This document shows positions 1 through 64,000 of a DNA stretch of 64,000 nt, one piece after another. The notes under the pieces were generated by a model. That model saw only the letters and a list, made by a program, of their open reading frames with translations, was not told the origin of the DNA and did no database searches. Origin of the DNA: Halospeciosus flavus (GTDB lineage: Archaea > Halobacteriota > Halobacteria > Halobacteriales > Halobacteriaceae); contig NZ_CP122312.1 in NCBI RefSeq assembly GCF_029814175.1, forward strand, positions 1,488,001-1,552,000, read 5' to 3'. The first letter of the stretch is position 1, and each line of letters opens with the position of its first letter. The translations under genes and the position numbers were made by a program.

Positions 1-378
1 GTCGACCAGTGCGTCGTCGGGGAGCGTCACGTGCTCGTGGACGTGGCGGCGACGGTGGGTGGACTCGGTCTCGACGACGTGTTCGGCGTCGATCCGGAGT
101 ACGCCCTCCTCGACGGTCAGGTCGAGTTCCTCCTTCTCGAAGCCAGGGAGGTCGGCGACCAGCGTGTAGGCGTCGTCGGCGGCGTGCCAGTCGAGGGCCA
201 CCTCGGCGGTGTCGGCGCCGACGGGTGTGGACCCCTCGTAGCCGTGGTCGGTCGACCCGTGGTCGAGGCGGTTCTCGTCGGTCGCGACGGGCGCGCCCCA
301 CCGGGACTGCATACAGCGCATCATCCGTTCCATCTGTTCGAACGTGCGGTCCATCTCGTCGAAGGTGCGACGGCTCAT
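1..378 (-). CDS. Hsp20/alpha-crystallin family small heat shock protein, 3' end cut by window edge
   Basis: The 126 visible codons begin at an ATG (complement of 376-378) and run off the left edge. The N-terminus is a Met- and Arg-rich segment with MERMMRCMQ, followed by a beta-sandwich region with DLPGFEKEELDLTVEEGVL, which is the typical start of an alpha-crystallin domain. Proteins of this family bind unfolding clients without ATP. The usual length is about 140-160 residues, so only the last strands and the C-terminal tail are missing. It is divergent from the peptidase gene that follows, with about 110 bases between them. Family assignment is secure; client range is unknown. Confidence 0.85.
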   Translation of the reverse strand, partial: MSRRTFDEMDRTFEQMERMMRCMQSRWGAPVATDENRLDHGSTDHGYEGSTPVGADTAEVALDWHAADDAYTLVADLPGFEKEELDLTVEEGVLRIDAEHVVETESTHRRRHVHEHVTLPDDALVD

Positions 379-490
379 CGTGTAATCACCGAGTGGTATA
401 GAGGCGTCGTGAGGAGATAACCGTGCCGAGCGCACCGCTAGCACGGGTTCGGAGGGGAGGACTAATGGTGACCGACGAGAATCCCCGAGT

Positions 491-1591
491 ATGACGTCGT
501 TCGAAGCGCGGACGCGGGAGTGTCAGCGTCAGTTGGCGGACGACGAGGCGCTCGTCCTGTTCCCGAGCCCCAACTGCTACTACCTCGGTGGCTTCGACGA
601 GGAACCCGGCGAACGTCACTTCTTCCTCTTCGTCCCCTCGAGCGGTGACCCCGCGTTCGTCGTCCCGGAACTCTACGCCGAACAGGTACAGACATCGACG
701 TGGGTCGAAGACGTGCGGACGTGGGCCGACGACGAGGACCCACTCGAAGTCGTCCGCGAGGTCGCCGCCGACCTCGACGTCGCCGACGCGCACCTCTTGC
801 TCGACGCGACGATGTGGGCACGGTTCGTCCTCGACCTCCAGCGGGCGCTCCCCGACGCGACGGTCGGACTCGCCGACGAGGTGCTCACGGCACTCCGAGT
901 CCGCAAGGACGAACACGAACTTGACGCCCTCCGCGAAGCGGCCGACGTGGCCGACGCCGTCGTCGAGGGGGTCCGCGACCTGGGCGCCGACGCGGTCGGG
1001 ATGACCGAGCGAGAACTCGCCCGCGACGTCGAGTCACGACTCTACGAGCACGGCGCCGAGACCCTCGCGTTCGACATTATCGTCGGGTCGGGACCGAACG
1101 GCGCACAGCCACACCACGGCGCCGGCGACCGAACCATCGAGTCGGGCGACCCCGTCGTCCTCGACTTCGGCGCGCGCGTCGACCACTACCCGAGCGACCA
1201 GACGCGCACCGTCGTCTTCGACGGCGACCCGCCGGCCGAGTTCGAGACGGTCCACGAGACGGTCCGCGAGGCCCAGAACGCGGCCGTCTCCATCGTCGAA
1301 CCCGGCGTCGAGGCGCAGGAAGTCGACGCCGTCGCCCGGAGCGTGATCGAGGACGCGGGCTACGGCGAGCAGTTCGTGCACCGGACCGGCCACGGCGTCG
1401 GCCTGGAGGTCCACGAGAGCCCCTACATCGTCGACGGCAACGACCGCGAACTCGAACCGGGGATGGTGTTCAGCGTCGAACCCGGTATCTACCTCGACGG
1501 CGAGTTCGGCGTCCGCATCGAGGACCTCGTCGTCGTCACCGAAGACGGCCACGAACGGCTGAACACGACGCCCCGCGGGTGGCGAGTGTAG
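491..1591 (+). CDS. M24 family Xaa-Pro dipeptidase/aminopeptidase
   Basis: A 366-residue pita-bread metallopeptidase. An N-terminal creatinase-like domain (about 1-135) precedes the catalytic domain. All five expected metal ligands are present: D225 in VVLDFGA, D236 in SDQTRT, H301 in GHGVGLEVHE, E330 in SVEPGIY and E344 in RIEDLVV. The family removes or cleaves residues before proline in peptides, in the cytoplasm. The ATG chosen is the first in frame and gives the normal family length. This protein is a useful contrast to the ligand-less relative at 29007-30083. Exact substrate preference cannot be read from sequence. Confidence 0.9.
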   Translation: MTSFEARTRECQRQLADDEALVLFPSPNCYYLGGFDEEPGERHFFLFVPSSGDPAFVVPELYAEQVQTSTWVEDVRTWADDEDPLEVVREVAADLDVADAHLLLDATMWARFVLDLQRALPDATVGLADEVLTALRVRKDEHELDALREAADVADAVVEGVRDLGADAVGMTERELARDVESRLYEHGAETLAFDIIVGSGPNGAQPHHGAGDRTIESGDPVVLDFGARVDHYPSDQTRTVVFDGDPPAEFETVHETVREAQNAAVSIVEPGVEAQEVDAVARSVIEDAGYGEQFVHRTGHGVGLEVHESPYIVDGNDRELEPGMVFSVEPGIYLDGEFGVRIEDLVVVTEDGHERLNTTPRGWRV

Positions 1592-1645
1592 GGGACGTCC
1601 GGGTCGGCGACCAGTTTCTTCGCCCGCGCCCACGAACGTCGGGAC

Positions 1646-2086
1646 GTGACCCGACTCGAAGACACCCACATCGAGAACCGCCAGCGCGTCCAACCGAACC
1701 ATGCGAACAACTACGGGACCGTCCACGGCGGGAACGTGATGAAGTGGATGGACGAGATCGGTGCGATGTCGGCGATGCGCCTCGCCGGCGAGACCTGCGT
1801 GACCGCCAACATCGACGAGATGGACTTCATCAGGCCCGTCCCGGTCGGCGACACCGTCCTCGTCGAGTCCTACGTCTACGACACCGGGCGGACGAGCGTG
1901 AAGGTCCGACTCCGCGCCTCGCGTGAGGAACCCCGGACCGGCGAGCGCGAGCGGACCACCGAGTCACGTTTCGTCTTCGTCGCCATCGGCGACGACGGCA
2001 CTCCGGTCGAGGTGCCCGACCTCCAGGTCGAGACCGACGAGGAGCGTCGACTCCAGCAGGAAGCGCTCGACGCAGCCGGGGAGTGA
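1646..2086 (+). CDS. Acyl-CoA thioesterase, hotdog fold (BFIT/BACH type)
   Basis: A 146-residue single hotdog-domain protein starting with GTG. NYGTVHGGNVMKWMDE carries the HGG loop and conserved acidic residue of the acyl-CoA thioesterase (ACOT/YciA-like) group, and the strand TANIDEMDFIRPVPVGD is also typical. It would hydrolyse acyl-CoA to free acid and CoA. Such single-domain proteins oligomerise to form active sites. It lies 54 bases after the peptidase gene on the same strand. The family is clear; chain-length preference is not. Confidence 0.85.
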   Translation: MTRLEDTHIENRQRVQPNHANNYGTVHGGNVMKWMDEIGAMSAMRLAGETCVTANIDEMDFIRPVPVGDTVLVESYVYDTGRTSVKVRLRASREEPRTGERERTTESRFVFVAIGDDGTPVEVPDLQVETDEERRLQQEALDAAGE

Positions 2087-2139
2087 TATATTCACTTTCG
2101 AGAGTGGTTAGATTTAATATGTGTCAGCGTATAGAATGG

Positions 2140-2270
2140 AGTGGCACGTGCGGAGTTGCCCACCCACGTGCCCGATGGCTGCCCACACGCTCCTCTCCCC
2201 GGGAGCACCCACCCTTCCTTCTTGGCGGGGAGGCGACGGGTCTTTGACCCGCGCCGATGAACCCCCGTCT
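2140..2270 (+). promoter_or_regulatory. Possible structured 5' leader of the phosphatase gene
   Basis: A TATA-like stretch (GATTTAATAT, 2111-2120) predicts transcription from about 2140, leaving about 130 bases before the phosphatase ATG. That leader has three inverted repeats: GGCACGTG (2143-2150) with CACGTGCC (2165-2172), GCTCC with GGAGC (about 2190-2207), and CGGGTC (2237-2242) with GACCCG (2246-2251). Haloarchaeal transcripts are often leaderless, so a structured leader would be unusual. The same bases are open in frame with the downstream gene from a GTG at 2121, so an N-terminal extension cannot be excluded. Confidence 0.35.
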
Positions 2271-2939
2271 ATGACACCGCCGCTCGCAGTCGACATCGAC
2301 GGGACGTTGAGTCGACCCGACCGCTCCATCGACGGCCGCGTCCTCGACGTCCTGCGCGAGTGGGAGGCGCCGGTCGTCGTCGCGACCGGGAAAGCCCTCC
2401 CCTACCCCATCGCCCTCTGTGACTACGCCGGCATCGACCAGAACGTCGTCGCCGAGAACGGCGGCGTCGCCTACGTCCAAGACGATCTCGTCTTCCACGG
2501 CGACCGGGAGGCGGCACAGGACGTCGTCGACGAGTACCGCGCCCGTGGCCACGAGGTCGGGTGGGGACCGGTCGACCTGGTCAACCGCTGGCGCGAGACG
2601 GAGATCGCGGTCGACCGGGAGTCCCCGCTCGGACCGCTCCAGGAGATCGCCGAGAAGCGCGGGCTGGAGGTCGTCGACACCGGCTTCGCCTACCACGTGA
2701 AGGAACCGGGGCTGAGCAAGGGGAAGGCGCTGATCTCGGTGGCCGACTCCCTCGGCCACGAGTTGACCGACTTCGTCGCGGTCGGCGACTCCGCGAACGA
2801 CGAGTCGATGCTCGCGGAGGTCGGGACGGGGTACGCCGTCGCGAACGCCGACGACCGCGCGAAGGCCGCGGCCGACGTCGTCGTCGAAGCGGAGTACGCC
2901 GACGGCTTCCTCGCCGCCGTCGAGCGGATACTGGAGTGA
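2271..2939 (+). CDS. Phosphoglycolate phosphatase, archaeal HAD-IIB type
   Basis: A 222-residue HAD phosphatase. Motif I is AVDIDGTLSRPD near the N-terminus (nucleophile and acid/base Asp). SKGKAL supplies the motif III Lys, and FVAVGDSANDESML supplies the motif IV Asp residues. It has the alpha/beta Cof-type (IIB) cap of the Thermoplasma TA0175-like phosphoglycolate phosphatases, which dephosphorylate 2-phosphoglycolate. The ATG at 2271 was chosen because it lies just before motif I and gives the usual family length. A longer in-frame start at 2121 would add 50 residues of non-family character. Substrate is by family. Confidence 0.85.
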   Translation: MTPPLAVDIDGTLSRPDRSIDGRVLDVLREWEAPVVVATGKALPYPIALCDYAGIDQNVVAENGGVAYVQDDLVFHGDREAAQDVVDEYRARGHEVGWGPVDLVNRWRETEIAVDRESPLGPLQEIAEKRGLEVVDTGFAYHVKEPGLSKGKALISVADSLGHELTDFVAVGDSANDESMLAEVGTGYAVANADDRAKAAADVVVEAEYADGFLAAVERILE

Positions 2940-2984
2940 GCGTCGGTCGGTCGGTTTTTGTGCGTCTCGGTCCACCACCGAGGC

Positions 2985-3995
2985 ATGGACGTACCGGAGG
3001 TCGTCTCGTCCCTCGACAGCGAGTCGATTCGGGTGGTCACTCTCCCCGACGGGAGCGTCGACCGCCGCTACGCCGTCGAGGACAACGAGGGGACCGTCGA
3101 GAGCAGGGAGACGTTCGGCCGACGCATCGCCTCGGGAACGGCGAAGTCGTTCATGACCGAACACCTGCGGACCGACCCCGGCGGACAGGCGGTCAACGCG
3201 GCCAAACAGGCTCACGCACTCGGCGACGACGTAACGCTCCTCGGGCATCTCGACGACCCAGTCCTCGACGAACTCGACGTCGAGGGGTTCTCGATGGGCG
3301 AACCGGCGGACGTCCGCATCTACGAGTTCGAGGACGGGGCGGTGATGATGACCGACGAGTCGCCGGACATCCAGACCTGGACGCTCGACGAACTCCGAGC
3401 GGTGGTGTCGCTCGACTACTTCGCGGCCGCCGACGCCGTCGTCTGGACCAACTGGGCCTCGGTGAACAACACGACCGAGGCCCTCGAAGCGCTCGGTGCG
3501 GCGGACATCGACGGCAACGTGTTCGTCTGTGACCCCGGCGACGTGACCATCCGCGACCCCGACACGATTCCGGACCTCGCCGGCGCCCTCGCGACCCTCG
3601 AAGACTCCTTCGACGTGGTGTTGAGCGCCAACCGGGCGGAGACACGCTACATCGCCGACGCGCTCGACGTCACCACCCTGGACGACTCCTCGTGTGTGCG
3701 CGCGCTCCGCGACGAACTCGGTATCACGGGCGTCGTCATCCACGCCTCGGACTACGCCGTCGCCGCCCGCACCGACGAGACGCTGAACGTCCCGAACGTC
3801 GAGGTCGACGAGCAGGCACGCTACATGGGCGGGGGCGACCGCTTCAGCGCCGCACTCGCCCACGGCCTCGGCGCCGGGTGGCCGTGGCACGCCGCACTCG
3901 CGCTCGGGAACCTCGCGGCGTCCTACTACATCGAGTACGGCGAGACCCCGAGCACCGACGACCTCCGAGAGGAGTACGGAGCCACTACCCTTTAA
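2985..3995 (+). CDS. PfkB/ribokinase family carbohydrate kinase
   Basis: A 336-residue protein with PfkB signatures: DPGGQAVNAAKQAHALGDDV in the N-terminal third, and MGGGDRFSAALAHGLGAG near residues 282-299, where the Asp is the catalytic base. It would phosphorylate a sugar or related small molecule with ATP. The N-terminal part is more divergent than in the kinase at 18001-18963. It starts 45 bases after the phosphatase gene on the same strand and may be co-transcribed. The ATG at 2985 is preferred over an upstream GTG (2958). The substrate is not assignable. Confidence 0.8.
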   Translation: MDVPEVVSSLDSESIRVVTLPDGSVDRRYAVEDNEGTVESRETFGRRIASGTAKSFMTEHLRTDPGGQAVNAAKQAHALGDDVTLLGHLDDPVLDELDVEGFSMGEPADVRIYEFEDGAVMMTDESPDIQTWTLDELRAVVSLDYFAAADAVVWTNWASVNNTTEALEALGAADIDGNVFVCDPGDVTIRDPDTIPDLAGALATLEDSFDVVLSANRAETRYIADALDVTTLDDSSCVRALRDELGITGVVIHASDYAVAARTDETLNVPNVEVDEQARYMGGGDRFSAALAHGLGAGWPWHAALALGNLAASYYIEYGETPSTDDLREEYGATTL

Positions 3996-4022
3996 TTTAT
4001 ACAGAGGTGATATGCAATCAAT

Positions 4023-5273
4023 ATGGACCAGCTACTCCTCCTCGGAGGGGTCTCCTTACCCGGAACGTTCGCCGAACTGTCGACGTACGCCCTCGCGCTC
4101 GCCCTCGGGTTGTTCGTCGGTCTCGAGCGGGAGTGGGCCGACCGGTTCCTCGGCGCGCAGGTCTTCCCCATCGCCTGCCTGCTCGGAGCGCTGGGGGCGA
4201 GCGCGGGGTCGACGCTCCTCCTCGGGGCGACCGGAACCCTCGTCTTGCTCCACGCCGGCGCGCTGACCGTCCGCGGGTCGGTCGCCGGCGACGACGAAGT
4301 GTTGCTCACCTCGGCCGCGCTCGTCCTCGTCTTCGTCGTCGGGGCGCTCGTCGGTCTCGGGCGACCGTTCGCGGGCATCTCCGCGACCGTCGCGACGTCG
4401 TTCCTGCTCCTGCTCGAAGACGAACTCGGCGCGTTCGCCGACAGTCTGACCGACGAGGAGATCGAGAGCGCGGCCCAACTCGCGTTGCTCGCGTTCGTCC
4501 TCTACCCGGTGCTCCCCGACCACCCGATCCTGGGGGTGAACCCGCGCGACGCGTGGATCCTGATGGTCGCCATCGGCGCGCTCGGGTTCGTCAACTACGC
4601 CGTGATGCAGTACTACGACAGCGGCGGCCTCGCGCTCACCGGCTTCGTCGGCGGACTCGTCTCCTCGACGGCCGCCATCGCCTCGGTCGGGTCCCGGTTC
4701 GGTGACGGGGACTCCGGTGCCGTCCGGACCGTCGTCGGTATCGTCCTCCTCGCGAACGCCGCGATGCTCGTCCGCAACATCGGTCTCGTCGTCCTCGTCG
4801 TCCCCGAGATGGCGGCGACCGTGACCCCGCCGCTCGTCGCCGCCGGCGTCGTCGCGGTGATCGCCGCCGTCTTCGTCGCCGACTGGAACGAGTCCATCGA
4901 CATGGAGTTCGAGGAACCGTTCGAACTCGAACGCGCCGTGAAGTTCGGCGTCCTGTTCGCGGGCGTCCTCGCCATCTCGAGTCTCGCGCGAACGTACGTC
5001 GGCTCTTCCGCCTTCGTCCTCACGAACGTCCTCGCGGGCGCGGTCTCCAGTGCCTCCGCGACGACCGCGGCCGTGACCCTCCTCGAAGCCGGGAAGATCG
5101 ACGTCGGCACCGCGGCGCTGAGCATCCTCGGCTCCTCGGCCGCGAGTATCTTCGTGAAGGTCGGACTCGTCTCCTCGATGGACAGCGACCTCGTCAAACC
5201 GGTCGGGGCCGCGAGCGTCGGACTCGCCGTCGTCGGTGGGCTCGCCTACGGCGGTCTCCTCTTCTTCGTCTGA
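4023..5273 (+). CDS. MgtC/SapB family membrane protein with C-terminal DUF4010 region
   Basis: A 416-residue multi-spanning protein. The N-terminal MgtC/SapB domain has LALGLFVGLEREW, and the rest is a run of hydrophobic helices with the DUF4010 arrangement, separated by an acidic cytoplasmic loop (EDELGAFADSLTDEEIES). Members are implicated in Mg2+ homeostasis or inhibition of ATPases, but this two-domain form has no established role. An AT-rich stretch (CCCTTTAATTTATAC) lies 20-30 bases before the ATG and overlaps the end of the kinase gene, so it probably has its own promoter. It converges on the small zinc-protein gene downstream. Confidence 0.85.
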   Translation: MDQLLLLGGVSLPGTFAELSTYALALALGLFVGLEREWADRFLGAQVFPIACLLGALGASAGSTLLLGATGTLVLLHAGALTVRGSVAGDDEVLLTSAALVLVFVVGALVGLGRPFAGISATVATSFLLLLEDELGAFADSLTDEEIESAAQLALLAFVLYPVLPDHPILGVNPRDAWILMVAIGALGFVNYAVMQYYDSGGLALTGFVGGLVSSTAAIASVGSRFGDGDSGAVRTVVGIVLLANAAMLVRNIGLVVLVVPEMAATVTPPLVAAGVVAVIAAVFVADWNESIDMEFEEPFELERAVKFGVLFAGVLAISSLARTYVGSSAFVLTNVLAGAVSSASATTAAVTLLEAGKIDVGTAALSILGSSAASIFVKVGLVSSMDSDLVKPVGAASVGLAVVGGLAYGGLLFFV

Positions 5274-5380
5274 ACGGCCACCGACTCGACGTCGTTTTCG
5301 ACGCCGTCGCTACGGCTCACGCTTCTTCGACGAGCGAACCACTCACGGCTCTCGTGGACAGAAAGTGAACGGAGAAGGGA

Positions 5381-5400
5381 CGGTGGGCGGGTGCCCACCG
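5381..5400. terminator. Hairpin between convergent genes
   Basis: A perfect 8-bp inverted repeat, CGGTGGGC (5381-5388) and GCCCACCG (5393-5400), with a 4-base loop. It lies in the 196-base gap between the convergent MgtC-like and zinc-protein genes. No long T-tract follows on either strand, so termination is only inferred from the position. The rest of the gap shows no gene. Confidence 0.35.
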
Positions 5401-5469
5401 AGGATGACAGCCAGCAGCGAGTGACGGCCGAGGGACGGGCCGTCGAGGAAATCGTCGACGGAGACCGCC

Positions 5470-5679
5470 TCAGATCGCGTCGCCGAGGTCGATCTCACCG
5501 TCGAACGCCGCGCGAGTGTGTCCGTTACGGCGCTCGACGCTGTTGGTGCAGTCGGGACAGCCGTACACCTCGTTTTCGTTGTTCCCGAACACCTTGCGCC
5601 AGCGGGACGTGACGGTCGAGCCACATTCCTGACAGCGGTTCTTCTCGCTCGGCGTGGTCGTGGTTTCGACAGGGTTCAT
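5470..5679 (-). CDS. Small haloarchaeal zinc-finger protein (DUF7563-like)
   Basis: A 69-residue protein with two CxxC knuckles about 23 residues apart: NRCQECGSTV and YGCPDCTNS, flanking RKVFGNNENEVYG. This pattern recurs in very short haloarchaeal proteins of unknown function and predicts one zinc ion. The ATG at 5679 was chosen. An ATG at 5736 would add 19 basic residues, but it sits too close to the AT-rich TATA-like stretch near 5745-5757 to be an obvious leaderless start. It converges with the MgtC-like gene. Role unknown; perhaps nucleic-acid or protein binding. Confidence 0.7.
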   Translation of the reverse strand: MNPVETTTTPSEKNRCQECGSTVTSRWRKVFGNNENEVYGCPDCTNSVERRNGHTRAAFDGEIDLGDAI

Positions 5680-5736
5680 GGTCTTGGGGGAAGTCGCCGA
5701 CGGCGTTCGTCGGCGGCGCGTTCGCACTTGATTCAT

Positions 5737-6007
5737 ACACCACCCAATGTAATAAATTTACTCGCCAATTGTACGTAAACTACACTCGGAACAGTTTCCA
5801 CACACTCCGGAATTTGTGCAGATGGCCGACAACCTTAATGTGTTAGGTGAGTTAATTCAATCTGTGACGCGTCGGAATAATACCTCGCGGTCCCACGGTG
5901 CGGACGAAGCCGACCGTCGGCAGCCCGACGCGCACTCGAACGACCCGACACTCCGCACACCCGACCGGCCGCGTACGACCGCGAGCAACTCCCTCAGGTG
6001 ACCCACA
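5737..6007. other. AT-rich divergent intergenic region
   Basis: 271 bases without a convincing gene. AT-rich patches near 5739-5775 and 5808-5875 stand out from the GC-rich surroundings. They include TATA-like stretches on both strands and probably serve the small zinc-protein gene on one side and the small HTH-like gene on the other. No tRNA, clear repeat or operator palindrome was found. Confidence 0.4.
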
Positions 6008-6250
6008 ATGCCAAGCCGTCGCGACCTACCCAGTGACCCCAGCGTCGACACGTACGAACTGCTCTACGACCAGTACAACTGGTCGATCCGGGAGATCGTC
6101 GACCACGTCGACGACACGACGTACAACCGGGTCCGCAACGCCCTACAGGACGCGGGCTACGACACCTCCGACCGGAACCGCGGTCCGGTCGACGGGCTCG
6201 CCCGCCAACTGTGGGAGATGGACCCCGACGAACTCGGAAGCGAAGCGTAA
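6008..6250 (+). CDS. Small uncharacterised protein with HTH-like segment
   Basis: An 80-residue protein. The segment NWSIREIVDHVDDTTYNRVR looks like a helix-turn-helix (a helix, a short turn with DDTTYN, then a recognition-type helix), followed by an acidic tail. It has good haloarchaeal codon use and an ATG start, so it is likely real. I do not recognise a named family. It sits between small zinc and RecA-fold-like genes and could be a small DNA-binding protein, but that is inference. Confidence 0.5.
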   Translation: MPSRRDLPSDPSVDTYELLYDQYNWSIREIVDHVDDTTYNRVRNALQDAGYDTSDRNRGPVDGLARQLWEMDPDELGSEA

Positions 6251-6333
6251 GCCGAACTGCCGCTGGCTGTCGTCTATCCCCTTTCTCCCGTCGGCCGCAA
6301 TAATTATGCCCGTCAGTCGACCACAACGTAATC

Positions 6334-6876
6334 GTGAGTGACGACTCCCCCCGCGGTGCTGACGCGACGCTCGTCGTCGGTGCAGACGAAGTCGCCCACG
6401 AGCGGGCCTGTCGACACCTCGTCGGCGAGGAGACCGGGGACTGTCTCCGCGTCACGACCGACGAGTCGGACGCACACGTCTGTACGGAGGCGATTCCGGC
6501 GTTCGAGGACGGCGTCGTCTTCGGCGACATGGAACTGACAGAGGTCGGCGTCGCCTTCTCGGAGGCAGTCGGGAACTACGACTCCGCCGGCGAGGAGACA
6601 CTCCAGGTCTGTCTGGACGGACTCCCACACGTCGAGGAGGACCCGGCCCGCGAGGCGCTGTTTCGCTTCCTCCACGCCGCCATCGCTCGCGTCCGGACGG
6701 TCGGCGGCGAGTGCCACGCCCACCTCGACGCCAGTGCGTCGACGGAACTCGTCCACGTCGTCGAACCGCTGTTCGACACGGTACTCGAAGTCGAGAACGA
6801 AGCCGAGGGGAGCGAGGACGTCGTCGGCGCCGCTCGCGCGTGGTCGGAACTCGACGCCGAACCGACGCGCATCTAG
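6334..6876 (+). CDS. Haloarchaeal KaiC/RecA-fold-like protein (DUF7504-like), no Walker motifs
   Basis: A 180-residue acidic protein starting with GTG; an AATAATTATG TATA-like stretch lies about 30 bases upstream. Alternating strands and helices (TLVVGADEVAHERACRHLV, then LRVTTDES) resemble the haloarchaeal family of RecA/KaiC-like proteins that have lost the P-loop. No GKT/GKS motif is visible. The last residues overlap the stop of the opposite zinc-ribbon gene (6873-6876). A second member-like gene lies at 7496-8185. The family is suspected rather than certain; function unknown. Confidence 0.55.
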   Translation: MSDDSPRGADATLVVGADEVAHERACRHLVGEETGDCLRVTTDESDAHVCTEAIPAFEDGVVFGDMELTEVGVAFSEAVGNYDSAGEETLQVCLDGLPHVEEDPAREALFRFLHAAIARVRTVGGECHAHLDASASTELVHVVEPLFDTVLEVENEAEGSEDVVGAARAWSELDAEPTRI

Positions 6877-7007
6877 AGGTCGCGCGGTCCGAACGTGACC
6901 CCGCAGTCGACACACTCGTAGTCGCCGATTCCCACTTTCTGGACCGCGTCGCTGTCGCCACACGTCGGACAGTGGATGTCGCGGACGTTCACGACGTCGT
7001 CTACCAC
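6873..7007 (-). CDS. Small CPxCG zinc-ribbon protein
   Basis: A 39-44 residue protein with a compact zinc ribbon: HCPTCGDSDA then YECVDCGVTF, i.e. two CxxCG knuckles 16 residues apart. Starts possible are GTG at 7007 (44 residues) or GTG at 6992 (39 residues). It lies 26 bases after the 107-residue gene on the same strand and is probably co-transcribed. Its stop overlaps the stop of the plus-strand gene by 3 bases. Such micro-zinc proteins are abundant in haloarchaea; individual roles are mostly unknown. Confidence 0.55.
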   Translation of the reverse strand: MVDDVVNVRDIHCPTCGDSDAVQKVGIGDYECVDCGVTFGPRDL

Positions 7008-7033
7008 GGCGACCGCAAAGAACGCGTCGGCGC

Positions 7034-7357
7034 TCAGGGGAGCAGTGACTTCAGCCAGTCGACGAGCCCCGTCCCACCCGACGTCCGCAACTCCTCGAGG
7101 ACCGGGTGGAGTTCGTTGAGCAGTTCCCGACGCGAGTCGAAGCGGTCCTTCCCCGTCCGGTCGAGCGCCTCGTCGAGGGGGACCGACCGTCCGCGTGCGT
7201 CGTAGGGGACGTCCGGGTTCCCGAGCGCCGCGACGATCTCGTCGTCCGTGGCGGGAAACGACAGGTCGGCCCCGTCGAGGTGTGCCTCGACGACGGGGAT
7301 TCCGAACGCGATCGTGTCCGGTTCCTCGTCGTCCGACTGGGGCGGCCGTGCAGCCAT
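7034..7357 (-). CDS. Uncharacterised acidic protein (DUF5789-like)
   Basis: A 107-residue protein. The central part (GIPVVEAHLDGADLSFPATD, then DEIVAALGNPDVPYDARG) resembles the haloarchaeal DUF5789 group, while the C-terminus (LLNELHPVLEELRTSGG) is helical. The ATG at 7357 was chosen; the frame stays open upstream but without family-like residues. It heads a probable two-gene unit with the zinc-ribbon gene and is divergent from the RecA-fold-like gene at 7496. No catalytic motif is visible; function unknown. Confidence 0.6.
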   Translation of the reverse strand: MAARPPQSDDEEPDTIAFGIPVVEAHLDGADLSFPATDDEIVAALGNPDVPYDARGRSVPLDEALDRTGKDRFDSRRELLNELHPVLEELRTSGGTGLVDWLKSLLP

Positions 7358-7460
7358 ATCCGAGTGTGTGTACTCGGGGATGGAAAGAACTGTGGTTCGG
7401 TCGGGAGGCGTGAAACCGGCGTGAATCCCCGCGAACCACTGGATTTCTCCCTGGCCGTGG

Positions 7461-7470
7461 GTTTTATATT
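7461..7470 (+). promoter_or_regulatory. TATA box for the gene at 7496
   Basis: GTTTTATATT at 7461-7470 is centred about 29 bases before the GTG at 7496. This fits a leaderless transcript and decides the start of that gene, which otherwise stays open far upstream. Confidence 0.55.
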
Positions 7471-7495
7471 TTCGGAGGACGACTATCAATTTAGA

Positions 7496-8185
7496 GTGTC
7501 AGTCTCAAAAATACAATTCCGGGGCGACGACGCACCTCTCGCGTTCGACGAGGTGTTGTCGCGGTTCAAGCGGTGCGGATGTAACCTGCTCGTGACGGGG
7601 GAGGTCGCGCAGGAGGTTACCGCACTCGCGAGCCGCCGGCTCATGGGTGCGCCGTTCGAAGACCGGAAACGGCTACTCGTACTGACCGACTCGGAGGCGA
7701 AGGGCGTCGGTGCTCACCTCCCGGGTGCTGCCGTCGCCGACGACGACAGTGTGAAGGTCGTCCGCCAGGAGATCAGCTCGCGCTCGGCCGCGACGCGCGC
7801 CGGGTCCGCGCCACAGAGTCGAACCGTCGGCTCAGATCTCCAGGCGCTCGAAGACGCGATCTCCGAGGGAATCTCGGAGTTCCAGATGGAGAGCGACGAC
7901 CTCGACCCCGCGGAGCTACGGTTGTCCGTCAACTCGCTGTACCCCCTCCTGGTCGAACACGACTACACGGAGGTCACGCGGTTCATCCGCCGCGTCGGCG
8001 ACATGGTCTCCGACGCCAACGGGATGGCACACTACCACCTGCCAGTCCCCGAGGGGTCCGAGACCGTCGAGTCCGTCGCGACGCTCTTCGACGCCCGCGT
8101 CGAACTCCGACGCAACGGTCCGAAGGCCGAACAGCGGTGGCACGTTCCCACCTACGGCCAGCAGACCAACTGGGTCGGTCTCTGA
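7496..8185 (+). CDS. Haloarchaeal KaiC/RecA-fold-like protein (DUF7504-like)
   Basis: A 229-residue protein from the GTG at 7496. CNLLVTGEVAQEVTALASRR then RKRLLVLTDSE matches the first strand, helix and second strand of the same fold as the protein at 6334-6876, but with TGEVAQEV where a P-loop would be. The C-terminal half has helices (LRLSVNSLYPLLVEHDY) and ends in an ordered strand region. No catalytic residues can be proposed. The frame extends upstream through the divergent gene, but codon character and the TATA box place the start here. Possibly a sensor or partner protein; this is inference. Confidence 0.6.
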   Translation: MSVSKIQFRGDDAPLAFDEVLSRFKRCGCNLLVTGEVAQEVTALASRRLMGAPFEDRKRLLVLTDSEAKGVGAHLPGAAVADDDSVKVVRQEISSRSAATRAGSAPQSRTVGSDLQALEDAISEGISEFQMESDDLDPAELRLSVNSLYPLLVEHDYTEVTRFIRRVGDMVSDANGMAHYHLPVPEGSETVESVATLFDARVELRRNGPKAEQRWHVPTYGQQTNWVGL

Positions 8186-8252
8186 CGGGAACCTTCGGTC
8201 TTGCGAGCCACCGGACGGTCGTCGACGACGGCCGCCCGGCCTACTCCGCCGC

Positions 8253-9002
8253 TCAAACGTGCGGAGTGAACACTTCCCGACGGAGCCGACCGTGTACTGT
8301 CTCGAGTAGCGTGCGGAGGTTCTCCGCGTCCAGTCGGTTGTACTCGACGAGTCGGTCCAGCGCCGCCTCGTCGCCCCGATTCTCGTAGCGGTTCCAGAGA
8401 CGAACGGCCTCGCGGCCGTCGACGTCCTCGACGCCTTCGCGACCGATACCGAGGTCGTCCTCGATGGCCTTCAGCCCGCCCGAGAGACCGAGTTTCTTGC
8501 AGGTGTACATGAGGTCGAGGTGCGGGGTCGTCACGTCGAGGTCGAAGTTCGCCTCGAGGAACGGCGCGTCGAAGCGCTTGCCGTTGAACGAGACGAGCAT
8601 GGTCGACCCGCGGAGTTCGCGTTCGAGCGCCTCGGCGGTGAGGTCCCGTCCCTGGACGTAGGTCCGTGTCTCGCCGTCGCGGTGGAAACTGACCGTCGTG
8701 ACGTCGTTTCGGTGTTCGTCGAGGCCGGTCGTCTCGATGTCGAAGAAGCAGGCACCGTCGGCGAAGTTCTCGTAGAGACGCCAGAGTTCGTTGCTCGGGA
8801 AGGTGTCCGCGAAGAACTGGACGTTCCCGTCGTCGAGGTGCTCGGCGGCGGTCGCGATGTACTCCTCGATTCGGTCGCCGGTCTTCGGTCCGACCGCGTC
8901 CGGGTGGAACTCGTCCCAGTGGGTGATTCCGTCGGCCCAGAGCCGTCGTTCGGTCGTCTCGCCGACGCCGTCGACGGGGATGAAACTGTTCTCGACGCGC
9001 AT
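8253..9002 (-). CDS. DEDD-type ribonuclease H-like 3'-5' exonuclease domain protein
   Basis: A 249-residue protein. An N-terminal segment (GVGETTERRLWADGITHWDE) looks like a helix-hairpin-helix. The exonuclease core has FFDIETTGLD (Exo I, Asp and Glu), SFNGKRFDAPFL (Exo II, Asp) and EYNRLDAENL (Exo III, with the late Asp). It resembles the YprB-type RNase H-like proteins common in haloarchaea and probably acts on DNA or RNA ends with two metal ions. The ATG at 9002 is preferred over the GTG two codons earlier. It lies downstream of the small acidic gene on the same strand, separated by a hairpin. Confidence 0.8.
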   Translation of the reverse strand: MRVENSFIPVDGVGETTERRLWADGITHWDEFHPDAVGPKTGDRIEEYIATAAEHLDDGNVQFFADTFPSNELWRLYENFADGACFFDIETTGLDEHRNDVTTVSFHRDGETRTYVQGRDLTAEALERELRGSTMLVSFNGKRFDAPFLEANFDLDVTTPHLDLMYTCKKLGLSGGLKAIEDDLGIGREGVEDVDGREAVRLWNRYENRGDEAALDRLVEYNRLDAENLRTLLETVHGRLRREVFTPHV

Positions 9003-9079
9003 ACACACACCTACACGCGGGCGGCTATAGGTCCGGCGTTCGGTGGATGGGTCCGTCGATCCGGGTCAGGAAGAGTATC

Positions 9080-9107
9080 GTGGTCGGCGGCGAGTGCGAC
9101 CGACCAC
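9080..9107 (-). terminator. Hairpin after the small acidic protein gene
   Basis: Inverted repeat GTGGTCGG (9080-9087) and CCGACCAC (9100-9107) with a 12-base loop, starting 3 bases after the stop of the minus-strand gene at 9110-9301. It separates that gene from the exonuclease gene. Position suggests a terminator or processing stem. Confidence 0.35.
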
Positions 9108-9109
9108 AC

Positions 9110-9301
9110 CTAGTCGAACTGGTTCGCGAGCTGGTCGTCGCCGCTATCCATGGCCTCGTCGAGTCCGTCGGCGGCGGCGGCTTCGAGGTCCATCTCCTCG
9201 TCGCCGATGCGTTTCTCCTGTCCGGTCTGCTCTTCGACCACCGTGTCCGTGTCCGAGACCTCCATGAAGATGTCCCGGAGTCCGTCGGTCTTACTGGACA
9301 T
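9110..9301 (-). CDS. Small acidic haloarchaeal protein of unknown function
   Basis: A 63-residue, highly acidic, helix-prone protein: it opens with MSSKTDGLRDIFMEVSDTD and is rich in D, E and A, ending DQLANQFD. No cysteine cluster, membrane segment or catalytic motif is present. Its ATG at 9301 gives consistent haloarchaeal codon use. It sits just after the orc1/cdc6 gene (9555-10787) on the same strand, 250 bases away. I recognise it only as a conserved-looking small haloarchaeal protein type. Confidence 0.55.
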   Translation of the reverse strand: MSSKTDGLRDIFMEVSDTDTVVEEQTGQEKRIGDEEMDLEAAAADGLDEAMDSGDDQLANQFD

Positions 9302-9522
9302 CGCAATCGATGCAGACACGGGCACCCTGATTAGTGCTTTCGGCCGCTCTATCGCCCGAAAAGTACCTTGTGGCCCTCCGAACGGTAGTTCTCGAAGTCG
9401 CCGGCGTCGCGACTCTACGAGACGACTTCTCGTACAAGAACGTTCGGGCCGTGTGGGCCGGTGACGAGGGAGAGTCGACGGCGCGCGCGGACGAGACCCT
9501 GGCTGACCAACCCCGACCGCGG

Positions 9523-9547
9523 AACACCACCGTGTCCGCAGTTTCGG
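9523..9547 (+). repeat. Origin recognition box-like repeat (downstream of orc1)
   Basis: Contains TGTCCGCAGTT at 9533-9543, preceded by ACCACC and followed by a G-string (GGGGGG). It matches the element at 10899-10909 in core, left flank and trailing G-string. It lies immediately past the orc1 stop. Confidence 0.6.
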
Positions 9548-9554
9548 GGGGTCC

Positions 9555-10787
9555 TCAACTCGACGCGGCCAGGTCGACGTCGGCCATGTCGACGACGGAC
9601 TCGTGGACGCCGACGAGTTGGACCGTCTCGGAGAGTGCCGAGAGCACCTGCTCGACCGGGAGGTCGAGTTCGTACTCGCGGTAGGTACCGCCGCGGCGGC
9701 CCTCGTTGCGCTCGGTGACGGAGACGATGCCGAGCATCGTGAGTTCGGAGAGGTGGTCGCGCATCCGTCGGGGGACGAGCGGGTCGCGCTCGGCGAGACG
9801 AGCGAACCGGGTGTAACGCGGGCGGATGTCTCGCGAGCGGATGGGGGTCTCCCCTTCGATCTCGTTGGTGACCAGCGAGTAGAGGACGAGGTGGCCGTGC
9901 TCGGTGAGGCCGCGGATGCCCTCCTCGATGCGCCCGCGTTCGAGGGCGGTGCGACCCTCCTCGACGTGGTCCTCGGTGATGGTCTCGGATTCGGCGTCGC
10001 GGGCGATGTCGCCGGCCTTCATCAGGAGGTCGATGGACTGTCGCGCGTCGCCGGCGTCTTTCGCGCCGTAGGCCGCACACAGCGGGATGACGCCGGGCTC
10101 GAGGACGTCCTCGTAGAAGGCGACGTCGGCACGCTGTCGGAGGATGGCCTTCAGGTCCTCGGCGTCGTAGGCGGGGAAGTGGATCTCGTTCTCGCAGAGC
10201 GAGGACTTGACCTTGGGCGAGAGGTCGTCTCGGAAGGAGAAGTCGTTCGAGATGCCGATGATACCGACCTGGGTGTCGTCGAGTTTACCGTTAGCGCGGG
10301 CGCGCGGGAGTTGGTAGAGGATCGAGTCGTCCTCGATGTTGTCGATCTCGTCGAGGACGATGAGGACGGTGCCGCCGTAGTCGTCGAGTTCCTCCCAGAG
10401 CATGTCGTAGACCGTCGCGAGCGGGTAGCCCGTCGTCGATATCTGGTCGTGCTCGGAGCGGAACTCGTTGACGAGGTGGGTGGCGACCTGGTAGGACGAG
10501 GTGAGGCCGTCGCAGTTGAGAAACTGGATGGAGAGGGAGATGTCGTCGTACTTCGCGGCGTCCTCGCGGAGGTGTCCAAGGAGGTACCGAGTGGCGGCAG
10601 TCTTCCCGACGCCGGTCTTCCCGTAGAGGAAGACGTTGTTCGGCTGCTCGCCGTTGATGACCGGTTGCAGCGCCGCCTTGTACGTCCGGAGTTCCTCGTC
10701 ACGTCCCACCAACTCGTCGGGCTGGTAGTCCTCGCGGAGGGCGTCGCGCTCCCGATAGATGTCGTAGTCCCGCTCGAACAGCGCCAT
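9555..10787 (-). CDS. orc1/cdc6: Orc1/Cdc6 family replication initiator
   Basis: A 410-residue AAA+ initiator. Walker A is GKTGVGKT (56-63), Walker B is VLIVLDEID with D146/E147, and sensor-like GISNDFSF follows. The C-terminal winged helix runs from about 300 (RIEEGIRGLTEHGHLVLYSL to GTYREYELDL). The N-terminus LFERDYDIYRERDALREDYQ is typical of halobacterial Orc1. It binds origin recognition boxes and loads MCM. The gene is bracketed by TGTCCGCAGTT repeats, one 12 bases after its stop and at least seven upstream, making this a probable origin. TATA-like GTATATAACA (10811-10820) is about 28 bases before the ATG, so the mRNA is probably leaderless. Confidence 0.93.
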   Translation of the reverse strand: MALFERDYDIYRERDALREDYQPDELVGRDEELRTYKAALQPVINGEQPNNVFLYGKTGVGKTAATRYLLGHLREDAAKYDDISLSIQFLNCDGLTSSYQVATHLVNEFRSEHDQISTTGYPLATVYDMLWEELDDYGGTVLIVLDEIDNIEDDSILYQLPRARANGKLDDTQVGIIGISNDFSFRDDLSPKVKSSLCENEIHFPAYDAEDLKAILRQRADVAFYEDVLEPGVIPLCAAYGAKDAGDARQSIDLLMKAGDIARDAESETITEDHVEEGRTALERGRIEEGIRGLTEHGHLVLYSLVTNEIEGETPIRSRDIRPRYTRFARLAERDPLVPRRMRDHLSELTMLGIVSVTERNEGRRGGTYREYELDLPVEQVLSALSETVQLVGVHESVVDMADVDLAASS

Positions 10788-10810
10788 GGAGTAGCCCTTT
10801 CCGCGCCCCG

Positions 10811-10820
10811 GTATATAACA
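10811..10820 (-). promoter_or_regulatory. orc1/cdc6 promoter TATA region
   Basis: GTATATAACA lies about 28 bases before the orc1 ATG. A degenerate copy of the origin repeat (ACCACCGCGTCCGCGG, about 10819-10834) abuts it on the BRE side, and a good copy follows at 10846-10855. The initiator may therefore bind its own promoter. Confidence 0.5.
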
Positions 10821-10898
10821 CCACCGCGTCCGCGGCGTCCGGAGCGTCCGCAGTTCTGAGAGTTTATAAAGAACGCCGGGAACACACCCCCACCACTC

Positions 10899-10915
10899 TG
10901 TCCGCAGTTGTGGGG
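10899..10915 (+). repeat. Origin recognition box-like repeat, left of the AT-rich element
   Basis: TGTCCGCAGTT (10899-10909) preceded by CCACCACTC and followed by GTGGGGG, the G-string arrangement described for halobacterial origin recognition boxes. It is paired in inverted orientation with the copy at 11107-11117. Confidence 0.65.
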
Positions 10916-11106
10916 GAACGGGTGGGGGCGGGGTGAGGGAAGGCCCCTAGAGAAGCGGTATCTATAAGTCGAGGTGCAAAAAATTAGTCCGTAGTCCACC
11001 TTCATCGTGCTGCGTCTCGTCTAGCCGTCTGATCGTTCTCGCCAGCTCCTGTCAACTCTTTTGTCCGTCCCGTCGACGCTCCCTCCCGCCACCCCTCTTG
11101 ACGGGG

Positions 11107-11117
11107 AACTGCGGACA
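11107..11117 (-). repeat. Origin recognition box-like repeat, right of the AT-rich element
   Basis: AACTGCGGACA on the plus strand, i.e. TGTCCGCAGTT on the minus strand. On the minus strand it is preceded by CTCCACTT. With the 10899 copy it brackets the AT-rich stretch. Confidence 0.65.
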
Positions 11118-11255
11118 AAGTGGAGGGGGTGTGTTCGACCCCCCCTCGTCGGCCGTCACTCCCCACTCGCGGTCTCGTCCTCCTGCCTCACGCCGTTCGA
11201 CGCCGTCGTACGGAGGATACAGGATTCCCTCCGGACGACGCCTGACGAGCCGGCT

Positions 11256-11488
11256 TACTGCGGACTTTGTGGTGTTGCACTGACCGCAACACGCGCTAGA
11301 TGAGGTCCGCGACACGCTCTAGCCAGTCGTCGACGCCGCCGAAACCACACCACTATGTCCGCAGTAATCGGCACTTCGACTCGTGCTGGACGCGACGACC
11401 GGACGGAGCCGACACCACCGTGTCCGCTGTTCTCACTGCGAGCGCCCCTCGCTCCAGCGGTGCTCGCGACCCCACTCCGTCCGCAGTT
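11256..11488. repeat. Cluster of four further origin-type repeats
   Basis: Cores at 11256-11266 (minus, AGTCCGCAGTA), 11356-11366 (plus, TGTCCGCAGTA), 11421-11431 (plus, TGTCCGCTGTT) and 11478-11488 (plus, CGTCCGCAGTT). Left flanks keep the CACCAC or CCACTC element. They extend the repeat field up to the FAD-linked oxidase gene. Confidence 0.6.
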
Positions 11489-11541
11489 CCTACGCCGCCG
11501 ACCGCGGCGGTCGCGTCTCGGGGCCGTGTCGTTCCAAATCC

Positions 11542-12936
11542 TCACTCGTCCGGGTCGGGGAGGACCTTCCCCGGATTCATCACTCCGTCTGGGTCCACCG
11601 CGTCCTTCACCTCCCGCATCAGGTCGACCGCGTTGGCGTGCTCCCTGTCCATGAACTTCCGCTTCCCGATGCCGACGCCGTGTTCGCCGGTCGCGGTCCC
11701 GCCCACGTCGATGGCCGCCGCCACGAGCCGGTCGTTGAGTGCCATCGCCCGCGCGACCTCGTCCTCGTCGTCGAGGTCCGCGATGGGGAGGAAGTGGAGG
11801 TTCCCGTCGCCCGCGTGACCGACGCAGGGAGTCGTGACGCCCAGTTCGTCGGCGGCGTCCACCGTCGCGCGGATGATGTCGGGGTACTTCGAGACGGGGA
11901 CCGTCACGTCGCCGATGACCGCGACGGTCGCCCCCTCGCGGTAGTCGCAGGCGGCGGGGTAGACGTCCCGCCGGGCCTGCCAGACGTCGTCGATGTCGTC
12001 GCCCGCTGCCGCGCGCCACTCGGACACGCCCGCTCCCTCGCAACGTTCGCGGACCGCCTCCAGTGCCGCCTTCGCTCCCGCGTCGCTCTCGCTGTGGACT
12101 TCGAGGACGAGCGTCGGCGCCTCGGGAACGTCGACGTCGGTCCGTGCGGCGACCATCTCCATCGTGCGCGTGTCGAGGTACTCGATGGCGCCCGGCGTGA
12201 TTCCCGAGCGCATCACCGCCGCCACCGCCTCGCCCGCCGCCTCGCGGGTCGGGAAGACGGCGAGGGCGGCCCGGCGTACCCGTGGAATCGGCTCCAGCGC
12301 GACCGTCGCCTCGGTGACGACGCCGAGTGTCCCCTCGCTCCCGACGAAGAGGTCCCGGAGGCTGTACCCCGAGGCGGTCTTCACGACGTCGCGTCCGCAC
12401 TCGACGACCTCGCCGTCCGGCAGGACGACCTCGAGGCGGTAGACGTGCTCGCGGGTCTGGCCGTACCTGACGGCGTTCAGCCCCGAGGCGTTGTTCGCGA
12501 CCATCCCGCCGACGGTGGCGACGTCGCCCGCGGCGATGCCCGGCGCGAAACGCAACCCTGCCGACTCGGCGGCAGTGTTCAGTTCGTCGTAGACGACGCC
12601 CGGCCCGACGACGGCCTGCCGGTCCGCGGCCCGAATCGTCACGTCGTCCATCTCGAAGGTGTCGAGGACGACGCCGCCCTCGACGGGAATCGGGTTCCCC
12701 TCGATGCTCGACCCGCCGCTCCACGGTGTCACGGGCACGCCCCGTTCGTTCGCCGCCGCGAGGACGGCCGAGACCTGTGCCGTCGAGTGGGGGCGGGCGA
12801 CGGCATCCGGGACCGAGGCGGGGTGTGGGCCCTCGTCCGCCGCGAACCGCTCGCGTTCCGCCCGGTCGAGACTGAATCGCTCCTCGGGGAGTACGTCGGC
12901 GAGGAACGAACAATCGTGCTGGGTGTTCTCGTCCAT
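11542..12936 (-). CDS. FAD-linked oxidase (GlcD/D-lactate dehydrogenase type)
   Basis: A 464-residue protein with an N-terminal PCMH FAD-binding domain: VTPWSGGSSIEGN and GLRFAPGIAAGDVATVGGMVANNASG bind FAD. The C-terminal FAD-oxidase_C domain ends in GEHGVGIGKRKFM. CVGHAGDGNLHF supplies the His residues expected to touch substrate and flavin. The family oxidises D-2-hydroxy acids such as glycolate or D-lactate and passes electrons to a membrane acceptor. No Fe-S partner is next to it. The ATG at 12936 gives the usual single-subunit length; the frame is open further but without family character. Confidence 0.88.
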   Translation of the reverse strand: MDENTQHDCSFLADVLPEERFSLDRAERERFAADEGPHPASVPDAVARPHSTAQVSAVLAAANERGVPVTPWSGGSSIEGNPIPVEGGVVLDTFEMDDVTIRAADRQAVVGPGVVYDELNTAAESAGLRFAPGIAAGDVATVGGMVANNASGLNAVRYGQTREHVYRLEVVLPDGEVVECGRDVVKTASGYSLRDLFVGSEGTLGVVTEATVALEPIPRVRRAALAVFPTREAAGEAVAAVMRSGITPGAIEYLDTRTMEMVAARTDVDVPEAPTLVLEVHSESDAGAKAALEAVRERCEGAGVSEWRAAAGDDIDDVWQARRDVYPAACDYREGATVAVIGDVTVPVSKYPDIIRATVDAADELGVTTPCVGHAGDGNLHFLPIADLDDEDEVARAMALNDRLVAAAIDVGGTATGEHGVGIGKRKFMDREHANAVDLMREVKDAVDPDGVMNPGKVLPDPDE

Positions 12937-13036
12937 CACTACCAGATGACTCGTGTCGGCGCCGATAAGTCTACTCCGTTCCGTCCGGCGGACGAGAGGG
13001 AAAGAAGAAAGGTGCCGCTGTCCGGATACACTCGGT

Positions 13037-14281
13037 ATGGACGGAATCCGTTGGTCTCGACTGCGGTCGCTCTTCCTCGTGGTTCTCCTGGTCGGTTCCG
13101 TCGTGGCCGCGGGGGGAACCGGTGTCGGCGCCGCGACCGGGCCGGACCAGCAACCCGCTCGCACCGGGGTGGCGTCGCTCTCACCGGAGGAAGTCGACCC
13201 CGACGCCGTCGACATCACGGTCTCTCTCCAACCCGACGGCGACGCCCGGTGGACGGTCGCCTACCGGATGCGCCTCCAGACCGAGAACGAGACACAGGCG
13301 TTCCAGGACCTCCAGGCCGACGTGCGGAACAACACGAGCGCCTACCTCGACCGGTTCCGCGACCGGATCACCGCCACGGTCGCGGCCGCGGAGAACGCGA
13401 CCGGCCGGGAGATGGGTGCGAGCGACTTCGCGGTCTCCACGCGTCTCCAACCCTTCGGCGAGACCGACTACGGGATCCTCACCTACTCGTTCACCTGGTC
13501 GAACTTCGCCCGCGTCGAGGGACCGCGACTCTACGCCGGTGACGCTATCTCCGGCTTCTACCTCGACCAGGAGACGAGTCTCTCCTTCACCTACCCCGAC
13601 GCGTACGGACTCGTCTCGGTCGACCCGACGCCGAGCGTCCAGCGGTCGGGCCTCGTCGGGTGGACCGGTCCGTTCGACTTCACCGACGACGAACCGCGCG
13701 TCGTCGTCTCGACGGCGGCCCCGACGACGAGCGCGGGTGAGACGACACCCGAACCCGGCGACGGACTCGGCGGTCTCGGGCCGGTCGGCTACGTCCTCGT
13801 CGCACTCGTCGCGGCCCTCGTCGTCCTCGGTGCGGCGTGGTACTACCGCGGACGCGGTGGTGTTCCCGGCGGCGGACCCAGCGAGGAGGGCGGTGAGGTG
13901 TCCGAGGGCGGTGGACCACCCAGCAGCGCGACCAAGTCCACGGAAGCGGCGGAGTCCCCCGCGGCGGAAGCCGGTGCGGCGGCCGGGGCCGGCGCGGCGT
14001 CCGAGGAGGGCGACGAAGAACCGCCCGAGGAACTCCTGAGCAACGAGGAGCGCGTCGTGCGGTTCCTCCGCGAGCACGGCGGCCGCGCGAAACAACAGGA
14101 GATCGTCGAAGGACTCGGCTGGACCGAGGCGAAGACGAGCCAGGTCCTCAAGGGGATGCGCGAGGAGGGCGACCTCGAAGGCTTCCGCATCGGGCGTGAG
14201 AACGTCATCAAACTCCCCGACGTCGACGTCGGTGCGGGCGAGGCCGAGACGGAAGACGAGTCGAACGGGTCGGAGCGCTGA
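13037..14281 (+). CDS. Membrane-anchored winged-helix protein (DUF7343/DUF7345-like)
   Basis: A 414-residue exported or membrane protein. A signal peptide (SLFLVVLLVGSVVAAGGTGVGA) is followed by an extracytoplasmic beta-rich domain with several NxT/S sites, a low-complexity linker, a transmembrane helix (about 252-272, GYVLVALVAALVVLGAAWYY), a Gly/Ala/Glu-rich cytoplasmic linker and a C-terminal winged helix (LLSNEERVVRFLREHGGRAK to VIKLPD). The wing domain matches helix-turn-helix modules that haloarchaea put on membrane sensors. It probably couples an external signal to transcription; target unknown. Confidence 0.75.
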   Translation: MDGIRWSRLRSLFLVVLLVGSVVAAGGTGVGAATGPDQQPARTGVASLSPEEVDPDAVDITVSLQPDGDARWTVAYRMRLQTENETQAFQDLQADVRNNTSAYLDRFRDRITATVAAAENATGREMGASDFAVSTRLQPFGETDYGILTYSFTWSNFARVEGPRLYAGDAISGFYLDQETSLSFTYPDAYGLVSVDPTPSVQRSGLVGWTGPFDFTDDEPRVVVSTAAPTTSAGETTPEPGDGLGGLGPVGYVLVALVAALVVLGAAWYYRGRGGVPGGGPSEEGGEVSEGGGPPSSATKSTEAAESPAAEAGAAAGAGAASEEGDEEPPEELLSNEERVVRFLREHGGRAKQQEIVEGLGWTEAKTSQVLKGMREEGDLEGFRIGRENVIKLPDVDVGAGEAETEDESNGSER

Positions 14282-14300
14282 CGCGACCCGGGTACGCACC

Positions 14301-14340
14301 GACCGTTTAGACCGTTTAACTCCGCTTAACTGCGCTAAAT
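14301..14340 (+). repeat. Four tandem 10-bp units upstream of a TATA box
   Basis: Successive units GACCGTTTAG, ACCGTTTAAC, TCCGCTTAAC and TGCGCTAAAT share the pattern NCCGYTTAAC in exact 10-base phase, i.e. on one face of the helix. The array ends 18 bases before the TATA box at 14359, where an activator or repressor would be expected to bind. Confidence 0.55.
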
Positions 14341-14358
14341 CCACCGCGACTGTCACGT

Positions 14359-14367
14359 CCCTATATG
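14359..14367 (+). promoter_or_regulatory. TATA box for the candidate RNA
   Basis: CCCTATATG predicts transcription from about 14388-14392, just before the inverted-repeat region. An ATG at 14395 could also be read as a leaderless start. Confidence 0.5.
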
Positions 14368-14389
14368 TCTTCCCGGTCACTACGGACGA

Positions 14390-15018
14390 GTGCGATGAAC
14401 CACACGGCACACGGGGTGTCCACGCTGGGTAACGGTCCGATCGGCTCTCTGACGCCGGTTACCGTGGCGCAGCTGTCCCCCCACTGTGCCCCCTGCGACC
14501 GCGACCGCGACGTCCCCTGTGCGCGGTCGCGGCAGTCGGCGTGGACACGCCAATCTCGCCAGCGCGCGCATGGAGCGCCGCCGTGTGGCTCGTCGCGACG
14601 GGACGACCACGGACAGCGCGACAGAGGCACGGCACACGCCGCCCGCCGACCGGACGACCCACTCCTCCGGCACGCGGCGGCGACACGGTTCGGGCGGGGC
14701 GGCCCCTTCGCTCCCGCCTCCCCTCGCGCTGTCCGACCACTCCCTTCGGCCGCGGTCGGACAACCACGTCGACCGCGACCACGCAGAGGCAACGGCCGGT
14801 GTCGAGCAACACCGCCGACGCAGCACCCCCACGCCTGCTCGGCCGTGTCGACACCCGCCAGTCCGACTCACGTCGGTCCGGTGATCGTCGTCCCGTCGGA
14901 TGGGACGGTACCGAGCGTACCGTCACGACCGACGACGCGGTGACGCGACCGGGACACACCCACCCCTCGCTCCCACTCCGACACCACCCGTCCCGGTCGA
15001 CGTCGCCGGTCGTCGACC
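14390..15018 (+). ncRNA. Candidate structured non-coding RNA (core 14416-14548)
   Basis: The core is closed by a perfect 10-bp stem, GTGTCCACGC (14416-14425) with GCGTGGACAC (14539-14548). Inside are three hairpins in series: GGTAACGG (14428-14435) with CCGGTTACC (14455-14463, one bulge); GGCGCAG (14466-14472) with CTGTGCC (14484-14490, one G-U); and GCGACCGCG (14501-14509) with CGCGGTCGC (14522-14530). This makes a cloverleaf-like four-way junction that is not a tRNA and shows no RNase P, 7S or tmRNA landmarks. Further hairpins follow to a terminator-like stem at 14995-15018. Existence and 3' end are inferred from sequence only. Confidence 0.4.
14995..15018 (+). terminator. Hairpin with pyrimidine tail before gdh promoter
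   Basis: Perfect 8-bp inverted repeat GGTCGACG (14995-15002) and CGTCGACC (15011-15018) with an 8-base loop, followed at once by CTTCTTTCCTT. It lies just before the TATA-like CCTTACGTAA of the dehydrogenase gene, so it could end the upstream transcript. Confidence 0.45.
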
Positions 15019-15054
15019 CTTCTTTCCTTACGTAATGATTGCGTACTAAAGTGT

Positions 15055-16314
15055 ATGGGAGAGTCAGACCCGTTAGCGAACATGCTATCTCAGGTGGAGC
15101 GTGCCCGCGAGTTCGTCGACGTCCCCGACGACGTCTACCCACAGCTCCGGACGCCGGAGCGGACGCTGAAGGTGAGCCTGCCGGTCCGCCGGGACGACGG
15201 GTCCGTCGAGGTGTTCGAGGGGTATCGCTGTCAGTACGACAGCGCGCGCGGCCCGTACAAGGGCGGAATCCGCTACCACCCGGCCGTCTCGATGGACGAG
15301 GTGACCGCGCTCGCCGGTTGGATGACGTGGAAGTCGGCCGTCGTCGACCTGCCGTTCGGCGGCGCGAAGGGGGGCGTCGTCTGTGACCCGGCGGAGTTGT
15401 CCGAGGGTGAACTGCGGCGGCTCACCCGCGCGTACACCGACGGCGTCCGCCGGGTCATCGGGCCGGACACCGACATCCCCGCGCCGGACGTGAACACCGA
15501 CCCGCAGACGATGGCGTGGCTGATGGACACCTACTCGCGCTACGAGGACCACGCCGTCCCGGAGGTCGTCACGGGCAAACCCCTCGAAATCGGTGGGACG
15601 GAGGGGCGCGTCGAGGCGACCGGTCGCGGCATCACCATCGTCACCGAACGGACGTTCGACTACCTCGACACCAACCTCGACGGCGCGTCGGTCGCCATCC
15701 AGGGCTTCGGGAACGTCGGGAGTGTCGCCGCCCGTCTACTGGACGAGCGCGGGGCGGACGTCGTCGCCATCAGCGACGTCTCGGGCGGCGTCCACGACCC
15801 AGACGGACTTGACGTCCAGGCCCTCCTCGACCACGTCGATACGGCGGGGTACGTCGAGGGCTTCGAGACCGTGGCTGCCGGCGCCGACGCCGTCACCAAC
15901 GAACAACTCCTCACGGAGGACGTCGACGTGCTCGTCCCGGCGGCCATCGAGGACGTGATCACCGAGGAGATCGCCCGCGACCTCTCCGCGGACGTGGTCG
16001 TCGAGGCGGCCAACGGCCCGACGACGGCCGCCGGCGACGAGGTCCTCCGCCAGCGCGACGTCCCGGTCGTCCCGGACATCCTCGCGAACGCGGGCGGCGT
16101 CGTCGTCTCCCACCTCGAGTGGGTCCAGAACACCCAACAGTACTCGTGGTCGCGCGAGGAGGTGAACCGGGACCTCCGCCAGCGTCTCACGCGCGGGTTC
16201 GAGGACCTCCTCGACGTCTACGAGTCGCGCGACGTTCCCGATCTCCGGACGGCCGCCTACGTCGTCGCCCTCGACCGGGTCGCGGCGGCCCACGAGGTCC
16301 GTGGCCCACTGTGA
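15055..16314 (+). CDS. gdhB: Glutamate dehydrogenase, Glu/Leu/Phe/Val family
   Basis: A 419-residue protein with GPYKGGIRYHP, then MTWKSAVVDLPFGGAKGGV, containing the substrate and catalytic Lys residues (K93, K105), and the nucleotide-binding GFGNVG near residue 222. It interconverts 2-oxoglutarate plus ammonia and glutamate with NAD(P)H. Length is normal for the family. TATA-like CCTTACGTAA lies about 25 bases before the ATG, so a very short or absent leader is likely. Coenzyme preference cannot be decided by eye. The gene is monocistronic, converging on a small membrane-protein gene. Confidence 0.92.
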   Translation: MGESDPLANMLSQVERAREFVDVPDDVYPQLRTPERTLKVSLPVRRDDGSVEVFEGYRCQYDSARGPYKGGIRYHPAVSMDEVTALAGWMTWKSAVVDLPFGGAKGGVVCDPAELSEGELRRLTRAYTDGVRRVIGPDTDIPAPDVNTDPQTMAWLMDTYSRYEDHAVPEVVTGKPLEIGGTEGRVEATGRGITIVTERTFDYLDTNLDGASVAIQGFGNVGSVAARLLDERGADVVAISDVSGGVHDPDGLDVQALLDHVDTAGYVEGFETVAAGADAVTNEQLLTEDVDVLVPAAIEDVITEEIARDLSADVVVEAANGPTTAAGDEVLRQRDVPVVPDILANAGGVVVSHLEWVQNTQQYSWSREEVNRDLRQRLTRGFEDLLDVYESRDVPDLRTAAYVVALDRVAAAHEVRGPL

Positions 16315-16331
16315 CCGGTCCGCGCGGTCAC
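16311..16331. terminator. Bidirectional hairpin containing both stop codons
   Basis: GTGACCG (16311-16317) pairs with CGGTCAC (16325-16331) around a 7-base loop. The left arm contains the TGA of the dehydrogenase gene and the right arm contains the TGA of the convergent gene on the other strand. Confidence 0.45.
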
Positions 16332-16525
16332 CGCTGTGTGTGGAGGAGCAGGAACGTGACCGCGATCAGGAACCCGAACCCCGCGAGCCCGAACCAGAGG
16401 CCGGCGACCTGTATCGACTCCCGCACGCGCGGGACGAAGAGCCACCCCAGGGTGAAGACGCCGGCGAGACAGAGACCGCTGACGTAGAGTTGAGTCAGCC
16501 GATAGACCGTTCTCCCGGTGTCCAT
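16328..16525 (-). CDS. Small two-helix membrane protein, unknown function
   Basis: A 65-residue protein with two hydrophobic helices (LYVSGLCLAGVFTLGWLFV and VAGLWFGLAGFGFLIAVTFL) joined by a short charged loop (PRVRESIQ). The ATG at 16525 is supported by a TATA-like TTTAT (complement of 16551-16556) about 28 bases upstream, indicating a leaderless mRNA. It is divergent from the geranylgeranyl-reductase-family gene and convergent with gdhB. No family recognised. Confidence 0.6.
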   Translation of the reverse strand: MDTGRTVYRLTQLYVSGLCLAGVFTLGWLFVPRVRESIQVAGLWFGLAGFGFLIAVTFLLLHTQR

Positions 16526-16576
16526 ATCGGTGACGTGTGAACCAGGTACCATAAATCCATCCCGTCGAACCTTCAA

Positions 16577-16587
16577 CCTATATTAGC
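16577..16587 (+). promoter_or_regulatory. TATA box for the gene at 16609
   Basis: ACCTATATTAG is centred about 27 bases before the ATG at 16609 and 50 bases from the divergent small-membrane-protein start, which has its own TATA at 16551-16556. Confidence 0.55.
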
Positions 16588-16608
16588 GCCCGCCGGTGAA
16601 GGAAAGGT

Positions 16609-17979
16609 ATGCAACGCGTAGACGTAGCCGTCGTCGGCGGCGGTCCGGCGGGGTCGTCGGCCGCCCGCGCGGCTGCCGAGAACGGTGCGGACGTCGTGCT
16701 CTTCGAGAAGGGCGTCCCCCGTGCGGACCGAGAGGAACTCGGACCGGACTCCACCGACGCCGCCGGCTTCCTCGACTACTGGGTCGACATCGCACAACTC
16801 GACGTCGACGACCTCCCCGGCGGCGTCGTCCAGCAGGAACTCGACGGCGCGCGCTTCGTCGGGCCGTCCGACGATGTCTACATCGACCAGACGGGCGTCG
16901 AGTCCTCGCACGACGGGTTCGGCTTCACGTTCCAGCGGGCACGCTTCGACGACTACCTCCGCGGCCGCGCGGAGGACGCCGGCGCCGACTACCGCGTCGG
17001 CCGGAGCGTCACGAACGTCGAGACAGACCTCGACGGCGGTCACACCCACGTCGTGACCCTCGCGAACGGCGACGAGTTCGAGGCCGACTACCTGGTCCTC
17101 GCCGACGGTCCCCAGCGACAGGTGACGATGCGCGTCCTCGACGAGTACCTCGACGACGCCTCCCAGCGCCTCTCGCCGCCCGAGAACAACCACATCGCCT
17201 ACCAGGAGTACCGCCGCTTCCCGGACGAGGTGTTCGAGGACCTGAAAGACGAGATCGTCTTCTGGTGGGGGTGGATGCCCGGCGAGACCGCCTACCCGTG
17301 GGTGTTCCCGAACGCGGACAACGTCTGTCGCGTCGGCCTGACCATGCCCATCGGGATGGACATCGACGACTTCGACAAGTCGGAGTGGCGCCTCCTCCGC
17401 GAGGAGGACGAGCGCATCCCCCAGGGGAAGGTCTACATCCGTCGCCTCCTCGAAGAGGTGTACGGCGACGAGTACGACGTCGAGGAGGACTTCCCCGTCG
17501 TCGACGAGGGCTACGGCAAGTCGAAGGGAACGGAGACGTACGCCATCTCCTCGACGCGGCCCATCGACTCCCCGACTGCCGCCGGTATCGCCGTCGTCGG
17601 CGGCGCGATGGGCACGACCTCGGCGTTCCACGAGGGCGGCGACCACGTCGCGATGCGGACGGGCGCGCTCGCCGGCGAGTTCGCCGCGGAGGGCACGCTC
17701 TCGAAGTACAACGACGCGTGGAAAGAGGCCATCGGCAAGGAGATTCTCCGCAACGTCGCGATGGCCGAGGTCGTCGAGGACTTCGTCCCGGAGGACTGGG
17801 ACCGGACCTTCGGCGTCGTCGACCGGGCGCTCCGCGAGGCCGATTCCGGTTCGGTCATCAAGGCTGCCCGGTCGGTCGGTCTCGACGGACTCCGCCTCTA
17901 CAAGGACTACAAGCAGGCGAAACTCCGCTTCCGGAAGGCCAAGTACGTCAAGATTCAGGAGTCTGAGTACTCCATCTGA
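16609..17979 (+). CDS. Geranylgeranyl reductase family flavoprotein
   Basis: A 456-residue FAD oxidoreductase. The N-terminus VDVAVVGGGPAGSSAARAAAENGA is the Rossmann FAD fold; DFVLADGP-like residues appear as YLVLADGPQ near 163, and the second FAD contact is GIAVVGGAMGTTSAFHEGG near 325-343. This layout fits the geranylgeranyl reductase/digeranylgeranylglycerophospholipid reductase family, which saturates isoprenoid chains of archaeal lipids or quinones. The haloarchaeal genome family has several paralogues, so the substrate here is uncertain. Length is somewhat above the roughly 400 residues of the lipid enzyme. Confidence 0.8.
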   Translation: MQRVDVAVVGGGPAGSSAARAAAENGADVVLFEKGVPRADREELGPDSTDAAGFLDYWVDIAQLDVDDLPGGVVQQELDGARFVGPSDDVYIDQTGVESSHDGFGFTFQRARFDDYLRGRAEDAGADYRVGRSVTNVETDLDGGHTHVVTLANGDEFEADYLVLADGPQRQVTMRVLDEYLDDASQRLSPPENNHIAYQEYRRFPDEVFEDLKDEIVFWWGWMPGETAYPWVFPNADNVCRVGLTMPIGMDIDDFDKSEWRLLREEDERIPQGKVYIRRLLEEVYGDEYDVEEDFPVVDEGYGKSKGTETYAISSTRPIDSPTAAGIAVVGGAMGTTSAFHEGGDHVAMRTGALAGEFAAEGTLSKYNDAWKEAIGKEILRNVAMAEVVEDFVPEDWDRTFGVVDRALREADSGSVIKAARSVGLDGLRLYKDYKQAKLRFRKAKYVKIQESEYSI

Positions 17980-18000
17980 CGCCCCAGTTCCGGTCTCTCC

Positions 18001-18963
18001 TCACTCGCGTTCTGCCTGAAACGCCTCGACTTCCTCGCGCGTCGGGAGCGCCGCCATCGCCCCCGTGTCGGTCGTCGTCACGGCCGCGACGGCGTTCGCG
18101 AACGCCAGTACTTCCTCCGGACCGTCCCCGCGACAGAGTGCCGCGAGCGCCCCGCCGAGGAACGCGTCGCCCGCGCCCGTCGTATCCTCGGGGTCGACCG
18201 GGTACCCCTCGTGTTCGACCGCCGTCTCGCCCCACGGCGCGTCCTCGGCGGCGTGGAACGCCGACCCGGCGCCGCCGAGCGTCAGGAGCACCGTGTGTGG
18301 TCCCGCTTCGAGCAGCGCAGTCGCGAACGCCTCGGGGTCGTCGGGGTAGTCCGCGCGGGCGAAGTCCTCGGCGCTCGTCTTCACGACGTCGGCGAGTCCG
18401 AGCATCCGACTCACCACCTCGGCTTCGGTGTCGGCGTCGGCCCACAACTCCGGACGGCTGTTCGGGTCGAACACGACCTGACAGTCGTGCTCGCGGGCGC
18501 GCTCGACGAGGTCGAAGGTCGCCGTCCGCGCGGGGTCGGCCGCGAGCATCACGCCGCCGACGACGACCCACTCGACCTCGTCGAGCGTCTCGTCGGGGAC
18601 GACGGTCGCGTCGACGTGCAGGTCGGCGGTGTCCTCCCGGTAGAAAGAGAACGAGCGGTCGGCGTCGACGTCGTGGGTGACGAACGCGAGTGCGGTCTGG
18701 TGGTCCTCGTCGCGCGTCACGAAGCGGTCGGGGACGCCGTAGTCGTCGAGCGTCGCGGAGAGGAAGTCGCCGAACGCGTCGGCCGCGAGGTTCGAGAGGA
18801 ACCACGGCGTCTCCTCCAGTTGGGCGAGTGCGACCGCGACGTTCGCGGGGGCGCCGCCCGCGCGCCGGTCGAAGGTCTCTACCTCGGTCAGCGGGCCGAC
18901 GCGGTTGGGAAGGAAGTCCACGAGCGTCTCGCCGGCGACGAGGACGGACGGAGTGTCGGACAT
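18001..18963 (-). CDS. PfkB family sugar kinase (fructokinase-like)
   Basis: A 320-residue kinase. GETLVDFLPNR and RRAGGAPANVAVALAQLE form the N-terminal substrate-binding signature, and DPEDTTGAGDAFLGGALAAL near 250-269 is the C-terminal PfkB signature with catalytic Asp. Closest in style to fructokinase or 2-keto-3-deoxygluconate kinase. It is the last gene of the minus-strand sugar island, 55 bases after the isomerase gene, and would phosphorylate the sugar made by the upstream dehydrogenases and isomerases. Exact substrate unknown. Confidence 0.85.
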   Translation of the reverse strand: MSDTPSVLVAGETLVDFLPNRVGPLTEVETFDRRAGGAPANVAVALAQLEETPWFLSNLAADAFGDFLSATLDDYGVPDRFVTRDEDHQTALAFVTHDVDADRSFSFYREDTADLHVDATVVPDETLDEVEWVVVGGVMLAADPARTATFDLVERAREHDCQVVFDPNSRPELWADADTEAEVVSRMLGLADVVKTSAEDFARADYPDDPEAFATALLEAGPHTVLLTLGGAGSAFHAAEDAPWGETAVEHEGYPVDPEDTTGAGDAFLGGALAALCRGDGPEEVLAFANAVAAVTTTDTGAMAALPTREEVEAFQAERE

Positions 18964-19018
18964 ACCCGGTGGTCGTCCCGCGGCACCGAAAGAGCTACGA
19001 CACCTGCAACCACGTCGC

Positions 19019-19801
19019 TCACTCGAGGAGGGCCGCCAGCGCCTCCTGGCCCTCCGCGACGTCGGTCTCCGGGTCGTCGGGGTCGTCGTGTTCGTAGACC
19101 GCCCACTCGGCACCGATTTCGCGGGCCGCCTCCGCACAGGCGTCGAGGTCGACGTCGCCCTCGCCGAGTTGGACCGGCACGCCGTCGGCGGTGTCCTTGA
19201 AGTGGACGAGGTCGACTCGTTCGGGGACGCGTTCGAGCAACTCGACCGGGTCGGAACCGGCCGCGACGGCCCACCCGACGTCGAATTCGACGCCGACGTG
19301 GTCGTCTGTCTCTTGGAGGAGGCGGTCGAAGGCGGTCCCGTCTCCCGCTTCGCTCACGGGTCGTCCCTCCCCGTTCGCGCGGTCGTCGCTACTCCGTAGC
19401 GACTGGAACTCGTGGTCGTGGTTGTGGTACGAGAGGTCGACCCCGAGCGCCGACAGTTCCTCGGAGAGCGTCGTCAGCCGGTGGGCCGTCTCGTCGACCG
19501 CCGCGGCCGACGCGAACGCCTCCTCGGGGAGGTAGGGGACGACGGCACGCCCACAGTCGAGTTGCCCCAGGCGGTCCGCGACGACGTCCGGTTCGGTTTC
19601 GAGGGTCTCGGCGTCGACGTGTGCCGCGGCGACGTCGAGGTCGTGGGCCGCGAGTTCGAGCGAGAGGTCCCCGACTTCCTCCTCGTTCGGGACGCCCGCG
19701 AGTTCGACGGCGTCGAAGCCGGCCTCGCCCGCGAGTTCGACGCGGTCCGTGGTCGAGTCGCCGTACTCCCTGAGTGTGTAGAGTTGGATGGCGCTCCGCA
19801 T
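19019..19801 (-). CDS. Sugar phosphate isomerase/epimerase family TIM barrel
   Basis: A 260-residue AP-endonuclease-2-type TIM barrel: SAIQLYTLRE at the N-terminus, LSYHNHDHEF carrying metal-binding His, VGVEFDVGWAVAAG and VDLVHFKDTADG carrying further ligands. The family isomerises or dehydrates sugars, inosose and 3-keto sugars using one metal ion. The ATG at 19801 gives the correct barrel start. The upstream gap (19802-20039) carries the 20-bp-phased motif array. Confidence 0.85.
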   Translation of the reverse strand: MRSAIQLYTLREYGDSTTDRVELAGEAGFDAVELAGVPNEEEVGDLSLELAAHDLDVAAAHVDAETLETEPDVVADRLGQLDCGRAVVPYLPEEAFASAAAVDETAHRLTTLSEELSALGVDLSYHNHDHEFQSLRSSDDRANGEGRPVSEAGDGTAFDRLLQETDDHVGVEFDVGWAVAAGSDPVELLERVPERVDLVHFKDTADGVPVQLGEGDVDLDACAEAAREIGAEWAVYEHDDPDDPETDVAEGQEALAALLE

Positions 19802-19920
19802 ACGTCGGCCCACGAATGGGCAGTAGAAGAAACCACCGTGCGGTGAGGGGGTTCACCGCTGCTCGTCACTCACGAGGGCGCCGGCGCAGGCGGCGACCGA
19901 GCGTCGCGGGCCCGGCATCG

Positions 19921-20037
19921 ATATCTGGGAAACAGCCTCGATAACTCAGTTGTGTAGTCCACAGGCCGTGCTACTCGCCCGATAACTCGGCTATCGGCGC
20001 CATATCTCCACTATTGACGACGTTCGCGAGATATCTC
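19921..20037 (-). repeat. Array of GAGATAT/GAGTTAT motifs with 20-bp phasing
   Basis: Read on the minus strand, the cores are GAGATAT (20031-20037), GAGATAT (20002-20008), GAGTTAT (19982-19988), GAGTTAT (19941-19947) and CAGATAT (19921-19927). Spacings are 29, 20, 41 and 20 bases. They fill the gap before the isomerase gene start and resemble the array at 30521-30660. AT-rich cores on GC-rich background suggest protein binding. Confidence 0.5.
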
Positions 20038-20039
20038 AC

Positions 20040-20747
20040 TCACTCCCGCGGGTCGACGTTCCCGAACTCGACGTCCACCGTCTCGCCGGGCGCGGCCCAC
20101 GCGACGGCGTTCCGAATCACTCGCTGAATCTCCTCGTTCCGGTAGATGGGGTAGGTCTCGTGGCCCGGGCGGAAGTAGAAGACGCGCCCGGCACCGCGGC
20201 GGTAGGCACACCCCGAGCGGAACACCTCGCCGCCCTCGAACCACGAGGTGAAGACGAGGGCGTCGGGTTGGGGAACGTCGAAGCGCTCGCCGTACATCTC
20301 GGTCCGGTCGAGTTCGATAGCTTCGCCGACGCCGTCGGCGACCGGGTGACCCGGTTCGACGACCCAGAGGCGCTCGCGTTCGCCCTCTTCGCGCCACTTC
20401 AGCGAGCACGACGTGCCCATCAGCCGTTTGAACGGCTTCGAGTAGTGCGCGGAGTGGAGCGGGACGAACCCCATCCCCTCGTGAACCCGCTCGACGACGC
20501 GGTCGACGACGTCGTCGCGCACCTCGTCGTGGGCGGCGTGCCCCCACCAGAGGAGGACGTCGGTGTCGCCGAGGACCGCTTCGGTGAGACCGTGTTCGTC
20601 CTCGTCGAGCGTCGCGGTGCGGACGTCGTGGCCCGCGTCGGCGAGGAAATCGGCGAGGACCGCGTGGATGCCGTCGGGGTACACCTCGGCGACCTCCTCG
20701 TCTTCGCGCTCGTGGACGAACTCGTTCCAGACGGTGACCGAAACCAT
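20040..20747 (-). CDS. ThuA domain protein (trehalose utilisation family)
   Basis: A 235-residue protein with the glutamine-amidotransferase-like ThuA fold: [11 protein letters not shown] at the start, [32 protein letters not shown] and [14 protein letters not shown]. ThuA proteins act with Gfo/Idh/MocA dehydrogenases (ThuB) in catabolism of trehalose and other disaccharides through 3-keto intermediates. Here it lies 52 bases after a ThuB-like dehydrogenase gene on the same strand, which supports that pairing. The precise reaction of ThuA is poorly defined. Confidence 0.85.
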
Positions 20748-20799
20748 ACCCGAACCTCGCAGAACGGGGAGAAAAAGGCAGTCGTTCCGCGCTCGCCCG

Positions 20800-21903
20800 C
20801 TACTCGACGGCGACCCACTCGCGGCGCTCGTCGCTCTCCTGGATCGCGTCGAGGACCTCCTGCACGCGCAGGCCGTCGGCGAACGAGGGGTGGTACGCCT
20901 CGTCCTCGGCGACGGCGGTGAGGAACTCGTAGTTCTCGTGGACGAAGGTGTGCTCCCACCCGAGGACGTGGCCGGGCGGCCACCAGTGCTCGCCGTAGGG
21001 GTCGTCCTCGTCGGTGACGAGGATGGTCTGGTACCCTCTGTCGCCCTCGCGGAGTACTTCGAGTTCGTTGAGGCGTTCGAGCGAGAACTTCAGGCTCCCC
21101 TTCGACCCGTGGACCTCGATGGTGTGGTCGTTCTTGTGACCGGCGGCGAACCGGGAGGCCTCGAAGGTTGCCATCGCGCCGTTCGCGAGTTCGGCCTGCG
21201 CGGAGAAGGCGTCGTCGACGGTGACCGCCTCGGTCTCTTCGGCCCCTTCCTCGACCGGGCGCTCGTCGACGAACGTCCGGAGGTGTCCCGACACCGAGAC
21301 GACGTCGTCGACGAGGAACTGCACGAGGTCGACCGTGTGCGCGCCGAGGTCGCCGAGGACGCCGCTGCCGGCGAGTTCCTCGTCGAGACGCCAACTCCAC
21401 GGCGCCTCGGGGTCGACCAGCCAGTCCTGTAGGTAACGCCCGCGGACCTGTCGAATCTCGCCGAGTTCGCCGTCGTCGATCAAGTTCTTCGCGTACTGGA
21501 TGGCGGGGACGAATCGGTAGTTGAACGCCGCCACGGCGTGGGCGTCGCTCTCTTCGGCCGCGAGTTGCATCCGCTCGGCGCCGTCGAGCGTGGGCGCGAG
21601 CGGTTTCTCACAGAGGACGTGCGTGTCGGCTTCGAGCGCCGCGACCGAGGGTTCGACGTGGAGGAAGTTCGGCCCGAGGTTGTAGAAGACGTCTACCTCG
21701 TCGACGACGTCCTCCCACTCGGTCCTCGCGTGGTCGAAGCCGAGGCGCTCGCGGGCGTCGGTCAGGGCGTCCTCGTCCTGGCCGATCAGGGTGTGGCGGT
21801 TGACGTCCGGTGCGTCCGGGAAGAACATGGGGAGACGGTCGAGCGCGTTCGCGTGCGCCTCGCCCATGAACCGATAGCCGAGGAATGCGACGTCGAGTGT
21901 CAT
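20800..21903 (-). CDS. Gfo/Idh/MocA family oxidoreductase
   Basis: A 367-residue NAD(P)-dependent dehydrogenase. [19 protein letters not shown] is the Rossmann start (GxxxMG-like), [10 protein letters not shown] holds the conserved EKP, and [16 protein letters not shown] supplies the catalytic His region. Such enzymes oxidise or reduce sugar hydroxyls. Its ATG overlaps the TGA of the upstream isomerase gene (ATGA at 21900-21903), showing translational coupling. Substrate probably a sugar or glycoside taken up by the adjacent ABC system; this is inference. Confidence 0.88.
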
Positions 21904-22913
21904 GTGTCGTGAGTGTCGTGTGTCGGTGGAGTGGTCGGGTGTCGGTTAGCCCAGTAGGCGTCGCCGGGTCGCGTCTCGAAGACGGCGCGCTGGAGCACGT
22001 CGACGGCCTTCTCCAGGCCCTCGCGGCTACTCGTGAGGGCGTCTTCGTGTTCGATGGAGAGGGCGCCGTCGTAGTCGACCATCCGGAGGGTCGAGACGAC
22101 GTCCTTCCAGTGTTCCTCGCCGTGGCCGTAGCCGACGGAGCGGAAGAGCCACGAGCGCTCGGCGACCTCGTCGTAGCCGGCCATATCGAGGACGCCCTTC
22201 GTGCGTGCGTTCGCGTCGTACACTTTCGTGTCCTTGGCGTGCACGTGGTGGATGGCGTCCGCCTCCCCCAAGAAACGGATGGCGTCCGTGACGTCGATGT
22301 CCTGCCAGTAGAGGTGACTCGGGTCGAAGTTGGCGCCGACGCGCTCGTTGGTGGCTTCGCGGAGTTTCAGCATGCCGTGTGGCTCGTAGACGAGCATGTT
22401 CGGGTGCATCTCGATGGCGAGGTCGACGCCGTGGTCGGCGGCGTGCTCGGCGAGGTCCCGCCAGTAGGGGATGGCGACCTCCTCCCACTGGTACTCGTGG
22501 GCCTCGGCGTGTTCACCGGGCCACGGTGCGGTCACCCAGTTGGGGACCTCGTCGTCCGGTCCGCCGGCCGGGAGCCCCGAGAAGCAGGTGACGGTGTCGA
22601 CGCCGAGTTGGTCGGCGAGGTGGACGGCCTCGCGGAGTTCGGTGTCGGCTTCCGCGGCACGCTCCTTGTCGGGGTGGAGCGGGTTGTTGTGCGTCGCGAG
22701 CGCGGAGACGCGGAGGTCGTGTTCGTCGAGCAGGTCGTGGAGTTCCTCCTGGACGGCCTCGTCGTCGAGGTAGGTCTCCCGCGGGAGGTGGTCCTCGCCG
22801 GGGAAGCCGCCACAGCCGAGTTCGACGGCGCCCACGCCGAGTCCCGAGAGGTAGTCGAGGGCGTCGTCGAGCGATTCGTCGCCGAGTGGAACGGTGAGTA
22901 CGCCAACGTCCAT
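21900..22913 (-). CDS. Sugar phosphate isomerase/epimerase family TIM barrel
   Basis: A 337-residue metal-dependent TIM barrel. Metal-binding and catalytic regions are VSALATHNNPLHPD, LAIEMHPNMLVYE, GANFDPSHLYWQ and IHHVHAKDTKVY, with a final SIEHEDA. It is longer than the barrel at 19019-19801, through inserts in the middle and a C-terminal tail rich in Thr, His and Asp. It lies two bases after the second dehydrogenase gene and overlaps the next by four bases. Together these genes look like one pathway for a keto-sugar. Confidence 0.87.
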   Translation of the reverse strand: MDVGVLTVPLGDESLDDALDYLSGLGVGAVELGCGGFPGEDHLPRETYLDDEAVQEELHDLLDEHDLRVSALATHNNPLHPDKERAAEADTELREAVHLADQLGVDTVTCFSGLPAGGPDDEVPNWVTAPWPGEHAEAHEYQWEEVAIPYWRDLAEHAADHGVDLAIEMHPNMLVYEPHGMLKLREATNERVGANFDPSHLYWQDIDVTDAIRFLGEADAIHHVHAKDTKVYDANARTKGVLDMAGYDEVAERSWLFRSVGYGHGEEHWKDVVSTLRMVDYDGALSIEHEDALTSSREGLEKAVDVLQRAVFETRPGDAYWANRHPTTPPTHDTHDT

Positions 22914-22915
22914 GG

Positions 22916-23986
22916 TTAGAGCTGAATCGCGTGCCCCTCCTCGTCGGAGCGGTAGATGGCGTCGATGACGCGCTGGACTTCGAGGGCCTGTTCGACCGTG
23001 TTCCGATCGGGCGCCTCGCCCGCGCGCACGGCGTCGAAGAAGTACTCCTGCTCGCGCTCGTGGGTGTCCACCTCGCGGGTGTCGATCTCGGTGTCGCTGA
23101 AGTGGTTCGCGCCGACGTCGTTCACCTCGTGGATGGTGAGGTCGCCCGTCTCGCGGTCGAAGGTGGCACCGCCCTCGGTGCCCTGAATCACGAAGTCGTT
23201 GGTCGGCGGGCGGTTGGTCGCCCACGCGACTTCGAGGGAGATGGACTGGCCGTCGGCGGTGCGGACGAACGCCGTCGCGTGGTCGTCGACGGAGAACTCG
23301 ATCTCTTCTGCGTCCTCGCCCCACATCTCCAGGAACGTGTAGTCCTCGCGCCCGCCGAACTCCGAGCGCGTCTCGCCGGTGACCTCGGTGATCTCGGGGA
23401 AGTCGAGGAAGTGGAGCGCGAGGTCGATGGCGTGGACGCCGATGTCGAGGAGCGCGCCCCCACCAGAGACCTCCTTCGTCGTGAACCACCCGCCGCGACC
23501 GGGGACGCCCCGGCGGCGGACGTAGTTCGCCTCGACGTGCGTGATGTCGCCGAAGCGCCCCTCCTCCTGGTAGGCCTCGAACACCTCGGCGCCGGGGTTG
23601 AATCGGTTGTTGAACCCGACCATGCAGAAGCCGTCGGCCGACTCGGCGGCCTCGGCGATGCGTTCTGCACTCTCCAGCGTGTTCGCGAGGGGTTTCTCCA
23701 GCAGGACGTCGACGCCCGACTCCAGCGCCTCGACGGCGTACTGCTCGTGGAACTTGTTCGGCGTCGTGACGACGACCGCGTCGACGTCCGCCTCGTACAG
23801 TTCCTCGTAGGTGCCGAACGTGGGCACGTCGTACTCGTCTTCGAAGCGTTCGCGTGCCTCGTCGACGACGTCGACGCCGCCGACGAGCGTCTCGCCGAGG
23901 TCCGTGAGTCGCTCCGCGTGGTGGTGACCGATGCCACCGAGACCCACGATACCGACGCGGACTGGTGACTGTGGCTGTTGACTCAT
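22916..23986 (-). CDS. Gfo/Idh/MocA family oxidoreductase
   Basis: A 356-residue dehydrogenase with VRVGIVGLGGIGHHHAERL (NAD(P) Rossmann), VLLEKPLANT (EKP motif) and ALLDIGVHAIDLALHFL (catalytic His region). It belongs to the same family as the 20800-21903 product but is clearly a different subgroup, so the pathway probably needs two oxidation-reduction steps, as in 3-keto-glycoside turnover or epimerisation. The ATG at 23986 was chosen; in-frame GTG codons upstream lack family residues. It lies 108 bases after the ABC ATPase gene. Confidence 0.88.
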   Translation of the reverse strand: MSQQPQSPVRVGIVGLGGIGHHHAERLTDLGETLVGGVDVVDEARERFEDEYDVPTFGTYEELYEADVDAVVVTTPNKFHEQYAVEALESGVDVLLEKPLANTLESAERIAEAAESADGFCMVGFNNRFNPGAEVFEAYQEEGRFGDITHVEANYVRRRGVPGRGGWFTTKEVSGGGALLDIGVHAIDLALHFLDFPEITEVTGETRSEFGGREDYTFLEMWGEDAEEIEFSVDDHATAFVRTADGQSISLEVAWATNRPPTNDFVIQGTEGGATFDRETGDLTIHEVNDVGANHFSDTEIDTREVDTHEREQEYFFDAVRAGEAPDRNTVEQALEVQRVIDAIYRSDEEGHAIQL

Positions 23987-24093
23987 ACCAATATTCACTC
24001 GGAAGTGGGTTGTAACGCTTTCCCTTCCTCGCCGACGGCCTGAGCGCCCAGAAGAGCGGAAGAAGTCCACAGGGACGAGTGTCGCGACGTCCG

Positions 24094-25296
24094 TCAGTCG
24101 CTGCTCGCGGCCCGACCGGTGTCGCTCGTCACGCCGGTCTGGTCACCGACGACGGTGTGCGTAATCGCCTGACCCGTCTCCGAGTCGAAGAGGTGGACGT
24201 TGCGCTGGTCGAGCACGACGGACACCTGCGTGTCCTCCGCGATCTCCGAGTCCGGGTCGACCGACATCAACAACTGGTCAGCCGTCCCCTCCGCGCCGCT
24301 CATCGCGCGTTCGGCCTCCTCGGGACTCTCGCTGGTCCGGAGGTAGACGAAAATCTCGTCGCCCATCGGTTCGAGGACGTCCGTCCACGCGGTCAGCGGG
24401 ACGCTCGGGTTCTCGACCTCGTCGTCGGCCGTCCGCTCGAGGTAGACGTCCTCGGGGCGGACGCCGAGGGTGACGCGGTCGCCGGGTTCTGCGCCGACGT
24501 CCGCGGGAGCGAAGGAGACCTCGACGTCGAGGTCGTCCGCGACGAACCCGTTCTCCGTGAGTTCGCCGTCGACGAAGTTCATCGAGGGACTCCCGATGAA
24601 ACTCGCGACGAAGAGGTTCGCGGGTTCGTTGTAGCAGGTCAGCGGCGGGGCGATCTGCTGGAGTTCGCCCGTGTCGAGGACCGCGATGCGGTCGGACATC
24701 GTCATCGCCTCGGCCTGGTTGTGCGTGACGTAGATGATCGTGGTGTCCAGTTTCTTGTGGAGGCGCTGGAGTTCCGTCCGCATGTTCACCCGGAGTTTCG
24801 CGTCCAGGTTCGCGAGCGGTTCGTCCATCAGGAACACGTCCGGTTCCCGGACGATCGCGCGGGCGATGGCGACGCGCTGGCGCTGCCCACCGGAGAGTTC
24901 GTCCGGCATCCGGTCGAGCATCCCCTCCAGTTGGACGATGTCGGCGGCCTCCTCGACTCGGCGGTCCATCTCCTCCTGCGGGAAGTCACGCAGTCGGAGA
25001 CCGAAGGAGATGTTGTCGTACACGTCCATGTGCGGGAACAGCGCGATGTTCTGGAAGACCATCGCGATACCTCGGTCCTTCGGCGGGAGGTTCGTCACCT
25101 CGCGGTCGCCGATCAGGATCTCGCCCGACGTGGGCTTCGTCAGTCCCGCGATCGTTTCGAGGGTGGTCGACTTCCCGCACCCCGAGGGACCGACGAGCGT
25201 GATGAACTCGCCGTCCTTCAGGTCGAGGTTCATGTTGTCGACTGCGACTACGTCGTCGTACCGCTTTACAACGTCTGTGAGTTGTACTCGTGCCAT
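24094..25296 (-). CDS. ABC transporter ATP-binding protein, MalK/UgpC type
   Basis: A 400-residue ATPase. Walker A is GPSGCGKST (36-44), the Q-loop follows at FQNIALFPH, the signature is LSGGQRQ (134-140), and Walker B is VFLMDEP with the D-loop ANLDAK; the switch His is in YVTHNQAEA. The C-terminal 160 residues form the TOBE/OB regulatory domain of carbohydrate importers (GVRPEDVYLE). It energises the two permeases just upstream and completes a CUT1 sugar importer. It starts 6 bases after the MalG-type permease stop. Confidence 0.93.
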   Translation of the reverse strand: MARVQLTDVVKRYDDVVAVDNMNLDLKDGEFITLVGPSGCGKSTTLETIAGLTKPTSGEILIGDREVTNLPPKDRGIAMVFQNIALFPHMDVYDNISFGLRLRDFPQEEMDRRVEEAADIVQLEGMLDRMPDELSGGQRQRVAIARAIVREPDVFLMDEPLANLDAKLRVNMRTELQRLHKKLDTTIIYVTHNQAEAMTMSDRIAVLDTGELQQIAPPLTCYNEPANLFVASFIGSPSMNFVDGELTENGFVADDLDVEVSFAPADVGAEPGDRVTLGVRPEDVYLERTADDEVENPSVPLTAWTDVLEPMGDEIFVYLRTSESPEEAERAMSGAEGTADQLLMSVDPDSEIAEDTQVSVVLDQRNVHLFDSETGQAITHTVVGDQTGVTSDTGRAASSD

Positions 25297-25302
25297 AGTT
25301 AG

Positions 25303-26298
25303 TTACTCCTTGAGTGCCCCCTGCGTGAGGCCGCTGATGATCTTTTCCTGTGCGAAGACGACGAGTATCGCGACCGGGATGATCGCTACGAGACTCGCTG
25401 CCGCCTGGAGGTCGTAGCGGGTGGTGTACTGCGACTGGAACGCGAGGACCCCGTTGACCACCGGTGCCCACTCCGCGGCGCTGTTGCCGGTCATCAGGTA
25501 GGAGAAGAAGAACTCTGTGTACACCGTGATGAAGGTGAGGATGCCGGCGGTCGCGACGCCGGGCGCCGACAGCGGCATGATCACTCGGAACAGCGCGCCG
25601 AGTCGGGTCGTCCCCTCGACCCGTGCCGCGTCTTCGAGACCGTCCGGAATCTGACTGTAGAAGGTCGTCAGGATGAAGATCGCCAGGGGCATCGTGAACG
25701 CACTGAGCGGCGCGATGACTGCGCCCGGCGTCCCGTAGATCTCCACCGGGAGCATGAACAACCCGAGCATCTCGACCTGCTGGTTGAACGCCCGGAAGAG
25801 CGGGAGGAACAGCGTCGCCGGGGGGAAGAAGCTCAGGACCAGCAGCGAGAAGAGCAGCGGCGTCTTCCCGCGGAACTCGAGTCGACCGAAGGCGTAGCCC
25901 GCGAGGCTCCCGATGAGGAGCACGACGATCGTCACCGTGGTCGCGTAGAAGAGGCTGTTGAACATGAAGCGTGCGAACGGGACCTTCTGGAAGATCACGA
26001 CGAACGCCGACAGGTCGATCGTCGTCGGGATCAGGGGGATGTTGGTCTGTCCCGGCGGGGCCATCGCGACCACGAACAGCCAGTAGAGCGGGAACAGCGA
26101 CGTCGTCAGTAGGACGCCGCCGAGGAACACCGTCATGACGGCGTAGGCCTTCTCCGGGTGACGTAGCCAGTCGTCGGCCCACCGGCTGATGGGCGAGTTC
26201 GGTCCGTCGTCGCCGCCCTCGCTGGCGCCACCGCCCGTGCTTCCGTCTCGTTCGTCGTACGTTTCGGCGTCGTCGTGATTGCGTGCGTCGATACTCAT
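25303..26298 (-). CDS. Carbohydrate ABC transporter permease, MalG type
   Basis: A 331-residue inner-membrane permease with about six helices. The acidic N-terminal extension (about 1-45) is followed by KAYAVMTVFLGGVLLTTSLF and the coupling EAA loop EDAARVEGTTRLGALFRVIMP. It pairs with the permease at 26300-27295 to form the channel. The gap to the preceding gene is one base, so the two are certainly co-transcribed. Confidence 0.9.
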   Translation of the reverse strand: MSIDARNHDDAETYDERDGSTGGGASEGGDDGPNSPISRWADDWLRHPEKAYAVMTVFLGGVLLTTSLFPLYWLFVVAMAPPGQTNIPLIPTTIDLSAFVVIFQKVPFARFMFNSLFYATTVTIVVLLIGSLAGYAFGRLEFRGKTPLLFSLLVLSFFPPATLFLPLFRAFNQQVEMLGLFMLPVEIYGTPGAVIAPLSAFTMPLAIFILTTFYSQIPDGLEDAARVEGTTRLGALFRVIMPLSAPGVATAGILTFITVYTEFFFSYLMTGNSAAEWAPVVNGVLAFQSQYTTRYDLQAAASLVAIIPVAILVVFAQEKIISGLTQGALKE

Positions 26299-26299
26299 A

Positions 26300-27295
26300 C
26301 TACGCTATCCCCAGACTCTGGTTGCTCCACCTGATGAACAGGAGGTAGATCGAGATGAACAGTCCAACGACGATCGCGATGAGGACGCTCGCGGCCGCCG
26401 CCGAGCCGTACATCGACGCCGAGCCGAACATCAACTGCACGACCAGACAACTCATCGAAGGAACGGTCGTACAGCCGACGCCGGTGGCCTCGATGATGCC
26501 GTAGACCCGCAGTGCACCCATCGTCCGGAAGAGCATCGCGACCATCAGGACCGGGAACACGAGCGGGAACGTGATGTATCGGAACCGCTGCCACCGGGTG
26601 GCGCCCATCACGTCGGCCACTTCGTACAGGTCCTGGTTGACGCTCTCCAGGCCGGCCAGGATCAACAGCCCCATGAACGCCGAGGTCTTCCAGATGTCGG
26701 CGACCGTCACGATGACGAAGCCGTCGAACGTCGTGTTGAGCGGCAGACTCGAGAAGATCCCGAGGTTCTGGAGCGGTTCGGTCAGGAGTCCGTACCCCGG
26801 CCGGAACATCAGGAAGAAGATCATCCCCTGGATGACGATGGGAATCGCCCACGGGAGGATGATGAGCACCCGGACGAGTTTCCGGCCCTTGTACTCACCC
26901 TTCATCAACATCGCGTAGAGGAACCCGAGCAGGGTCTCTCCCGCGACGCTCAGGATGGCGAACAGCAGCGTCATGAACAGGGCCTGTTCGAGGATCGGGA
27001 CCTGGAACGACGGGTCTAGGAACGCCGCCGGCGCGAGCGCGTTGCTGTTCGTGAGGAGCTGTACGTAGTTCTTGAGACCGACGAACTCGCCGAGTTGTCC
27101 GCCGCCGGTGATGACGTCGGCGAAGAACGACATCCTGAACGCGGAGGCCAGTGGCCAGAACGCGAACAGCAACAGGACGACGAATCCCGGCGTCAACAGG
27201 AGATACGCGTACGTCTCTTCGCTCAAGTTCTCGGTCCAAGTTCCGATGCGCGTGAACAGCCCGGAGCGTCGTGACTGGCCCTGGTCAACTGCCAC
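26300..27295 (-). CDS. Carbohydrate ABC transporter permease, MalF type
   Basis: A roughly 331-residue permease with six helices and the EAA loop YEVADVMGATRWQRFRYITF. The second GTG (27295) is preferred: it yields MAVDQGQSRRSG and has a GGGGGTG Shine-Dalgarno-like stretch about 10 bases upstream. A GTG at 27307 would add four residues. A strong hairpin at 27400-27433 separates it from the binding-protein gene, consistent with lower permease than binding-protein expression. Confidence 0.88.
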   Translation of the reverse strand: MAVDQGQSRRSGLFTRIGTWTENLSEETYAYLLLTPGFVVLLLFAFWPLASAFRMSFFADVITGGGQLGEFVGLKNYVQLLTNSNALAPAAFLDPSFQVPILEQALFMTLLFAILSVAGETLLGFLYAMLMKGEYKGRKLVRVLIILPWAIPIVIQGMIFFLMFRPGYGLLTEPLQNLGIFSSLPLNTTFDGFVIVTVADIWKTSAFMGLLILAGLESVNQDLYEVADVMGATRWQRFRYITFPLVFPVLMVAMLFRTMGALRVYGIIEATGVGCTTVPSMSCLVVQLMFGSASMYGSAAAASVLIAIVVGLFISIYLLFIRWSNQSLGIA

Positions 27296-27399
27296 GACGA
27301 ACGACACCCCCTGCTGTCACCGCTCGTGGTTGTAGCGCTGACATACTGTGTAGTGTGGTAACGAGATTGGTTAGCATTGTCGTACCCCTGTGACCGGTG

Positions 27400-27433
27400 G
27401 TGCCGCTCCCGGCGGACCCGGAGAGAGCGGCAC
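27400..27433 (-). terminator. Strong hairpin between binding-protein and permease genes
   Basis: GTGCCGCTC (27400-27408) pairs with GAGCGGCAC (27425-27433), with an inner CCGG/CCGG stem (27409-27412, 27417-27420). It begins 6 bases after the binding-protein stop. Likely a partial terminator or mRNA-stabilising stem, as found after malE-type genes. Confidence 0.45.
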
Positions 27434-27439
27434 GCACCA

Positions 27440-28870
27440 TCACCCTGCCTGCTCCTCGATGGCCTCGATCTTCTCCTGCATCGCCTTCGCCGCTTCTTGT
27501 GGCGACTTCTTCTTGCGGAGCGCGGCGTTGACCTCGGAGGCGACGATCGTCCGCTGGCTCGGCCAGACCGACGTCGTCGGCCGCGGGATCAGGTTCTGCG
27601 CGGAGAACTTGAGCGGCTCGAAGTACGGGCCGTACGTCTCGCTCTGCTGGACGTAGCTGTACAGCGACGGCTTCGGCGGCATGAAGTTCGCCGCGTCGAA
27701 CTGGTGTTTGAGGAAGGAGTCGGACCACCAGGCCTTGATGACCTCCTTGGCGGACTCCTTGTTGTCGCTGTAGGGGTTCATGGAGAGGAGCCACCCGCCC
27801 TGTGCGTGCCAGGACCCGTTCGGTCCCTTCGGCAGGGGCATCACGCCGAGTTCCATGTCCGTCCCCTCGAACTTGCTCGCGGCGCCGCCGATGGCGTAGG
27901 TCCAGTTGCGCTGGGTGACCGCGTTCCCGCTCTCGAAGATTGACTTCGTGTCGGGTTCGATCCACCCGGCGACCTCCTGCGGGGAGACGGCCGTGATGTC
28001 CGTCGGCGCGAGCCCCTCGCCGTGGATCAGGTCGACCGCGACCTCGATCCCGTCGGTGGACTTCTCGCTGCCGATGGTGACCGGCCGTTCGCCGATCGGG
28101 CCGAAGAGGTTCTCCTGACTGCCGAAGAACGCCCCGCCCATACTCGTCAGGAACTCGTTGAACGTACAGCACGCCAGGCCGACGTAGTTGTCACCCTGCC
28201 AGACGTGGCCGTACTTCGCGTCGGCGTTCTCGTGGGCCTTGGAGACGGCCTCCGTGAACTCGGACCACGACGGCGGGTTGCTCTGCCAGGTCTCGAAGTC
28301 CGAGTCGGTGTAGCCCGCCGCCCGGAACAGGTCCTTGCGGTACTGGATGGTCGGGAAGTCCGGGAACGCCGGAATCGAGTACAGGTCGCCGGTCTTCGGG
28401 TGCATACCGGTCTCGATCATCGACTGGACGCCCTCGTCTTTGACCTGGGAGATGAACTCGTCGGACATCTCCTTCTCCAGGTTGACGAGGTCGCCGCGGG
28501 CGATGAACGGAATCGTCCACCCGTTGTCCGTCAACACCAGGTCCGGGTCCGTCGACTTCGCGTTGATCGCGGTCCGGAGTTGCTGTTGTTTACTCCCGCT
28601 CTGCTGTGGCGGACGAACCATCTCGATGGTGATCGAGTCGGGGACACCCGCCTCGTGTAGTGCTTCGGGCATCCCGGCGTCGACGTACTGTGGACCCGAG
28701 AAGACGGTGACCTTCCCGCCGATCCCGTCGCCGCCCGTTCCCGTCGTCGTCCCGTTGGAGTTCCCCCCGGAACATCCTGCGAGACCGGCGGCCCCCACTG
28801 CACCCGCACCGGCGAGGTAACGCCGTCTCGAAACTGACCCCTTCGTTCGACTGTCTTGCTCTTCCGCCAT
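27440..28870 (-). CDS. Extracellular solute-binding lipoprotein of the sugar ABC importer
   Basis: A 476-residue family-1 binding protein. The N-terminus has a twin-arginine signal (SVSRRRYLAGAGAV) and a lipobox ending LAGC at about residue 36, followed by a Ser/Gly/Thr-rich linker, so it is Tat-exported and lipid-anchored. The mature part has the alternating two-lobe character of carbohydrate-binding proteins (DLYSIPAFPDFPTIQYRKD). It captures the substrate for the permeases. TATA-like CCTAAATTATTTATT (complement of 28897-28911) lies about 30 bases before the ATG. Confidence 0.92.
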   Translation of the reverse strand: MAEEQDSRTKGSVSRRRYLAGAGAVGAAGLAGCSGGNSNGTTTGTGGDGIGGKVTVFSGPQYVDAGMPEALHEAGVPDSITIEMVRPPQQSGSKQQQLRTAINAKSTDPDLVLTDNGWTIPFIARGDLVNLEKEMSDEFISQVKDEGVQSMIETGMHPKTGDLYSIPAFPDFPTIQYRKDLFRAAGYTDSDFETWQSNPPSWSEFTEAVSKAHENADAKYGHVWQGDNYVGLACCTFNEFLTSMGGAFFGSQENLFGPIGERPVTIGSEKSTDGIEVAVDLIHGEGLAPTDITAVSPQEVAGWIEPDTKSIFESGNAVTQRNWTYAIGGAASKFEGTDMELGVMPLPKGPNGSWHAQGGWLLSMNPYSDNKESAKEVIKAWWSDSFLKHQFDAANFMPPKPSLYSYVQQSETYGPYFEPLKFSAQNLIPRPTTSVWPSQRTIVASEVNAALRKKKSPQEAAKAMQEKIEAIEEQAG

Positions 28871-28918
28871 GGGTAGTGGTACATTGACACAGTGGAATAA
28901 ATAATTTAGGATTTTACT

Positions 28919-28939
28919 ACACTCGTTGTACCACACTCG
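28919..28939. promoter_or_regulatory. Possible operator upstream of the ABC importer promoter
   Basis: A direct repeat ACACTCG (28919-28925 and 28933-28939) with a 14-base period sits just upstream of the binding-protein TATA box. The part CTCGTTGTACCACACT resembles CTCGTTACCACACT on the minus strand at 27352-27365, in front of the permease genes. A sugar regulator could bind both; this is inference. Confidence 0.35.
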
Positions 28940-29006
28940 ATTGTGATCGTCACGCAGGGTTCGACGACTCCGGGCGATTGATTACGGTTCCATCGGCAGT
29001 GCGGCT

Positions 29007-30083
29007 ATGGACCACACTGCACGCCTCGACGCGTACCTCGACCGCAACGACCTCGCCGTCGTCTGGTTCGCGCGCCCGAACTCCTTCGCGTGGCTGACCG
29101 GCGGCGACAACGTCGTCGACCGCACCGGCGACGTCGGCGTCGCGGCCGCCGGCTACGACGGCGACGGCGTCACGGTCGTCACGAACGACATCGAGGCCCC
29201 GCGACTCCGCGCGGAGGAACTCCCCGCCGGCGTCGACGTCGTCGAGTTCGACTGGCACGCGTCGTCGCTCGCCGACGCCGTCGCCGAGGCGAGTCCGGAC
29301 CCGGCCGCCGCCGACTTCGACGTCCCGGGGATGGACGACGTCGACGCGAGCGCGCTCCGCCAACCGCTCACGGACGCGGACGTCGACGCCTACCGTTCAC
29401 TCGGGGCCGACGCCGCGGCCGCCGTCGAAGCCGTCTGCGAGGACCTCGACCCCACCGACACCGAACGCGAGACCGCCGCGGCACTCCGTGAGCGCCTCAC
29501 GCGCGCGGGCATCGACTCCCCGGTCGTCCTCGTCGGCGGTGCCGTACGCGCCCCACAGTACCGCCACTACACGCCCAAGGAGGTCGAGGTCGGCGACTAC
29601 GCGCTCGTCTCTGTCACCGCCGAGCGTGACGGCCTGTTCGCCAGCCTCACCCGAACCGTGACGTTCTCGCCGCCCACGTGGTTCGACGAGCGCGCACACG
29701 CGACGGCCCGTGTCGCCTCGACCGCGCTCGCGGCCACCCGCGAGGAGGGACGCCGCGACGGCACGGCCGGAGACGTCTTCGCGGCGATTCAGGACGCCTA
29801 CGCGGAGACCGGTTTCGAGGGCGAGTGGCGACGTCACCACCAGGGCGGCGCGGCCGGGTTCGCCGGTCGGGAGTGGATCGCCACGCCGAACCACGACGCC
29901 GCCGTCCACCTCCCGATGGCCTACGCGTGGAACCCGACCGTCGAGGGGACGAAGACGGAGGACACCTGGCTCGTCACCGAGGACGGATTCGAGTGCCTCA
30001 CCGCCGGCGACTGGGCGCGCGAGGACGCGGCGGCCGTCGGTTACGACGTCTCGCTGGCCCACGCGACACCGCTGGAGAAGTAG
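29007..30083 (+). CDS. M24 peptidase-like protein lacking metal ligands
   Basis: A 358-residue protein with the creatinase N-domain and pita-bread C-domain of M24 enzymes. The metal ligands are largely lost: the first Asp is S202 (ALVSVTAERD), the second is S213 in SLTRT, and the Glu of the EPG motif is N309 (WNPTVEG). A His remains in HHQGG (277/278), and E318 in TKTED. It is therefore probably a non-peptidase relative, perhaps a binding protein or an enzyme with altered chemistry. It is divergent from the sugar importer, with a possible TATA (GATTGATTAC, about 28975) 30 bases before the ATG. Confidence 0.75.
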   Translation: MDHTARLDAYLDRNDLAVVWFARPNSFAWLTGGDNVVDRTGDVGVAAAGYDGDGVTVVTNDIEAPRLRAEELPAGVDVVEFDWHASSLADAVAEASPDPAAADFDVPGMDDVDASALRQPLTDADVDAYRSLGADAAAAVEAVCEDLDPTDTERETAAALRERLTRAGIDSPVVLVGGAVRAPQYRHYTPKEVEVGDYALVSVTAERDGLFASLTRTVTFSPPTWFDERAHATARVASTALAATREEGRRDGTAGDVFAAIQDAYAETGFEGEWRRHHQGGAAGFAGREWIATPNHDAAVHLPMAYAWNPTVEGTKTEDTWLVTEDGFECLTAGDWAREDAAAVGYDVSLAHATPLEK

Positions 30084-30464
30084 CTACTCCTCCTCGGGCG
30101 ACCACTCGCCGCCGACGCGGTTCGCGCCCATCATCTGCGGTCCCTCGTGCTCGGTGAAGACGACCTTCGCGTTCGCCTCGGGAACGTCGAAGTGCTCGCC
30201 CGCGAGGTCGATCACGGCGAGGGCGAACGCCCGTTTTTGCGCCTGGTCGCGACCTCGCCGAACGTCGGCGTCGAGGAAGAGGTGTCGGCCACCCGTCGAG
30301 CGGCCGAGCCAGAGGTGGTTCTCGGGGTCGGCGTCGACCGAGACGGCGACGTGGCCCGTCTCGGTCTGCATCTCCTCGGCGTAGTGCTCGGCGACGGCCT
30401 CGGCGAACGCGTCGGCGTCCGGGGCGTCGATACCGAAGTCGGCGCTGAACGTGAGTAACGGCAT
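30084..30464 (-). CDS. Tautomerase/MIF superfamily-like protein
   Basis: A 126-residue protein starting MPLLTFSADFGI, so after Met removal it would have the N-terminal proline that is the catalytic base in tautomerases. The pattern beta (residues 2-7), helix (AFAEAVAEHYAEEM), beta (GHVAVSVD), a long central region, helix and a final beta (AKVVFTEHEG) fits the beta-alpha-beta repeats of the superfamily. Its stop is directly adjacent to that of the convergent M24-like gene. Substrate unknown; family confidence moderate. Confidence 0.6.
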   Translation of the reverse strand: MPLLTFSADFGIDAPDADAFAEAVAEHYAEEMQTETGHVAVSVDADPENHLWLGRSTGGRHLFLDADVRRGRDQAQKRAFALAVIDLAGEHFDVPEANAKVVFTEHEGPQMMGANRVGGEWSPEEE

Positions 30465-30520
30465 GTGAGGGACGTCGTCCCGCGCGGGAAAGGAGGTTGC
30501 GGACGCGCGGCGGTCCGTTT

Positions 30521-30660
30521 CTCAGATATGGCCGCCGTATCTCAGTTATCGACTCGATATCTCGACTATCGGGACAATAACTGAGTTACGCGCGACGTTG
30601 TCGAGATATGCGCCGCGTTGTCGAGATATAGGCGACGTTGCGGAGATATCGATGACCGTC
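30521..30660 (+). repeat. Seven tandem 20-bp degenerate units
   Basis: Units start exactly every 20 bases at 30521, 30541, 30561, 30581, 30601, 30621 and 30641. Their first nine bases are CTCAGATAT, CTCAGTTAT, CTCGACTAT, CTGAGTTAC, TCGAGATAT, TCGAGATAT and CGGAGATAT; the second halves are GC-rich, and GACGTTG or GCGTTG ends units 4, 5 and 6. The array fills the gap between the tautomerase-like gene start and the end of the DadA-like gene. Exact two-turn spacing suggests cooperative protein binding on one DNA face. Confidence 0.65.
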
Positions 30661-30671
30661 GAAGCGTGGCG

Positions 30672-31817
30672 TCAGACGACGTTGCGTTCGTCGCGCACCT
30701 CGCCTTCGAATCGGTCGCTCCGGAGCGGGTCGATGTCCACGCGGTCGGTCTCGCCGTCGACGACGAGGTCGGCGACGATCTTCCCGGTGGCGGGCGCGTG
30801 CTGGAAGCCGTGGCCCGACGACCCGGCGGCGACGACGAACCCCGGAACCGTCTCTTCGAGGATGGCGTGGTGGTCGGGCGTGACGGCGTAGAGACCGGCC
30901 CACCCGCGCTTCATCCCCGCGTCGAGTCCGAAGTAGTCGGTCCACCCAGCGAGACGTTCGAGGCAGTCGACCGCCCAGTCGAGGTCGGCGTCGCCGTCGT
31001 AGCCGTCGGGGTCCTGTGCGGGGTCCGCGCCGCCGAAGTGCCCGCCCGCGATGGCCGCCCCCTCTCGTTCGGGGCGGAAGTACACCTCGCTGTCGAGGTC
31101 GACGACGAGTGGGACGTCCTCGGGGACCGGCGACTCGGGCGCGGCGACCATCGCCTGTCGCCGGCGCGGGACGATGGGGAGGTCGACGCCGGCCATCGCG
31201 GCGAGTTCGCCCGCCCACGCGCCCGCGGCGTTCACGACGTAGTCCGCCTCGACGGTGCCGGAATCGGTCTCGACGCCAGCGACGCGCCCGTCCTCGACGA
31301 GGACGTCCGTGACGCGGGTCTTGGTCCGGACGTCGACACCGCGGTCGGGGAGCGCCTGCGCGTACCCCTGTGACGCGAGGTTCGGGTCGGCGAAGCTATC
31401 GAGCGGCGAGTAGGTGGCCGCGACGAACGCCTCCTCGCGGAGGCCCGGGCAGTGCTCGGCGGCCTCGGCCGGGTCGAGGAAGTAGCTCTCGCCGCCGCGT
31501 TCGTTCTGCATCGCGACGTTCTCGCGGAAGTCGTCGGCCGTCTCGTCGTCGCGCGCGAGGAAGAGGTAGCCGTTGCGTCGGCGGCCGATGTCGACGCCGA
31601 AGCGCTCCTCGAACTCGTCCCACACCGACAGACTCCGGAGTGTGAGGTCGACGTTCACGGGCGTCGAGAACTGCGTGCGGATGCCGCCGGCCGAGCGCTG
31701 TGTGCTCTCGCCGCCGAGACTCCCGCGTTCACAGAGCGTCACGTCGACGCCCCGACCGGCGAGTTCGTACGCACTCGCGAGCCCCACGATACCCCCTCCC
31801 ACGACGACTGCGTGCAT
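30672..31817 (-). CDS. DadA-type FAD-dependent amino-acid/amine oxidoreductase
   Basis: A 381-residue DAO-family flavoprotein. The N-terminus MHAVVVGGGIVGLASAYELA is the FAD Rossmann fold, YVVNAAGAWAGELA the second motif, and VVAAGSSGHGFQHAPATGKI near 340 closes the FAD site. The family oxidises amino acids, sarcosine or N-methylated amines and passes electrons to an acceptor or oxygen. A second, related oxidase gene lies 48 bases upstream on the same strand, and an ornithine-cyclodeaminase-like gene is divergent to it. Substrate unknown. Confidence 0.87.
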   Translation of the reverse strand: MHAVVVGGGIVGLASAYELAGRGVDVTLCERGSLGGESTQRSAGGIRTQFSTPVNVDLTLRSLSVWDEFEERFGVDIGRRRNGYLFLARDDETADDFRENVAMQNERGGESYFLDPAEAAEHCPGLREEAFVAATYSPLDSFADPNLASQGYAQALPDRGVDVRTKTRVTDVLVEDGRVAGVETDSGTVEADYVVNAAGAWAGELAAMAGVDLPIVPRRRQAMVAAPESPVPEDVPLVVDLDSEVYFRPEREGAAIAGGHFGGADPAQDPDGYDGDADLDWAVDCLERLAGWTDYFGLDAGMKRGWAGLYAVTPDHHAILEETVPGFVVAAGSSGHGFQHAPATGKIVADLVVDGETDRVDIDPLRSDRFEGEVRDERNVV

Positions 31818-31865
31818 GTGTTTCTCTCGGGGGGTGTGTGGAGATAAGCGTTGCCCGACCCGGTG

Positions 31866-32960
31866 TCAGAACCGGTCGGGACGGACGACGTCGAGGAGGG
31901 CGCTCTCTTCGCCGTGGACGGCCGCGTCGAGCACGTCCGCGACGGCCGGTGCGAGCGTGACGCCGAGACCGCTCATCCCCGCCGCGAGGTAGAAGCCGTC
32001 GACCTCCGTCTCGCCGACGAGCGGGCGACCGTCGGGCGTGACGGTCCGGAGTCCGACCCACTCGTCTTCGACCGTCGCGTCCCGGAGCGGCGGCACGGAC
32101 TCGTCGAGGAGGGCGTCGGCCGCCCCGCGGAACGCCTCGTCCACCGCCCGTGGCTCGTCGGGGTCGAGGCGCTCGCCGTCGGCGTAGTCGGTGCGGTACG
32201 CCCCGACGTAGGCGCCGGCCTCGCCCGCGGGGCGGACGTAGTGCTTCGACTCGAAGATGGTGAACGGGAGGTCGTGGGCCGCGCCCTCGACCGCGAGTAT
32301 CGGGCCGACGGTGTGGCGCATCGGCGCCTCGACGCCGACGAACTCGTTCACTCGCGTCGCCCACGGACCGGCCGCGTTCACGACGGCGTCCGCACGGAGG
32401 AGCCCGTTCTCGGTCTCGACGGCCGACACCACTCCGTCCGCCGTTCTGAGGCCGGTGACCCCCTCGCCCGCCCGGACGGTCGCGCCGCGCTCGCGGGCGC
32501 GCTCGGCGAAGAACGCGACGAGTTCGTCCGTGTCGAAGTACCCCTCTTCCGGCGTGTAGAGTCCGCCCACCGCGGACTCGCCCGCGAGGTCGAACCGGTC
32601 GAACTCCGCGGCGTCGACCCACTCGGCGTCGTAGCCGAACCGTCGGAGTGTGTCGACCGCGTCGCGGCAGTCGACGGCGTACCCCTCGCTCTCGGCGACG
32701 GTCAGCAGTCCGACCCGTTCGTAGGAGAGTTCGCCGCGTTCGACCGCCGGTTCGTACGTCTCCCACGCGCGCTGGCGCAGGCGGTGGTCGACGCGCCGCG
32801 GGAGCGTCTGCTGGGTCGTGAAGACGGCCGCGGAGGCCGCGGTCGTCCCGCCGCCGAGGTCGTCACGTTCGAGGAGCGTCACGTCCGTCACCGGGTGCTC
32901 GGCGAGTGTCGCGGCGGCCGCGGTCCCGACGACGCCCCCACCGACGATGACGACGTGCAT
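31866..32960 (-). CDS. DadA-type FAD-dependent oxidoreductase (second copy)
   Basis: A 364-residue protein with MHVVIVGGGVVGTAAAATLA (FAD fold), AVVNAAGPWATRVN and the C-terminal FYLAAGMSGLGVTLAPAVADVL. It is related to but not a recent duplicate of the 30672-31817 product. The ATG at 32960 is the natural start; the frame remains open much further upstream but without family-like residues. Probably co-transcribed with the other oxidase gene. Confidence 0.87.
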   Translation of the reverse strand: MHVVIVGGGVVGTAAAATLAEHPVTDVTLLERDDLGGGTTAASAAVFTTQQTLPRRVDHRLRQRAWETYEPAVERGELSYERVGLLTVAESEGYAVDCRDAVDTLRRFGYDAEWVDAAEFDRFDLAGESAVGGLYTPEEGYFDTDELVAFFAERARERGATVRAGEGVTGLRTADGVVSAVETENGLLRADAVVNAAGPWATRVNEFVGVEAPMRHTVGPILAVEGAAHDLPFTIFESKHYVRPAGEAGAYVGAYRTDYADGERLDPDEPRAVDEAFRGAADALLDESVPPLRDATVEDEWVGLRTVTPDGRPLVGETEVDGFYLAAGMSGLGVTLAPAVADVLDAAVHGEESALLDVVRPDRF

Positions 32961-33086
32961 ACCCCGACTGGCGGTGGCTCCCACATAAGCGTGGGTCTCC
33001 CGAGCCGCCCGACGGACGGGAGGACGAACACGGGCACGGGCGCGGACACGGGCAAGGACTAATTCGGTCGCCGTCCAACCGCCGCC

Positions 33087-34055
33087 ATGGTCCGTATCCT
33101 CTCCGAGTCCGACGTCGCCGACCTCCTCGAACTCGACGCGCTGCTCGACGTGATCGCCGACGCCGTCCGGAAACAGGACCGCGGCGACGTCGAACGACCG
33201 GAACGCCCCCACTTCCCGGTGGGCGTGGGTCTCGACGCCGACGCCCCGGACGAACCCCTCGGGACGGGGCTGACGATGCCCGCCTACCTCCACGGCGCCG
33301 ACTACTACGCGACGAAACTCGCGAGCGTCCACCCGGGGAACGCCGACCGCGACCGACCGACGGTGAACGCACAGGTCGCCGTGACGGACGCGGCGACCGG
33401 CGCGCCGGTCGCCTACGTGGCCGGACGTCGCGTGACGAACGCCCGGACGGGGTGTATCGGCGGCGTCTCGGCGAGAGCGCTCGCCGACCCGCCCGTCCGC
33501 GTCGGCGTGATCGGTGCGGGCGCACAGGCGCGCTGGCAGACGTACGCCATCGCCGCCGCGCTCCCGGTCGACGGCGTGCGCGTGTTCTCCCCGAGCGAGT
33601 CGCGCTTCGACTGCGCGGCCGACCTCCGCGACGCCGGAATCGACGCCGAGGCCGCCGACTCCGCCGCCGACGCCGTCGACGGGGCGGACGTGGTGGTGAC
33701 CGCGACGACGGCCGAAGAACCGGTCGTCGCAGACGAGGCCATCGCGCCCGACGCGGCCGTCGTCGCGGTCGGGGCCTACCAGCACGGGATGCAGGAACTC
33801 GAACCGGAGACGCTCCGGACCGCCAGCGCGGTCTTCGCGGACGTGCCCGGGGAGGCCGCCGAGACGGGCGACGCGACCGCCGCCGGGTTCGAGGCGGCCG
33901 ACCTGCGCCCGCTCTCCGAGGCACTCGACGAGGAACCGCGGGGCGGCCGGCGGGTCGTCCTCAGCGTCGGGTCGGCCGTCTTCGACGCCGCGACGGCGAC
34001 ACACCTCTACGAGCGGGCGGTCGAGGCGGACGTCGGACGGACGGTCGACCTCTGA
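33087..34055 (+). CDS. Ornithine cyclodeaminase/mu-crystallin family protein
   Basis: A 322-residue protein: ILSESDVADLLELDALLDVI at the start, GADYYATKLASVHPGN containing the conserved substrate Lys, RRVTNARTGCIGGVSARALA, and the NAD(P) motif VGVIGAGAQARWQ near 137-149. The family contains ornithine cyclodeaminase, alanine dehydrogenase and ketimine reductases. Next to two amino-acid oxidases it probably processes imino or amino acids, for example reducing a cyclic imine. Specific activity cannot be told. Confidence 0.87.
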   Translation: MVRILSESDVADLLELDALLDVIADAVRKQDRGDVERPERPHFPVGVGLDADAPDEPLGTGLTMPAYLHGADYYATKLASVHPGNADRDRPTVNAQVAVTDAATGAPVAYVAGRRVTNARTGCIGGVSARALADPPVRVGVIGAGAQARWQTYAIAAALPVDGVRVFSPSESRFDCAADLRDAGIDAEAADSAADAVDGADVVVTATTAEEPVVADEAIAPDAAVVAVGAYQHGMQELEPETLRTASAVFADVPGEAAETGDATAAGFEAADLRPLSEALDEEPRGGRRVVLSVGSAVFDAATATHLYERAVEADVGRTVDL

Positions 34056-34101
34056 GTCGGCCGCGAGACTTTTGCGCCCCCGGCCGCGACTCTCCGCGTA
34101 C

Positions 34102-34320
34102 ATGTCCTGGTCCGAAGTGGACGCCCGCACCGGCCGACGGTGGGAGCGCGACGACGGGCTGGCCGTCCTGACCCTCCGCCAGACCGCGACCGGCGACTGG
34201 GCGGTCACCCTCGACGTCCTCGAACAGGCCGACGACGGCCCCCGCTACGAACGACGCACCGTCGCGGACGAAGAAGCGGCACTCGACCGTGCCGAGACCC
34301 TCCGCGAAACACACGACTGA
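34102..34320 (+). CDS. Small haloarchaeal protein (DUF7543-like)
   Basis: A 72-residue protein, MSWSEVDARTGRRWERDDGL followed by short strands and a C-terminal helix (EEAALDRAETLRET). It resembles a widespread short haloarchaeal family with no known function. The ATG at 34102 lies 46 bases after the cyclodeaminase-like gene on the same strand. It has no cysteines or membrane segments. Confidence 0.6.
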   Translation: MSWSEVDARTGRRWERDDGLAVLTLRQTATGDWAVTLDVLEQADDGPRYERRTVADEEAALDRAETLRETHD

Positions 34321-34506
34321 GACGAGACCCTCCAGGTCTCACGCGCGACCCGTTCGTCTCGGTAGACGAACGCCCCGACTTCTCGACTGCACTCGTCGCC
34401 GTCCCGTCGTGGATTCGGCTCCCGACCGGCCGGGCACGGATGCCCTGCATGCGTGTGTGTACCACTGTACAGCAAAATTTCACACTCGTTTCATCTGGCC
34501 CAAATC

Positions 34507-34516
34507 CACTTACGTC
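34507..34516 (+). promoter_or_regulatory. TATA-like promoter of the surface-protein gene
   Basis: CACTTACGTC is centred about 30 bases before the ATG at 34542, pointing to a leaderless mRNA. The 221-base gap from 34321 holds no gene; an AT-rich stretch (CAGCAAAATTTCAC) lies at about 34471-34484. Confidence 0.4.
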
Positions 34517-34541
34517 ACCCACCGTTGGATGTGGACGTACG

Positions 34542-35279
34542 ATGAATCAGCACTCGTCCCGTCTCCTGGCAGCACTGCTGGCGCTCACCGTCTTCGGTGG
34601 CGCCTTCGCCGGTGTCGCCGCCGCGGCGTCCGCCGGTTCGATCACTGCACAGCCCGCCGAACCCGGCGCCACGTCGACGCACACCGTCACCGAGATGGCC
34701 GGTTCGACCATCGGTGGGAGCTCCTGGACCGGTTACCAGGTCGACTACCAGGGCACCGGTGCCGACGTGAGCAACGTCAACCAGTCTGACGTCGTCAAGA
34801 TCGGTATCGACCGCAACGACGACGAGGCCGGTTCGACCATCGACGTGAACGTCGAGGACGACCTGCAGGACGTCAAGTCGAGCAACAACGGCAAGACCCT
34901 CACCTTCAGCCTCGGCGGGTCTTACGCCCTCAACCAGAGCGACGAAGTCGTCGTCGTCTACGAGGACGTCCAGAACCCCTCCGAGGCCGGCGAGTACAAC
35001 GTCACCCTCGACATCAACCACCAGTCCAGCGGCAGTCAGGTGACCGCGACCCTCGCCATCGGCCAGGCGTCCGATACGACGACCACGACGACTACGACGT
35101 CCGAGGACACCACGACGACCACGACGGAGTCCGAAGAGACGACGACCGAGTCCGAGCAGACCACGACCACGGCCGCCGAGGAGACGACCACCACTGAAGG
35201 CGGGAGCCCCGGCTTCGGTGTCGCCGTCGCCCTCGTCGCCCTCGTCGGTGCAGCCCTCGTGGCTGTCCGTAAGGCGTAA
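34542..35279 (+). CDS. Secreted PGF-CTERM surface protein (BGTF-like)
   Basis: A 245-residue exported protein. The signal peptide (SRLLAALLALTVFGGAFAGV, cleavage near AAAASA) precedes a beta-rich domain of about 130 residues with NxS/T sites, a Thr/Ser/Glu linker (runs of T and TTE), and a C-terminal tripartite sorting signal: PGFG, a hydrophobic helix (VAVALVALVGAALVAV) and a final RKA. This is the PGF-CTERM signal for archaeosortase A, which replaces it with a lipid anchor. A T-rich hairpin follows. It may be an S-layer or surface accessory protein; function unknown. Confidence 0.85.
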   Translation: MNQHSSRLLAALLALTVFGGAFAGVAAAASAGSITAQPAEPGATSTHTVTEMAGSTIGGSSWTGYQVDYQGTGADVSNVNQSDVVKIGIDRNDDEAGSTIDVNVEDDLQDVKSSNNGKTLTFSLGGSYALNQSDEVVVVYEDVQNPSEAGEYNVTLDINHQSSGSQVTATLAIGQASDTTTTTTTTSEDTTTTTTESEETTTESEQTTTTAAEETTTTEGGSPGFGVAVALVALVGAALVAVRKA

Positions 35280-35296
35280 CGCCGTAACACTCGCTA

Positions 35297-35333
35297 ACCG
35301 CCGTTCGGCCGTTTCAGCGGTCTTTCGTTTTCC
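35297..35333 (+). terminator. Hairpin plus T-rich tail after the surface-protein gene
   Basis: ACCGC (35297-35301) pairs with GCGGT (35317-35321), followed by CTTTCGTTTTCC. It lies 18 bases after the stop and is the most classical terminator-like element in the window. Confidence 0.45.
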
Positions 35334-35348
35334 ACGACCTCTTTTGAC

Positions 35349-36011
35349 TCAGTCCGGGCAGTAGCAACTGAGCGCGAGTCCCTCGCCGAGCGGCACGACC
35401 GACGTCTCGAAGGCGGGGTCGTCCCGGACGGTCTCGACGTACGCCTCGACGCCCGCGACGGCGTCGCTCGACGGTTCCTCGCCCTCGAAGGCGGCGCGCA
35501 ACTCGGCTGGGTCGAACGGCCCGGCCAGGACGTTGTCCGCGACGACGAGTCCGCCCGGACGCAACCGCTCGCGGGCGGCGTCGAGTGCGTCGACGTACTG
35601 TGATTTCTCGACGTCGAGGAACACCACGTCGAACGACCCGTCGGTGTCCTGGAACGAGTCGACGGCGTCACCGACCTCGTAGTGGACGTCCGCCGGGACG
35701 TCGAGGACGTCGAAGAACTCCCGCGCGCGGTCGAGGTTCTCCGGGTCGAGGTCGGTGAGGTAGATTTCGCCGTCCTCGGGCAGCGCGGGCGCGAACCAGG
35801 CCGCGGAGTAGCCGAACCCCGAGCCGAACTCGAAGACTCGCTCGGTGCCGACGAGCGTCGCGGCGACGCGGAGGAACTGCCCGGCGTCGGGGCCGACGTG
35901 CGGGAAGTCGTGTTCGTTCGCGTACTCGTCCATCGCCTGTACGACCGGGTCCGGGTCGGGCCGGGACGCGGCGACCAGCGCCGCCACGTCGTCGGTGAGG
36001 ACGTTCGTCAC
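35349..36011 (-). CDS. SAM-dependent O-methyltransferase family protein
   Basis: A 220-residue class I methyltransferase of the catechol/caffeoyl-CoA O-methyltransferase type. VFEFGSGFGYSAAWFAPAL is the SAM-binding glycine loop, EIYLTDLDPENLD the acidic loop, and FDVVFLDVEKSQYVDALDAA and LVVADNVLAGPF carry the metal-binding Asp residues. It would methylate a small hydroxylated acceptor. Start is a GTG at 36011; an upstream ATG adds unlikely residues. No obvious partner gene; acceptor unknown. Confidence 0.85.
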   Translation of the reverse strand: MTNVLTDDVAALVAASRPDPDPVVQAMDEYANEHDFPHVGPDAGQFLRVAATLVGTERVFEFGSGFGYSAAWFAPALPEDGEIYLTDLDPENLDRAREFFDVLDVPADVHYEVGDAVDSFQDTDGSFDVVFLDVEKSQYVDALDAARERLRPGGLVVADNVLAGPFDPAELRAAFEGEEPSSDAVAGVEAYVETVRDDPAFETSVVPLGEGLALSCYCPD

Positions 36012-36174
36012 GGGTGTCGGTGCTCGGAGCGAGAACTTAGCCGTTGTGCGACTCACCCGAGACGTTATCACGGAAGCCGGGACCAGAACCCCCTATCCTG
36101 TAACCGACGTCCGAGACGATTCGCGGGAGCGCGACGCCCCGTCTCGGCGTTCGCTGGTCGGCGTCGCCTGTTCG

Positions 36175-36561
36175 CTAGTGCTGGACGAACTCCACGAGCA
36201 CGCCGCCCGTGTCCCGCGGGTGGAGGAACGCGACGTCGTGGCCCCACGCGCCCTCGCGGGGTTCCTCGTCGATCAACTCGACGCCGTGGTCGCGGGCGGT
36301 GTCGAGTGCGGCCCCGACGTCGTCGGTCGCGAGCGCGACGTGGTGGATGCCCGGTCCCTCCCGGTCGAGGTAGTTCGCGATGGTCCCCTCGTCCGAGACG
36401 GGTTCGAGCAACTCGAAGTAGCTCTCGCCGACCTGCAGGAACGTCACTCGCAGGCCGTCGAACACCTCTTCGTGGGCGACGGGCGCGTCGAAGAGGTCGC
36501 CGTACAGGTCCGCGAGCACCGCGGCGTCGTCGGTGGCGACGCCGACGTGATCGAAGTGCAT
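36175..36561 (-). CDS. mce: Methylmalonyl-CoA epimerase (VOC fold)
   Basis: A 128-residue VOC protein: MHFDHVGVATDDA carries the first metal His, VAHEEVFDGLRVTFLQVGES and FELLEPVSDEG the loop with Gln/Glu, GIHHVALATDDV another His, and GVLVEFVQH the final Glu. These match methylmalonyl-CoA epimerases, which interconvert the 2R and 2S forms in propionyl-CoA metabolism. The mutase large subunit lies at 37749-39431, separated by the aminotransferase gene, supporting the assignment. Confidence 0.9.
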   Translation of the reverse strand: MHFDHVGVATDDAAVLADLYGDLFDAPVAHEEVFDGLRVTFLQVGESYFELLEPVSDEGTIANYLDREGPGIHHVALATDDVGAALDTARDHGVELIDEEPREGAWGHDVAFLHPRDTGGVLVEFVQH

Positions 36562-36613
36562 ACGCGGGTGGGCGGACGGCACCGTCATAAGCCTCGCGGA
36601 CGACCACGTTCCC

Positions 36614-37726
36614 ATGGATCCGCACGTGCTACGCGAAGACATCCCGGCACTCGACGACGTCGTCTACCTGAACACGGGCGCGAGCGGGCCGAGTCCGCGA
36701 CGGGTCGTCGAGGCGGCCGAGGACGCCCTCGAACACCACGCGTTCGACTCGCCCGGCGCGGAGGGACCGTACCCCTACGCCTTCGAGTTGTTCGAGGAGA
36801 CGCGCGAGACCGTCGCCGACTTCCTCGGGACCGACGCGTCGCACGTCGCGCTCACGCAGAGCACCGCCGACGGCGTGAACCGCGTCGCCTCGGCCGTCGA
36901 CTGGGAACCCGGCGACGTCGTCGTCAACACCGACCTCGAACACCCGGCGGGGACGCTCCCGTGGCGACGACTCGCGGACGTCCACGACCTCGAACTCCGG
37001 ACGGTCCCGACCGAGGACGGCCGCGTCGACCGCGACGCCTACGCCGACGCCGTCGCGGACGCCCGACTCGTCTGTTTCAGCGCCATCACGTGGACCCACG
37101 GCACGCACCTCCCCGTCGAGGACCTGGTCGCCGAGGCCCACGACGCCGGCGCGGAGGTGCTCGTCGACGCGGTCCAGTCGCCCGGCCAGCGCCCGATGCC
37201 GGTCGAGTCGTGGGGCGCGGACTTCGTCGCCGCGGCGGGCCACAAGTGGCTCCTCGGACCGTGGGGCGCGGGGTTCCTCTACGTCGACCCGGACGCCGTC
37301 GAGTCGCTCGAACCGGTCCAACTCGGCTACATGGGCGCCGAGGAAGCCGAAGACGAGAGCTACGCGTTCGCCGAGGGCGCCAAGCGCCTCGAAATCGGAA
37401 CCACCTCGCCCGCACCCTACGCGGGACTCCAGGAGGCCATCGCGACGGTCGAGCGCGTCGGACTCGACACCATCCAGTCGCGGGTCGAACGACTCACCGA
37501 CCGGTTGAAGGACGGCCTCGGCGACCGCCTCGTCAGTCCGGCGGCCTACGAGTCGGGACTCGTCACGTTCGAAGCCGACGACCCCGAGGGGCTGGTCGAG
37601 CGACTAAAAGAAGAACACGGCGTCGTCGTCCGCGACCTCCCGACGGGGAACGTCCGGGCGTCGCTACACGTCTTCAACACGGCCGAAGACGTCGACGTCC
37701 TCCTCGACGCCCTAGACGAGTGCTGA
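36614..37726 (+). CDS. Class V aminotransferase (cysteine desulfurase-like fold)
   Basis: A 370-residue PLP enzyme. VYLNTGASGPSPRRVVEAAE is the usual N-terminus; ALTQSTADGVNRVASAVDWE anchors the phosphate; EVLVDAVQSPGQRP has the Asp and Gln contacting the ring; AAGHKWLLGPWGAGFLY contains the Schiff-base Lys (about residue 211). No active-site loop Cys typical of desulfurases is visible, so another amino-group chemistry is likely. It is divergent from mce, 52 bases away, and convergent with the mutase gene through a stop-codon hairpin. Confidence 0.85.
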   Translation: MDPHVLREDIPALDDVVYLNTGASGPSPRRVVEAAEDALEHHAFDSPGAEGPYPYAFELFEETRETVADFLGTDASHVALTQSTADGVNRVASAVDWEPGDVVVNTDLEHPAGTLPWRRLADVHDLELRTVPTEDGRVDRDAYADAVADARLVCFSAITWTHGTHLPVEDLVAEAHDAGAEVLVDAVQSPGQRPMPVESWGADFVAAAGHKWLLGPWGAGFLYVDPDAVESLEPVQLGYMGAEEAEDESYAFAEGAKRLEIGTTSPAPYAGLQEAIATVERVGLDTIQSRVERLTDRLKDGLGDRLVSPAAYESGLVTFEADDPEGLVERLKEEHGVVVRDLPTGNVRASLHVFNTAEDVDVLLDALDEC

Positions 37727-37751
37727 GCGCGGCGCGTCGAGCGCGCGCTCA
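37724..37751. terminator. Bidirectional hairpin containing both stop codons
   Basis: TGAGCGCG (37724-37731) pairs with CGCGCTCA (37744-37751) around a 12-base loop. The left arm begins with the aminotransferase TGA; the right arm ends with the mutase TGA on the opposite strand. Confidence 0.5.
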
Positions 37752-39431
37752 GAAGGAGACGCCGGACTGGTACTCCCCGAAGACGTCGCGGAGGACGTCA
37801 CAGACCTCGCCGACCGTCGCGTACACCTTCACCGCGTCGACGATGTAGGGGACGACGTTCTCGTCGCCCTCGGCCGCCTCGCGGAGCGCCTGCAGTTTGG
37901 CGTCGACCGCCTCGTCGTCGCGCTCCTCGCGGACGCGTTCGAGACTGTCGATTTGGGCCTGCTCGTCCTCCTCGGTAACCTCCTCGATGTCCATCTCGGG
38001 TTCCTCGTCGACCTCGAACTCGTTGACGCCGACGATGACCCGCTCGCCCTCCTCGATCTCCTGCTGGCGGTCGTAGGCCACGTCCTGGATCTGTCGCTGG
38101 ACCCACTGGTCCTCGATGGCCTGCAACATCCCGCCCTTCGCGTCGACCTCGTCGAGGATGTCGAAGGCCTCCTCCTCCAGGTCGTCGGTGAGTGACTCGA
38201 TGTAGTAACTCCCCGCGAGGGGGTCGATCGTGTCGGCGGCACCCGACTCGTGGGCGAGAATCTGCTGGGTCCGGAGGGCGGTCCGGACGGACTGCTCGGT
38301 GGGGATGGAGAGCGCCTCGTCCTTCCCGTTCGTGTGGAGCGACTGCGTCCCGCCGAGGACCGCCGCGAGCGCCTGGTAGGCGACACGGACGACGTTGTTC
38401 TCGATCTGCTGGGCCGTGAGCGTCGACCCCGCGGTCTGGGTGTGGAACTTGAGTTGCTTCGAGCGCGGGTCGGTCACGTCGAAGCGCTCTTCCATGATCT
38501 TCGCCCACATCCGGCGGGCGGCGCGGAACTTCGCCACCTCCTCCAGGATGTTGTTGTGGGCGTTGAAGAAGAAGGAGAGTTGCGGGGCGAACTCGTCGAC
38601 GTCCTGGCCGGCGTCGAGGGCCGCCTCGACGTACTCGATGCCGTTCCCGAGGGTGAAAGCGAGTTCCTGGGCCGCGGTCGACCCGGCCTCGCGGATGTGG
38701 TAGCCCGAGATGGAGATGGTGTTGAAGTTGGGGACCTCGTCGGCGCAGAACTCGAAGATGTCCGTGACGATGCGCATCGAGGGCTCCGGCGGGTAGATGT
38801 AGGTGTTGCGCGCGACGTACTCCTTCAGGAGGTCGTTCTGGATGGTCCCGCGGAGTTCCTCGCGGGGGACGCCCTGCTTGTCGCCGACCGCGATGTACAT
38901 GGCGAGCAGGACGCTCGCGGGTGCGTTGATGGTCATGCTCGTCGACACCTCGTCGAGCGGGATGCCCTCGAACACCGTCTCCATGTCGTCGAGCGTGTCG
39001 ATGGCGACGCCGGACTTCCCGACCTCGCCGGCGGCCATCACGTCGTCGGAGTCGTGGCCCATCTGCGTGGGCAGGTCGAAGGCCATCGAGAGGCCGGTCT
39101 GCCCCTCGTCGAGTAGGTACTTGAACCGCTCGTTCGTCTCTGCCGCGGTTCCCATGCCGGCGTACTGGCGCATCGTCCAGAGGCGCCCGCGGTACATCGT
39201 GGAGTACACCCCGCGCGTGTACGGTTCCTCGCCGGGGAACCCGAGGTCCTCGTCGTAGTCGAGGTCCGCGACGTCGTTCGGGGTGTAGAGGCGGTCGACC
39301 GACTGCCCGTCGGTGTCGGTCTCGAACTCCGCTTTGCGCTCGCCGAACCGTGAGAGCGTCGGGTCGAGTGTCTCGTCTTCCCACTCGGATTTCGCCTCGC
39401 GGATCTCGGCTAAGTCGTCCTCGTCGAACAT
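37749..39431 (-). CDS. mcmA1: Methylmalonyl-CoA mutase, large (catalytic) subunit
   Basis: A 560-residue TIM-barrel subunit. [20 protein letters not shown] and [20 protein letters not shown] are the substrate-binding signatures, with [20 protein letters not shown] further on. It lacks the roughly 130-residue cobalamin-binding domain found in one-chain enzymes, so it needs a separate B12 subunit, which is not in this window. It converts R-methylmalonyl-CoA to succinyl-CoA. The TATA-like AACCATTAAGG about 27 bases upstream suggests a short leader. The nearby epimerase completes the pathway step before it. Confidence 0.93.
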
Positions 39432-39476
39432 ATGGTGACGATTGACGAGGGCGACCTTAATGGTTGTACGTCCGTG

Positions 39477-40532
39477 TCAGCGGAAGGCGACCGACCGTTC
39501 GCGGGGGTCTACCTCGACCACCGAACCGAGTGGGAGCGGCGCGGTCGGCGTCGTGTGCCCCCAGTCGAGACCCGTGACGACCGGTGCGTCCGGATTGTAC
39601 CGCCCGACCTTCTCGACGACCGCCTCGCGGACGCGTCGACGGTAGGCCGCGCGCTCGTCGGCCGGTGGCTGTTCGAGGAAGCTCCGACCCGGAACCCGGC
39701 CGACGAGGACGGCGGCGAACCGTTCCAGCAGGCCCCGCTCACCCATGCACAGCATCGAGGCCGCCACGTCGTCGGCACGGGGGAGGTCCTCGGCGATCTC
39801 GACGGCCAGTACCGCGCCGTCGAGGCGGGCGGGGTCGGGGAGGTAGCGGTCGCTCGCGAGGTGCCAGTCGACGACGGAGAGACAGCCACCCCACAACCGT
39901 CCGGTCGCTCGCTCCTCGCCGCCGTGCCACGACCACCCGGGGTTCGCCTCGTAGTCCGGTGGCGTGTCCGGGACCTCGCCCGAGGGCCACCAGTCGGTCG
40001 GTTCGTCGGTCCACCGCTCGCTCGCTTCGAGTTCGCCCAGTGCGTCCTCGAAGAAGGCGCGACGTGCGTAGCGCTCGGTGTACTCGGGCAGTTCGCCGCG
40101 GACCCCGAGTTCGTTCAGCAGTTGCGCGCCGTTGTAGGAGACGACGCCCGCTCGCCAGAGGAAGAGGCCGAGGTTCGAGTTGTCGCTCATCCCGTAGAAG
40201 CGCGTCGGGTGTTCGCGGAGGGTGTCGGCGTCGAGGTGTCGGAGCACCCGTAGTTGGTCGCTCCCGCCGATTGTCGCGAACACACCCGAGATGTCCGGGT
40301 CCCGGAACGCCGTGTGGACGTCGGCGGCCCGTGCCTCCGGGTGCACTTCGAGGAAGTCGTTTCCCTGCCGGGCCGTCGGGTAGACGACGGGCCGGAGGTC
40401 GAACACCCCACGCAACCGCTCCAGTGCGAGTTCGAGGACGTGCGGGAAGTCGTGTGCACCGCCCGACGAGGGCGCGACGACGGCCACCTCGTCGCCGGGT
40501 TCCAGCGCCGGCGGCGTGACGAACTCGGTCAT
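39477..40532 (-). CDS. LD-carboxypeptidase family protein (peptidase S66, MccF-like)
   Basis: A 351-residue protein. EVAVVAPSSGGAHDFPHVLE begins the N-domain, RFYGMSDNSNLGLFL contains the nucleophile Ser in a GxSD context, LAVEIAEDLPRADDV carries the catalytic Glu and GLDWGHTTPTAPLPLG the catalytic His. S66 enzymes cleave LD- peptide bonds of murein or hydrolyse microcin-type peptidyl nucleotides; haloarchaea have no murein, so a detoxifying or recycling role on modified peptides is more likely. That last point is inference. Confidence 0.87.
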   Translation of the reverse strand: MTEFVTPPALEPGDEVAVVAPSSGGAHDFPHVLELALERLRGVFDLRPVVYPTARQGNDFLEVHPEARAADVHTAFRDPDISGVFATIGGSDQLRVLRHLDADTLREHPTRFYGMSDNSNLGLFLWRAGVVSYNGAQLLNELGVRGELPEYTERYARRAFFEDALGELEASERWTDEPTDWWPSGEVPDTPPDYEANPGWSWHGGEERATGRLWGGCLSVVDWHLASDRYLPDPARLDGAVLAVEIAEDLPRADDVAASMLCMGERGLLERFAAVLVGRVPGRSFLEQPPADERAAYRRRVREAVVEKVGRYNPDAPVVTGLDWGHTTPTAPLPLGSVVEVDPRERSVAFR

Positions 40533-40595
40533 ACCGGCGGGACGGAGACCCGCGAGAAAAGCCTTCGGTGGGTGTGACAGTGGAGCAGTCGGAGA

Positions 40596-41162
40596 TTAGC
40601 GACCGGTGTCGTACTTGTAGGTCGCCGACTCGGCGTCGATGCCGAAGTCCTCGGCGGTCTCCTGTTCGCCTTCGTCCTCGCCCTCGAAGCGGCCACGCAG
40701 GTCACGCGGGATGGCGAACTCGTCGACGGCGACGCGGACGGGCGTCACCCCGCCGTCGGCGATGGCGCGTTCTTCGTCGAGACGGTCTCGGAGTTTCTCG
40801 GGGAGGTCGGCCTCGTCGACGCGCTCGAAGCCGAACTGTTCGAGATAGTCGGGTTCCTCGGTGAGCGAGTAGACGACGTCGAGCCCCTCCTCCTCGGCGT
40901 CGTCGACGAGCGCCTCGACGACGTGCGCGCCGACGCCCTGGCCGCGCCACTCGTCGAGTACGCCGATGTTCGTAATCTCACAGACCGATTCTCCACCCTC
41001 GGTATGGATACGGAGGCGACCGAATCCCGCCTTCTCGCCGGTGTCCTCGTCGACCGCGAAGACGTAGTCCCGCGAGCGGAACGCCGGGTCTTCGAACCCG
41101 AACTCCTCGAAGCGGTCGAGCAGCCACACCTCCTCTCGTTTCTTCGCGTCCCGAACGTACAT
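40596..41162 (-). CDS. GNAT family N-acetyltransferase
   Basis: A 188-residue protein with the GNAT core: MYVRDAKKREEVWLLDRFEE, then CEITNIGVLDEWRGQGVGAH containing the acetyl-CoA loop (RGQGVG), then VVEALVDDAEEEGLDVVYSL. An extra C-terminal 60 residues (LPEKLRDRLDEERAIADGG onward) is charged and may contact a partner. The start at 41162 is an ATG before the first beta strand. Substrate unknown. Confidence 0.85.
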   Translation of the reverse strand: MYVRDAKKREEVWLLDRFEEFGFEDPAFRSRDYVFAVDEDTGEKAGFGRLRIHTEGGESVCEITNIGVLDEWRGQGVGAHVVEALVDDAEEEGLDVVYSLTEEPDYLEQFGFERVDEADLPEKLRDRLDEERAIADGGVTPVRVAVDEFAIPRDLRGRFEGEDEGEQETAEDFGIDAESATYKYDTGR

Positions 41163-41269
41163 GACGACACCTTCGTCCCCGAGCGGAAAAGGGTTTGTGC
41201 GACGCCAGTGCCGGCACCCTCGGCACGAGCGCGAACACACTTTTCACCCGTCCGACTGTGCGTTCGGCC

Positions 41270-41743
41270 ATGTACGACACGATACTCGTCCCCGTCGACG
41301 GGAGCGCGCCCTCGAACGCCGCAGTCGACGAGGCCGTCGAACTGGCCGGCGCGTTCGGCGCCACGGTCCACTTCCTCTTCGTCGTCGACGTCGAAGGGTT
41401 CGCACTCGACGAACACGCCGGGTCCCTCGTCGAACAACTCCACCGACAGGGAGAACACGCGGTCGAGGAGGCACGAGAGACGGCGGAACGTCAGGACGTG
41501 ACCGCGTTCGGGGAGGTCCGCGAGGGCGTCCCGCACCGGACGATCGTCCGGTACGCAGAGGAGATCGACGCCGACGTCGTCGTGATGGGGACACACGGCC
41601 GGAAGGGGTTCCGACACTTCCTCCTCGGGAGTGTGACCGAACGCGTCGTCCGAGAGGCACCGGTCCCCGTGTTGACCGTCCGCGCCCCCGAAGAAGAACG
41701 CGGGGAGTCGGGGACGGAGCGAGAAGAGTCCGAAGAGTCCTAG
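41270..41743 (+). CDS. Universal stress protein UspA family
   Basis: A 157-residue UspA domain. MYDTILVPVDGSAPSNAAVD is the N-terminal signature and DVVVMGTHGRKGFRHFLLGS with VTERVVREAPVPVLTVRAP contains the ATP-binding GxxG(9)GS/T motif (GTHGRKGF...GS). It would bind ATP or similar nucleotides. An acidic C-terminal tail (EEERGESGTEREESEES) is added. Its stop overlaps that of the convergent alcohol dehydrogenase gene by 4 bases. Confidence 0.9.
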   Translation: MYDTILVPVDGSAPSNAAVDEAVELAGAFGATVHFLFVVDVEGFALDEHAGSLVEQLHRQGEHAVEEARETAERQDVTAFGEVREGVPHRTIVRYAEEIDADVVVMGTHGRKGFRHFLLGSVTERVVREAPVPVLTVRAPEEERGESGTEREESEES

Positions 41744-42801
41744 AACTCGGTGACGACCGGGACGCCGACCGTGTCGAACTCGCTCATCGCGTCGAGCGTC
41801 TCCGAGACCTCGTCGAGCGACACCGTCTCGGAGACGATGGCGCCGGGGTCGAGTTGCCCGCTCTCGACCATCGAGAGGATCTCGTCGTAGCGGGCGGGTG
41901 GCATCCCGAACGAGGCGAGGAAGTCGACTTCCCGCATCACCATCGAGTCCGTCGGGAGCGACACCTCGCCGCCCTCTTCGCCCGTCGTGAGGCCGATCTG
42001 GACGTGTTTGCCCTTCCGGCCGAGACTCGCGACGGAGTTTCGACACGTCTCGGCGATACCGAGTGCGTCGACGGCCACGTCGGCCCCACCGTCGGTGAGT
42101 TCCTGGACCGCTCCCGGGACGTGGTCGACTTCCCCGGCGTGCACGACGTGTTCGGCGCCGAGCGACTCGGCGCGTTCGAGCGTCGCCTCGTCGAGGTCGA
42201 CCGCGACCACCCGCGCCCCGAGGGCCTCCGCGATGTGGACCGCCGAGAGTCCGACACCGCCACAGCCGTGGACGGCGACCCAGTCGCCACCCTCGACGTT
42301 CGCGCGGTGGGCGAGACCGTGGAAGGCAGTGGTGAACCGACAGCCCAGGGCGGCCATGTCGACCGGATCGACGCCGTCGGGGAGTTTGACGGCGTTGAAG
42401 TCGGCGTCCGGGACGGGGAAGCGTTCGGCGAACGCGCCCGGTGCCTGCGGAGTGAAGCCGAGCGGTCGGAGGTTCTCACAGACGTTCGCGTCGCCGCGGC
42501 GGCAGTGCGGGCAGGTCCCGTCGCCGAGGGTGAACGGGACCGCGACGCGGTCGCCGACGTCGAAGTGCTCGACGTCGGAGCCGACTTCGACGACGGTCCC
42601 GGCGGGTTCGTGGCCGAGTATCTGCCCCTCCGGCGGTTTCGCACCGATCCAGTCCCAGTCGCCCTGCCAGGCGTGCCAGTCGCTCCGACAGACGCCACAG
42701 GCTTCCGTCTCGACGACGATTCCGTCGGCGTCGGCGGCGGGTGATTCGACGTCGCGGACGTCGAGCGGTTCTCCGTACTCGGTGAGGACAGCAGCGCGCA
42801 C
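41740..42801 (-). CDS. Zinc-dependent alcohol dehydrogenase (MDR family)
   Basis: A 353-residue MDR enzyme. GVCRSDWHAW (catalytic zinc Cys), GQILGHEPAGTVVEVG (His-Glu), CPHCRRGDANVCENLR (structural zinc; fewer Cys than usual), and GCGGVGLSAVHIAEALGARV (NAD(P) binding). It oxidises alcohols or reduces aldehydes. The GTG at 42801 was chosen because GGGGGAGAGG lies just upstream; a GTG at 42816 would add five residues. It is divergent from the acyl-CoA synthetase gene. Confidence 0.9.
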   Translation of the reverse strand: MRAAVLTEYGEPLDVRDVESPAADADGIVVETEACGVCRSDWHAWQGDWDWIGAKPPEGQILGHEPAGTVVEVGSDVEHFDVGDRVAVPFTLGDGTCPHCRRGDANVCENLRPLGFTPQAPGAFAERFPVPDADFNAVKLPDGVDPVDMAALGCRFTTAFHGLAHRANVEGGDWVAVHGCGGVGLSAVHIAEALGARVVAVDLDEATLERAESLGAEHVVHAGEVDHVPGAVQELTDGGADVAVDALGIAETCRNSVASLGRKGKHVQIGLTTGEEGGEVSLPTDSMVMREVDFLASFGMPPARYDEILSMVESGQLDPGAIVSETVSLDEVSETLDAMSEFDTVGVPVVTEF

Positions 42802-42853
42802 GTTCCTCTCCCCCACGGCGAAGGAGTAAAGTGTTCCTCCCGAACGACCGTGG

Positions 42854-42863
42854 GAAATTTCTT
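42854..42863 (+). promoter_or_regulatory. TATA-like promoter of the acyl-CoA synthetase gene
   Basis: GAAATTTCTT is centred about 30 bases before the ATG at 42889, consistent with a leaderless transcript. It lies in the 87-base divergent gap with the alcohol dehydrogenase gene. Confidence 0.45.
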
Positions 42864-42888
42864 TGTCACCGGTGGTGGAGTACAGCGT

Positions 42889-44910
42889 ATGGACTCACTC
42901 GCGGAAGTAGACGAAATCGTTCACCGACCCACCGAGGAGTTCGTCGACTCGACGAACGTCCAGCAGTTCATGGACGAGCACGGTATCGACGACGTCGCGG
43001 AACTCCGCGAGCGGACGGCCTCGGACCTGGAGTGGTTCTGGGACGAGGTCGTCGACACACTCGATATCGAGTTCTACGAGGACTACGACACGGTCCGGGA
43101 CGACACGGACGGACCGCAGTTCACGGACTGGTACGTGGGTGGGGAGTTGAACGTCGCGCACAACACGGTCGACCGCCACGTGGCCCGGGACAGCGAGACG
43201 CGCAACAAGGTCGCTTGTACTTGGGAGGGCGAAGGTGGGGAAGTTCGAGAACTCACCTACCACGAACTCTCTCGGCAGGCGAACCAGGTTGCCAACGTAC
43301 TGGTCGAACGCGGCATCAAGGAGGGCGATACGGTCGGACTGTACATGCCGATGGTGCCCGAAGTCGTCTCGATTCTCTACGGCATCTTCGAGGTGGGCGC
43401 CATCGCGGTGCCCATCTTCTCCGGGTTCGGGACGGACGCGACGGCGACCCGCATCGCGGACGCCGAGTGCTCGGTCCTCTTCACGGGCGACGGCTTCTAC
43501 CGCCGCGGCGACGAGGTCACCCTCAAAGAACAGGCCGACGCGGCCATCGAACAGGCCGGTCACGTCGAGCACACCATCGTCTACGAACGACTCGGTGCCG
43601 ACATTCCCTGGGACGACGAGCGCGACGAGTGGTGGGCCGACGCCGTCGAAACCGCCGACGACGAGTTCGAGACGCGCTCGATGGCCGCCGACGACCCCTG
43701 TATGCTCCTCTACTCCTCGGGCACCACCGGCAAGCCCAAGGGCATCGTCCACACCCACGCCGGCACGGTCGTCCAACCCACCAAAGAAATCTACTTCAAC
43801 TTCGACCACAAGCCGAGTGATCGCTTCTTCTGGGTGAGCGACATCGGGTGGATGATGGGACCGTGGACGCTCGTGGGCAACCACGCGCTCGGCGGCACCG
43901 TCTTCATGTACGAGGGGGCGCCCGACTACCCCGAACCGGACCGTTTCTGGCGGATGATCGACCGCCACGACATCACGACCTTCGGCGTCTCCCCCACCGC
44001 TATCCGCGCCCTCCGGAAGCACGGCAGCCGCCGGACGGGGTCCGACGAGCCATCCGAGTCCGACGGACCCGGAGACGACGAGTGGGTGGAGGACCACGAC
44101 CTCTCCAGTCTCCGCCTGCTCGGGTCGACCGGCGAACCGTGGGACCCCGAGTCGTGGAAGTGGTTCTACGAGGAGGTCGGCGGCGGCGAGGCACCCATCA
44201 TCAACATCTCCGGCGGGACCGAAATCGTCGGCTGTTTCCTCGCGCCCCTCCCGAACGAACCGCTCAAGCCGTGTACGCTCGGCGGACCGGGTCTCGGGAT
44301 GGACGTCGACATCGTGAACTCGCAGGGCGAGTCCGTCGCGGACGAGCACGAACGCGGCTTCCTCGTCGCCCGGTCGTCGTGTCCGTCGATGACCAAGAGC
44401 CTCTGGAGCGGCGACGAGCGCTACCTCGAGGAGTACTGGTCGACGTTCGAAGACCCACCGATGTGGGACCACGGCGACTGGGCGCAGAAGGACGAAGACG
44501 GCTTCTGGTTCCTCCACGGCCGTGCCGACGACGCCATCAACGTGGCCGGGCGGAAGGTCGGCCCGGCCGAGGTCGAGGGCGCGCTCATCGACCACGAGGC
44601 GGTCAACCAGGCCGCGGCCGTCGGCGTCCCCGACGACACGACGGGCGAGGCGGTCGTCGCCTACGTGATCCTGGAGGAGGGGTACGACGTCTCCGACGCC
44701 CTGCGCGAGGAACTGCGCGAGCAGGTCGGCGCGGAACTCGGCAAGCCGTTCAAGTCCCGAGAGGTGCTGTTCGTCGACGAGTTCCCCAAGACCCAGTCGG
44801 GGAAGATCGTCCGCCGGGCCATCGAGGGGGCCTACACCGGCGAGGAACTGGGCGACACCTCCTCCATCGAGAACCCCGAGGCCATCGACCGACTCCAGGA
44901 CGCGGAGTAG
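42889..44910 (+). CDS. AMP-forming acyl/acetyl-CoA synthetase
   Basis: A 673-residue ANL-superfamily ligase. The P-loop-like motif is LLYSSGTTGKPKGIVHTHAG, GSTGEPWDPESWKWF and ISGGTEIVGCFL follow, and the hinge and C-domain contain GRADDAINVAGRKVGPAEVE; the acylation Lys lies in KTQSGKIVRRA. An N-terminal extension with DEVVDTLDIEF is typical of acetyl/propionyl-CoA synthetase relatives. It activates short carboxylic acids with ATP and CoA. A shorter ANL-like gene converges on it (44926-45621). Confidence 0.9.
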   Translation: MDSLAEVDEIVHRPTEEFVDSTNVQQFMDEHGIDDVAELRERTASDLEWFWDEVVDTLDIEFYEDYDTVRDDTDGPQFTDWYVGGELNVAHNTVDRHVARDSETRNKVACTWEGEGGEVRELTYHELSRQANQVANVLVERGIKEGDTVGLYMPMVPEVVSILYGIFEVGAIAVPIFSGFGTDATATRIADAECSVLFTGDGFYRRGDEVTLKEQADAAIEQAGHVEHTIVYERLGADIPWDDERDEWWADAVETADDEFETRSMAADDPCMLLYSSGTTGKPKGIVHTHAGTVVQPTKEIYFNFDHKPSDRFFWVSDIGWMMGPWTLVGNHALGGTVFMYEGAPDYPEPDRFWRMIDRHDITTFGVSPTAIRALRKHGSRRTGSDEPSESDGPGDDEWVEDHDLSSLRLLGSTGEPWDPESWKWFYEEVGGGEAPIINISGGTEIVGCFLAPLPNEPLKPCTLGGPGLGMDVDIVNSQGESVADEHERGFLVARSSCPSMTKSLWSGDERYLEEYWSTFEDPPMWDHGDWAQKDEDGFWFLHGRADDAINVAGRKVGPAEVEGALIDHEAVNQAAAVGVPDDTTGEAVVAYVILEEGYDVSDALREELREQVGAELGKPFKSREVLFVDEFPKTQSGKIVRRAIEGAYTGEELGDTSSIENPEAIDRLQDAE

Positions 44911-44925
44911 TCGCTCCTCGGCGAG

Positions 44926-45621
44926 TCAGAACGACACCGACGACGGCGACATCACTCGGTCTTCCGGGACGTCCTCGCCGCCGACGGCGACGGTCCCCGT
45001 CTCGTCGGGTGTCGGCAGGAGCGACACGGCGTCGGCGAAGTGCGGGGCGAGCAGGCCCGCGACGACGACGCCGGGGTCGGTGAGGGACCCACGGACCGCC
45101 ACGACGTCGTTCGCGTCGAGGCCGTCCGCGACCGTCTCCGCGGCGTCGAGCAGGGCCGCGTGGCTGTAGGCCGTGTCCTCGGTACGGAGCGCCGTCGTCT
45201 CTCCGTCGAACCCGACGGGCGGGAAGGCTGGGTTCTCGCTCCAGGCGTCACGCTCGAAGTAGCCCCACGAGGGGTCTGTGGGTTCGTCGCCGTAGGCGAC
45301 CCGCTGCCCGCCGGGCGGGAGGGACACCGCGCCGATGTCGTCGGCCGGTCCCACGACGGCGCGCGCGTCCGACTCGTCCGGGAGGCCGAAGCGGACGGCA
45401 GCCCCGAGTAGGGTCGCACCGAGGGCGGAGAAGACCGCCTGTGGCACGGAGTCGTCGGCGACGACGACGTCCACGCCCTCGCGGACGCCGTGGTGGCGGA
45501 GGAAGTTACCGGCGCGGTAGGTCGTCGTCCGGAGTTCGCGGGCGGAGTGTGCTCGGCCGTCCCACCGTAGCGCGTCGCGCTCGCCGTCGAGGACGGAGAC
45601 GAGGTCGTAGAGCGTGTCCAT
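44926..45621 (-). CDS. Short AMP-binding-enzyme-like protein, catalytic motifs absent
   Basis: A 231-residue protein that resembles only the N-terminal part of acyl-CoA synthetases: DLVSVLDGERDALRWDGR, then AGNFLRHHGVREGVDVVV, AVFSALGATLLGAAVRFGL. The P-loop (SSGTTGxPKG) and C-terminal domain are missing, so it cannot itself be an ATP-dependent ligase. It may be a haloarchaeal regulatory or scaffold relative. It converges on a full acyl-CoA synthetase. Length is normal for similar haloarchaeal proteins I recognise, so it is probably not a recent truncation. Confidence 0.6.
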   Translation of the reverse strand: MDTLYDLVSVLDGERDALRWDGRAHSARELRTTTYRAGNFLRHHGVREGVDVVVADDSVPQAVFSALGATLLGAAVRFGLPDESDARAVVGPADDIGAVSLPPGGQRVAYGDEPTDPSWGYFERDAWSENPAFPPVGFDGETTALRTEDTAYSHAALLDAAETVADGLDANDVVAVRGSLTDPGVVVAGLLAPHFADAVSLLPTPDETGTVAVGGEDVPEDRVMSPSSVSF

Positions 45622-45685
45622 GCTCGGAGTTGTGACTCGGCGCGCTAAGGTGCTACGTTCGGAGAACGGAGCGTCGGCGGCCGGG

Positions 45686-45946
45686 CTACAGTTCGCCTTC
45701 TTCCCGCAGACCCGCGATGATGTCGTCGACGAGGTCGTCGACGTTGTCGTAGGGGAATTCGGCCTGTCCGGAGAGTTTCGTCGCGAGTTCCATCGCGGAG
45801 TACTGTTTGTCGCCCGCCTGGAACTTCGTCGCGGGTCCGTTCGGGAGCGCCGGGACGAGGCCCATCTGGTTCTTCACGGGGTAGTCGGCGTCCTTGAACG
45901 CGTCGGTGAGCTCCTGGCGAAGTTCGGCTTCGACTTCACTCGGCAT
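45686..45946 (-). CDS. MTH865-like family protein
   Basis: An 86-residue protein. DADYPVKNQMGLVPALPNGP then KFQAGDKQYSAMELATKLSG and FPYDNVDDLVDDIIAGLREE match the small archaeal MTH865 family (helical, EF-hand-like in structure, unknown role). The ATG at 45946 is the family start; residues encoded further upstream are Arg-rich and not conserved in character. The 221-base gap to the peptidase gene holds no other gene. Confidence 0.8.
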   Translation of the reverse strand: MPSEVEAELRQELTDAFKDADYPVKNQMGLVPALPNGPATKFQAGDKQYSAMELATKLSGQAEFPYDNVDDLVDDIIAGLREEGEL

Positions 45947-46167
45947 GGGTAGCAGTGCACGCGGGCCGACGAAAAGGATTGTGGGACGGTCGTTCGCAGA
46001 CGCCCCGAACTGGGAGCGTTTTGCCCGCTCGCGTCGACGTCCCGCTCTCCGCCGAGTCGGACGAGCGACGTCGGTCGTGCACCCGCTACGTAATCGAACA
46101 CGAGGAGTAGCGGCCGTCGCCACCGTCCTCCGATACGTTTTACGTCGTACCGTTCGACACTCCGCGT

Positions 46168-47220
46168 ATGGACGCAGATTTCGACTTGCTGCAGGAACTC
46201 ACCGAAGCGCGCGGTGTCCCCGGCTACGAGGACCGCATCCGCACCATCGTGAAGCGCGAACTCGAAGACCACGTCGACGAAATTCGCACCGACTCGATGG
46301 GCAACGTCGTCGCCACGGTCGAGGGGAGCGAGAACCCCGACTACGAGGTCGCCATCGCCGCCCACATGGACGAGATCGGCTTCATGGTCAAGCACGTCAC
46401 CGACGAGGGGTTCCTCCAGATGGACACCCTCGGCGGGTGGGACGCCCGCGTGCTCCGCGCCCAGCGCGTCACCGTCCACACGCCCGAGGAGGACCTCCCC
46501 GGAATCATCGGGTCGCCGCCGCCGCACACGATGGACGAGGAGGACCGCGAGAGCACGGACGAGGTCGAGGACTTCTACGTCGACCTCGGACTCCCCGCCG
46601 ACGAGGTCGAAGAACGCGTCTCCGTCGGCGACCAGATCACGATGGATCAGGACACCCGGATGGTCGGTGACACGGTCACCGGGAAGTCGATGGACGACCG
46701 CGTCTGTCTCTTCCAGATGATCGAAGCGGCGAAGCGCGTCGACCCCGACGTGACCATCCACTTCGCCGCCACGGTCCAGGAAGAAGTGGGCCTGCGCGGC
46801 GCGAAGGCACTCGGCGTCGACCTCGACCCGGACCTCGCCGTCGCGCTCGACGTAACCGTCGCCAACGACATCCCGCAGATCAGCGACGAGGCCGACTACG
46901 TCACCGAACTCGGCGACGGGGCGGCGATCAAACTCAAGGACGGCAGCGTCATCACGAACCCGAAGGTCCACCGCCGGATGCGGACGGTCGCCGAGACCGA
47001 GGACGTCCCCTACCAACTCGAAGTGCTCCCCTCGGGCGGGACCGACACCGCGGGCTTCCAGAACACCCACGGCGCCAAGCCTGTCGGCGCCATCTCCATC
47101 CCCCTCCGGTACATGCACACCGTCACGGAGGCCGCCCACGAGGACGACGTCGACGCCGCCGTCGACCTCCTCACCGCCTTCCTCGACACCGAAGACGGCG
47201 AGAACGACTACACGCTCTGA
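46168..47220 (+). CDS. M42 family glutamyl aminopeptidase-type metallopeptidase
   Basis: A 350-residue co-catalytic zinc peptidase. VAIAAHMDEIGFMV holds the first His/Asp, TGKSMDDRVCLFQMIEA the bridging Asp, ATVQEEVGLRGAKAL the catalytic Glu pair, VALDVTVANDIP another Asp, and AISIPLRYMHTVTEAA the last His. M42 (FrvX/TET) enzymes form large tetrahedral aminopeptidases that degrade peptides after the proteasome. TTTTACG (46139-46145) is about 26 bases before the ATG. Confidence 0.9.
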   Translation: MDADFDLLQELTEARGVPGYEDRIRTIVKRELEDHVDEIRTDSMGNVVATVEGSENPDYEVAIAAHMDEIGFMVKHVTDEGFLQMDTLGGWDARVLRAQRVTVHTPEEDLPGIIGSPPPHTMDEEDRESTDEVEDFYVDLGLPADEVEERVSVGDQITMDQDTRMVGDTVTGKSMDDRVCLFQMIEAAKRVDPDVTIHFAATVQEEVGLRGAKALGVDLDPDLAVALDVTVANDIPQISDEADYVTELGDGAAIKLKDGSVITNPKVHRRMRTVAETEDVPYQLEVLPSGGTDTAGFQNTHGAKPVGAISIPLRYMHTVTEAAHEDDVDAAVDLLTAFLDTEDGENDYTL

Positions 47221-47247
47221 GGCGACGGCCCCTTCTATACCTCCGTC

Positions 47248-47263
47248 GAGTACATAAGTGACC
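47248..47263 (+). repeat. Promoter-proximal repeat GAGTACATAAGTGACC, copy 1
   Basis: Sixteen identical bases also occur at 58853-58868. Here they follow TTCTATACC (47233-47241) and include a GTG (47258) that could open a leaderless 28-codon frame ending TAA at 47342-47344. Confidence 0.5.
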
Positions 47264-47340
47264 GCCGCGACTCCGGGCGATGGACCTGCGGTCGACGGGC
47301 GACCCGCGGCGACGTCGGTGGCTGCGAGAGACTACCAATA

Positions 47341-47347
47341 TTAAATA
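47341..47347 (+). promoter_or_regulatory. TATA box of the halocyanin gene
   Basis: TTAAATA, in CAATATTAAATACCC, is centred about 27 bases before the ATG at 47371, indicating a leaderless mRNA. Confidence 0.55.
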
Positions 47348-47370
47348 CCCCCGTGCCCAACCCGTGTACC

Positions 47371-48009
47371 ATGACAACGGACGACACCCAACTCTCGCGG
47401 CGCGGGTTCCTCCGTGCGGCCGGGACGAGTGCCGCGCTCGCCGGCGGCGCGACGGGGAGTGCCGTCGCCGCCGAAGGGGGCGGCGGGAGCAAACCCGACT
47501 TCGGCGGGTGGCTCGAAGGCGTCGACGGCGGGTTCAAAGACGCACGTGGACAGAGCGAGGTGACCGTCATGGTCGGCGCACAGGGCAACGGCGGCGCGTA
47601 CGCCTTCTCGCCGGCCGGACTCTGGGTCGACCCGGGGACGACGGTCAAGTGGGAGTGGACCGGCGACGGGGGTGCGCACAACGTCCACGCGGTCGAGGGT
47701 GCCAGTTTCGAGAGCGACCTCTACACCGCGCCCGGCGTCCACTTCGAGCACACCTTCGAGTCGGGCGGTATCGTCGACTACCAGTGCGACCCGCACGTCT
47801 CGATGGGGATGAAGGGAGCCGTCGCCGTCGGCGACGACGTCCCGACCGGCGGTGGTGGCGGCTACGTGTCCATCCTCCCCGACAGCGCGAAGATCATCGG
47901 CATCGCCGGGACCGCCGTGATGACGCTCGCGCTCGGGTTCAGCTACGTCTTCATGCGCTTCGGCGGCGACTTCGGGGCGGACGCCGAGTTCGAGGGCGGC
48001 GAGGAGTAA
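47371..48009 (+). CDS. Halocyanin-type blue copper protein with C-terminal membrane helix
   Basis: A 212-residue protein. The Tat signal (QLSRRGFLRAAGTS) directs export. The plastocyanin-like domain (about 62-155) has the type 1 copper ligands: H103 in GAHNVHAV, and C139, H142 and a Met (145 or 147) in DYQCDPHVSMGM. A transmembrane helix (about 174-196, KIIGIAGTAVMTLALGFSYV) anchors it, followed by an acidic tail. It carries single electrons at the membrane surface, probably between a quinol-oxidising complex and an oxidase. No such complex is adjacent. Confidence 0.9.
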   Translation: MTTDDTQLSRRGFLRAAGTSAALAGGATGSAVAAEGGGGSKPDFGGWLEGVDGGFKDARGQSEVTVMVGAQGNGGAYAFSPAGLWVDPGTTVKWEWTGDGGAHNVHAVEGASFESDLYTAPGVHFEHTFESGGIVDYQCDPHVSMGMKGAVAVGDDVPTGGGGGYVSILPDSAKIIGIAGTAVMTLALGFSYVFMRFGGDFGADAEFEGGEE

Positions 48010-48525
48010 TCAGTAACTCCGGACCGTCACGTCGACCGGCCGTGACTCGCCCTCCAGGTCGGCGACGACGCGTTCGACGACCCGTTTTCCCTCCTTCTCG
48101 ACGAGCGAGCGGACCTTCGACTCCACGTCGAACGGGACGAACCGCGGGAGGTCGAGGACGCCCGAGTCGACCTGGTGTGGGTGGTAGGTCACGCGGAGGG
48201 TGACGCGCGTCGCGGAGGTTCGGTCCGCGGGGGCCTCCTCCGGGACGGCGTCGAGTTCCCACGCGCCCTCGGCGTCGACGTCCTTCGTCACCTCCCACGA
48301 AATTTCGTGGGGCGGGTCGACGTCGGTGACGCGGGTGTGGAGGACGTAGGAGAGTTTCCACCACTCGAAATGGAGGCGGTAGGTCGTCCCCGGCCCGCCC
48401 TCGCCCTCCTGCTCGACACGGGCGAGGTGTTCGGAGTAGCGGGCGTAACGGGGGAAGTCGAGGAGGAACTCGTAGGTCTCCGAGGGCGGCAGGTAGACGA
48501 CGGTACTGACTTCGAGCGTCTGCAC
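48010..48525 (-). CDS. SRPBCC/polyketide cyclase-like lipid-binding fold protein
   Basis: A 171-residue START/SRPBCC-like protein: TVVYLPPSETYEFLLDFPRY opens the fold, TYRLHFEWWKLSYVLHTRV forms central strands, and a long C-terminal helix (VESKVRSLVEKEGKRVVERV) closes it. Such proteins bind hydrophobic ligands. The GTG at 48525 is supported by a GGGGGAGG Shine-Dalgarno sequence just upstream. Its stop abuts that of the convergent halocyanin gene. Ligand unknown. Confidence 0.75.
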   Translation of the reverse strand: MQTLEVSTVVYLPPSETYEFLLDFPRYARYSEHLARVEQEGEGGPGTTYRLHFEWWKLSYVLHTRVTDVDPPHEISWEVTKDVDAEGAWELDAVPEEAPADRTSATRVTLRVTYHPHQVDSGVLDLPRFVPFDVESKVRSLVEKEGKRVVERVVADLEGESRPVDVTVRSY

Positions 48526-48635
48526 GCCTCCCCCTGGGTGGGCGACGCCCTTAACTCCCGTACCTGCGCCCGTTCTCACCTCCGCGGCGTGCCGGGACCG
48601 ATGGCTTTTGGACGGCCGCCCGCCGACGGGCACGT

Positions 48636-49409
48636 ATGTCCGACGAGAACCCGAGCGTCGTCGTGGTCGGTGGCGGTCCCGCCGGCCTCACGGCGTCGCT
48701 GTTCACCGGCCGCTCCGACATGCCGACCACGGTCCTCGACGAACCGGAGTCCATCCTCCGGCGCAACGCCCACCTGGAGAACGTCCCCGGCTTCCCCGTG
48801 GGTGTGAACTCCCGACTCTTCCTCGACATGCTCGATGACCAGGCCGAACGCGCCGGCGTCGAGCGCGAGCAGGCCGAGGTGACGGCCGTCCACCGCGACG
48901 ACCCGACCGACGCCGACGAACCGTTCGTCGTCGAGACGGCCGATGGCGACGCCTACACCGCGGACGTCGTCGTCGCCGCGACCAAGTCCTCGCCCGCCTA
49001 CCTCGACCCGCTCTCCGACGACCTCGAACTCGACCAGCAGGGGTCGAAGACCTACGTCTCGGCCGACGAGCGCGGCCGGACGGACGTGCCGGGACTCTAC
49101 GTCGCCGGCCGTCTCGCCGCCAAACCCCACCAGACCGTCGTCGCCGCGGGTCACGGCGGCGAGGTAGGAATCACCGTCGTCGAGGACTCGGAGGTCCCCT
49201 TCTACCACGACTGGGTCGTTCCCGAGGGCTACTTCACCGGCCGTGGCCGCGAGGTGCCGCCGGGCTGTGAAGAGATCGACGAAGAAGAACGGCGGCGCCG
49301 CGAGGAGGAGTCTATCGAGATCATGCGCGACTACTTCGACGAACCCCACCCCGAGGAGCCGACGATGCACCCGAGCGTCGCCGAGGACGAGGACGAAGAC
49401 GACGAGTAG
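48636..49409 (+). CDS. Thioredoxin-reductase-like FAD protein without CxxC
   Basis: A 257-residue flavoprotein. VVVVGGGPAGLTASLFTGRS is the FAD fold and DVPGLYVAGRLAAKPHQTVV the second FAD motif. The central NADPH domain and redox CxxC of thioredoxin reductase are absent, leaving only the FAD domain. A C-terminal charged tail of about 60 residues follows (EEIDEEERRRREEESIEIMR). It may be a single-domain ferredoxin-linked or non-thioredoxin oxidoreductase. Partner unknown. Confidence 0.8.
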   Translation: MSDENPSVVVVGGGPAGLTASLFTGRSDMPTTVLDEPESILRRNAHLENVPGFPVGVNSRLFLDMLDDQAERAGVEREQAEVTAVHRDDPTDADEPFVVETADGDAYTADVVVAATKSSPAYLDPLSDDLELDQQGSKTYVSADERGRTDVPGLYVAGRLAAKPHQTVVAAGHGGEVGITVVEDSEVPFYHDWVVPEGYFTGRGREVPPGCEEIDEEERRRREEESIEIMRDYFDEPHPEEPTMHPSVAEDEDEDDE

Positions 49410-49541
49410 CGACTCACCGACCGTTTTTCTGCAGAGTCCGTTCCGGAGCGTTCGCTCGCCGCCGAGGTGGCCGTCCCTCAAACTGTCACCGACCCAGTTG
49501 ATAGCGTGAACCATATGTGCCTCGGTCACACAGGTCAGTGT

Positions 49542-49871
49542 ATGCGCCGACCGAACGTAGACGACCTCGGCAGACGGGCCGCGACGGCGACGATCACCGA
49601 CCTCGAGGAGTTCGCCGTCGGCTGTGGGGTGTGCTGGGCCGTCGTCGCCGCCGTCGGCGTCCTCTTCGAACTGCTCTACACCGCCGTCGCGGGCGGCGTG
49701 GTCGGCGGGTCGTGGTTCGGCGTGCTCGTCGGCGGGCCGGTCGTCCTCGCCGTCGCGTGTCTCGGCCTCGCGGCCGTCGCGGAGGTGTACGAGGCGGCGA
49801 CCGGCCGGCCCGACACGAGACACGAGTTCTCCTTCGACGACCCAGTCGACGTCGAGGAGCGGCGGGAGTAG
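49542..49871 (+). CDS. Small two-helix membrane protein, unknown function
   Basis: A 109-residue protein with two hydrophobic segments (CGVCWAVVAAVGVLFELLYT and VLVGGPVVLAVACLGLAAVA) and polar ends. CATATG (49511-49516) is about 28 bases before the ATG at 49542, supporting this start over the ATG at 49515. It lies 55 bases before coaBC on the same strand. No family recognised. Confidence 0.6.
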   Translation: MRRPNVDDLGRRAATATITDLEEFAVGCGVCWAVVAAVGVLFELLYTAVAGGVVGGSWFGVLVGGPVVLAVACLGLAAVAEVYEAATGRPDTRHEFSFDDPVDVEERRE

Positions 49872-49926
49872 TCCCGTCCGGCGGACCGGATCGTTTTAAG
49901 TCACGAGCGGCCGACCGTCCGGACGA

Positions 49927-51090
49927 ATGCTCTCGGGAGTCAACGTCGCGCTGGGGGTGACGGGGAGTATCGCCGCCGTCCGGGTGGTCGAACTCGCCCA
50001 CGAACTCCGGCGTCGGGGAGCGGAGGTCCGCGCCGTGATGACCGACTCGGCGCAGGGAATCGTCCACCCGTGGGCCGTCGAGTTCGCCACGGACAACCCC
50101 GTCGTCACCGAAATCACGGGTCAGGTGGAGCACGTCGAACTCTGCGGTGAAGAGGGGTGGGCCGACGTCTTCCTGGTCGCCCCTGCGACCGCGAACACCG
50201 TGGGGAAGGTGGCCGCCGCCATCGACGACACCCCGGTGACGACCTGCGCGACCACCGCCTTCGGCGCGGGCGTCCCCATCGTCGTCGCGCCGGCCATGCA
50301 CGAACCGATGTACGACCACCCCGGCGTGCTGGACGCCATCGACACCGTCGAGTCGTGGGGCGTCGACTTCGTCGGCCCGCGCGTCGAGGAGGGGAAGGCC
50401 AAGATAGCCGAGAACGACACGATCTGTCTCGACGTGGCCCGCGCCGTCGGTGACTCGCCACTCGACGGCCGCGACGTCGTCGTCACGTCCGGCGCGACCA
50501 GCGAGCGCATCGACCCCGTGCGCGTCCTGACCAACCGCGCCTCCGGGAAGACCGGTCGGGCCATCGCGCGCGGGTGCTACGTCCGCGGCGCGGACGTCAC
50601 GCTCGTCCACGACGGCGACGACGTCCCCTATGCCGACGTCGAGCACGTCGAGAGCGCCGCCGAGATGCTCGACGCCTGTCGCGACGCGTGCGCCGACGCG
50701 GACGCCCTCGTCTCCGCGGCCGCCATCAGTGACTACACGGTCGACGCCGCGGCGGAGAAGATTCGCTCCGGCCAGGACCTCGTCTTAGAGTTCGAGCGGA
50801 CGCCGAAACTCGTCGACGAGATTCGCGCGGACTACCCGGACCTCCCCATCGTCGGCTTCAAGGCCGAGACCACCGGCGACGACGAGAAGATGGTCGCGAA
50901 GGCCCGCGAACTCGTCGACCGGGTGGACGCGGCGTTCGTCGTCGCCAACGACGCCAGCGTCATGGGTGGCGAGGAGACCCGTACCCTGTTCGTCCGTACG
51001 GACTCGTCCGACGAGTTCGTCGGGTCGAAGGAGGAACTCGGCTTGCGCGTCGCGGACGAACTCGCCACGGTGTTCGACGACGAGACGTAA
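49927..51090 (+). CDS. coaBC: Bifunctional phosphopantothenoylcysteine decarboxylase/phosphopantothenate-cysteine ligase
   Basis: A 387-residue fusion. The N-terminal flavoprotein half (VNVALGVTGSIAAVRVVELA, VAPATANTVGKVAAAIDDTP, VAPAMHEPMYDHPGV) is CoaC, which decarboxylates phosphopantothenoylcysteine with FMN. The C-terminal half (VVVTSGATSERIDPVRVLTN, RASGKTGRAIARGCY, VSAAAISDYTVDAAAEKI) is CoaB, which ligates cysteine to phosphopantothenate. Together they make phosphopantetheine for CoA. Length and order are standard. Confidence 0.93.
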   Translation: MLSGVNVALGVTGSIAAVRVVELAHELRRRGAEVRAVMTDSAQGIVHPWAVEFATDNPVVTEITGQVEHVELCGEEGWADVFLVAPATANTVGKVAAAIDDTPVTTCATTAFGAGVPIVVAPAMHEPMYDHPGVLDAIDTVESWGVDFVGPRVEEGKAKIAENDTICLDVARAVGDSPLDGRDVVVTSGATSERIDPVRVLTNRASGKTGRAIARGCYVRGADVTLVHDGDDVPYADVEHVESAAEMLDACRDACADADALVSAAAISDYTVDAAAEKIRSGQDLVLEFERTPKLVDEIRADYPDLPIVGFKAETTGDDEKMVAKARELVDRVDAAFVVANDASVMGGEETRTLFVRTDSSDEFVGSKEELGLRVADELATVFDDET

Positions 51091-51105
51091 TCGGCGGGCC
51101 GGGTG

Positions 51106-51480
51106 TTACTCGGACTCGGACCCCGACTCGGTCTCGCCGGGTTCGTGGACCGACCGGTTCCCGTCGGGCCAGTCCGCCCGGCCGAAGAAGGGCACACCCA
51201 TCTTCTGAGCGGAGCGCGAGATCATGTGCGCGCCGGTCGGCGCGGTCAGGAAGAGGAAGACGATGCCGACGAGCGCAGTCAGTCCCTCCTCCATCGGGCC
51301 GAAGGAGACGAACGCCGCGAGGAGGATGGAGGCCGCGCCGAGGGTCGTCGCCTTGCTCGTGGCGTGCATCCGGTTGTACACGTCCGGGAGACGGAGCAGT
51401 CCGATCGTTCCGATCGCGAGGAAGAAACTCCCCACGACGACCAGTGCGGCGACGACGGCCGAGACGAGTAGTCCGGACAT
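51106..51480 (-). CDS. mnhG: Mrp-type Na+/H+ antiporter subunit G
   Basis: A 124-residue membrane subunit with three helices. FFLAIGTIGLLRLPDVYNRM followed by HATSKATTLGAASILLA is the MnhG signature. A charged cytoplasmic tail (HEPGETESGSESE) follows. Last gene of the mrp operon, two bases after mnhF. It is needed with MrpE and MrpF for complex assembly. Confidence 0.9.
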   Translation of the reverse strand: MSGLLVSAVVAALVVVGSFFLAIGTIGLLRLPDVYNRMHATSKATTLGAASILLAAFVSFGPMEEGLTALVGIVFLFLTAPTGAHMISRSAQKMGVPFFGRADWPDGNRSVHEPGETESGSESE

Positions 51481-51482
51481 GG

Positions 51483-51773
51483 TTACTGGATGATGTCCCC
51501 TTCGACGACGTACTTCGCGACGGTGACGGTGCTGATGAAGCCGACGATGGCGAGGACGAGGCTCACCGTGACGAACAGTCCACGACCGGTCAGCAACGCG
51601 AACAGCGCGGCGATGGCTACGACGTTCGTCCCGATGGTGTCGAGTGCGACGACGCGGTCCGGAACCGTCGGTCCCTGCACGACGCGGTAGCCACACAGGA
51701 GAGTGAGCGCGCTGGCGAGGACGAGTCCGCCCGTGAGGACGAGGTCGAGGAACGCCGGGGTCTCACTCGCCAT
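51483..51773 (-). CDS. mnhF: Mrp-type Na+/H+ antiporter subunit F
   Basis: A 96-residue subunit with three helices; LCGYRVVQGPTVPDRVVALD and TIGTNVVAIAALFALLTGRG are the MnhF/MrpF hallmarks. The ATG at 51773 overlaps the end of mnhE. Small structural subunit of the antiporter. Confidence 0.9.
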   Translation of the reverse strand: MASETPAFLDLVLTGGLVLASALTLLCGYRVVQGPTVPDRVVALDTIGTNVVAIAALFALLTGRGLFVTVSLVLAIVGFISTVTVAKYVVEGDIIQ

Positions 51774-52368
51774 CGGACTCACCTCCGGTCTCCGCTTCGT
51801 CCTCGCTCGGCGGTTCGAGCGTCGGGATGGGGTCACCCGGCTTCTTCTCCTCGCCGAAGATGACGAGGGCGTAGTCCTCCCAGCGACGGATGGGCGCGAC
51901 GACGGCGTCGCGGTCGCGCCCGTCGATTGCGTGAACGTAGAGCACGTTTCTCTCGGGGTCGTGGTCCATGGTCAGGGTGCCCGGCGTGAGCGTGATGCTG
52001 TTCGCGATGGTCGTGATGGCCGACGACTTCTCCACGCGGAGGGGCACCTCGAACACCTGCGGGTAGATGGGTTTGCTCGGCGCGAGCGTCCGGTAGGCGA
52101 CGTCGACGTTCGCGGTCAGCAGGTCGTAGAGGAACGTCGCGAGGTAGAGTGTCGCGTACGGCGTCGCCTCGACGGCGAACCCGGGCGCGACCCGGCCGGC
52201 GAACAACCGGCGGAACAGGTAGGCGACCGGCAGGCCGAGCGCGAGTCCGATGACGAGTTCCTGGCCGAGGTTCCGCAGCGACGGCTGGACGCCGCGGACG
52301 AACAACCAGAGGACGGCCAGCGTAACACCGAGTGCGACCCACCGCGGAATCGTCCGACGGTCGCTCAC
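51763..52368 (-). CDS. mnhE: Mrp-type Na+/H+ antiporter subunit E
   Basis: A 201-residue subunit: two N-terminal helices (ALGVTLAVLWLFVRG), then LGLPVAYLFRRLF and the soluble domain with SSAITTIANSITLTPGTLTM, typical of MnhE. The acidic tail (EPPSEDEAETGGESDGE) is a haloarchaeal addition. GTG start overlaps the mnhD stop by 4 bases. Confidence 0.9.
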   Translation of the reverse strand: MSDRRTIPRWVALGVTLAVLWLFVRGVQPSLRNLGQELVIGLALGLPVAYLFRRLFAGRVAPGFAVEATPYATLYLATFLYDLLTANVDVAYRTLAPSKPIYPQVFEVPLRVEKSSAITTIANSITLTPGTLTMDHDPERNVLYVHAIDGRDRDAVVAPIRRWEDYALVIFGEEKKPGDPIPTLEPPSEDEAETGGESDGE

Positions 52369-53927
52369 GTCGTCTCACCTCCGAGGACCGCGTCGACGTA
52401 CTGGCCACGGTCGAGGGCCGTGGCGGCGGCGTGTTCGGCGAAGCGGTACACCGGGTCAAATCCGACGCCCACGAGAACGACGACGAGTGCGAGGACGGCC
52501 ACGGTGGCCACCTGCACGCTGTCGGTCCGGAGTGCGTCGACGGCGGGCGTCTCCGCCCCCCAGAAGGCCCGGTTCCACGCCCGCGAGACGTACGCGATGG
52601 TGAGCAGTGCCCCACCGAGCGCGACCGCGAGTGCGGGAACCGCACCCGCCGTGGCCGCCGCGTTGAAGACGAGGAACTTCGCGAAGAAGCCCGTGAGGGG
52701 CGGAATACCGACGAGCGAGAGACCGCCGACGAAGAACGCCGCGGAGACGACCGGCGCCTCGCCGGTGAGTCCGCCGAGGTCCGCGAACCGCGTCGTCCCC
52801 GTCCCATCGCGGACCACGCCGGTGACCAAGAAGAGCAGCGACTTCGCGAGCGCGTGGTTGAGCGCGTAGACGAGCGTGGCGGCGATAGCCAGCGGGCGGA
52901 CGGACGGGACGGCCGCACCGACCGCCAGCGGGAGGACGATGAAGCCGACCTGTCCCACGCTGGAGTAGGCGAGGAGTTCTTCGAGGGAGTCGCTGTCGAC
53001 CGCCGCGAGTCCCCCGAAGACGACGCTCGACGCCGCGAGGAGCAAGAACACCGGGCCGAAGAAGTCGAGCGGCGAGGACCCGGAGACGAGCGGGAGCGAC
53101 AGGTCGAGCGAGGCGGCCGCGAACACGGTGAAGTAGAGGCGGACGAACGCGTAGACGCCCACCTTCTTCACGACGCCCGCGAGCATCGCGGCGACGGGGT
53201 TCGGCGCGGCCTGGTAGGCACTCGGCACCCAGAAGTGGAACGGGACGAGTCCCGCCTTCAGCGCGAAGACGACGAACAGCAGGGCCGAGAGGCCGAGTAC
53301 GGGCGCGGGGTCGAAACTGTACGCCGACGGATCGGCGAGTCGGCGAGCGAGGTCCGCCATGTTGAGCGTGCCGGTGACGGCGTAGATGCCGCCGATGGCG
53401 AACAGCATGACCGCGCTGCCGACGAGGTTGAGCGCGACGTACTTCATGGTCGCGAGCGTCTGGTCGGGACCGCTGAAGAAGACGACCAGGACGTAACTCG
53501 ACATGAGCATCACCTCGAACCAGACGAAGAGGTTGAAGATGTCGCCGGTCAGGAACGACCCGGTCACGCCGACGAGCATGAGGTGGAACAGCGTGTGGTA
53601 GGAGAGTTGCTGGCCGAACTCGTCGAGGTAGCGGATCGAGGCGACGAGCGACGGGACGGCCACGACGGCCGCCATCGAGAGCATGAACGCCGAGAGCGGG
53701 TCGGCGACCAGCGTGATACCGAACGGCGCGGGCCAATCACCCAACTGGTAGGTGACGGTTCGGTCCGGGAGGACGAGCGAGACCTGCGCGGCGACGGCGA
53801 CGGCGTACGCGAGGACGCCGAGAAGGCTGACCGCCTGCTGGGCGCGCGTCCACCGGCGCAACGGGAGCGTACAGACCGCCGTCACCAGCGCGACGAGCAG
53901 CGGTGCGATGACGAGTTGTGTAGTCAC
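52365..53927 (-). CDS. mnhD: Mrp-type Na+/H+ antiporter subunit D
   Basis: A 520-residue NuoN/NuoM-like subunit with about 14 helices. FNLFVWFEVMLMSSYVLVVF carries the conserved Glu of the proton channel, and AGLVPFHFWVPSAYQAAPNP contains the Lys/His region on the broken helix. ANDGELLAYSSVGQVGF-like ELLAYSSVGQVGFIVLPLAV also matches. GTG start overlaps mnhC by 4 bases. It is one of two core antiporter-like subunits. Confidence 0.93.
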   Translation of the reverse strand: MTTQLVIAPLLVALVTAVCTLPLRRWTRAQQAVSLLGVLAYAVAVAAQVSLVLPDRTVTYQLGDWPAPFGITLVADPLSAFMLSMAAVVAVPSLVASIRYLDEFGQQLSYHTLFHLMLVGVTGSFLTGDIFNLFVWFEVMLMSSYVLVVFFSGPDQTLATMKYVALNLVGSAVMLFAIGGIYAVTGTLNMADLARRLADPSAYSFDPAPVLGLSALLFVVFALKAGLVPFHFWVPSAYQAAPNPVAAMLAGVVKKVGVYAFVRLYFTVFAAASLDLSLPLVSGSSPLDFFGPVFLLLAASSVVFGGLAAVDSDSLEELLAYSSVGQVGFIVLPLAVGAAVPSVRPLAIAATLVYALNHALAKSLLFLVTGVVRDGTGTTRFADLGGLTGEAPVVSAAFFVGGLSLVGIPPLTGFFAKFLVFNAAATAGAVPALAVALGGALLTIAYVSRAWNRAFWGAETPAVDALRTDSVQVATVAVLALVVVLVGVGFDPVYRFAEHAAATALDRGQYVDAVLGGETT

Positions 53928-54271
53928 GAGTGGTCACCCAGTTCGTCGAGGTCGATGGAGCCGTGTTCCTCGTAGACGCGATACGTGAGGACGAGCGCGA
54001 ACGCGGTCGTCCCGAAACCGATGACGATGGCCGTCAGGACGAGTGCCTGCACGAGCGGGTCGGTGACGTGGCCGGCGCCCCCGCCGTGTCCGCCGTGGGC
54101 GAGGACGGGGACCGTCCCGCCGATGTCGCCCATCGTGATGAGGTAGGCGTTGGCCGACTGGCTCAACAGCGTGATTCCCCAGACGACGCGGACGAGGTCG
54201 CGGCGGAGGACGAGGAACGTTCCGAACGCGCAGACCGTCCCGAGTGCGAGTGCGAGTATCACTTCGGTCAT
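53924..54271 (-). CDS. mnhC: Mrp-type Na+/H+ antiporter subunit C
   Basis: A 115-residue NuoK-like subunit with three helices. VVWGITLLSQSANAYLITMG and DPLVQALVLTAIVIGFGTTA match MnhC. A His/Gly-rich loop (LAHGGHGGGAGH) between helices is notable. Overlaps mnhB and mnhD by 4 bases each. Confidence 0.92.
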   Translation of the reverse strand: MTEVILALALGTVCAFGTFLVLRRDLVRVVWGITLLSQSANAYLITMGDIGGTVPVLAHGGHGGGAGHVTDPLVQALVLTAIVIGFGTTAFALVLTYRVYEEHGSIDLDELGDHS

Positions 54272-54732
54272 TCTTCACCCACCACCGAGAGAATCGTGAG
54301 GAGAGAGCCCACGACGACGGCGTAGACGCCGAGGTCGAAGACCACCGCGTTCGCCCAGTGGAGTTTCCCGTACAGCGGGAGGACCGGCGTGTAGCCGTCC
54401 GTGAACGAGAGGAACTGGTAGCCCATCGCGACGGCGGCGAGACCGGAGACGACCGCCGTCGCGAGGCCGACGGCGAACAGCGTCCGGTAGTCGGCGACGA
54501 CGCCGTGTCGGATGTGGTCGACCGGTTCGGTGACGTTCCGGCCGAGCACCTCCTCTTCGAGGAAGTCGAGTCCGAAGGCGACGTAGACGAGCGCGAACGC
54601 CGTCGCCGTGAGGACGCCCGCGATGAAGCCACCGCCGGGGAGGTTGTGTCCCTGCAAGAACAGGGCGAAGGAGGTGACGAGGATGATGGGGACAACCGCG
54701 CGGGTCGCCGTCCGGAGGATGACCGTCGTCAC
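54268..54732 (-). CDS. mnhB: Mrp-type Na+/H+ antiporter subunit B
   Basis: A 154-residue subunit with four helices. FLQGHNLPGGGFIAGVLTAT is the diagnostic MnhB sequence. GTG start overlaps the mnhA stop by 4 bases, so translation is coupled. Confidence 0.92.
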   Translation of the reverse strand: MTTVILRTATRAVVPIILVTSFALFLQGHNLPGGGFIAGVLTATAFALVYVAFGLDFLEEEVLGRNVTEPVDHIRHGVVADYRTLFAVGLATAVVSGLAAVAMGYQFLSFTDGYTPVLPLYGKLHWANAVVFDLGVYAVVVGSLLTILSVVGEE

Positions 54733-57107
54733 TGCGTCTCACCCCGTTCGCGCATGGCGACGAGTGTCAACACCGAGATGGCGGCGAGCGCCACGACGGC
54801 GATCTCCCCCAGCGTGTCGAACGCCCGGAAGTCGACGAGGATGACGTTGACGATGTTCCCGCCGCCGCCCTTCGGGACCGCGTTCTCGACGAAGTAGTCG
54901 GCGATGACCTGGTCCGCCTCGCCGGCCGTCGACAGGAGGACGCTCGCGGCGACGGCGACCCCGACGAACACCGAGAGGGCGGCGTCGCGGGCGACGCGGT
55001 GGCCCTTCCAGTCGCCGTAGAACGCCGGGAGGCGGTCGAGGACGAGCAGGAAGATGACGAGGACGAGCGTCTCGACGACGAGTTGCGTGAGCGCGAGGTC
55101 GGGCGCGCTCGCGAGGATGTAGAAGATGGCGACCATGAATCCGAGGATGGAGAGCGTCAACACGCCCGCGACGTGCGAGGGCGAGAACGTCACCGCGGCG
55201 GCGGCCCCGACGGCGGTCACGAGGACGATTATCAGCGAGAGCGGGAGCGTCACCGCGATGCCCGAGAGTTCGACGCTCGCCGCGAGGTAGCCGCCGAGCG
55301 AGAGGGCGGCCATCCCGGCGAACGTCCACCACGCGTACGTGCGGAGGAGACCGGTCTGGACGGCGTCCTCGACGGCCACGCTCAGGCGGTTGAGTCCGAA
55401 GACGGCCGAGTCGTACCACCAGTCCGCCCGGAGTGGCGGCGCGGCCGCGAGACCCGCCCGGAGGCCGCGGTGGAGGCGGCCGTACTGCGGGTAGACGGCG
55501 GCACCGAGACCGATCGTCACGAGGCTCATGGTCAGCGCGGGCGTGAGGTGCGTCGGAACGTAGTAAGAGAAGCCGCCGTGGCCGCCCCCGCCGTGCCCGC
55601 CGGCGGCCGTGGCGTCGACGACGGTCCCGACGAACGACTCGACTGGTGTGAGGTGGACGCCGAACGAGGCGGCCACCCCGCCGAGACCGACCGTGAGCGC
55701 GAACGCGGCGAGGAGCACCGGCGGGACGCGCATCGCCACGGGCGGAGCGTGGACGTGGTCAAGTCCCTCGGGTTTCTCACCGAAGAACAGCATCAGGAAG
55801 CGCACGGAGTAGAGGAACGTGAAGACGCTGCCGAACACCGCGACGACGGGCGCGAGCCACGCGAGACCGCCCGCGTGCGCGCCGAACTCCCAGGCCGCTT
55901 CGAAGAGGAGTTCCTTCGAGTAGAAGCCGTTGAACGGCGGGAGTCCGGCCATCCCGAGCGCGGCGACGACCGTGACCGCCGCCGTGACCGGGAGGTCGCG
56001 CCAGAGACCGCCGAGTTCGCGGATGTCGCGGGTCCCCGCCTCGTGGGCGACGATACCGGCGACGAGGAACAGCGGCGCCTTGAACGTCGCGTGGTTCAGG
56101 ATGTGGAAGGAGCCGGTCTCCGCGCCGTAGACGGTCGCGAAGCCGAAGCCGGCGACGATGAGGCCGAGGTGGGAGGCCGTCGAGTAGGCGAGCAACTGTT
56201 TGATGTCCGTCGCGGTCACCGCGAGGATGGCCGCGACGGTCATCGTCAACAGGCCCATCACCGCGAAGAGGAGCGTCCACTCCTCGGTCAGCAGGAGGGG
56301 ACGGAAGCGACCGACGAGGTAGACGCCGGCCTTCACCATCGTCGCGGAGTGGAGGAACGCCGAGACGGGTGTCGGCGCCTCCATCGCGTCCGGGAGCCAG
56401 ACGTGGAGCGGGACCTGTGCGGACTTCGCCGCCGCGCCGATACCCAGTAGACCGACGACGGGGACGAGCAGGCCGGCCTCGCGGAGGGCGTGGCGGACCG
56501 ACTCGGAGTGGTGGAGCATCTCGGCGATGCTGTAGGTCCCGGCGACGTTCGCGAGGAGGACGAAGCCGACGAGCATGAACAGCCCACCGCCCACGGTGAT
56601 GATCATGGACTTGCGGGCCGCGTATCGCGCCGAGCGTTCCCCCCGGTAGTGGCCGATGAGGAGGAACGAGGCGACGCTCGTCAGTTCCCAGAAGACGAAG
56701 AGGGCGACGAGGTCGCCCGCGAGCGCGACGCCCAGCATCGACCCCATGAACGCGAGGAGCGTCGCGTAGTACTTCATCTGGCCCGGTTCGCCGTGCATGT
56801 AGCCCCGTGAGTACGTGAAGATGAGGACGCCCACGCCGCTCGCGAGGAACGAGATGAGCAGCGCGAGTCCGTCCACGTAGAACCGGAGCGACACGGCGGG
56901 CTCTATCGAACTGACCCACCCGATGGCGACGGCGCCTTTCGTCCCGTACTGGGACGCGGCGAGGCCGAAACACACGAACGCGATGGCGGCCGCGAAGTAG
57001 GCCGTGCGTTCGCCCGCCACCCGGTAGACCAGCGGCGTCGCGGCCGCCCCCGCGAAGGGGAGGCCCACGAGCGCAAGCACCGCTAGGAGGTCCGGTGTCG
57101 GTTGCAC
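54729..57107 (-). CDS. mnhA: Mrp-type Na+/H+ antiporter subunit A
   Basis: A 792-residue NuoL-like subunit with about 20 helices. [20 protein letters not shown] carries the channel Glu, [20 protein letters not shown] the conserved Lys/His segment, and the C-terminal part holds the DUF4040/MbhD- and MbhE-like modules ([18 protein letters not shown]). GTG at 57107 was chosen because TATA-like GCATTAAGTC lies about 26 bases upstream, fitting a leaderless mRNA; a GTG at 57119 is possible. It is the first gene of mnhABCDEFG, which exports Na+ against H+. Confidence 0.93.
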
Positions 57108-57245
57108 GTTCGAATCCACCGGGACGTGAGACTTAATGCTTCGCAAAGATTGGCGGCGAGCGACGCCGATACCGCGAGCGTGCGATTCACGAACACGAGG
57201 CTCGCGCATCCGTCAGACTTTACTCTTGGGTCCCGTATCACCGAC

Positions 57246-57812
57246 ATGGATAGGCTGAAGCAGTCCCTGCTCGACGCCCCCATCATCGAGAAAGAGGGCT
57301 ACCACTACTTCGTCCACCCCATCAGCGACGGGGTCCCCGTACTCCAACCGCAGCTCCTCCGGGAGATCGTCATCAAGATCATCCGGAAGGCGGAGTTGGA
57401 GAACGTCGACAAGATCGTCACGCCCGCCGCGATGGGCATCCACATCTCGACGGCCGTCTCGCTGATGACCGACATTCCGCTGGTCGTCATCCGCAAGCGC
57501 CAGTACGGTCTGGAGGGCGAGGTGTCTCTCACCCAGCAGACGGGCTACTCCGAGAGCGAGATGTACATCAACGACGTCGACGAGGGCGACCGCGTGCTCG
57601 TCCTCGACGACGTGCTCTCGACGGGCGGGACGCTCCGGGCCATCACCGAGGCGCTCGACCACATCGGCGCGGACGTCGTCGACGTCGTCGCGGTCATCAA
57701 GAAGGCCGGCCCGAACGAACTCGACGACTCGCCCTACGACGTGAAGACGCTCATCAACGTCGACGTCGTCGACGGCGAAGTCGTCATCACGGACGAACAC
57801 GGAGACGGCTGA
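57246..57812 (+). CDS. Hypoxanthine/adenine phosphoribosyltransferase-like protein
   Basis: A 188-residue PRTase. [20 protein letters not shown] is the PRPP-binding motif, [20 protein letters not shown] precedes the flexible loop ([20 protein letters not shown]). This is the archaeal HGPRTase-like group, which salvages purine bases with PRPP; some haloarchaeal members have been annotated as adenine-specific. Start ATG 57246. It is divergent from the mrp operon. The stop lies within a hairpin. Confidence 0.87.
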
Positions 57813-57858
57813 CGCGACGTCTCCGGCAGCGCACGGCGACGGCTGACGCGGCGTCTCC
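57800..57858 (+). repeat. Hairpin over the stop codon plus a 21-bp direct repeat
   Basis: CGGAGACG (57800-57807) pairs with CGTCTCCG (57818-57825) around the stop of the PRTase gene. A 21-bp segment at 57804-57824 recurs at 57838-57858 with one mismatch (34-base period), duplicating the gene's last codons and stop. Possible terminator with a small tandem duplication. Confidence 0.45.
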
Positions 57859-57959
57859 CGCGGCCCCATCGAGGGGAGGGGTCGACCGACCACTCGGACC
57901 CGGCAGTCGCTTCTCCGGGCATCGTCTTTTTCACGCGGACGCGTGTAGCGCCGACCGTC

Positions 57960-58634
57960 ATGACTTCTGTACTGTTCGTCGTCAGCGAGGAAGGTTACTG
58001 GGCAGAGGAGTGTGCCGAACCGCTCGTCACTCTCCAGGAGGAGGGCGCCGACGTGACCGTCGCGACGCCGAGTGGGTCGAAACCGGTCGTCGACGAGCGC
58101 TCGACGAACCCCGACAACGTCGGTGCGGACACGGCGCAGTTCGTCGTCGACGTCCACGAGAACAACGAGGCGCTGAACGACCCCGAACCCCTCGCTACCG
58201 TCGACGCGCACGACTACGACGCCGTCGTGTTCCCCGGTGGCCACGGCACGCTGTGGGACGTCAACCAGGACACCCACGCGCGGACGCTCCTCTACGAGGC
58301 CGTCGCCGGCGACGAGGGGAAGGCGCTGGTCGTCTGCCACGCCGTCGGCATCCTGGCGTTCACTCGCGAGGGCGACAGCTACCTCGTCGAGGGCCGCGAC
58401 GTCACCGGCTTCCCCAACGAGTGGGAGGAGGACATCGTCGACGAGAACGACTGTCTCGAAGGCCGCAAGCTCCCCTACTGGGTCGAGGACGAGGTGAAGG
58501 CCGCCGGCGGGAACTGGGACGCCGAACTCGACGCCGACACCAGCGTCACCGTCGACGGCGACCTACTCACCGCCCGCGGTCCCGGCTCCTCGGCCGCCGC
58601 CGCCGAGACCCTCGTCGACGAACTCGACCTGTAA
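57960..58634 (+). CDS. DJ-1/PfpI family protein (class I glutamine amidotransferase-like)
   Basis: A 224-residue protein. SVLFVVSEEGYWAEECAEPL includes the conserved Glu near the nucleophile elbow, and ALVVCHAVGILAF contains the nucleophile Cys followed by His. YDAVVFPGGHGTLWDV is the usual preceding strand. It matches the Hsp31/glyoxalase III-like branch, which repairs or removes glyoxals. Start ATG 57960. The gene ends 75 bases before the tRNA. Confidence 0.85.
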   Translation: MTSVLFVVSEEGYWAEECAEPLVTLQEEGADVTVATPSGSKPVVDERSTNPDNVGADTAQFVVDVHENNEALNDPEPLATVDAHDYDAVVFPGGHGTLWDVNQDTHARTLLYEAVAGDEGKALVVCHAVGILAFTREGDSYLVEGRDVTGFPNEWEEDIVDENDCLEGRKLPYWVEDEVKAAGGNWDAELDADTSVTVDGDLLTARGPGSSAAAAETLVDELDL

Positions 58635-58709
58635 AAAGGGCCGAGGGGGTAACTGCCACACGGCGTCGCAATCACAATCCTTTAATGGATGACCGCGTTA
58701 CGAGATAGT

Positions 58710-58784
58710 AGCGGGATGGGATAGCCAGGAGATTCCGCCGGGCTCATAACCCGGAGATCGGTGGTTCAAATCCACTTCCCGCTA
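58710..58784 (+). tRNA. Initiator tRNA-Met (CAT)
   Basis: A 75-base tRNA. Acceptor AGCGGGA (58710-58716) pairs with TCCCGCT (58777-58783), with discriminator A at 58784. The anticodon stem CCGGG/CCCGG encloses CTCATAA, giving anticodon CAT. T-stem GGTGG/CCACT encloses TTCAAAT. The A-U first pair and three consecutive G-C pairs in the anticodon stem mark it as the archaeal initiator. CCA is not encoded. Confidence 0.93.
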
Positions 58785-58852
58785 CTTCCTTTCGAACTCG
58801 ACTTTCGAACGGGTCCGTACGACGGGCAACTACTCGTTTATATACCCGACGG

Positions 58853-58868
58853 GAGTACATAAGTGACC
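58853..58868 (+). repeat. Promoter-proximal repeat GAGTACATAAGTGACC, copy 2
   Basis: Identical to 47248-47263. Here it follows TTTATATA by 8 bases and includes a GTG at 58863 that could start a leaderless frame of 46 codons, in a different frame from the zinc-knuckle sequence downstream. Confidence 0.5.
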
Positions 58869-59022
58869 CCGCGCCGACCACCCCCGTACGAGCACCGACT
58901 GGCCACACGACGTCGGCGGCCACCGCGTCACAGCGGAGTGGACCTGCGAAGTGTGTGGGGTCTCCTTCGGCTGTCTCTCACAGTTCCGACAGACGGCGCG
59001 TGAAGACGGGGCGTCGTCCTGA
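58867..59022 (+). pseudogene. Zinc-knuckle coding remnant or frameshifted micro-protein
   Basis: An open frame beginning right after a TGA (58864-58866). It encodes DWPHDVGGHRVTAEWTCEVC then GVSFGCLSQFRQTARED and a stop. WTCEVCG is like half of a zinc ribbon, with a further Cys eight residues on. No ATG or GTG precedes the knuckle in this frame, whereas the predicted leaderless GTG at 58863 is in another frame. It could be a decayed or frameshifted small zinc protein, or coincidence. Confidence 0.3.
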
Positions 59023-59133
59023 GCGTCGCCGTGGCTACTTCGTCAGGAGAGTACCGTCTGCAAAAGGCCTAAGAGCGCAACAGGCGTCTAGTTATACAAT
59101 AATGATTACGCGAAACGGAGACACGCCCCCCAC

Positions 59134-59140
59134 GGAGGTG
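59134..59140 (+). promoter_or_regulatory. Ribosome binding site of the HD-protein gene
   Basis: GGAGGTG lies 5 bases before the ATG at 59146, one of the clearest Shine-Dalgarno sequences in the window, in a transcript with a leader from a promoter near 59095. Confidence 0.6.
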
Positions 59141-59145
59141 GCGCC

Positions 59146-59841
59146 ATGGGCGTCGAGATAAAGGAGACGAGCGTCTCGGACACCGAGTTCGAGTCGATGA
59201 AGGAGTTCGTCTACGACTACCTCGACGCCAGCGTCGAGAACGAGGACGCCGGGGGTCGGATGCGCTGGTACCCCTGGCACTCCGCGGAGTACCGGTACAA
59301 CCACATCCTCAACGTGATCGACCTCGCGACCGAGATCGCCCGCAAGGAGGGGGCGGACACGGACGTCGTGAAGGTCGCGGCGCTGTTCCACGACATCGCC
59401 AAACTCGACGCCGACCAGGAGGTCCACGCCGAGGAGGGCGCGCGCATCGCCCGGAAGTACCTCGAGACGCACGGCGACTACCCGTCGTCGTTCGTCGACC
59501 GCGTGTGTCGCGCCGTCGCTAACCACTCCCACCAGGGGGACCTCTCGGACCTCACACTCGAAGCGCGCTGTCTCGTCGAGGGCGACCTGCTCGACAAGGT
59601 CGGTGCGAACGGCGCGGCGCTGATGCTCCTGCGGATGGGCTACGAGGCGCGCACGCACATGGACGCCGCCGAGATGGTCGAACGCGTCCTCGAACGGGGC
59701 CGAGACGCCACCGACCGGATCGAGACCGACGCCGGCGAGAGCATCGCCCACCGACGGCTGAAGCGCGTCCGCTGGTTTCGCGAGTGGCTCGAGTCCGAGG
59801 TCCCCGGCATGGACGCCGAGGACCCCGAGTACCACCCGTAG
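59146..59841 (+). CDS. HD domain phosphohydrolase
   Basis: A 231-residue HD protein. YRYNHILNVIDLATEIARKE gives the first His, KVAALFHDIAKLDADQEVHA the HD doublet, AVANHSHQGD a further His and VEGDLLDKVGANGAAL the last Asp. Such proteins hydrolyse nucleotides or cyclic nucleotides; the substrate is unknown here. An ATG with a strong GGAGGTG site fixes the start. It converges with the LysE-type gene, 3 bases between stops. Confidence 0.88.
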   Translation: MGVEIKETSVSDTEFESMKEFVYDYLDASVENEDAGGRMRWYPWHSAEYRYNHILNVIDLATEIARKEGADTDVVKVAALFHDIAKLDADQEVHAEEGARIARKYLETHGDYPSSFVDRVCRAVANHSHQGDLSDLTLEARCLVEGDLLDKVGANGAALMLLRMGYEARTHMDAAEMVERVLERGRDATDRIETDAGESIAHRRLKRVRWFREWLESEVPGMDAEDPEYHP

Positions 59842-59844
59842 CGC

Positions 59845-60504
59845 TCAGAGCAGGAGCGAGCGCGCGGCGTCGTAACAGAAGAAGACGCCGAAGCCCGCGA
59901 GGAGCAACGCGCTCCCGTAGGCGACGGCCGGACCGATCGCGGAGACCCGATTTCTCGCGACGCGTAGTCCGACCGGGAACGCCGTCACCCACAGGAGGAC
60001 GCCGGCGAAGAAGCCGACGACCGTGAGCACGCCGCTCGCGACGGTCACGCTGTAGCCGAGGACGGAGACGGTCCCCGGTTCGAGGAGGAAGACGCCGACG
60101 GTCAGCCACCACACGACCTGGAAGGGGTTGGTCAGCGCGAGGACGAACGCCTTGCGGAAGCCCGCGACCGGGTCGGCCGCGCGGGCCGCCACGTCGTCGG
60201 CGACGAACTCCGCGGTGGCGCTCCGGGCCGCACCGTAGGCGAAGTAACACATGAGGAGTCCGCCCGCGCCAACCATGACCGCGCGGAGCGTCGGGACCTC
60301 CTGGACGACGGTCGTGACGCCGGCGAGCGCGAGGACGAAGAAGCAGACGTCGGCGAACATCGCGCCGAGACCCGCGGCCAGACCCGCGCGGACGCCGCTG
60401 TTGACACTCTCTTCTGCGATGACGGCGTTCATCGGTCCGGGCGGCGCGGCGAGCGACAGCCCGAGGAGTCCACCCGCGAGGAGCGAGACGGCGGCTGCGA
60501 ACAT
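59845..60504 (-). CDS. LysE family exporter
   Basis: A 219-residue membrane protein with six helices. LLAGGLLGLSLAAPPGPMNA is the LysE N-terminal signature (PPGP), and FVLALTNPFQVVWWLTVGVF has the NP motif in helix 4. The family exports amino acids or other small solutes. It stands alone, 44 bases downstream of the GDT1-type gene on the same strand. Substrate unknown. Confidence 0.87.
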   Translation of the reverse strand: MFAAAVSLLAGGLLGLSLAAPPGPMNAVIAEESVNSGVRAGLAAGLGAMFADVCFFVLALAGVTTVVQEVPTLRAVMVGAGGLLMCYFAYGAARSATAEFVADDVAARAADPVAGFRKAFVLALTNPFQVVWWLTVGVFLLEPGTVSVLGYSVTVASGVLTVVGFFAGVLLWVTAFPVGLRVARNRVSAIGPAVAYGSALLLAGFGVFFCYDAARSLLL

Positions 60505-60548
60505 CTACCCGTAAATCGGGGCGAATCCGTGAAAAACGTCGCGTTCTC

Positions 60549-61316
60549 TCACGCCACGTAGCGGTGCGTGGCCGCGCCGATACAGAAGAACACCGCTGCG
60601 ACGATGGTCACGACGAGCCCGAGACTGCCGACGACGCCGAAGACGAAGAGTCCGAAGGCGACGAAGACGACGGCCGACGCCGCCTCGATGAACAGCGTCG
60701 GGAGGACGCGCTCGGCCTGTTCGCCGATGAAGGCGTCGACGCCCGTCCGCAACGTGAGCGCACCGACGACGCCGACGAACACCGCGACGGGTGACGACGG
60801 GAACGTGGCGGCGAGGTTGATGGTCAACAGTTGGGTCTTGTCTCCGAACTCCGCGAAGGTGATGAAGACGAAACTCGTCGCGACCGCCCCGTGGCCGTGC
60901 GTGAAGCGGGCGATTCGGTCAGGGAGCGCCCGCCCGCTCGCGGCCTCTAGCCCACCGTCGGTCGTGAAGAGCCGCTGTGCACGGGCCTTCCGGACGACCT
61001 GGTAGGCGGTCCAGACCCCGAAGACGAGGAAGAGCGTCCCGGTGACGCCCGCCATCACGTCCGCCGGGAGGACCGCGGTGATGTACTGCCCGAAGGCGAC
61101 TTCGAGCGCGCTCCACCCGACGAACGCGGCCATCGAGCCGAGGAACACCTTCTTCGCGTCGTACTTGGTCGCGAGCGTGATGACGACGAGTTGGCCCTTG
61201 TCGCCGAACGTCGCCAAGAGGTTGGCGAGGAACGCCGCGAGGAGCGGTCCGAAGTGGGCGTACCGTTCGACGATGGCGTCGAGGCCGGTCGCGAGCGGGA
61301 GCAGCGTACTCCCCAC
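60549..61316 (-). CDS. TMEM165/GDT1 (UPF0016) family cation transporter
   Basis: A 255-residue membrane protein with two copies of the family motif: FLANLLATFGDKGQLVVITL near residue 30-50 and FITFAEFGDKTQLLTINLAA near 150-170. Each ExGD(K/R)(T/S/G) forms one half of the cation site. Bacterial relatives (MneA-type) export Mn2+, plant and yeast ones carry Mn2+/Ca2+. The GTG start is one base after the stop of the DtxR-type regulator, so they are coupled, favouring Mn2+ as substrate. Confidence 0.87.
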   Translation of the reverse strand: MGSTLLPLATGLDAIVERYAHFGPLLAAFLANLLATFGDKGQLVVITLATKYDAKKVFLGSMAAFVGWSALEVAFGQYITAVLPADVMAGVTGTLFLVFGVWTAYQVVRKARAQRLFTTDGGLEAASGRALPDRIARFTHGHGAVATSFVFITFAEFGDKTQLLTINLAATFPSSPVAVFVGVVGALTLRTGVDAFIGEQAERVLPTLFIEAASAVVFVAFGLFVFGVVGSLGLVVTIVAAVFFCIGAATHRYVA

Positions 61317-61317
61317 G

Positions 61318-62004
61318 TCACGACACCTCCGCGTTCGCTTCGACGTCCGCCGGCCGGGCGCGGATGGCTGCGGCGACGTTCTCGGGGAGGTTGACCTCCT
61401 CGTCCGCTGCGACCCCGCGGAGCGTCACCATCCCGATGGGGGCGACCTCGACCACGTCGAAGGTGCGGCCGGGTTCGACGCCGGCGTCGGCGAGGTAGCG
61501 CAGTTCTTCCTCGTCACGGTCGCGGACGCGGGCGACGACGACGCGCTCACCCTCCTCGAACGCGGTGAGGGGGGCGGTGTCGTCCTCCGCGAGTTCGAGG
61601 TCCTCGGTCGGGATGGGGTCGCCGTGGGGGTCGACCGAGGGGTCGCCGAGCGCCTCGGCGACGCGTCGCTCGAACTCCTCGGAGATGTGGTGTTCGAGTG
61701 CGTCGGCCTCGTCGTGGACCTCGCTCCACTCGTAGTCGAGGTGCTCGGCGAGGTACGCCTCCAGCAACCGGTGGTGGCGCAGCACTTCGAGAGCGACCGT
61801 CTCGCCCTCGTCTGTGAGCATCGCCCCCTTGTACTTCTCGCGGTCGACCAACCCCCGCTCTTCGAGGTTCTCGAGCATGCTGGTGACCGTCGGCGGGGTC
61901 ACGTCGAGGTAGTCGGCGAGCGCCGACGTCCCGACGCGGCCGTCTTCCTCGCGCTGGAGGGCGTAGAGTGCCTTCAGGTAGTCCTCCATGACGTCACTGA
62001 GCAT
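61318..62004 (-). CDS. DtxR/MntR/SirR family metal-dependent transcriptional regulator
   Basis: A 228-residue regulator. The N-terminal winged helix (MEDYLKALYALQREEDGRVG, SALADYLDVTPPTVTSMLEN) binds DNA; HHRLLEAYLAEHLDYEWSEV and DEADALEHHISEEFERRVAE carry metal ligands; the C-terminal SH3-like FeoA domain has DAGVEPGRTFDVVEVAPIG. It represses target genes when bound to Fe2+ or Mn2+. A palindrome (62019-62032) lies in its own promoter. It is coupled to the GDT1-type transporter. Confidence 0.92.
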   Translation of the reverse strand: MLSDVMEDYLKALYALQREEDGRVGTSALADYLDVTPPTVTSMLENLEERGLVDREKYKGAMLTDEGETVALEVLRHHRLLEAYLAEHLDYEWSEVHDEADALEHHISEEFERRVAEALGDPSVDPHGDPIPTEDLELAEDDTAPLTAFEEGERVVVARVRDRDEEELRYLADAGVEPGRTFDVVEVAPIGMVTLRGVAADEEVNLPENVAAAIRARPADVEANAEVS

Positions 62005-62018
62005 CAGTTACATCGAAA

Positions 62019-62032
62019 TTAGATCCGTCTAA
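62019..62032. promoter_or_regulatory. Palindromic operator before the DtxR-type gene
   Basis: TTAGATCCGTCTAA, i.e. TTAGA-4 bases-TCTAA, lies 15-28 bases before the ATG and next to the TATA-like ACTATTAGTT (62033-62043 on the complement). It resembles DtxR-family boxes and suggests autoregulation. Confidence 0.55.
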
Positions 62033-62068
62033 ACTAATAGTTTGGCACTACGACGAGTTCGCTCCCCC

Positions 62069-63262
62069 TCAGATGCCCTTGCTCATAAGGTGCGAGCGGA
62101 GGACGTCATCCTCCTTGCTCCCGGCCGAGGTGTTGGCGAGGACGACGGTGTCCTCGGCGTCGAGTTCGTCGCGCTCGGCGAGTTCCCACGCGCCGGCGGC
62201 GGCCGCGGCGGCCGACGGACTCAGCTCCAGACCCTCGTGTTGTGCGGCGGTGACCGCGGCGTCGAGGATGTCCTGGTCGCTCGTCGCGACCGCCCCACCG
62301 TCCGACTCGCGGAGGGCGTCGAGGACGAGTGCGCCACCCGCCGGGTCGGGAATCTCGATGGTCCCACAGATGGTGTCCGGTTGTTGCCACGGCTCCGGGA
62401 CGTCGCGGTCCTCCTCGAAGGCCCGGACGACCGGGGCACACCCCTCGGCCTGTGCGGCGTACATCGCCGGCGTGTCGTCGGTGAGACCGAGGTCCACCAA
62501 CTCGCCCGCGGCCTTGTGCATCCCGACGAGACCCGTACCCGACCCGGTCGGGTAGACGACGGCGTCCGGGACCGCCCAGTCGAGTTGCTCGACCGTCTCG
62601 TACAGCGCGGTCTTCTGTCCCTCGTGACGGTAGGGCGTGTGGAACGCCCCGAGCGAGTGCCAGTCGGGTTCGTCGGCGAGCGCGTCGTCGAAGGCGGCCT
62701 CCGCGTCACCGATGCGTCCCTCGACGACGGTCATGTCGCCGCCGTGGACGTTCACCATCGCCTTGTTCGTGAACCCCGAGCGCGTCGGGACGAAGACGTG
62801 GGAGTCGACGCCCGCGCGGGCGGCGTACGCGCTGGCGGACTGGCCGCTCTCGCCCGTCGACGCGAGTGCCACGTCGCTGGCGTCGTGTGCGGCGGCCGCG
62901 GTGACGGCGAGACTCTGTCCGCGGTCGGCGACCGTCCCCGTCGGGTTCCGCCCCTCGTCCTTGACGAGGACGCGGCCGACGCCGAGTTCGTCGGCGAGCG
63001 CCGGGCAGTCGACGAGCGCCGTCGCGCCTTCGTCCATCGTGACGGCGCTCTCGCGGGCGAACGGCAGGAGTTCCGCGTAGCGCCACATCGTGTCGAAGCG
63101 CCGCGACTCGAACGTCTTACGGGAGACGTCGACGGCGTCGTAGTCGTACGTCGGGTCGAGGATCCCCCCGCAGTCGGGGCAGCGGCCGGTCGTCTCGTCC
63201 GGGTCGTGGACCGCGTCGCAGTCCACACACGCCAGACCGACGAACGTCTCGGTCGTGTCCAT
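62069..63262 (-). CDS. Threonine synthase-like protein, PLP lysine replaced by alanine
   Basis: A 397-residue fold-type II protein. An N-terminal zinc ribbon (CVDCDAVH and CPDCGG) precedes the PLP domain, as in archaeal threonine synthases. The expected NPTGSFKDRG reads NPTGTVADRG, so the Schiff-base Lys is A112 (codon GCC, 62927-62929). STGNxG reads STGESG (E138). The phosphate loop (GSGTGLVGM) remains. It should not form an internal aldimine, so threonine synthesis is unlikely. A role as a pseudoenzyme or altered lyase is inference. Confidence 0.8.
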   Translation of the reverse strand: MDTTETFVGLACVDCDAVHDPDETTGRCPDCGGILDPTYDYDAVDVSRKTFESRRFDTMWRYAELLPFARESAVTMDEGATALVDCPALADELGVGRVLVKDEGRNPTGTVADRGQSLAVTAAAAHDASDVALASTGESGQSASAYAARAGVDSHVFVPTRSGFTNKAMVNVHGGDMTVVEGRIGDAEAAFDDALADEPDWHSLGAFHTPYRHEGQKTALYETVEQLDWAVPDAVVYPTGSGTGLVGMHKAAGELVDLGLTDDTPAMYAAQAEGCAPVVRAFEEDRDVPEPWQQPDTICGTIEIPDPAGGALVLDALRESDGGAVATSDQDILDAAVTAAQHEGLELSPSAAAAAAGAWELAERDELDAEDTVVLANTSAGSKEDDVLRSHLMSKGI

Positions 63263-63351
63263 GTGCCGTCCTTCGTTGGCGAGGGGCTAACGCTTACGGA
63301 ACGTCCCCCGCCGCCCGTAGCGTTTTCAGCCACCCGCGTAAACCTCGACCC

Positions 63352-63600
63352 ATGGAGCCGATTCACTTCGAGGAGGCCGACTCCGACGACCGGACGCACA
63401 TCGGCGAAGGGATGACGAAGTTCGCCCGCAAGCGGGGACACCTGGAGACCGGCGACGAGGAGAACCGTCACTACCTGGTCCACGAGGACGGCTGTGAGTC
63501 GTGCGGCGCGGCCATCGAGGCCGGCGATAGCTTCTACCTCGACCCCGAGACCGGCGAAGTGCTCTGTGAGGAGTGTGGCGACGAGCGGATGCCCGAGTGA
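63352..63600 (+). CDS. Small haloarchaeal CxxC protein
   Basis: An 82-residue protein: MEPIHFEEADSDDRTHIGEG then a basic patch (KFARKRGH), and two knuckles, GCESCGAA and LCEECGDE, 26 residues apart with YLDPETGEVL between, which predict one zinc. Its TGA overlaps the ATG of the next gene (TGATG, 63598-63602), so they are coupled. Unknown function. Confidence 0.7.
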   Translation: MEPIHFEEADSDDRTHIGEGMTKFARKRGHLETGDEENRHYLVHEDGCESCGAAIEAGDSFYLDPETGEVLCEECGDERMPE

Positions 63601-64000
63601 TGGTCTCGGACACCCCCGGCATCCACCACGTCACCGGTGTCGCCGGCGACGCCCAGCGCAACCTCGACTTCTACGCGGGGGTCCTCGGACTCCGACTCGT
63701 CAAGCGGACGGTCAACTTCGAGGACATGCTCCAGTACCACCTCTACTACGGCAACCGCACCGGCGAGGTGGGGACCGTCCTGACGACGTTCCCCTCCCCC
63801 GAGGCCGACCCCGGTCGAGTGGGCGCGCCCCAGCCACGCGACGTCGCGTTCGTCGTCCCGCCCGACAGCCTCGACCACTGGCACGACCACCTCGCCGAGC
63901 ACGACACGGGAGTCGAGCGGGCCGACCGGTTCGACGAGCGTGTCCTCCGATTCGAGGACCCGGACGGGGCGCGCCTCGAACTCGTCGGCGGCGACCAACC
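63600..64000 (+). CDS. VOC family ring-cleaving dioxygenase, cut by window edge
   Basis: 133 codons are visible. PGIHHVTGVAGDAQRNLDFY carries the first metal His, VLGLRLVKRTVNFEDMLQYH and HLYYGNRTGEVGTVLTTFPS continue the first module, and FEDPDGARLELVGGDQ ends it, giving the PcpA/LinE-type (catechol-dioxygenase-like, hydroquinone) pattern. A second VOC module with the remaining ligands should follow outside the window. Translation is coupled to the small zinc gene. Substrate unknown. Confidence 0.85.
   Translation, partial: MVSDTPGIHHVTGVAGDAQRNLDFYAGVLGLRLVKRTVNFEDMLQYHLYYGNRTGEVGTVLTTFPSPEADPGRVGAPQPRDVAFVVPPDSLDHWHDHLAEHDTGVERADRFDERVLRFEDPDGARLELVGGDQ

Follow-up and report, generated by a model that had tools for sequence, protein, structure and literature searches.

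The window, i.e. the whole 64,000-nt stretch of Halospeciosus flavus DNA analysed here, contains a predicted structured RNA of about 640 nt immediately upstream of gdhB, the gene for glutamate dehydrogenase, and on the same strand. The 5' neighbour of the RNA is a gene for a DUF7345/DUF7343 protein (Pfam), which ends at 14281. In Halobacterium the DUF7345/DUF7343 gene and gdhB are adjacent, with a short gap between them and without the RNA; compared with Halobacterium, the window carries extra DNA between the two genes. The 14390-15029 region is present in a single copy in the source genome. It is laid out as two domains followed by a terminal 25-bp hairpin, and is bounded by a TATA box (14362) and the gdhB promoter, as detailed in the following list.

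14301..14318, plus strand: two tandem GACCGTTTA boxes, operator-like; the GACCGTT of the second box ends 45 nt ahead of the TATA box
14362..14367, plus strand: TATA box of the RNA, TATATG
14390..15029, plus strand: predicted structured RNA, about 640 nt, its 5' end placed by the TATA spacing and its 3' end by the last hairpin and the pyrimidine tract
14391..14401, plus strand: conserved 5' end TGCGATGAACC, identical in relative G006
14392..14408, plus strand: 5' strand of the outer closing stem of domain I, 16 bp with 14580-14596, pair probability 0.99
14413..14551, plus strand: inner stem 14413-14427 / 14537-14551 with hairpins 14432-14465, 14466-14490 and 14499-14532, pair probabilities 0.93-0.99
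14580..14596, plus strand: 3' strand of the outer closing stem of domain I, pairing with 14392-14408
14597..14897, plus strand: domain II, abutting domain I, with an 11-bp closing stem 14597-14607 / 14887-14897, pair probability 1.00
14610-14735, 14748-14780, 14798-14855 and 14856-14883, plus strand: arms of domain II, from base-pair probabilities
14622..14629 and 14784-14791, plus strand: copies 1 and 2 of the CAGAGGCA motif
14904..14924, plus strand: small 8-bp hairpin GACGGTAC / GTACCGTC, from base-pair probabilities
14930..15015, plus strand: domain III, the 25-bp terminal hairpin, pair probability 0.99, with a G-poor, C-rich loop of 34 nt
15019..15029, plus strand: pyrimidine tract CTTCTTTCCTT, a possible terminator and the sole terminator-like site in 14250-15100
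15027..15035, plus strand: TATA-like element CTTACGTAA, the promoter element of gdhB itself, 28 nt before the ATG
15055..16314, plus strand: gdhB, glutamate dehydrogenase (Pfam PF00208 and PF02812)

The initial annotation had described a cloverleaf-like RNA at 14390-14550, with a perfect 10-bp closing stem around three hairpins and a TATA box of its own. The 10-bp stem 14416-14425 / 14539-14548 is indeed perfect (GTGTCCACGC / GCGTGGACAC), the three hairpins listed above lie inside it, and TATATG at 14362-14367 provides the TATA box. The extent had been drawn too short: the structured unit spans 14390-15029 and is about four times longer, so that the hairpins originally noted make up only its first third. 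A repeat search detected a perfect 12-nt inverted repeat, 14596-14607 / 14887-14898, which begins at the end of the domain I stem, and a second inverted repeat, 14610-14621 / 14724-14735, nested within it. According to the base-pair probabilities, the interior of domain II at 14624-14720 is poorly determined. The sequence AGAGGCA is also present upstream of gdhB in two of the relatives discussed below (G006 and G007) and in no other gdh upstream region scanned, which is suggestive only; 7-mers common to the three genera were not clearly above shuffles.

Folding strength was compared with that of shuffled sequences, a check that the initial annotation had proposed. The predicted energy of 14390-14560 alone is -90.4 kcal/mol, whereas 200 dinucleotide shuffles averaged -73.6 ± 4.7 (z -3.6), one of the 200 being as good. 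In this GC-rich window z values near -3 are not rare for 200-nt stretches, and several stretches reach -4 to -6 (20 shuffles each); therefore the local fold alone is weak evidence. For 14385-15035 the plus strand gave -347.7 versus -298.0 ± 6.9 (60 shuffles), corresponding to a z of -7.2, versus -3.6 for the reverse complement. When 650-nt samples were scanned, both samples covering the RNA showed an energy gain of 17% over shuffles, the top of 121 samples, against a mean gain of 2.4 ± 3.6% in these samples and 9.9% for the next distinct region. The RNA region also has the lowest z among the intergenic gaps tested.

Inspection of the sequences ahead of gdhB across the family revealed counterparts of the RNA directly 5' of this gene in three relatives, and the evidence base for the RNA family thus comprises four genomes from three genera. 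The counterpart in the second genus (G006) is about 660 nt long, while those in the third genus (G001 and G007) are about 160 nt. In all four genomes the RNA and gdhB are adjacent and in the same orientation, while the gene on the 5' side differs: a DUF7345/DUF7343 gene in the window, a divergent gene for a DICT-domain protein in G006, and in G007 a divergent GDPD-like gene, so named from its sequence. The folds are again stronger on the plus strand, with z values on the plus versus the minus strand of -4.0 versus -0.9 in G006, -5.1 versus -2.0 in G001 and -2.9 versus -2.2 in G007. The strand-specific folding beyond shuffles that is generally sought in a structured non-coding RNA gene is therefore present.

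Smith-Waterman comparison of 14290-14425 with the gdhB upstream regions of about 55 loci singled out G006 (z 12.6, 0 of 200 shuffles as high), the next best loci being G001 (z 3.8) and G007 (z 2.2). In Halorubrum, Halorarius, Halomarina and others, most of the sequences ahead of gdhB folded unremarkably; L088, L013 and L016 gave z values of -4 to -4.7 (10 shuffles each), the 650 nt of L013 and L016 being mostly coding. On the gdhB tree the window was joined with G006 (86/89), and G001/G007 were placed beside Halobacterium (93/93), with moderate support and two long rows. According to this tree, the simplest history would be an ancestral RNA that was lost or moved in Halobacterium.

The outer closing stem of domain I is the part of the fold that can be followed into the second genus. 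In G006 it reads GCGATGA-A-CCGGACG / CGTCCGG-...-TCATCGC, at 787-801 / 883-904 (reverse complement of L017), and 14 of 14 pairs are kept between the window and G006. Two of them are double changes, from A-U to G-C at 14402/14586 and from C-G to G-C at 14403/14585, and the U-G pair at 14396/14592 of the window is U-A in G006. In G006, too, domain I is directly adjoined by a second domain, whose stem is 905-918 / 1044-1057. The short forms consist of a single long arm, whose distance from the TATA box is similar, and an 11-bp hairpin with a C-rich loop; like the last hairpin of the window, this one ends about 39 nt ahead of the gdhB start codon. The pyrimidine tract was not seen in the short forms. 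Comparison of G001 with G007 showed that 41 of 44 pairs are formed in both, with two double and seven one-sided changes, and that the named structure is 96.6% paired versus 31-44% in slid controls; column shuffles of this two-row alignment were as high in 128 of 500 cases, a result that is not decisive with two rows. The one-sided changes pass via G-U, a combination that pairs only in plus-strand RNA.

Helices are thus kept through compensatory changes, as generally looked for in structured RNAs, although the covariation is thin and derives from two sequence pairs. In the covariation check suggested at the outset, the closing stem showed these few compensatory changes, and covariance models retrieved no further relative. 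The relatives share the outer closing stem and the layout, not the cloverleaf that had been taken for the conserved element: the three-hairpin interior is not conserved in them, and the interior folds given for each genus are single-sequence predictions evaluated with shuffles. Because the covariance models failed across genera, what connects the large with the short forms is their promoter, location and layout rather than a proven common fold.

The TATA box at 14362 predicts a start site near 14388-14390, just ahead of the closing stem. The span from the TATA box to the end of TGCGATGAACC is 40 nt in both the window and G006. The signature GACCGTTYA-N(41-45)-TATA has five occurrences in 26 family genomes, four of which are the RNA promoters upstream of gdhB, one per RNA-bearing genome. 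The fifth (G011) was rejected as an RNA promoter: it lies where a coding region begins, and no structure follows it. A promoter signature conserved in four genomes thus precedes the predicted RNA, and the upstream GACCGTT element suggests that this RNA may be controlled by a transcription factor. In the short-form genomes the GACCGTT element is half of a dyad, GACCGTTCAC-N5-GTGAACGGTC, which is perfect in G001 and has one mismatch in G007; lying 5' of the short-form TATA box (L149, L150), the dyad is an operator-like candidate site. For gdhB, a CTTA box 28-29 nt before the ATG is also found in G001/G007, G006 and Halobacterium, whether the RNA is present or absent.

Database searches did not assign the RNA to a known family. 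Rfam 15 contained no family scoring above its gathering threshold, riboswitches, RNase P, SRP, OLE, ROOL, GOLLD and the group II intron included, and at E <= 10 only two matches appeared, far below the gathering scores. The sole Rfam match in the window is a tRNA at 58710, and ARAGORN likewise reported only this tRNA-Met. In agreement with the early remark that the structure does not match tRNA, RNase P, 7S or tmRNA, ARAGORN recognised no cloverleaf at the RNA, by which tRNA and tmRNA were rejected; RNase P RNA and SRP RNA were rejected as well, their genome copies being located elsewhere (G000:C1:2300073-2300400 and 1630682-1630997). A group II intron, considered on account of GUGCG at the 5' end, was rejected in the absence of an Rfam match. 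The only blastn matches of the region among 394 genomes of the order were short and GC-rich, and plasmid and phage searches gave no match to the region. Covariance models built from domain I (single sequence), the 3' part (single sequence) and the short form (two sequences) found their own sources and chance-level matches only; one match inside a gene at 61732-61852 of the window (27.7 bits) was regarded as chance. The genome-scale model searches covered more than 40 genomes with strict filters and few candidates scored per genome, and distant copies, including one moved within Halobacterium, may for this reason be missed. No report of the RNA was found in the open-access literature. Three IMG/VR contigs (L145, L146 and L147) match the stem pattern GTGTCCACGC-N(100-130)-GCGTGGACAC; another stem-pattern search gave no IMG/VR match.

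Several explanations other than an RNA gene were considered. The least probable is chance folding of a GC-rich intergenic stretch. It can appeal to the low z values of other 200-nt stretches of the window, but the 650-nt signal is an outlier both of the 121 samples and of the tested gaps, and chance is contradicted by the conserved promoter and the compensatory changes, so that an RNA gene is probably the better account. It is very unlikely that the region is a remnant of a mobile element or a set of palindromes acting at the DNA level. The additional DNA relative to Halobacterium and the abundance of inverted repeats would agree with such an origin; however, the single genome copy and the negative plasmid and phage searches do not fit a transposable element or MITE, the same place is occupied in three genera behind a conserved promoter, and the strand bias and G-U-preserving changes point to RNA. 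A translated leader or small protein, with the structure a by-product or a means of translation control, is also unlikely. An open reading frame starting at ATG 14395 remains open to 14943 in the window, and an ATG about 5 nt past the predicted start is found in both the window (MNHT...) and G006 (MNRT...), which would allow near-leaderless expression; the short forms have no ATG at the matching place, and the frames of about 183 codons (window) and 76 codons (G006) have nothing in common beyond the first residues. Both are rich in R, P and S, unlike the acidic haloarchaeal proteome. No codon-phase GC periodicity was detected in the RNA region, and the open reading frames overlapping it have no Pfam match.

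The main alternative, considered less likely than a separate RNA gene, is that the region acts as a long regulatory leader of gdhB: read-through from about 14388 would yield a second, longer gdhB transcript, with the terminal hairpin as an attenuator that perhaps responds to a nitrogen signal. The constant adjacency and orientation of the RNA and gdhB in four of four genomes, despite the changing 5' gene, could equally mean cis-control, and both in the window and in the short forms a long hairpin stands immediately ahead of the gdhB promoter. On the other hand, gdhB has a promoter 28-29 nt before its ATG whether or not the RNA is present, which is what a leaderless message would show, and no Shine-Dalgarno-like stretch precedes the ATG; for Haloferax volcanii, the share of leaderless messages is cited as 72% (PMC6560208). 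Pairing of the RNA with the gdhB start does not exceed that of shuffles, and the Halobacterium gdhB genes lack the RNA. The promoter that gdhB retains makes a transcript separate from gdhB the most likely form of the RNA.

The region 14390-15029 is thus best read as encoding a structured non-coding RNA that is large and evolves fast and is predicted to be a separate transcript, with a probability of roughly 0.58; that a conserved structured RNA is made from the plus strand is very likely. The strand-specific fold, the common promoter and 5' end, the fixed place before gdhB and the closing stem with its compensatory changes were computed; transcription, the exact ends and the non-coding nature of the RNA are inferred, and so are its regulation by a transcription factor and any link with nitrogen metabolism. 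The original suggestion of a new non-coding RNA or long leader is upheld by the negative Rfam search, by folding beyond shuffles and by the preservation of promoter, place and closing-stem pairs, but not in its extent or its conserved cloverleaf. Under the RNA-gene reading, the TATA promoter and the upstream GACCGTT element would start an RNA whose 5' end runs straight into the closing stem; two multi-branched domains would follow, and the RNA would probably end at the 25-bp hairpin and the pyrimidine tract just before gdhB. It would not serve as a message but work as an RNA, either as a folded scaffold or as a regulator.

OLE, ROOL and GOLLD are large ornate bacterial non-coding RNAs (PMC12286853), and the RNA resembles them in its length of several hundred nucleotides, its multi-domain and highly structured fold and its apparently separate, here predicted, transcript. 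It differs from them in its haloarchaeal host, its place before gdhB, the absence of a sequence or covariance match in Rfam, its fast-evolving interior and its length of only about 160 nt in one of the genera. Haloferax volcanii sRNA132 is an intergenic RNA with its own basal promoter and a narrow phylogenetic range (PMC6560208). The RNA of the window is likewise haloarchaeal, intergenic and narrowly distributed, with a predicted promoter of its own and a neighbour gene that also has one, but it exceeds sRNA132 in size and has a highly structured predicted fold, and no homology is claimed. Archaeal RNase P RNA (RF00373) and SRP RNA (RF01857) are comparable as structured haloarchaeal RNAs of several hundred nucleotides, but both sit elsewhere in the same genome. 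Like the riboswitch and attenuator leaders of amino-acid and nitrogen genes, the RNA is structured and immediately 5' of a nitrogen-metabolism gene; unlike them, it precedes a gene with its own promoter, has no Rfam riboswitch match and has no conserved ligand pocket that could be defined.

Most of the large, intricately folded non-coding RNAs known so far come from bacteria, and beyond the universal ones few haloarchaeal RNAs have a predicted structure with evolutionary support. For the RNA described here the promoter signature is sharp, the ends are predicted and the neighbour is fixed. It is also an example of an RNA that changes its interior from genus to genus but retains its promoter, 5' end and closing stem. 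More speculatively, several genera of this family may have inherited from a common ancestor a haloarchaeal group of large ornate RNAs, which Halobacterium would have lost or relocated. The closing stem and promoter of such RNAs would be conserved, and their interior would vary between a single arm in forms of about 160 nt and two multi-branched domains in forms of about 640 nt; they might serve as a regulated scaffold or ribonucleoprotein linked to nitrogen metabolism.

Some other features of the window were observed. The 200-nt stretches 18401-18600, 20401-20600 and 56201-56400 have z values of -5 to -6 (20 shuffles each); 20401-20600 and 56201-56400 lie inside predicted coding regions, and 18401-18600 has no called gene. 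The intergenic stretch 30465-30671, where GC is lower (0.58), folds with z values of -4.4 on the plus and -3.5 on the minus strand and contains a 24-nt hairpin, 83% complementary, at 30536-30590; it may represent a terminator or a small RNA. An Orc1/Cdc6 gene is located at 9555-10787 on the minus strand (Pfam Cdc6_lid and Cdc6_C), and several ACTGCGGACAAAGTGG-like repeats in both orientations lie upstream of it at 10818-11487. The 9555-11490 region, some 3 kb away from the gdhB-upstream RNA, resembles a replication origin of haloarchaea with elements of the ORB type.
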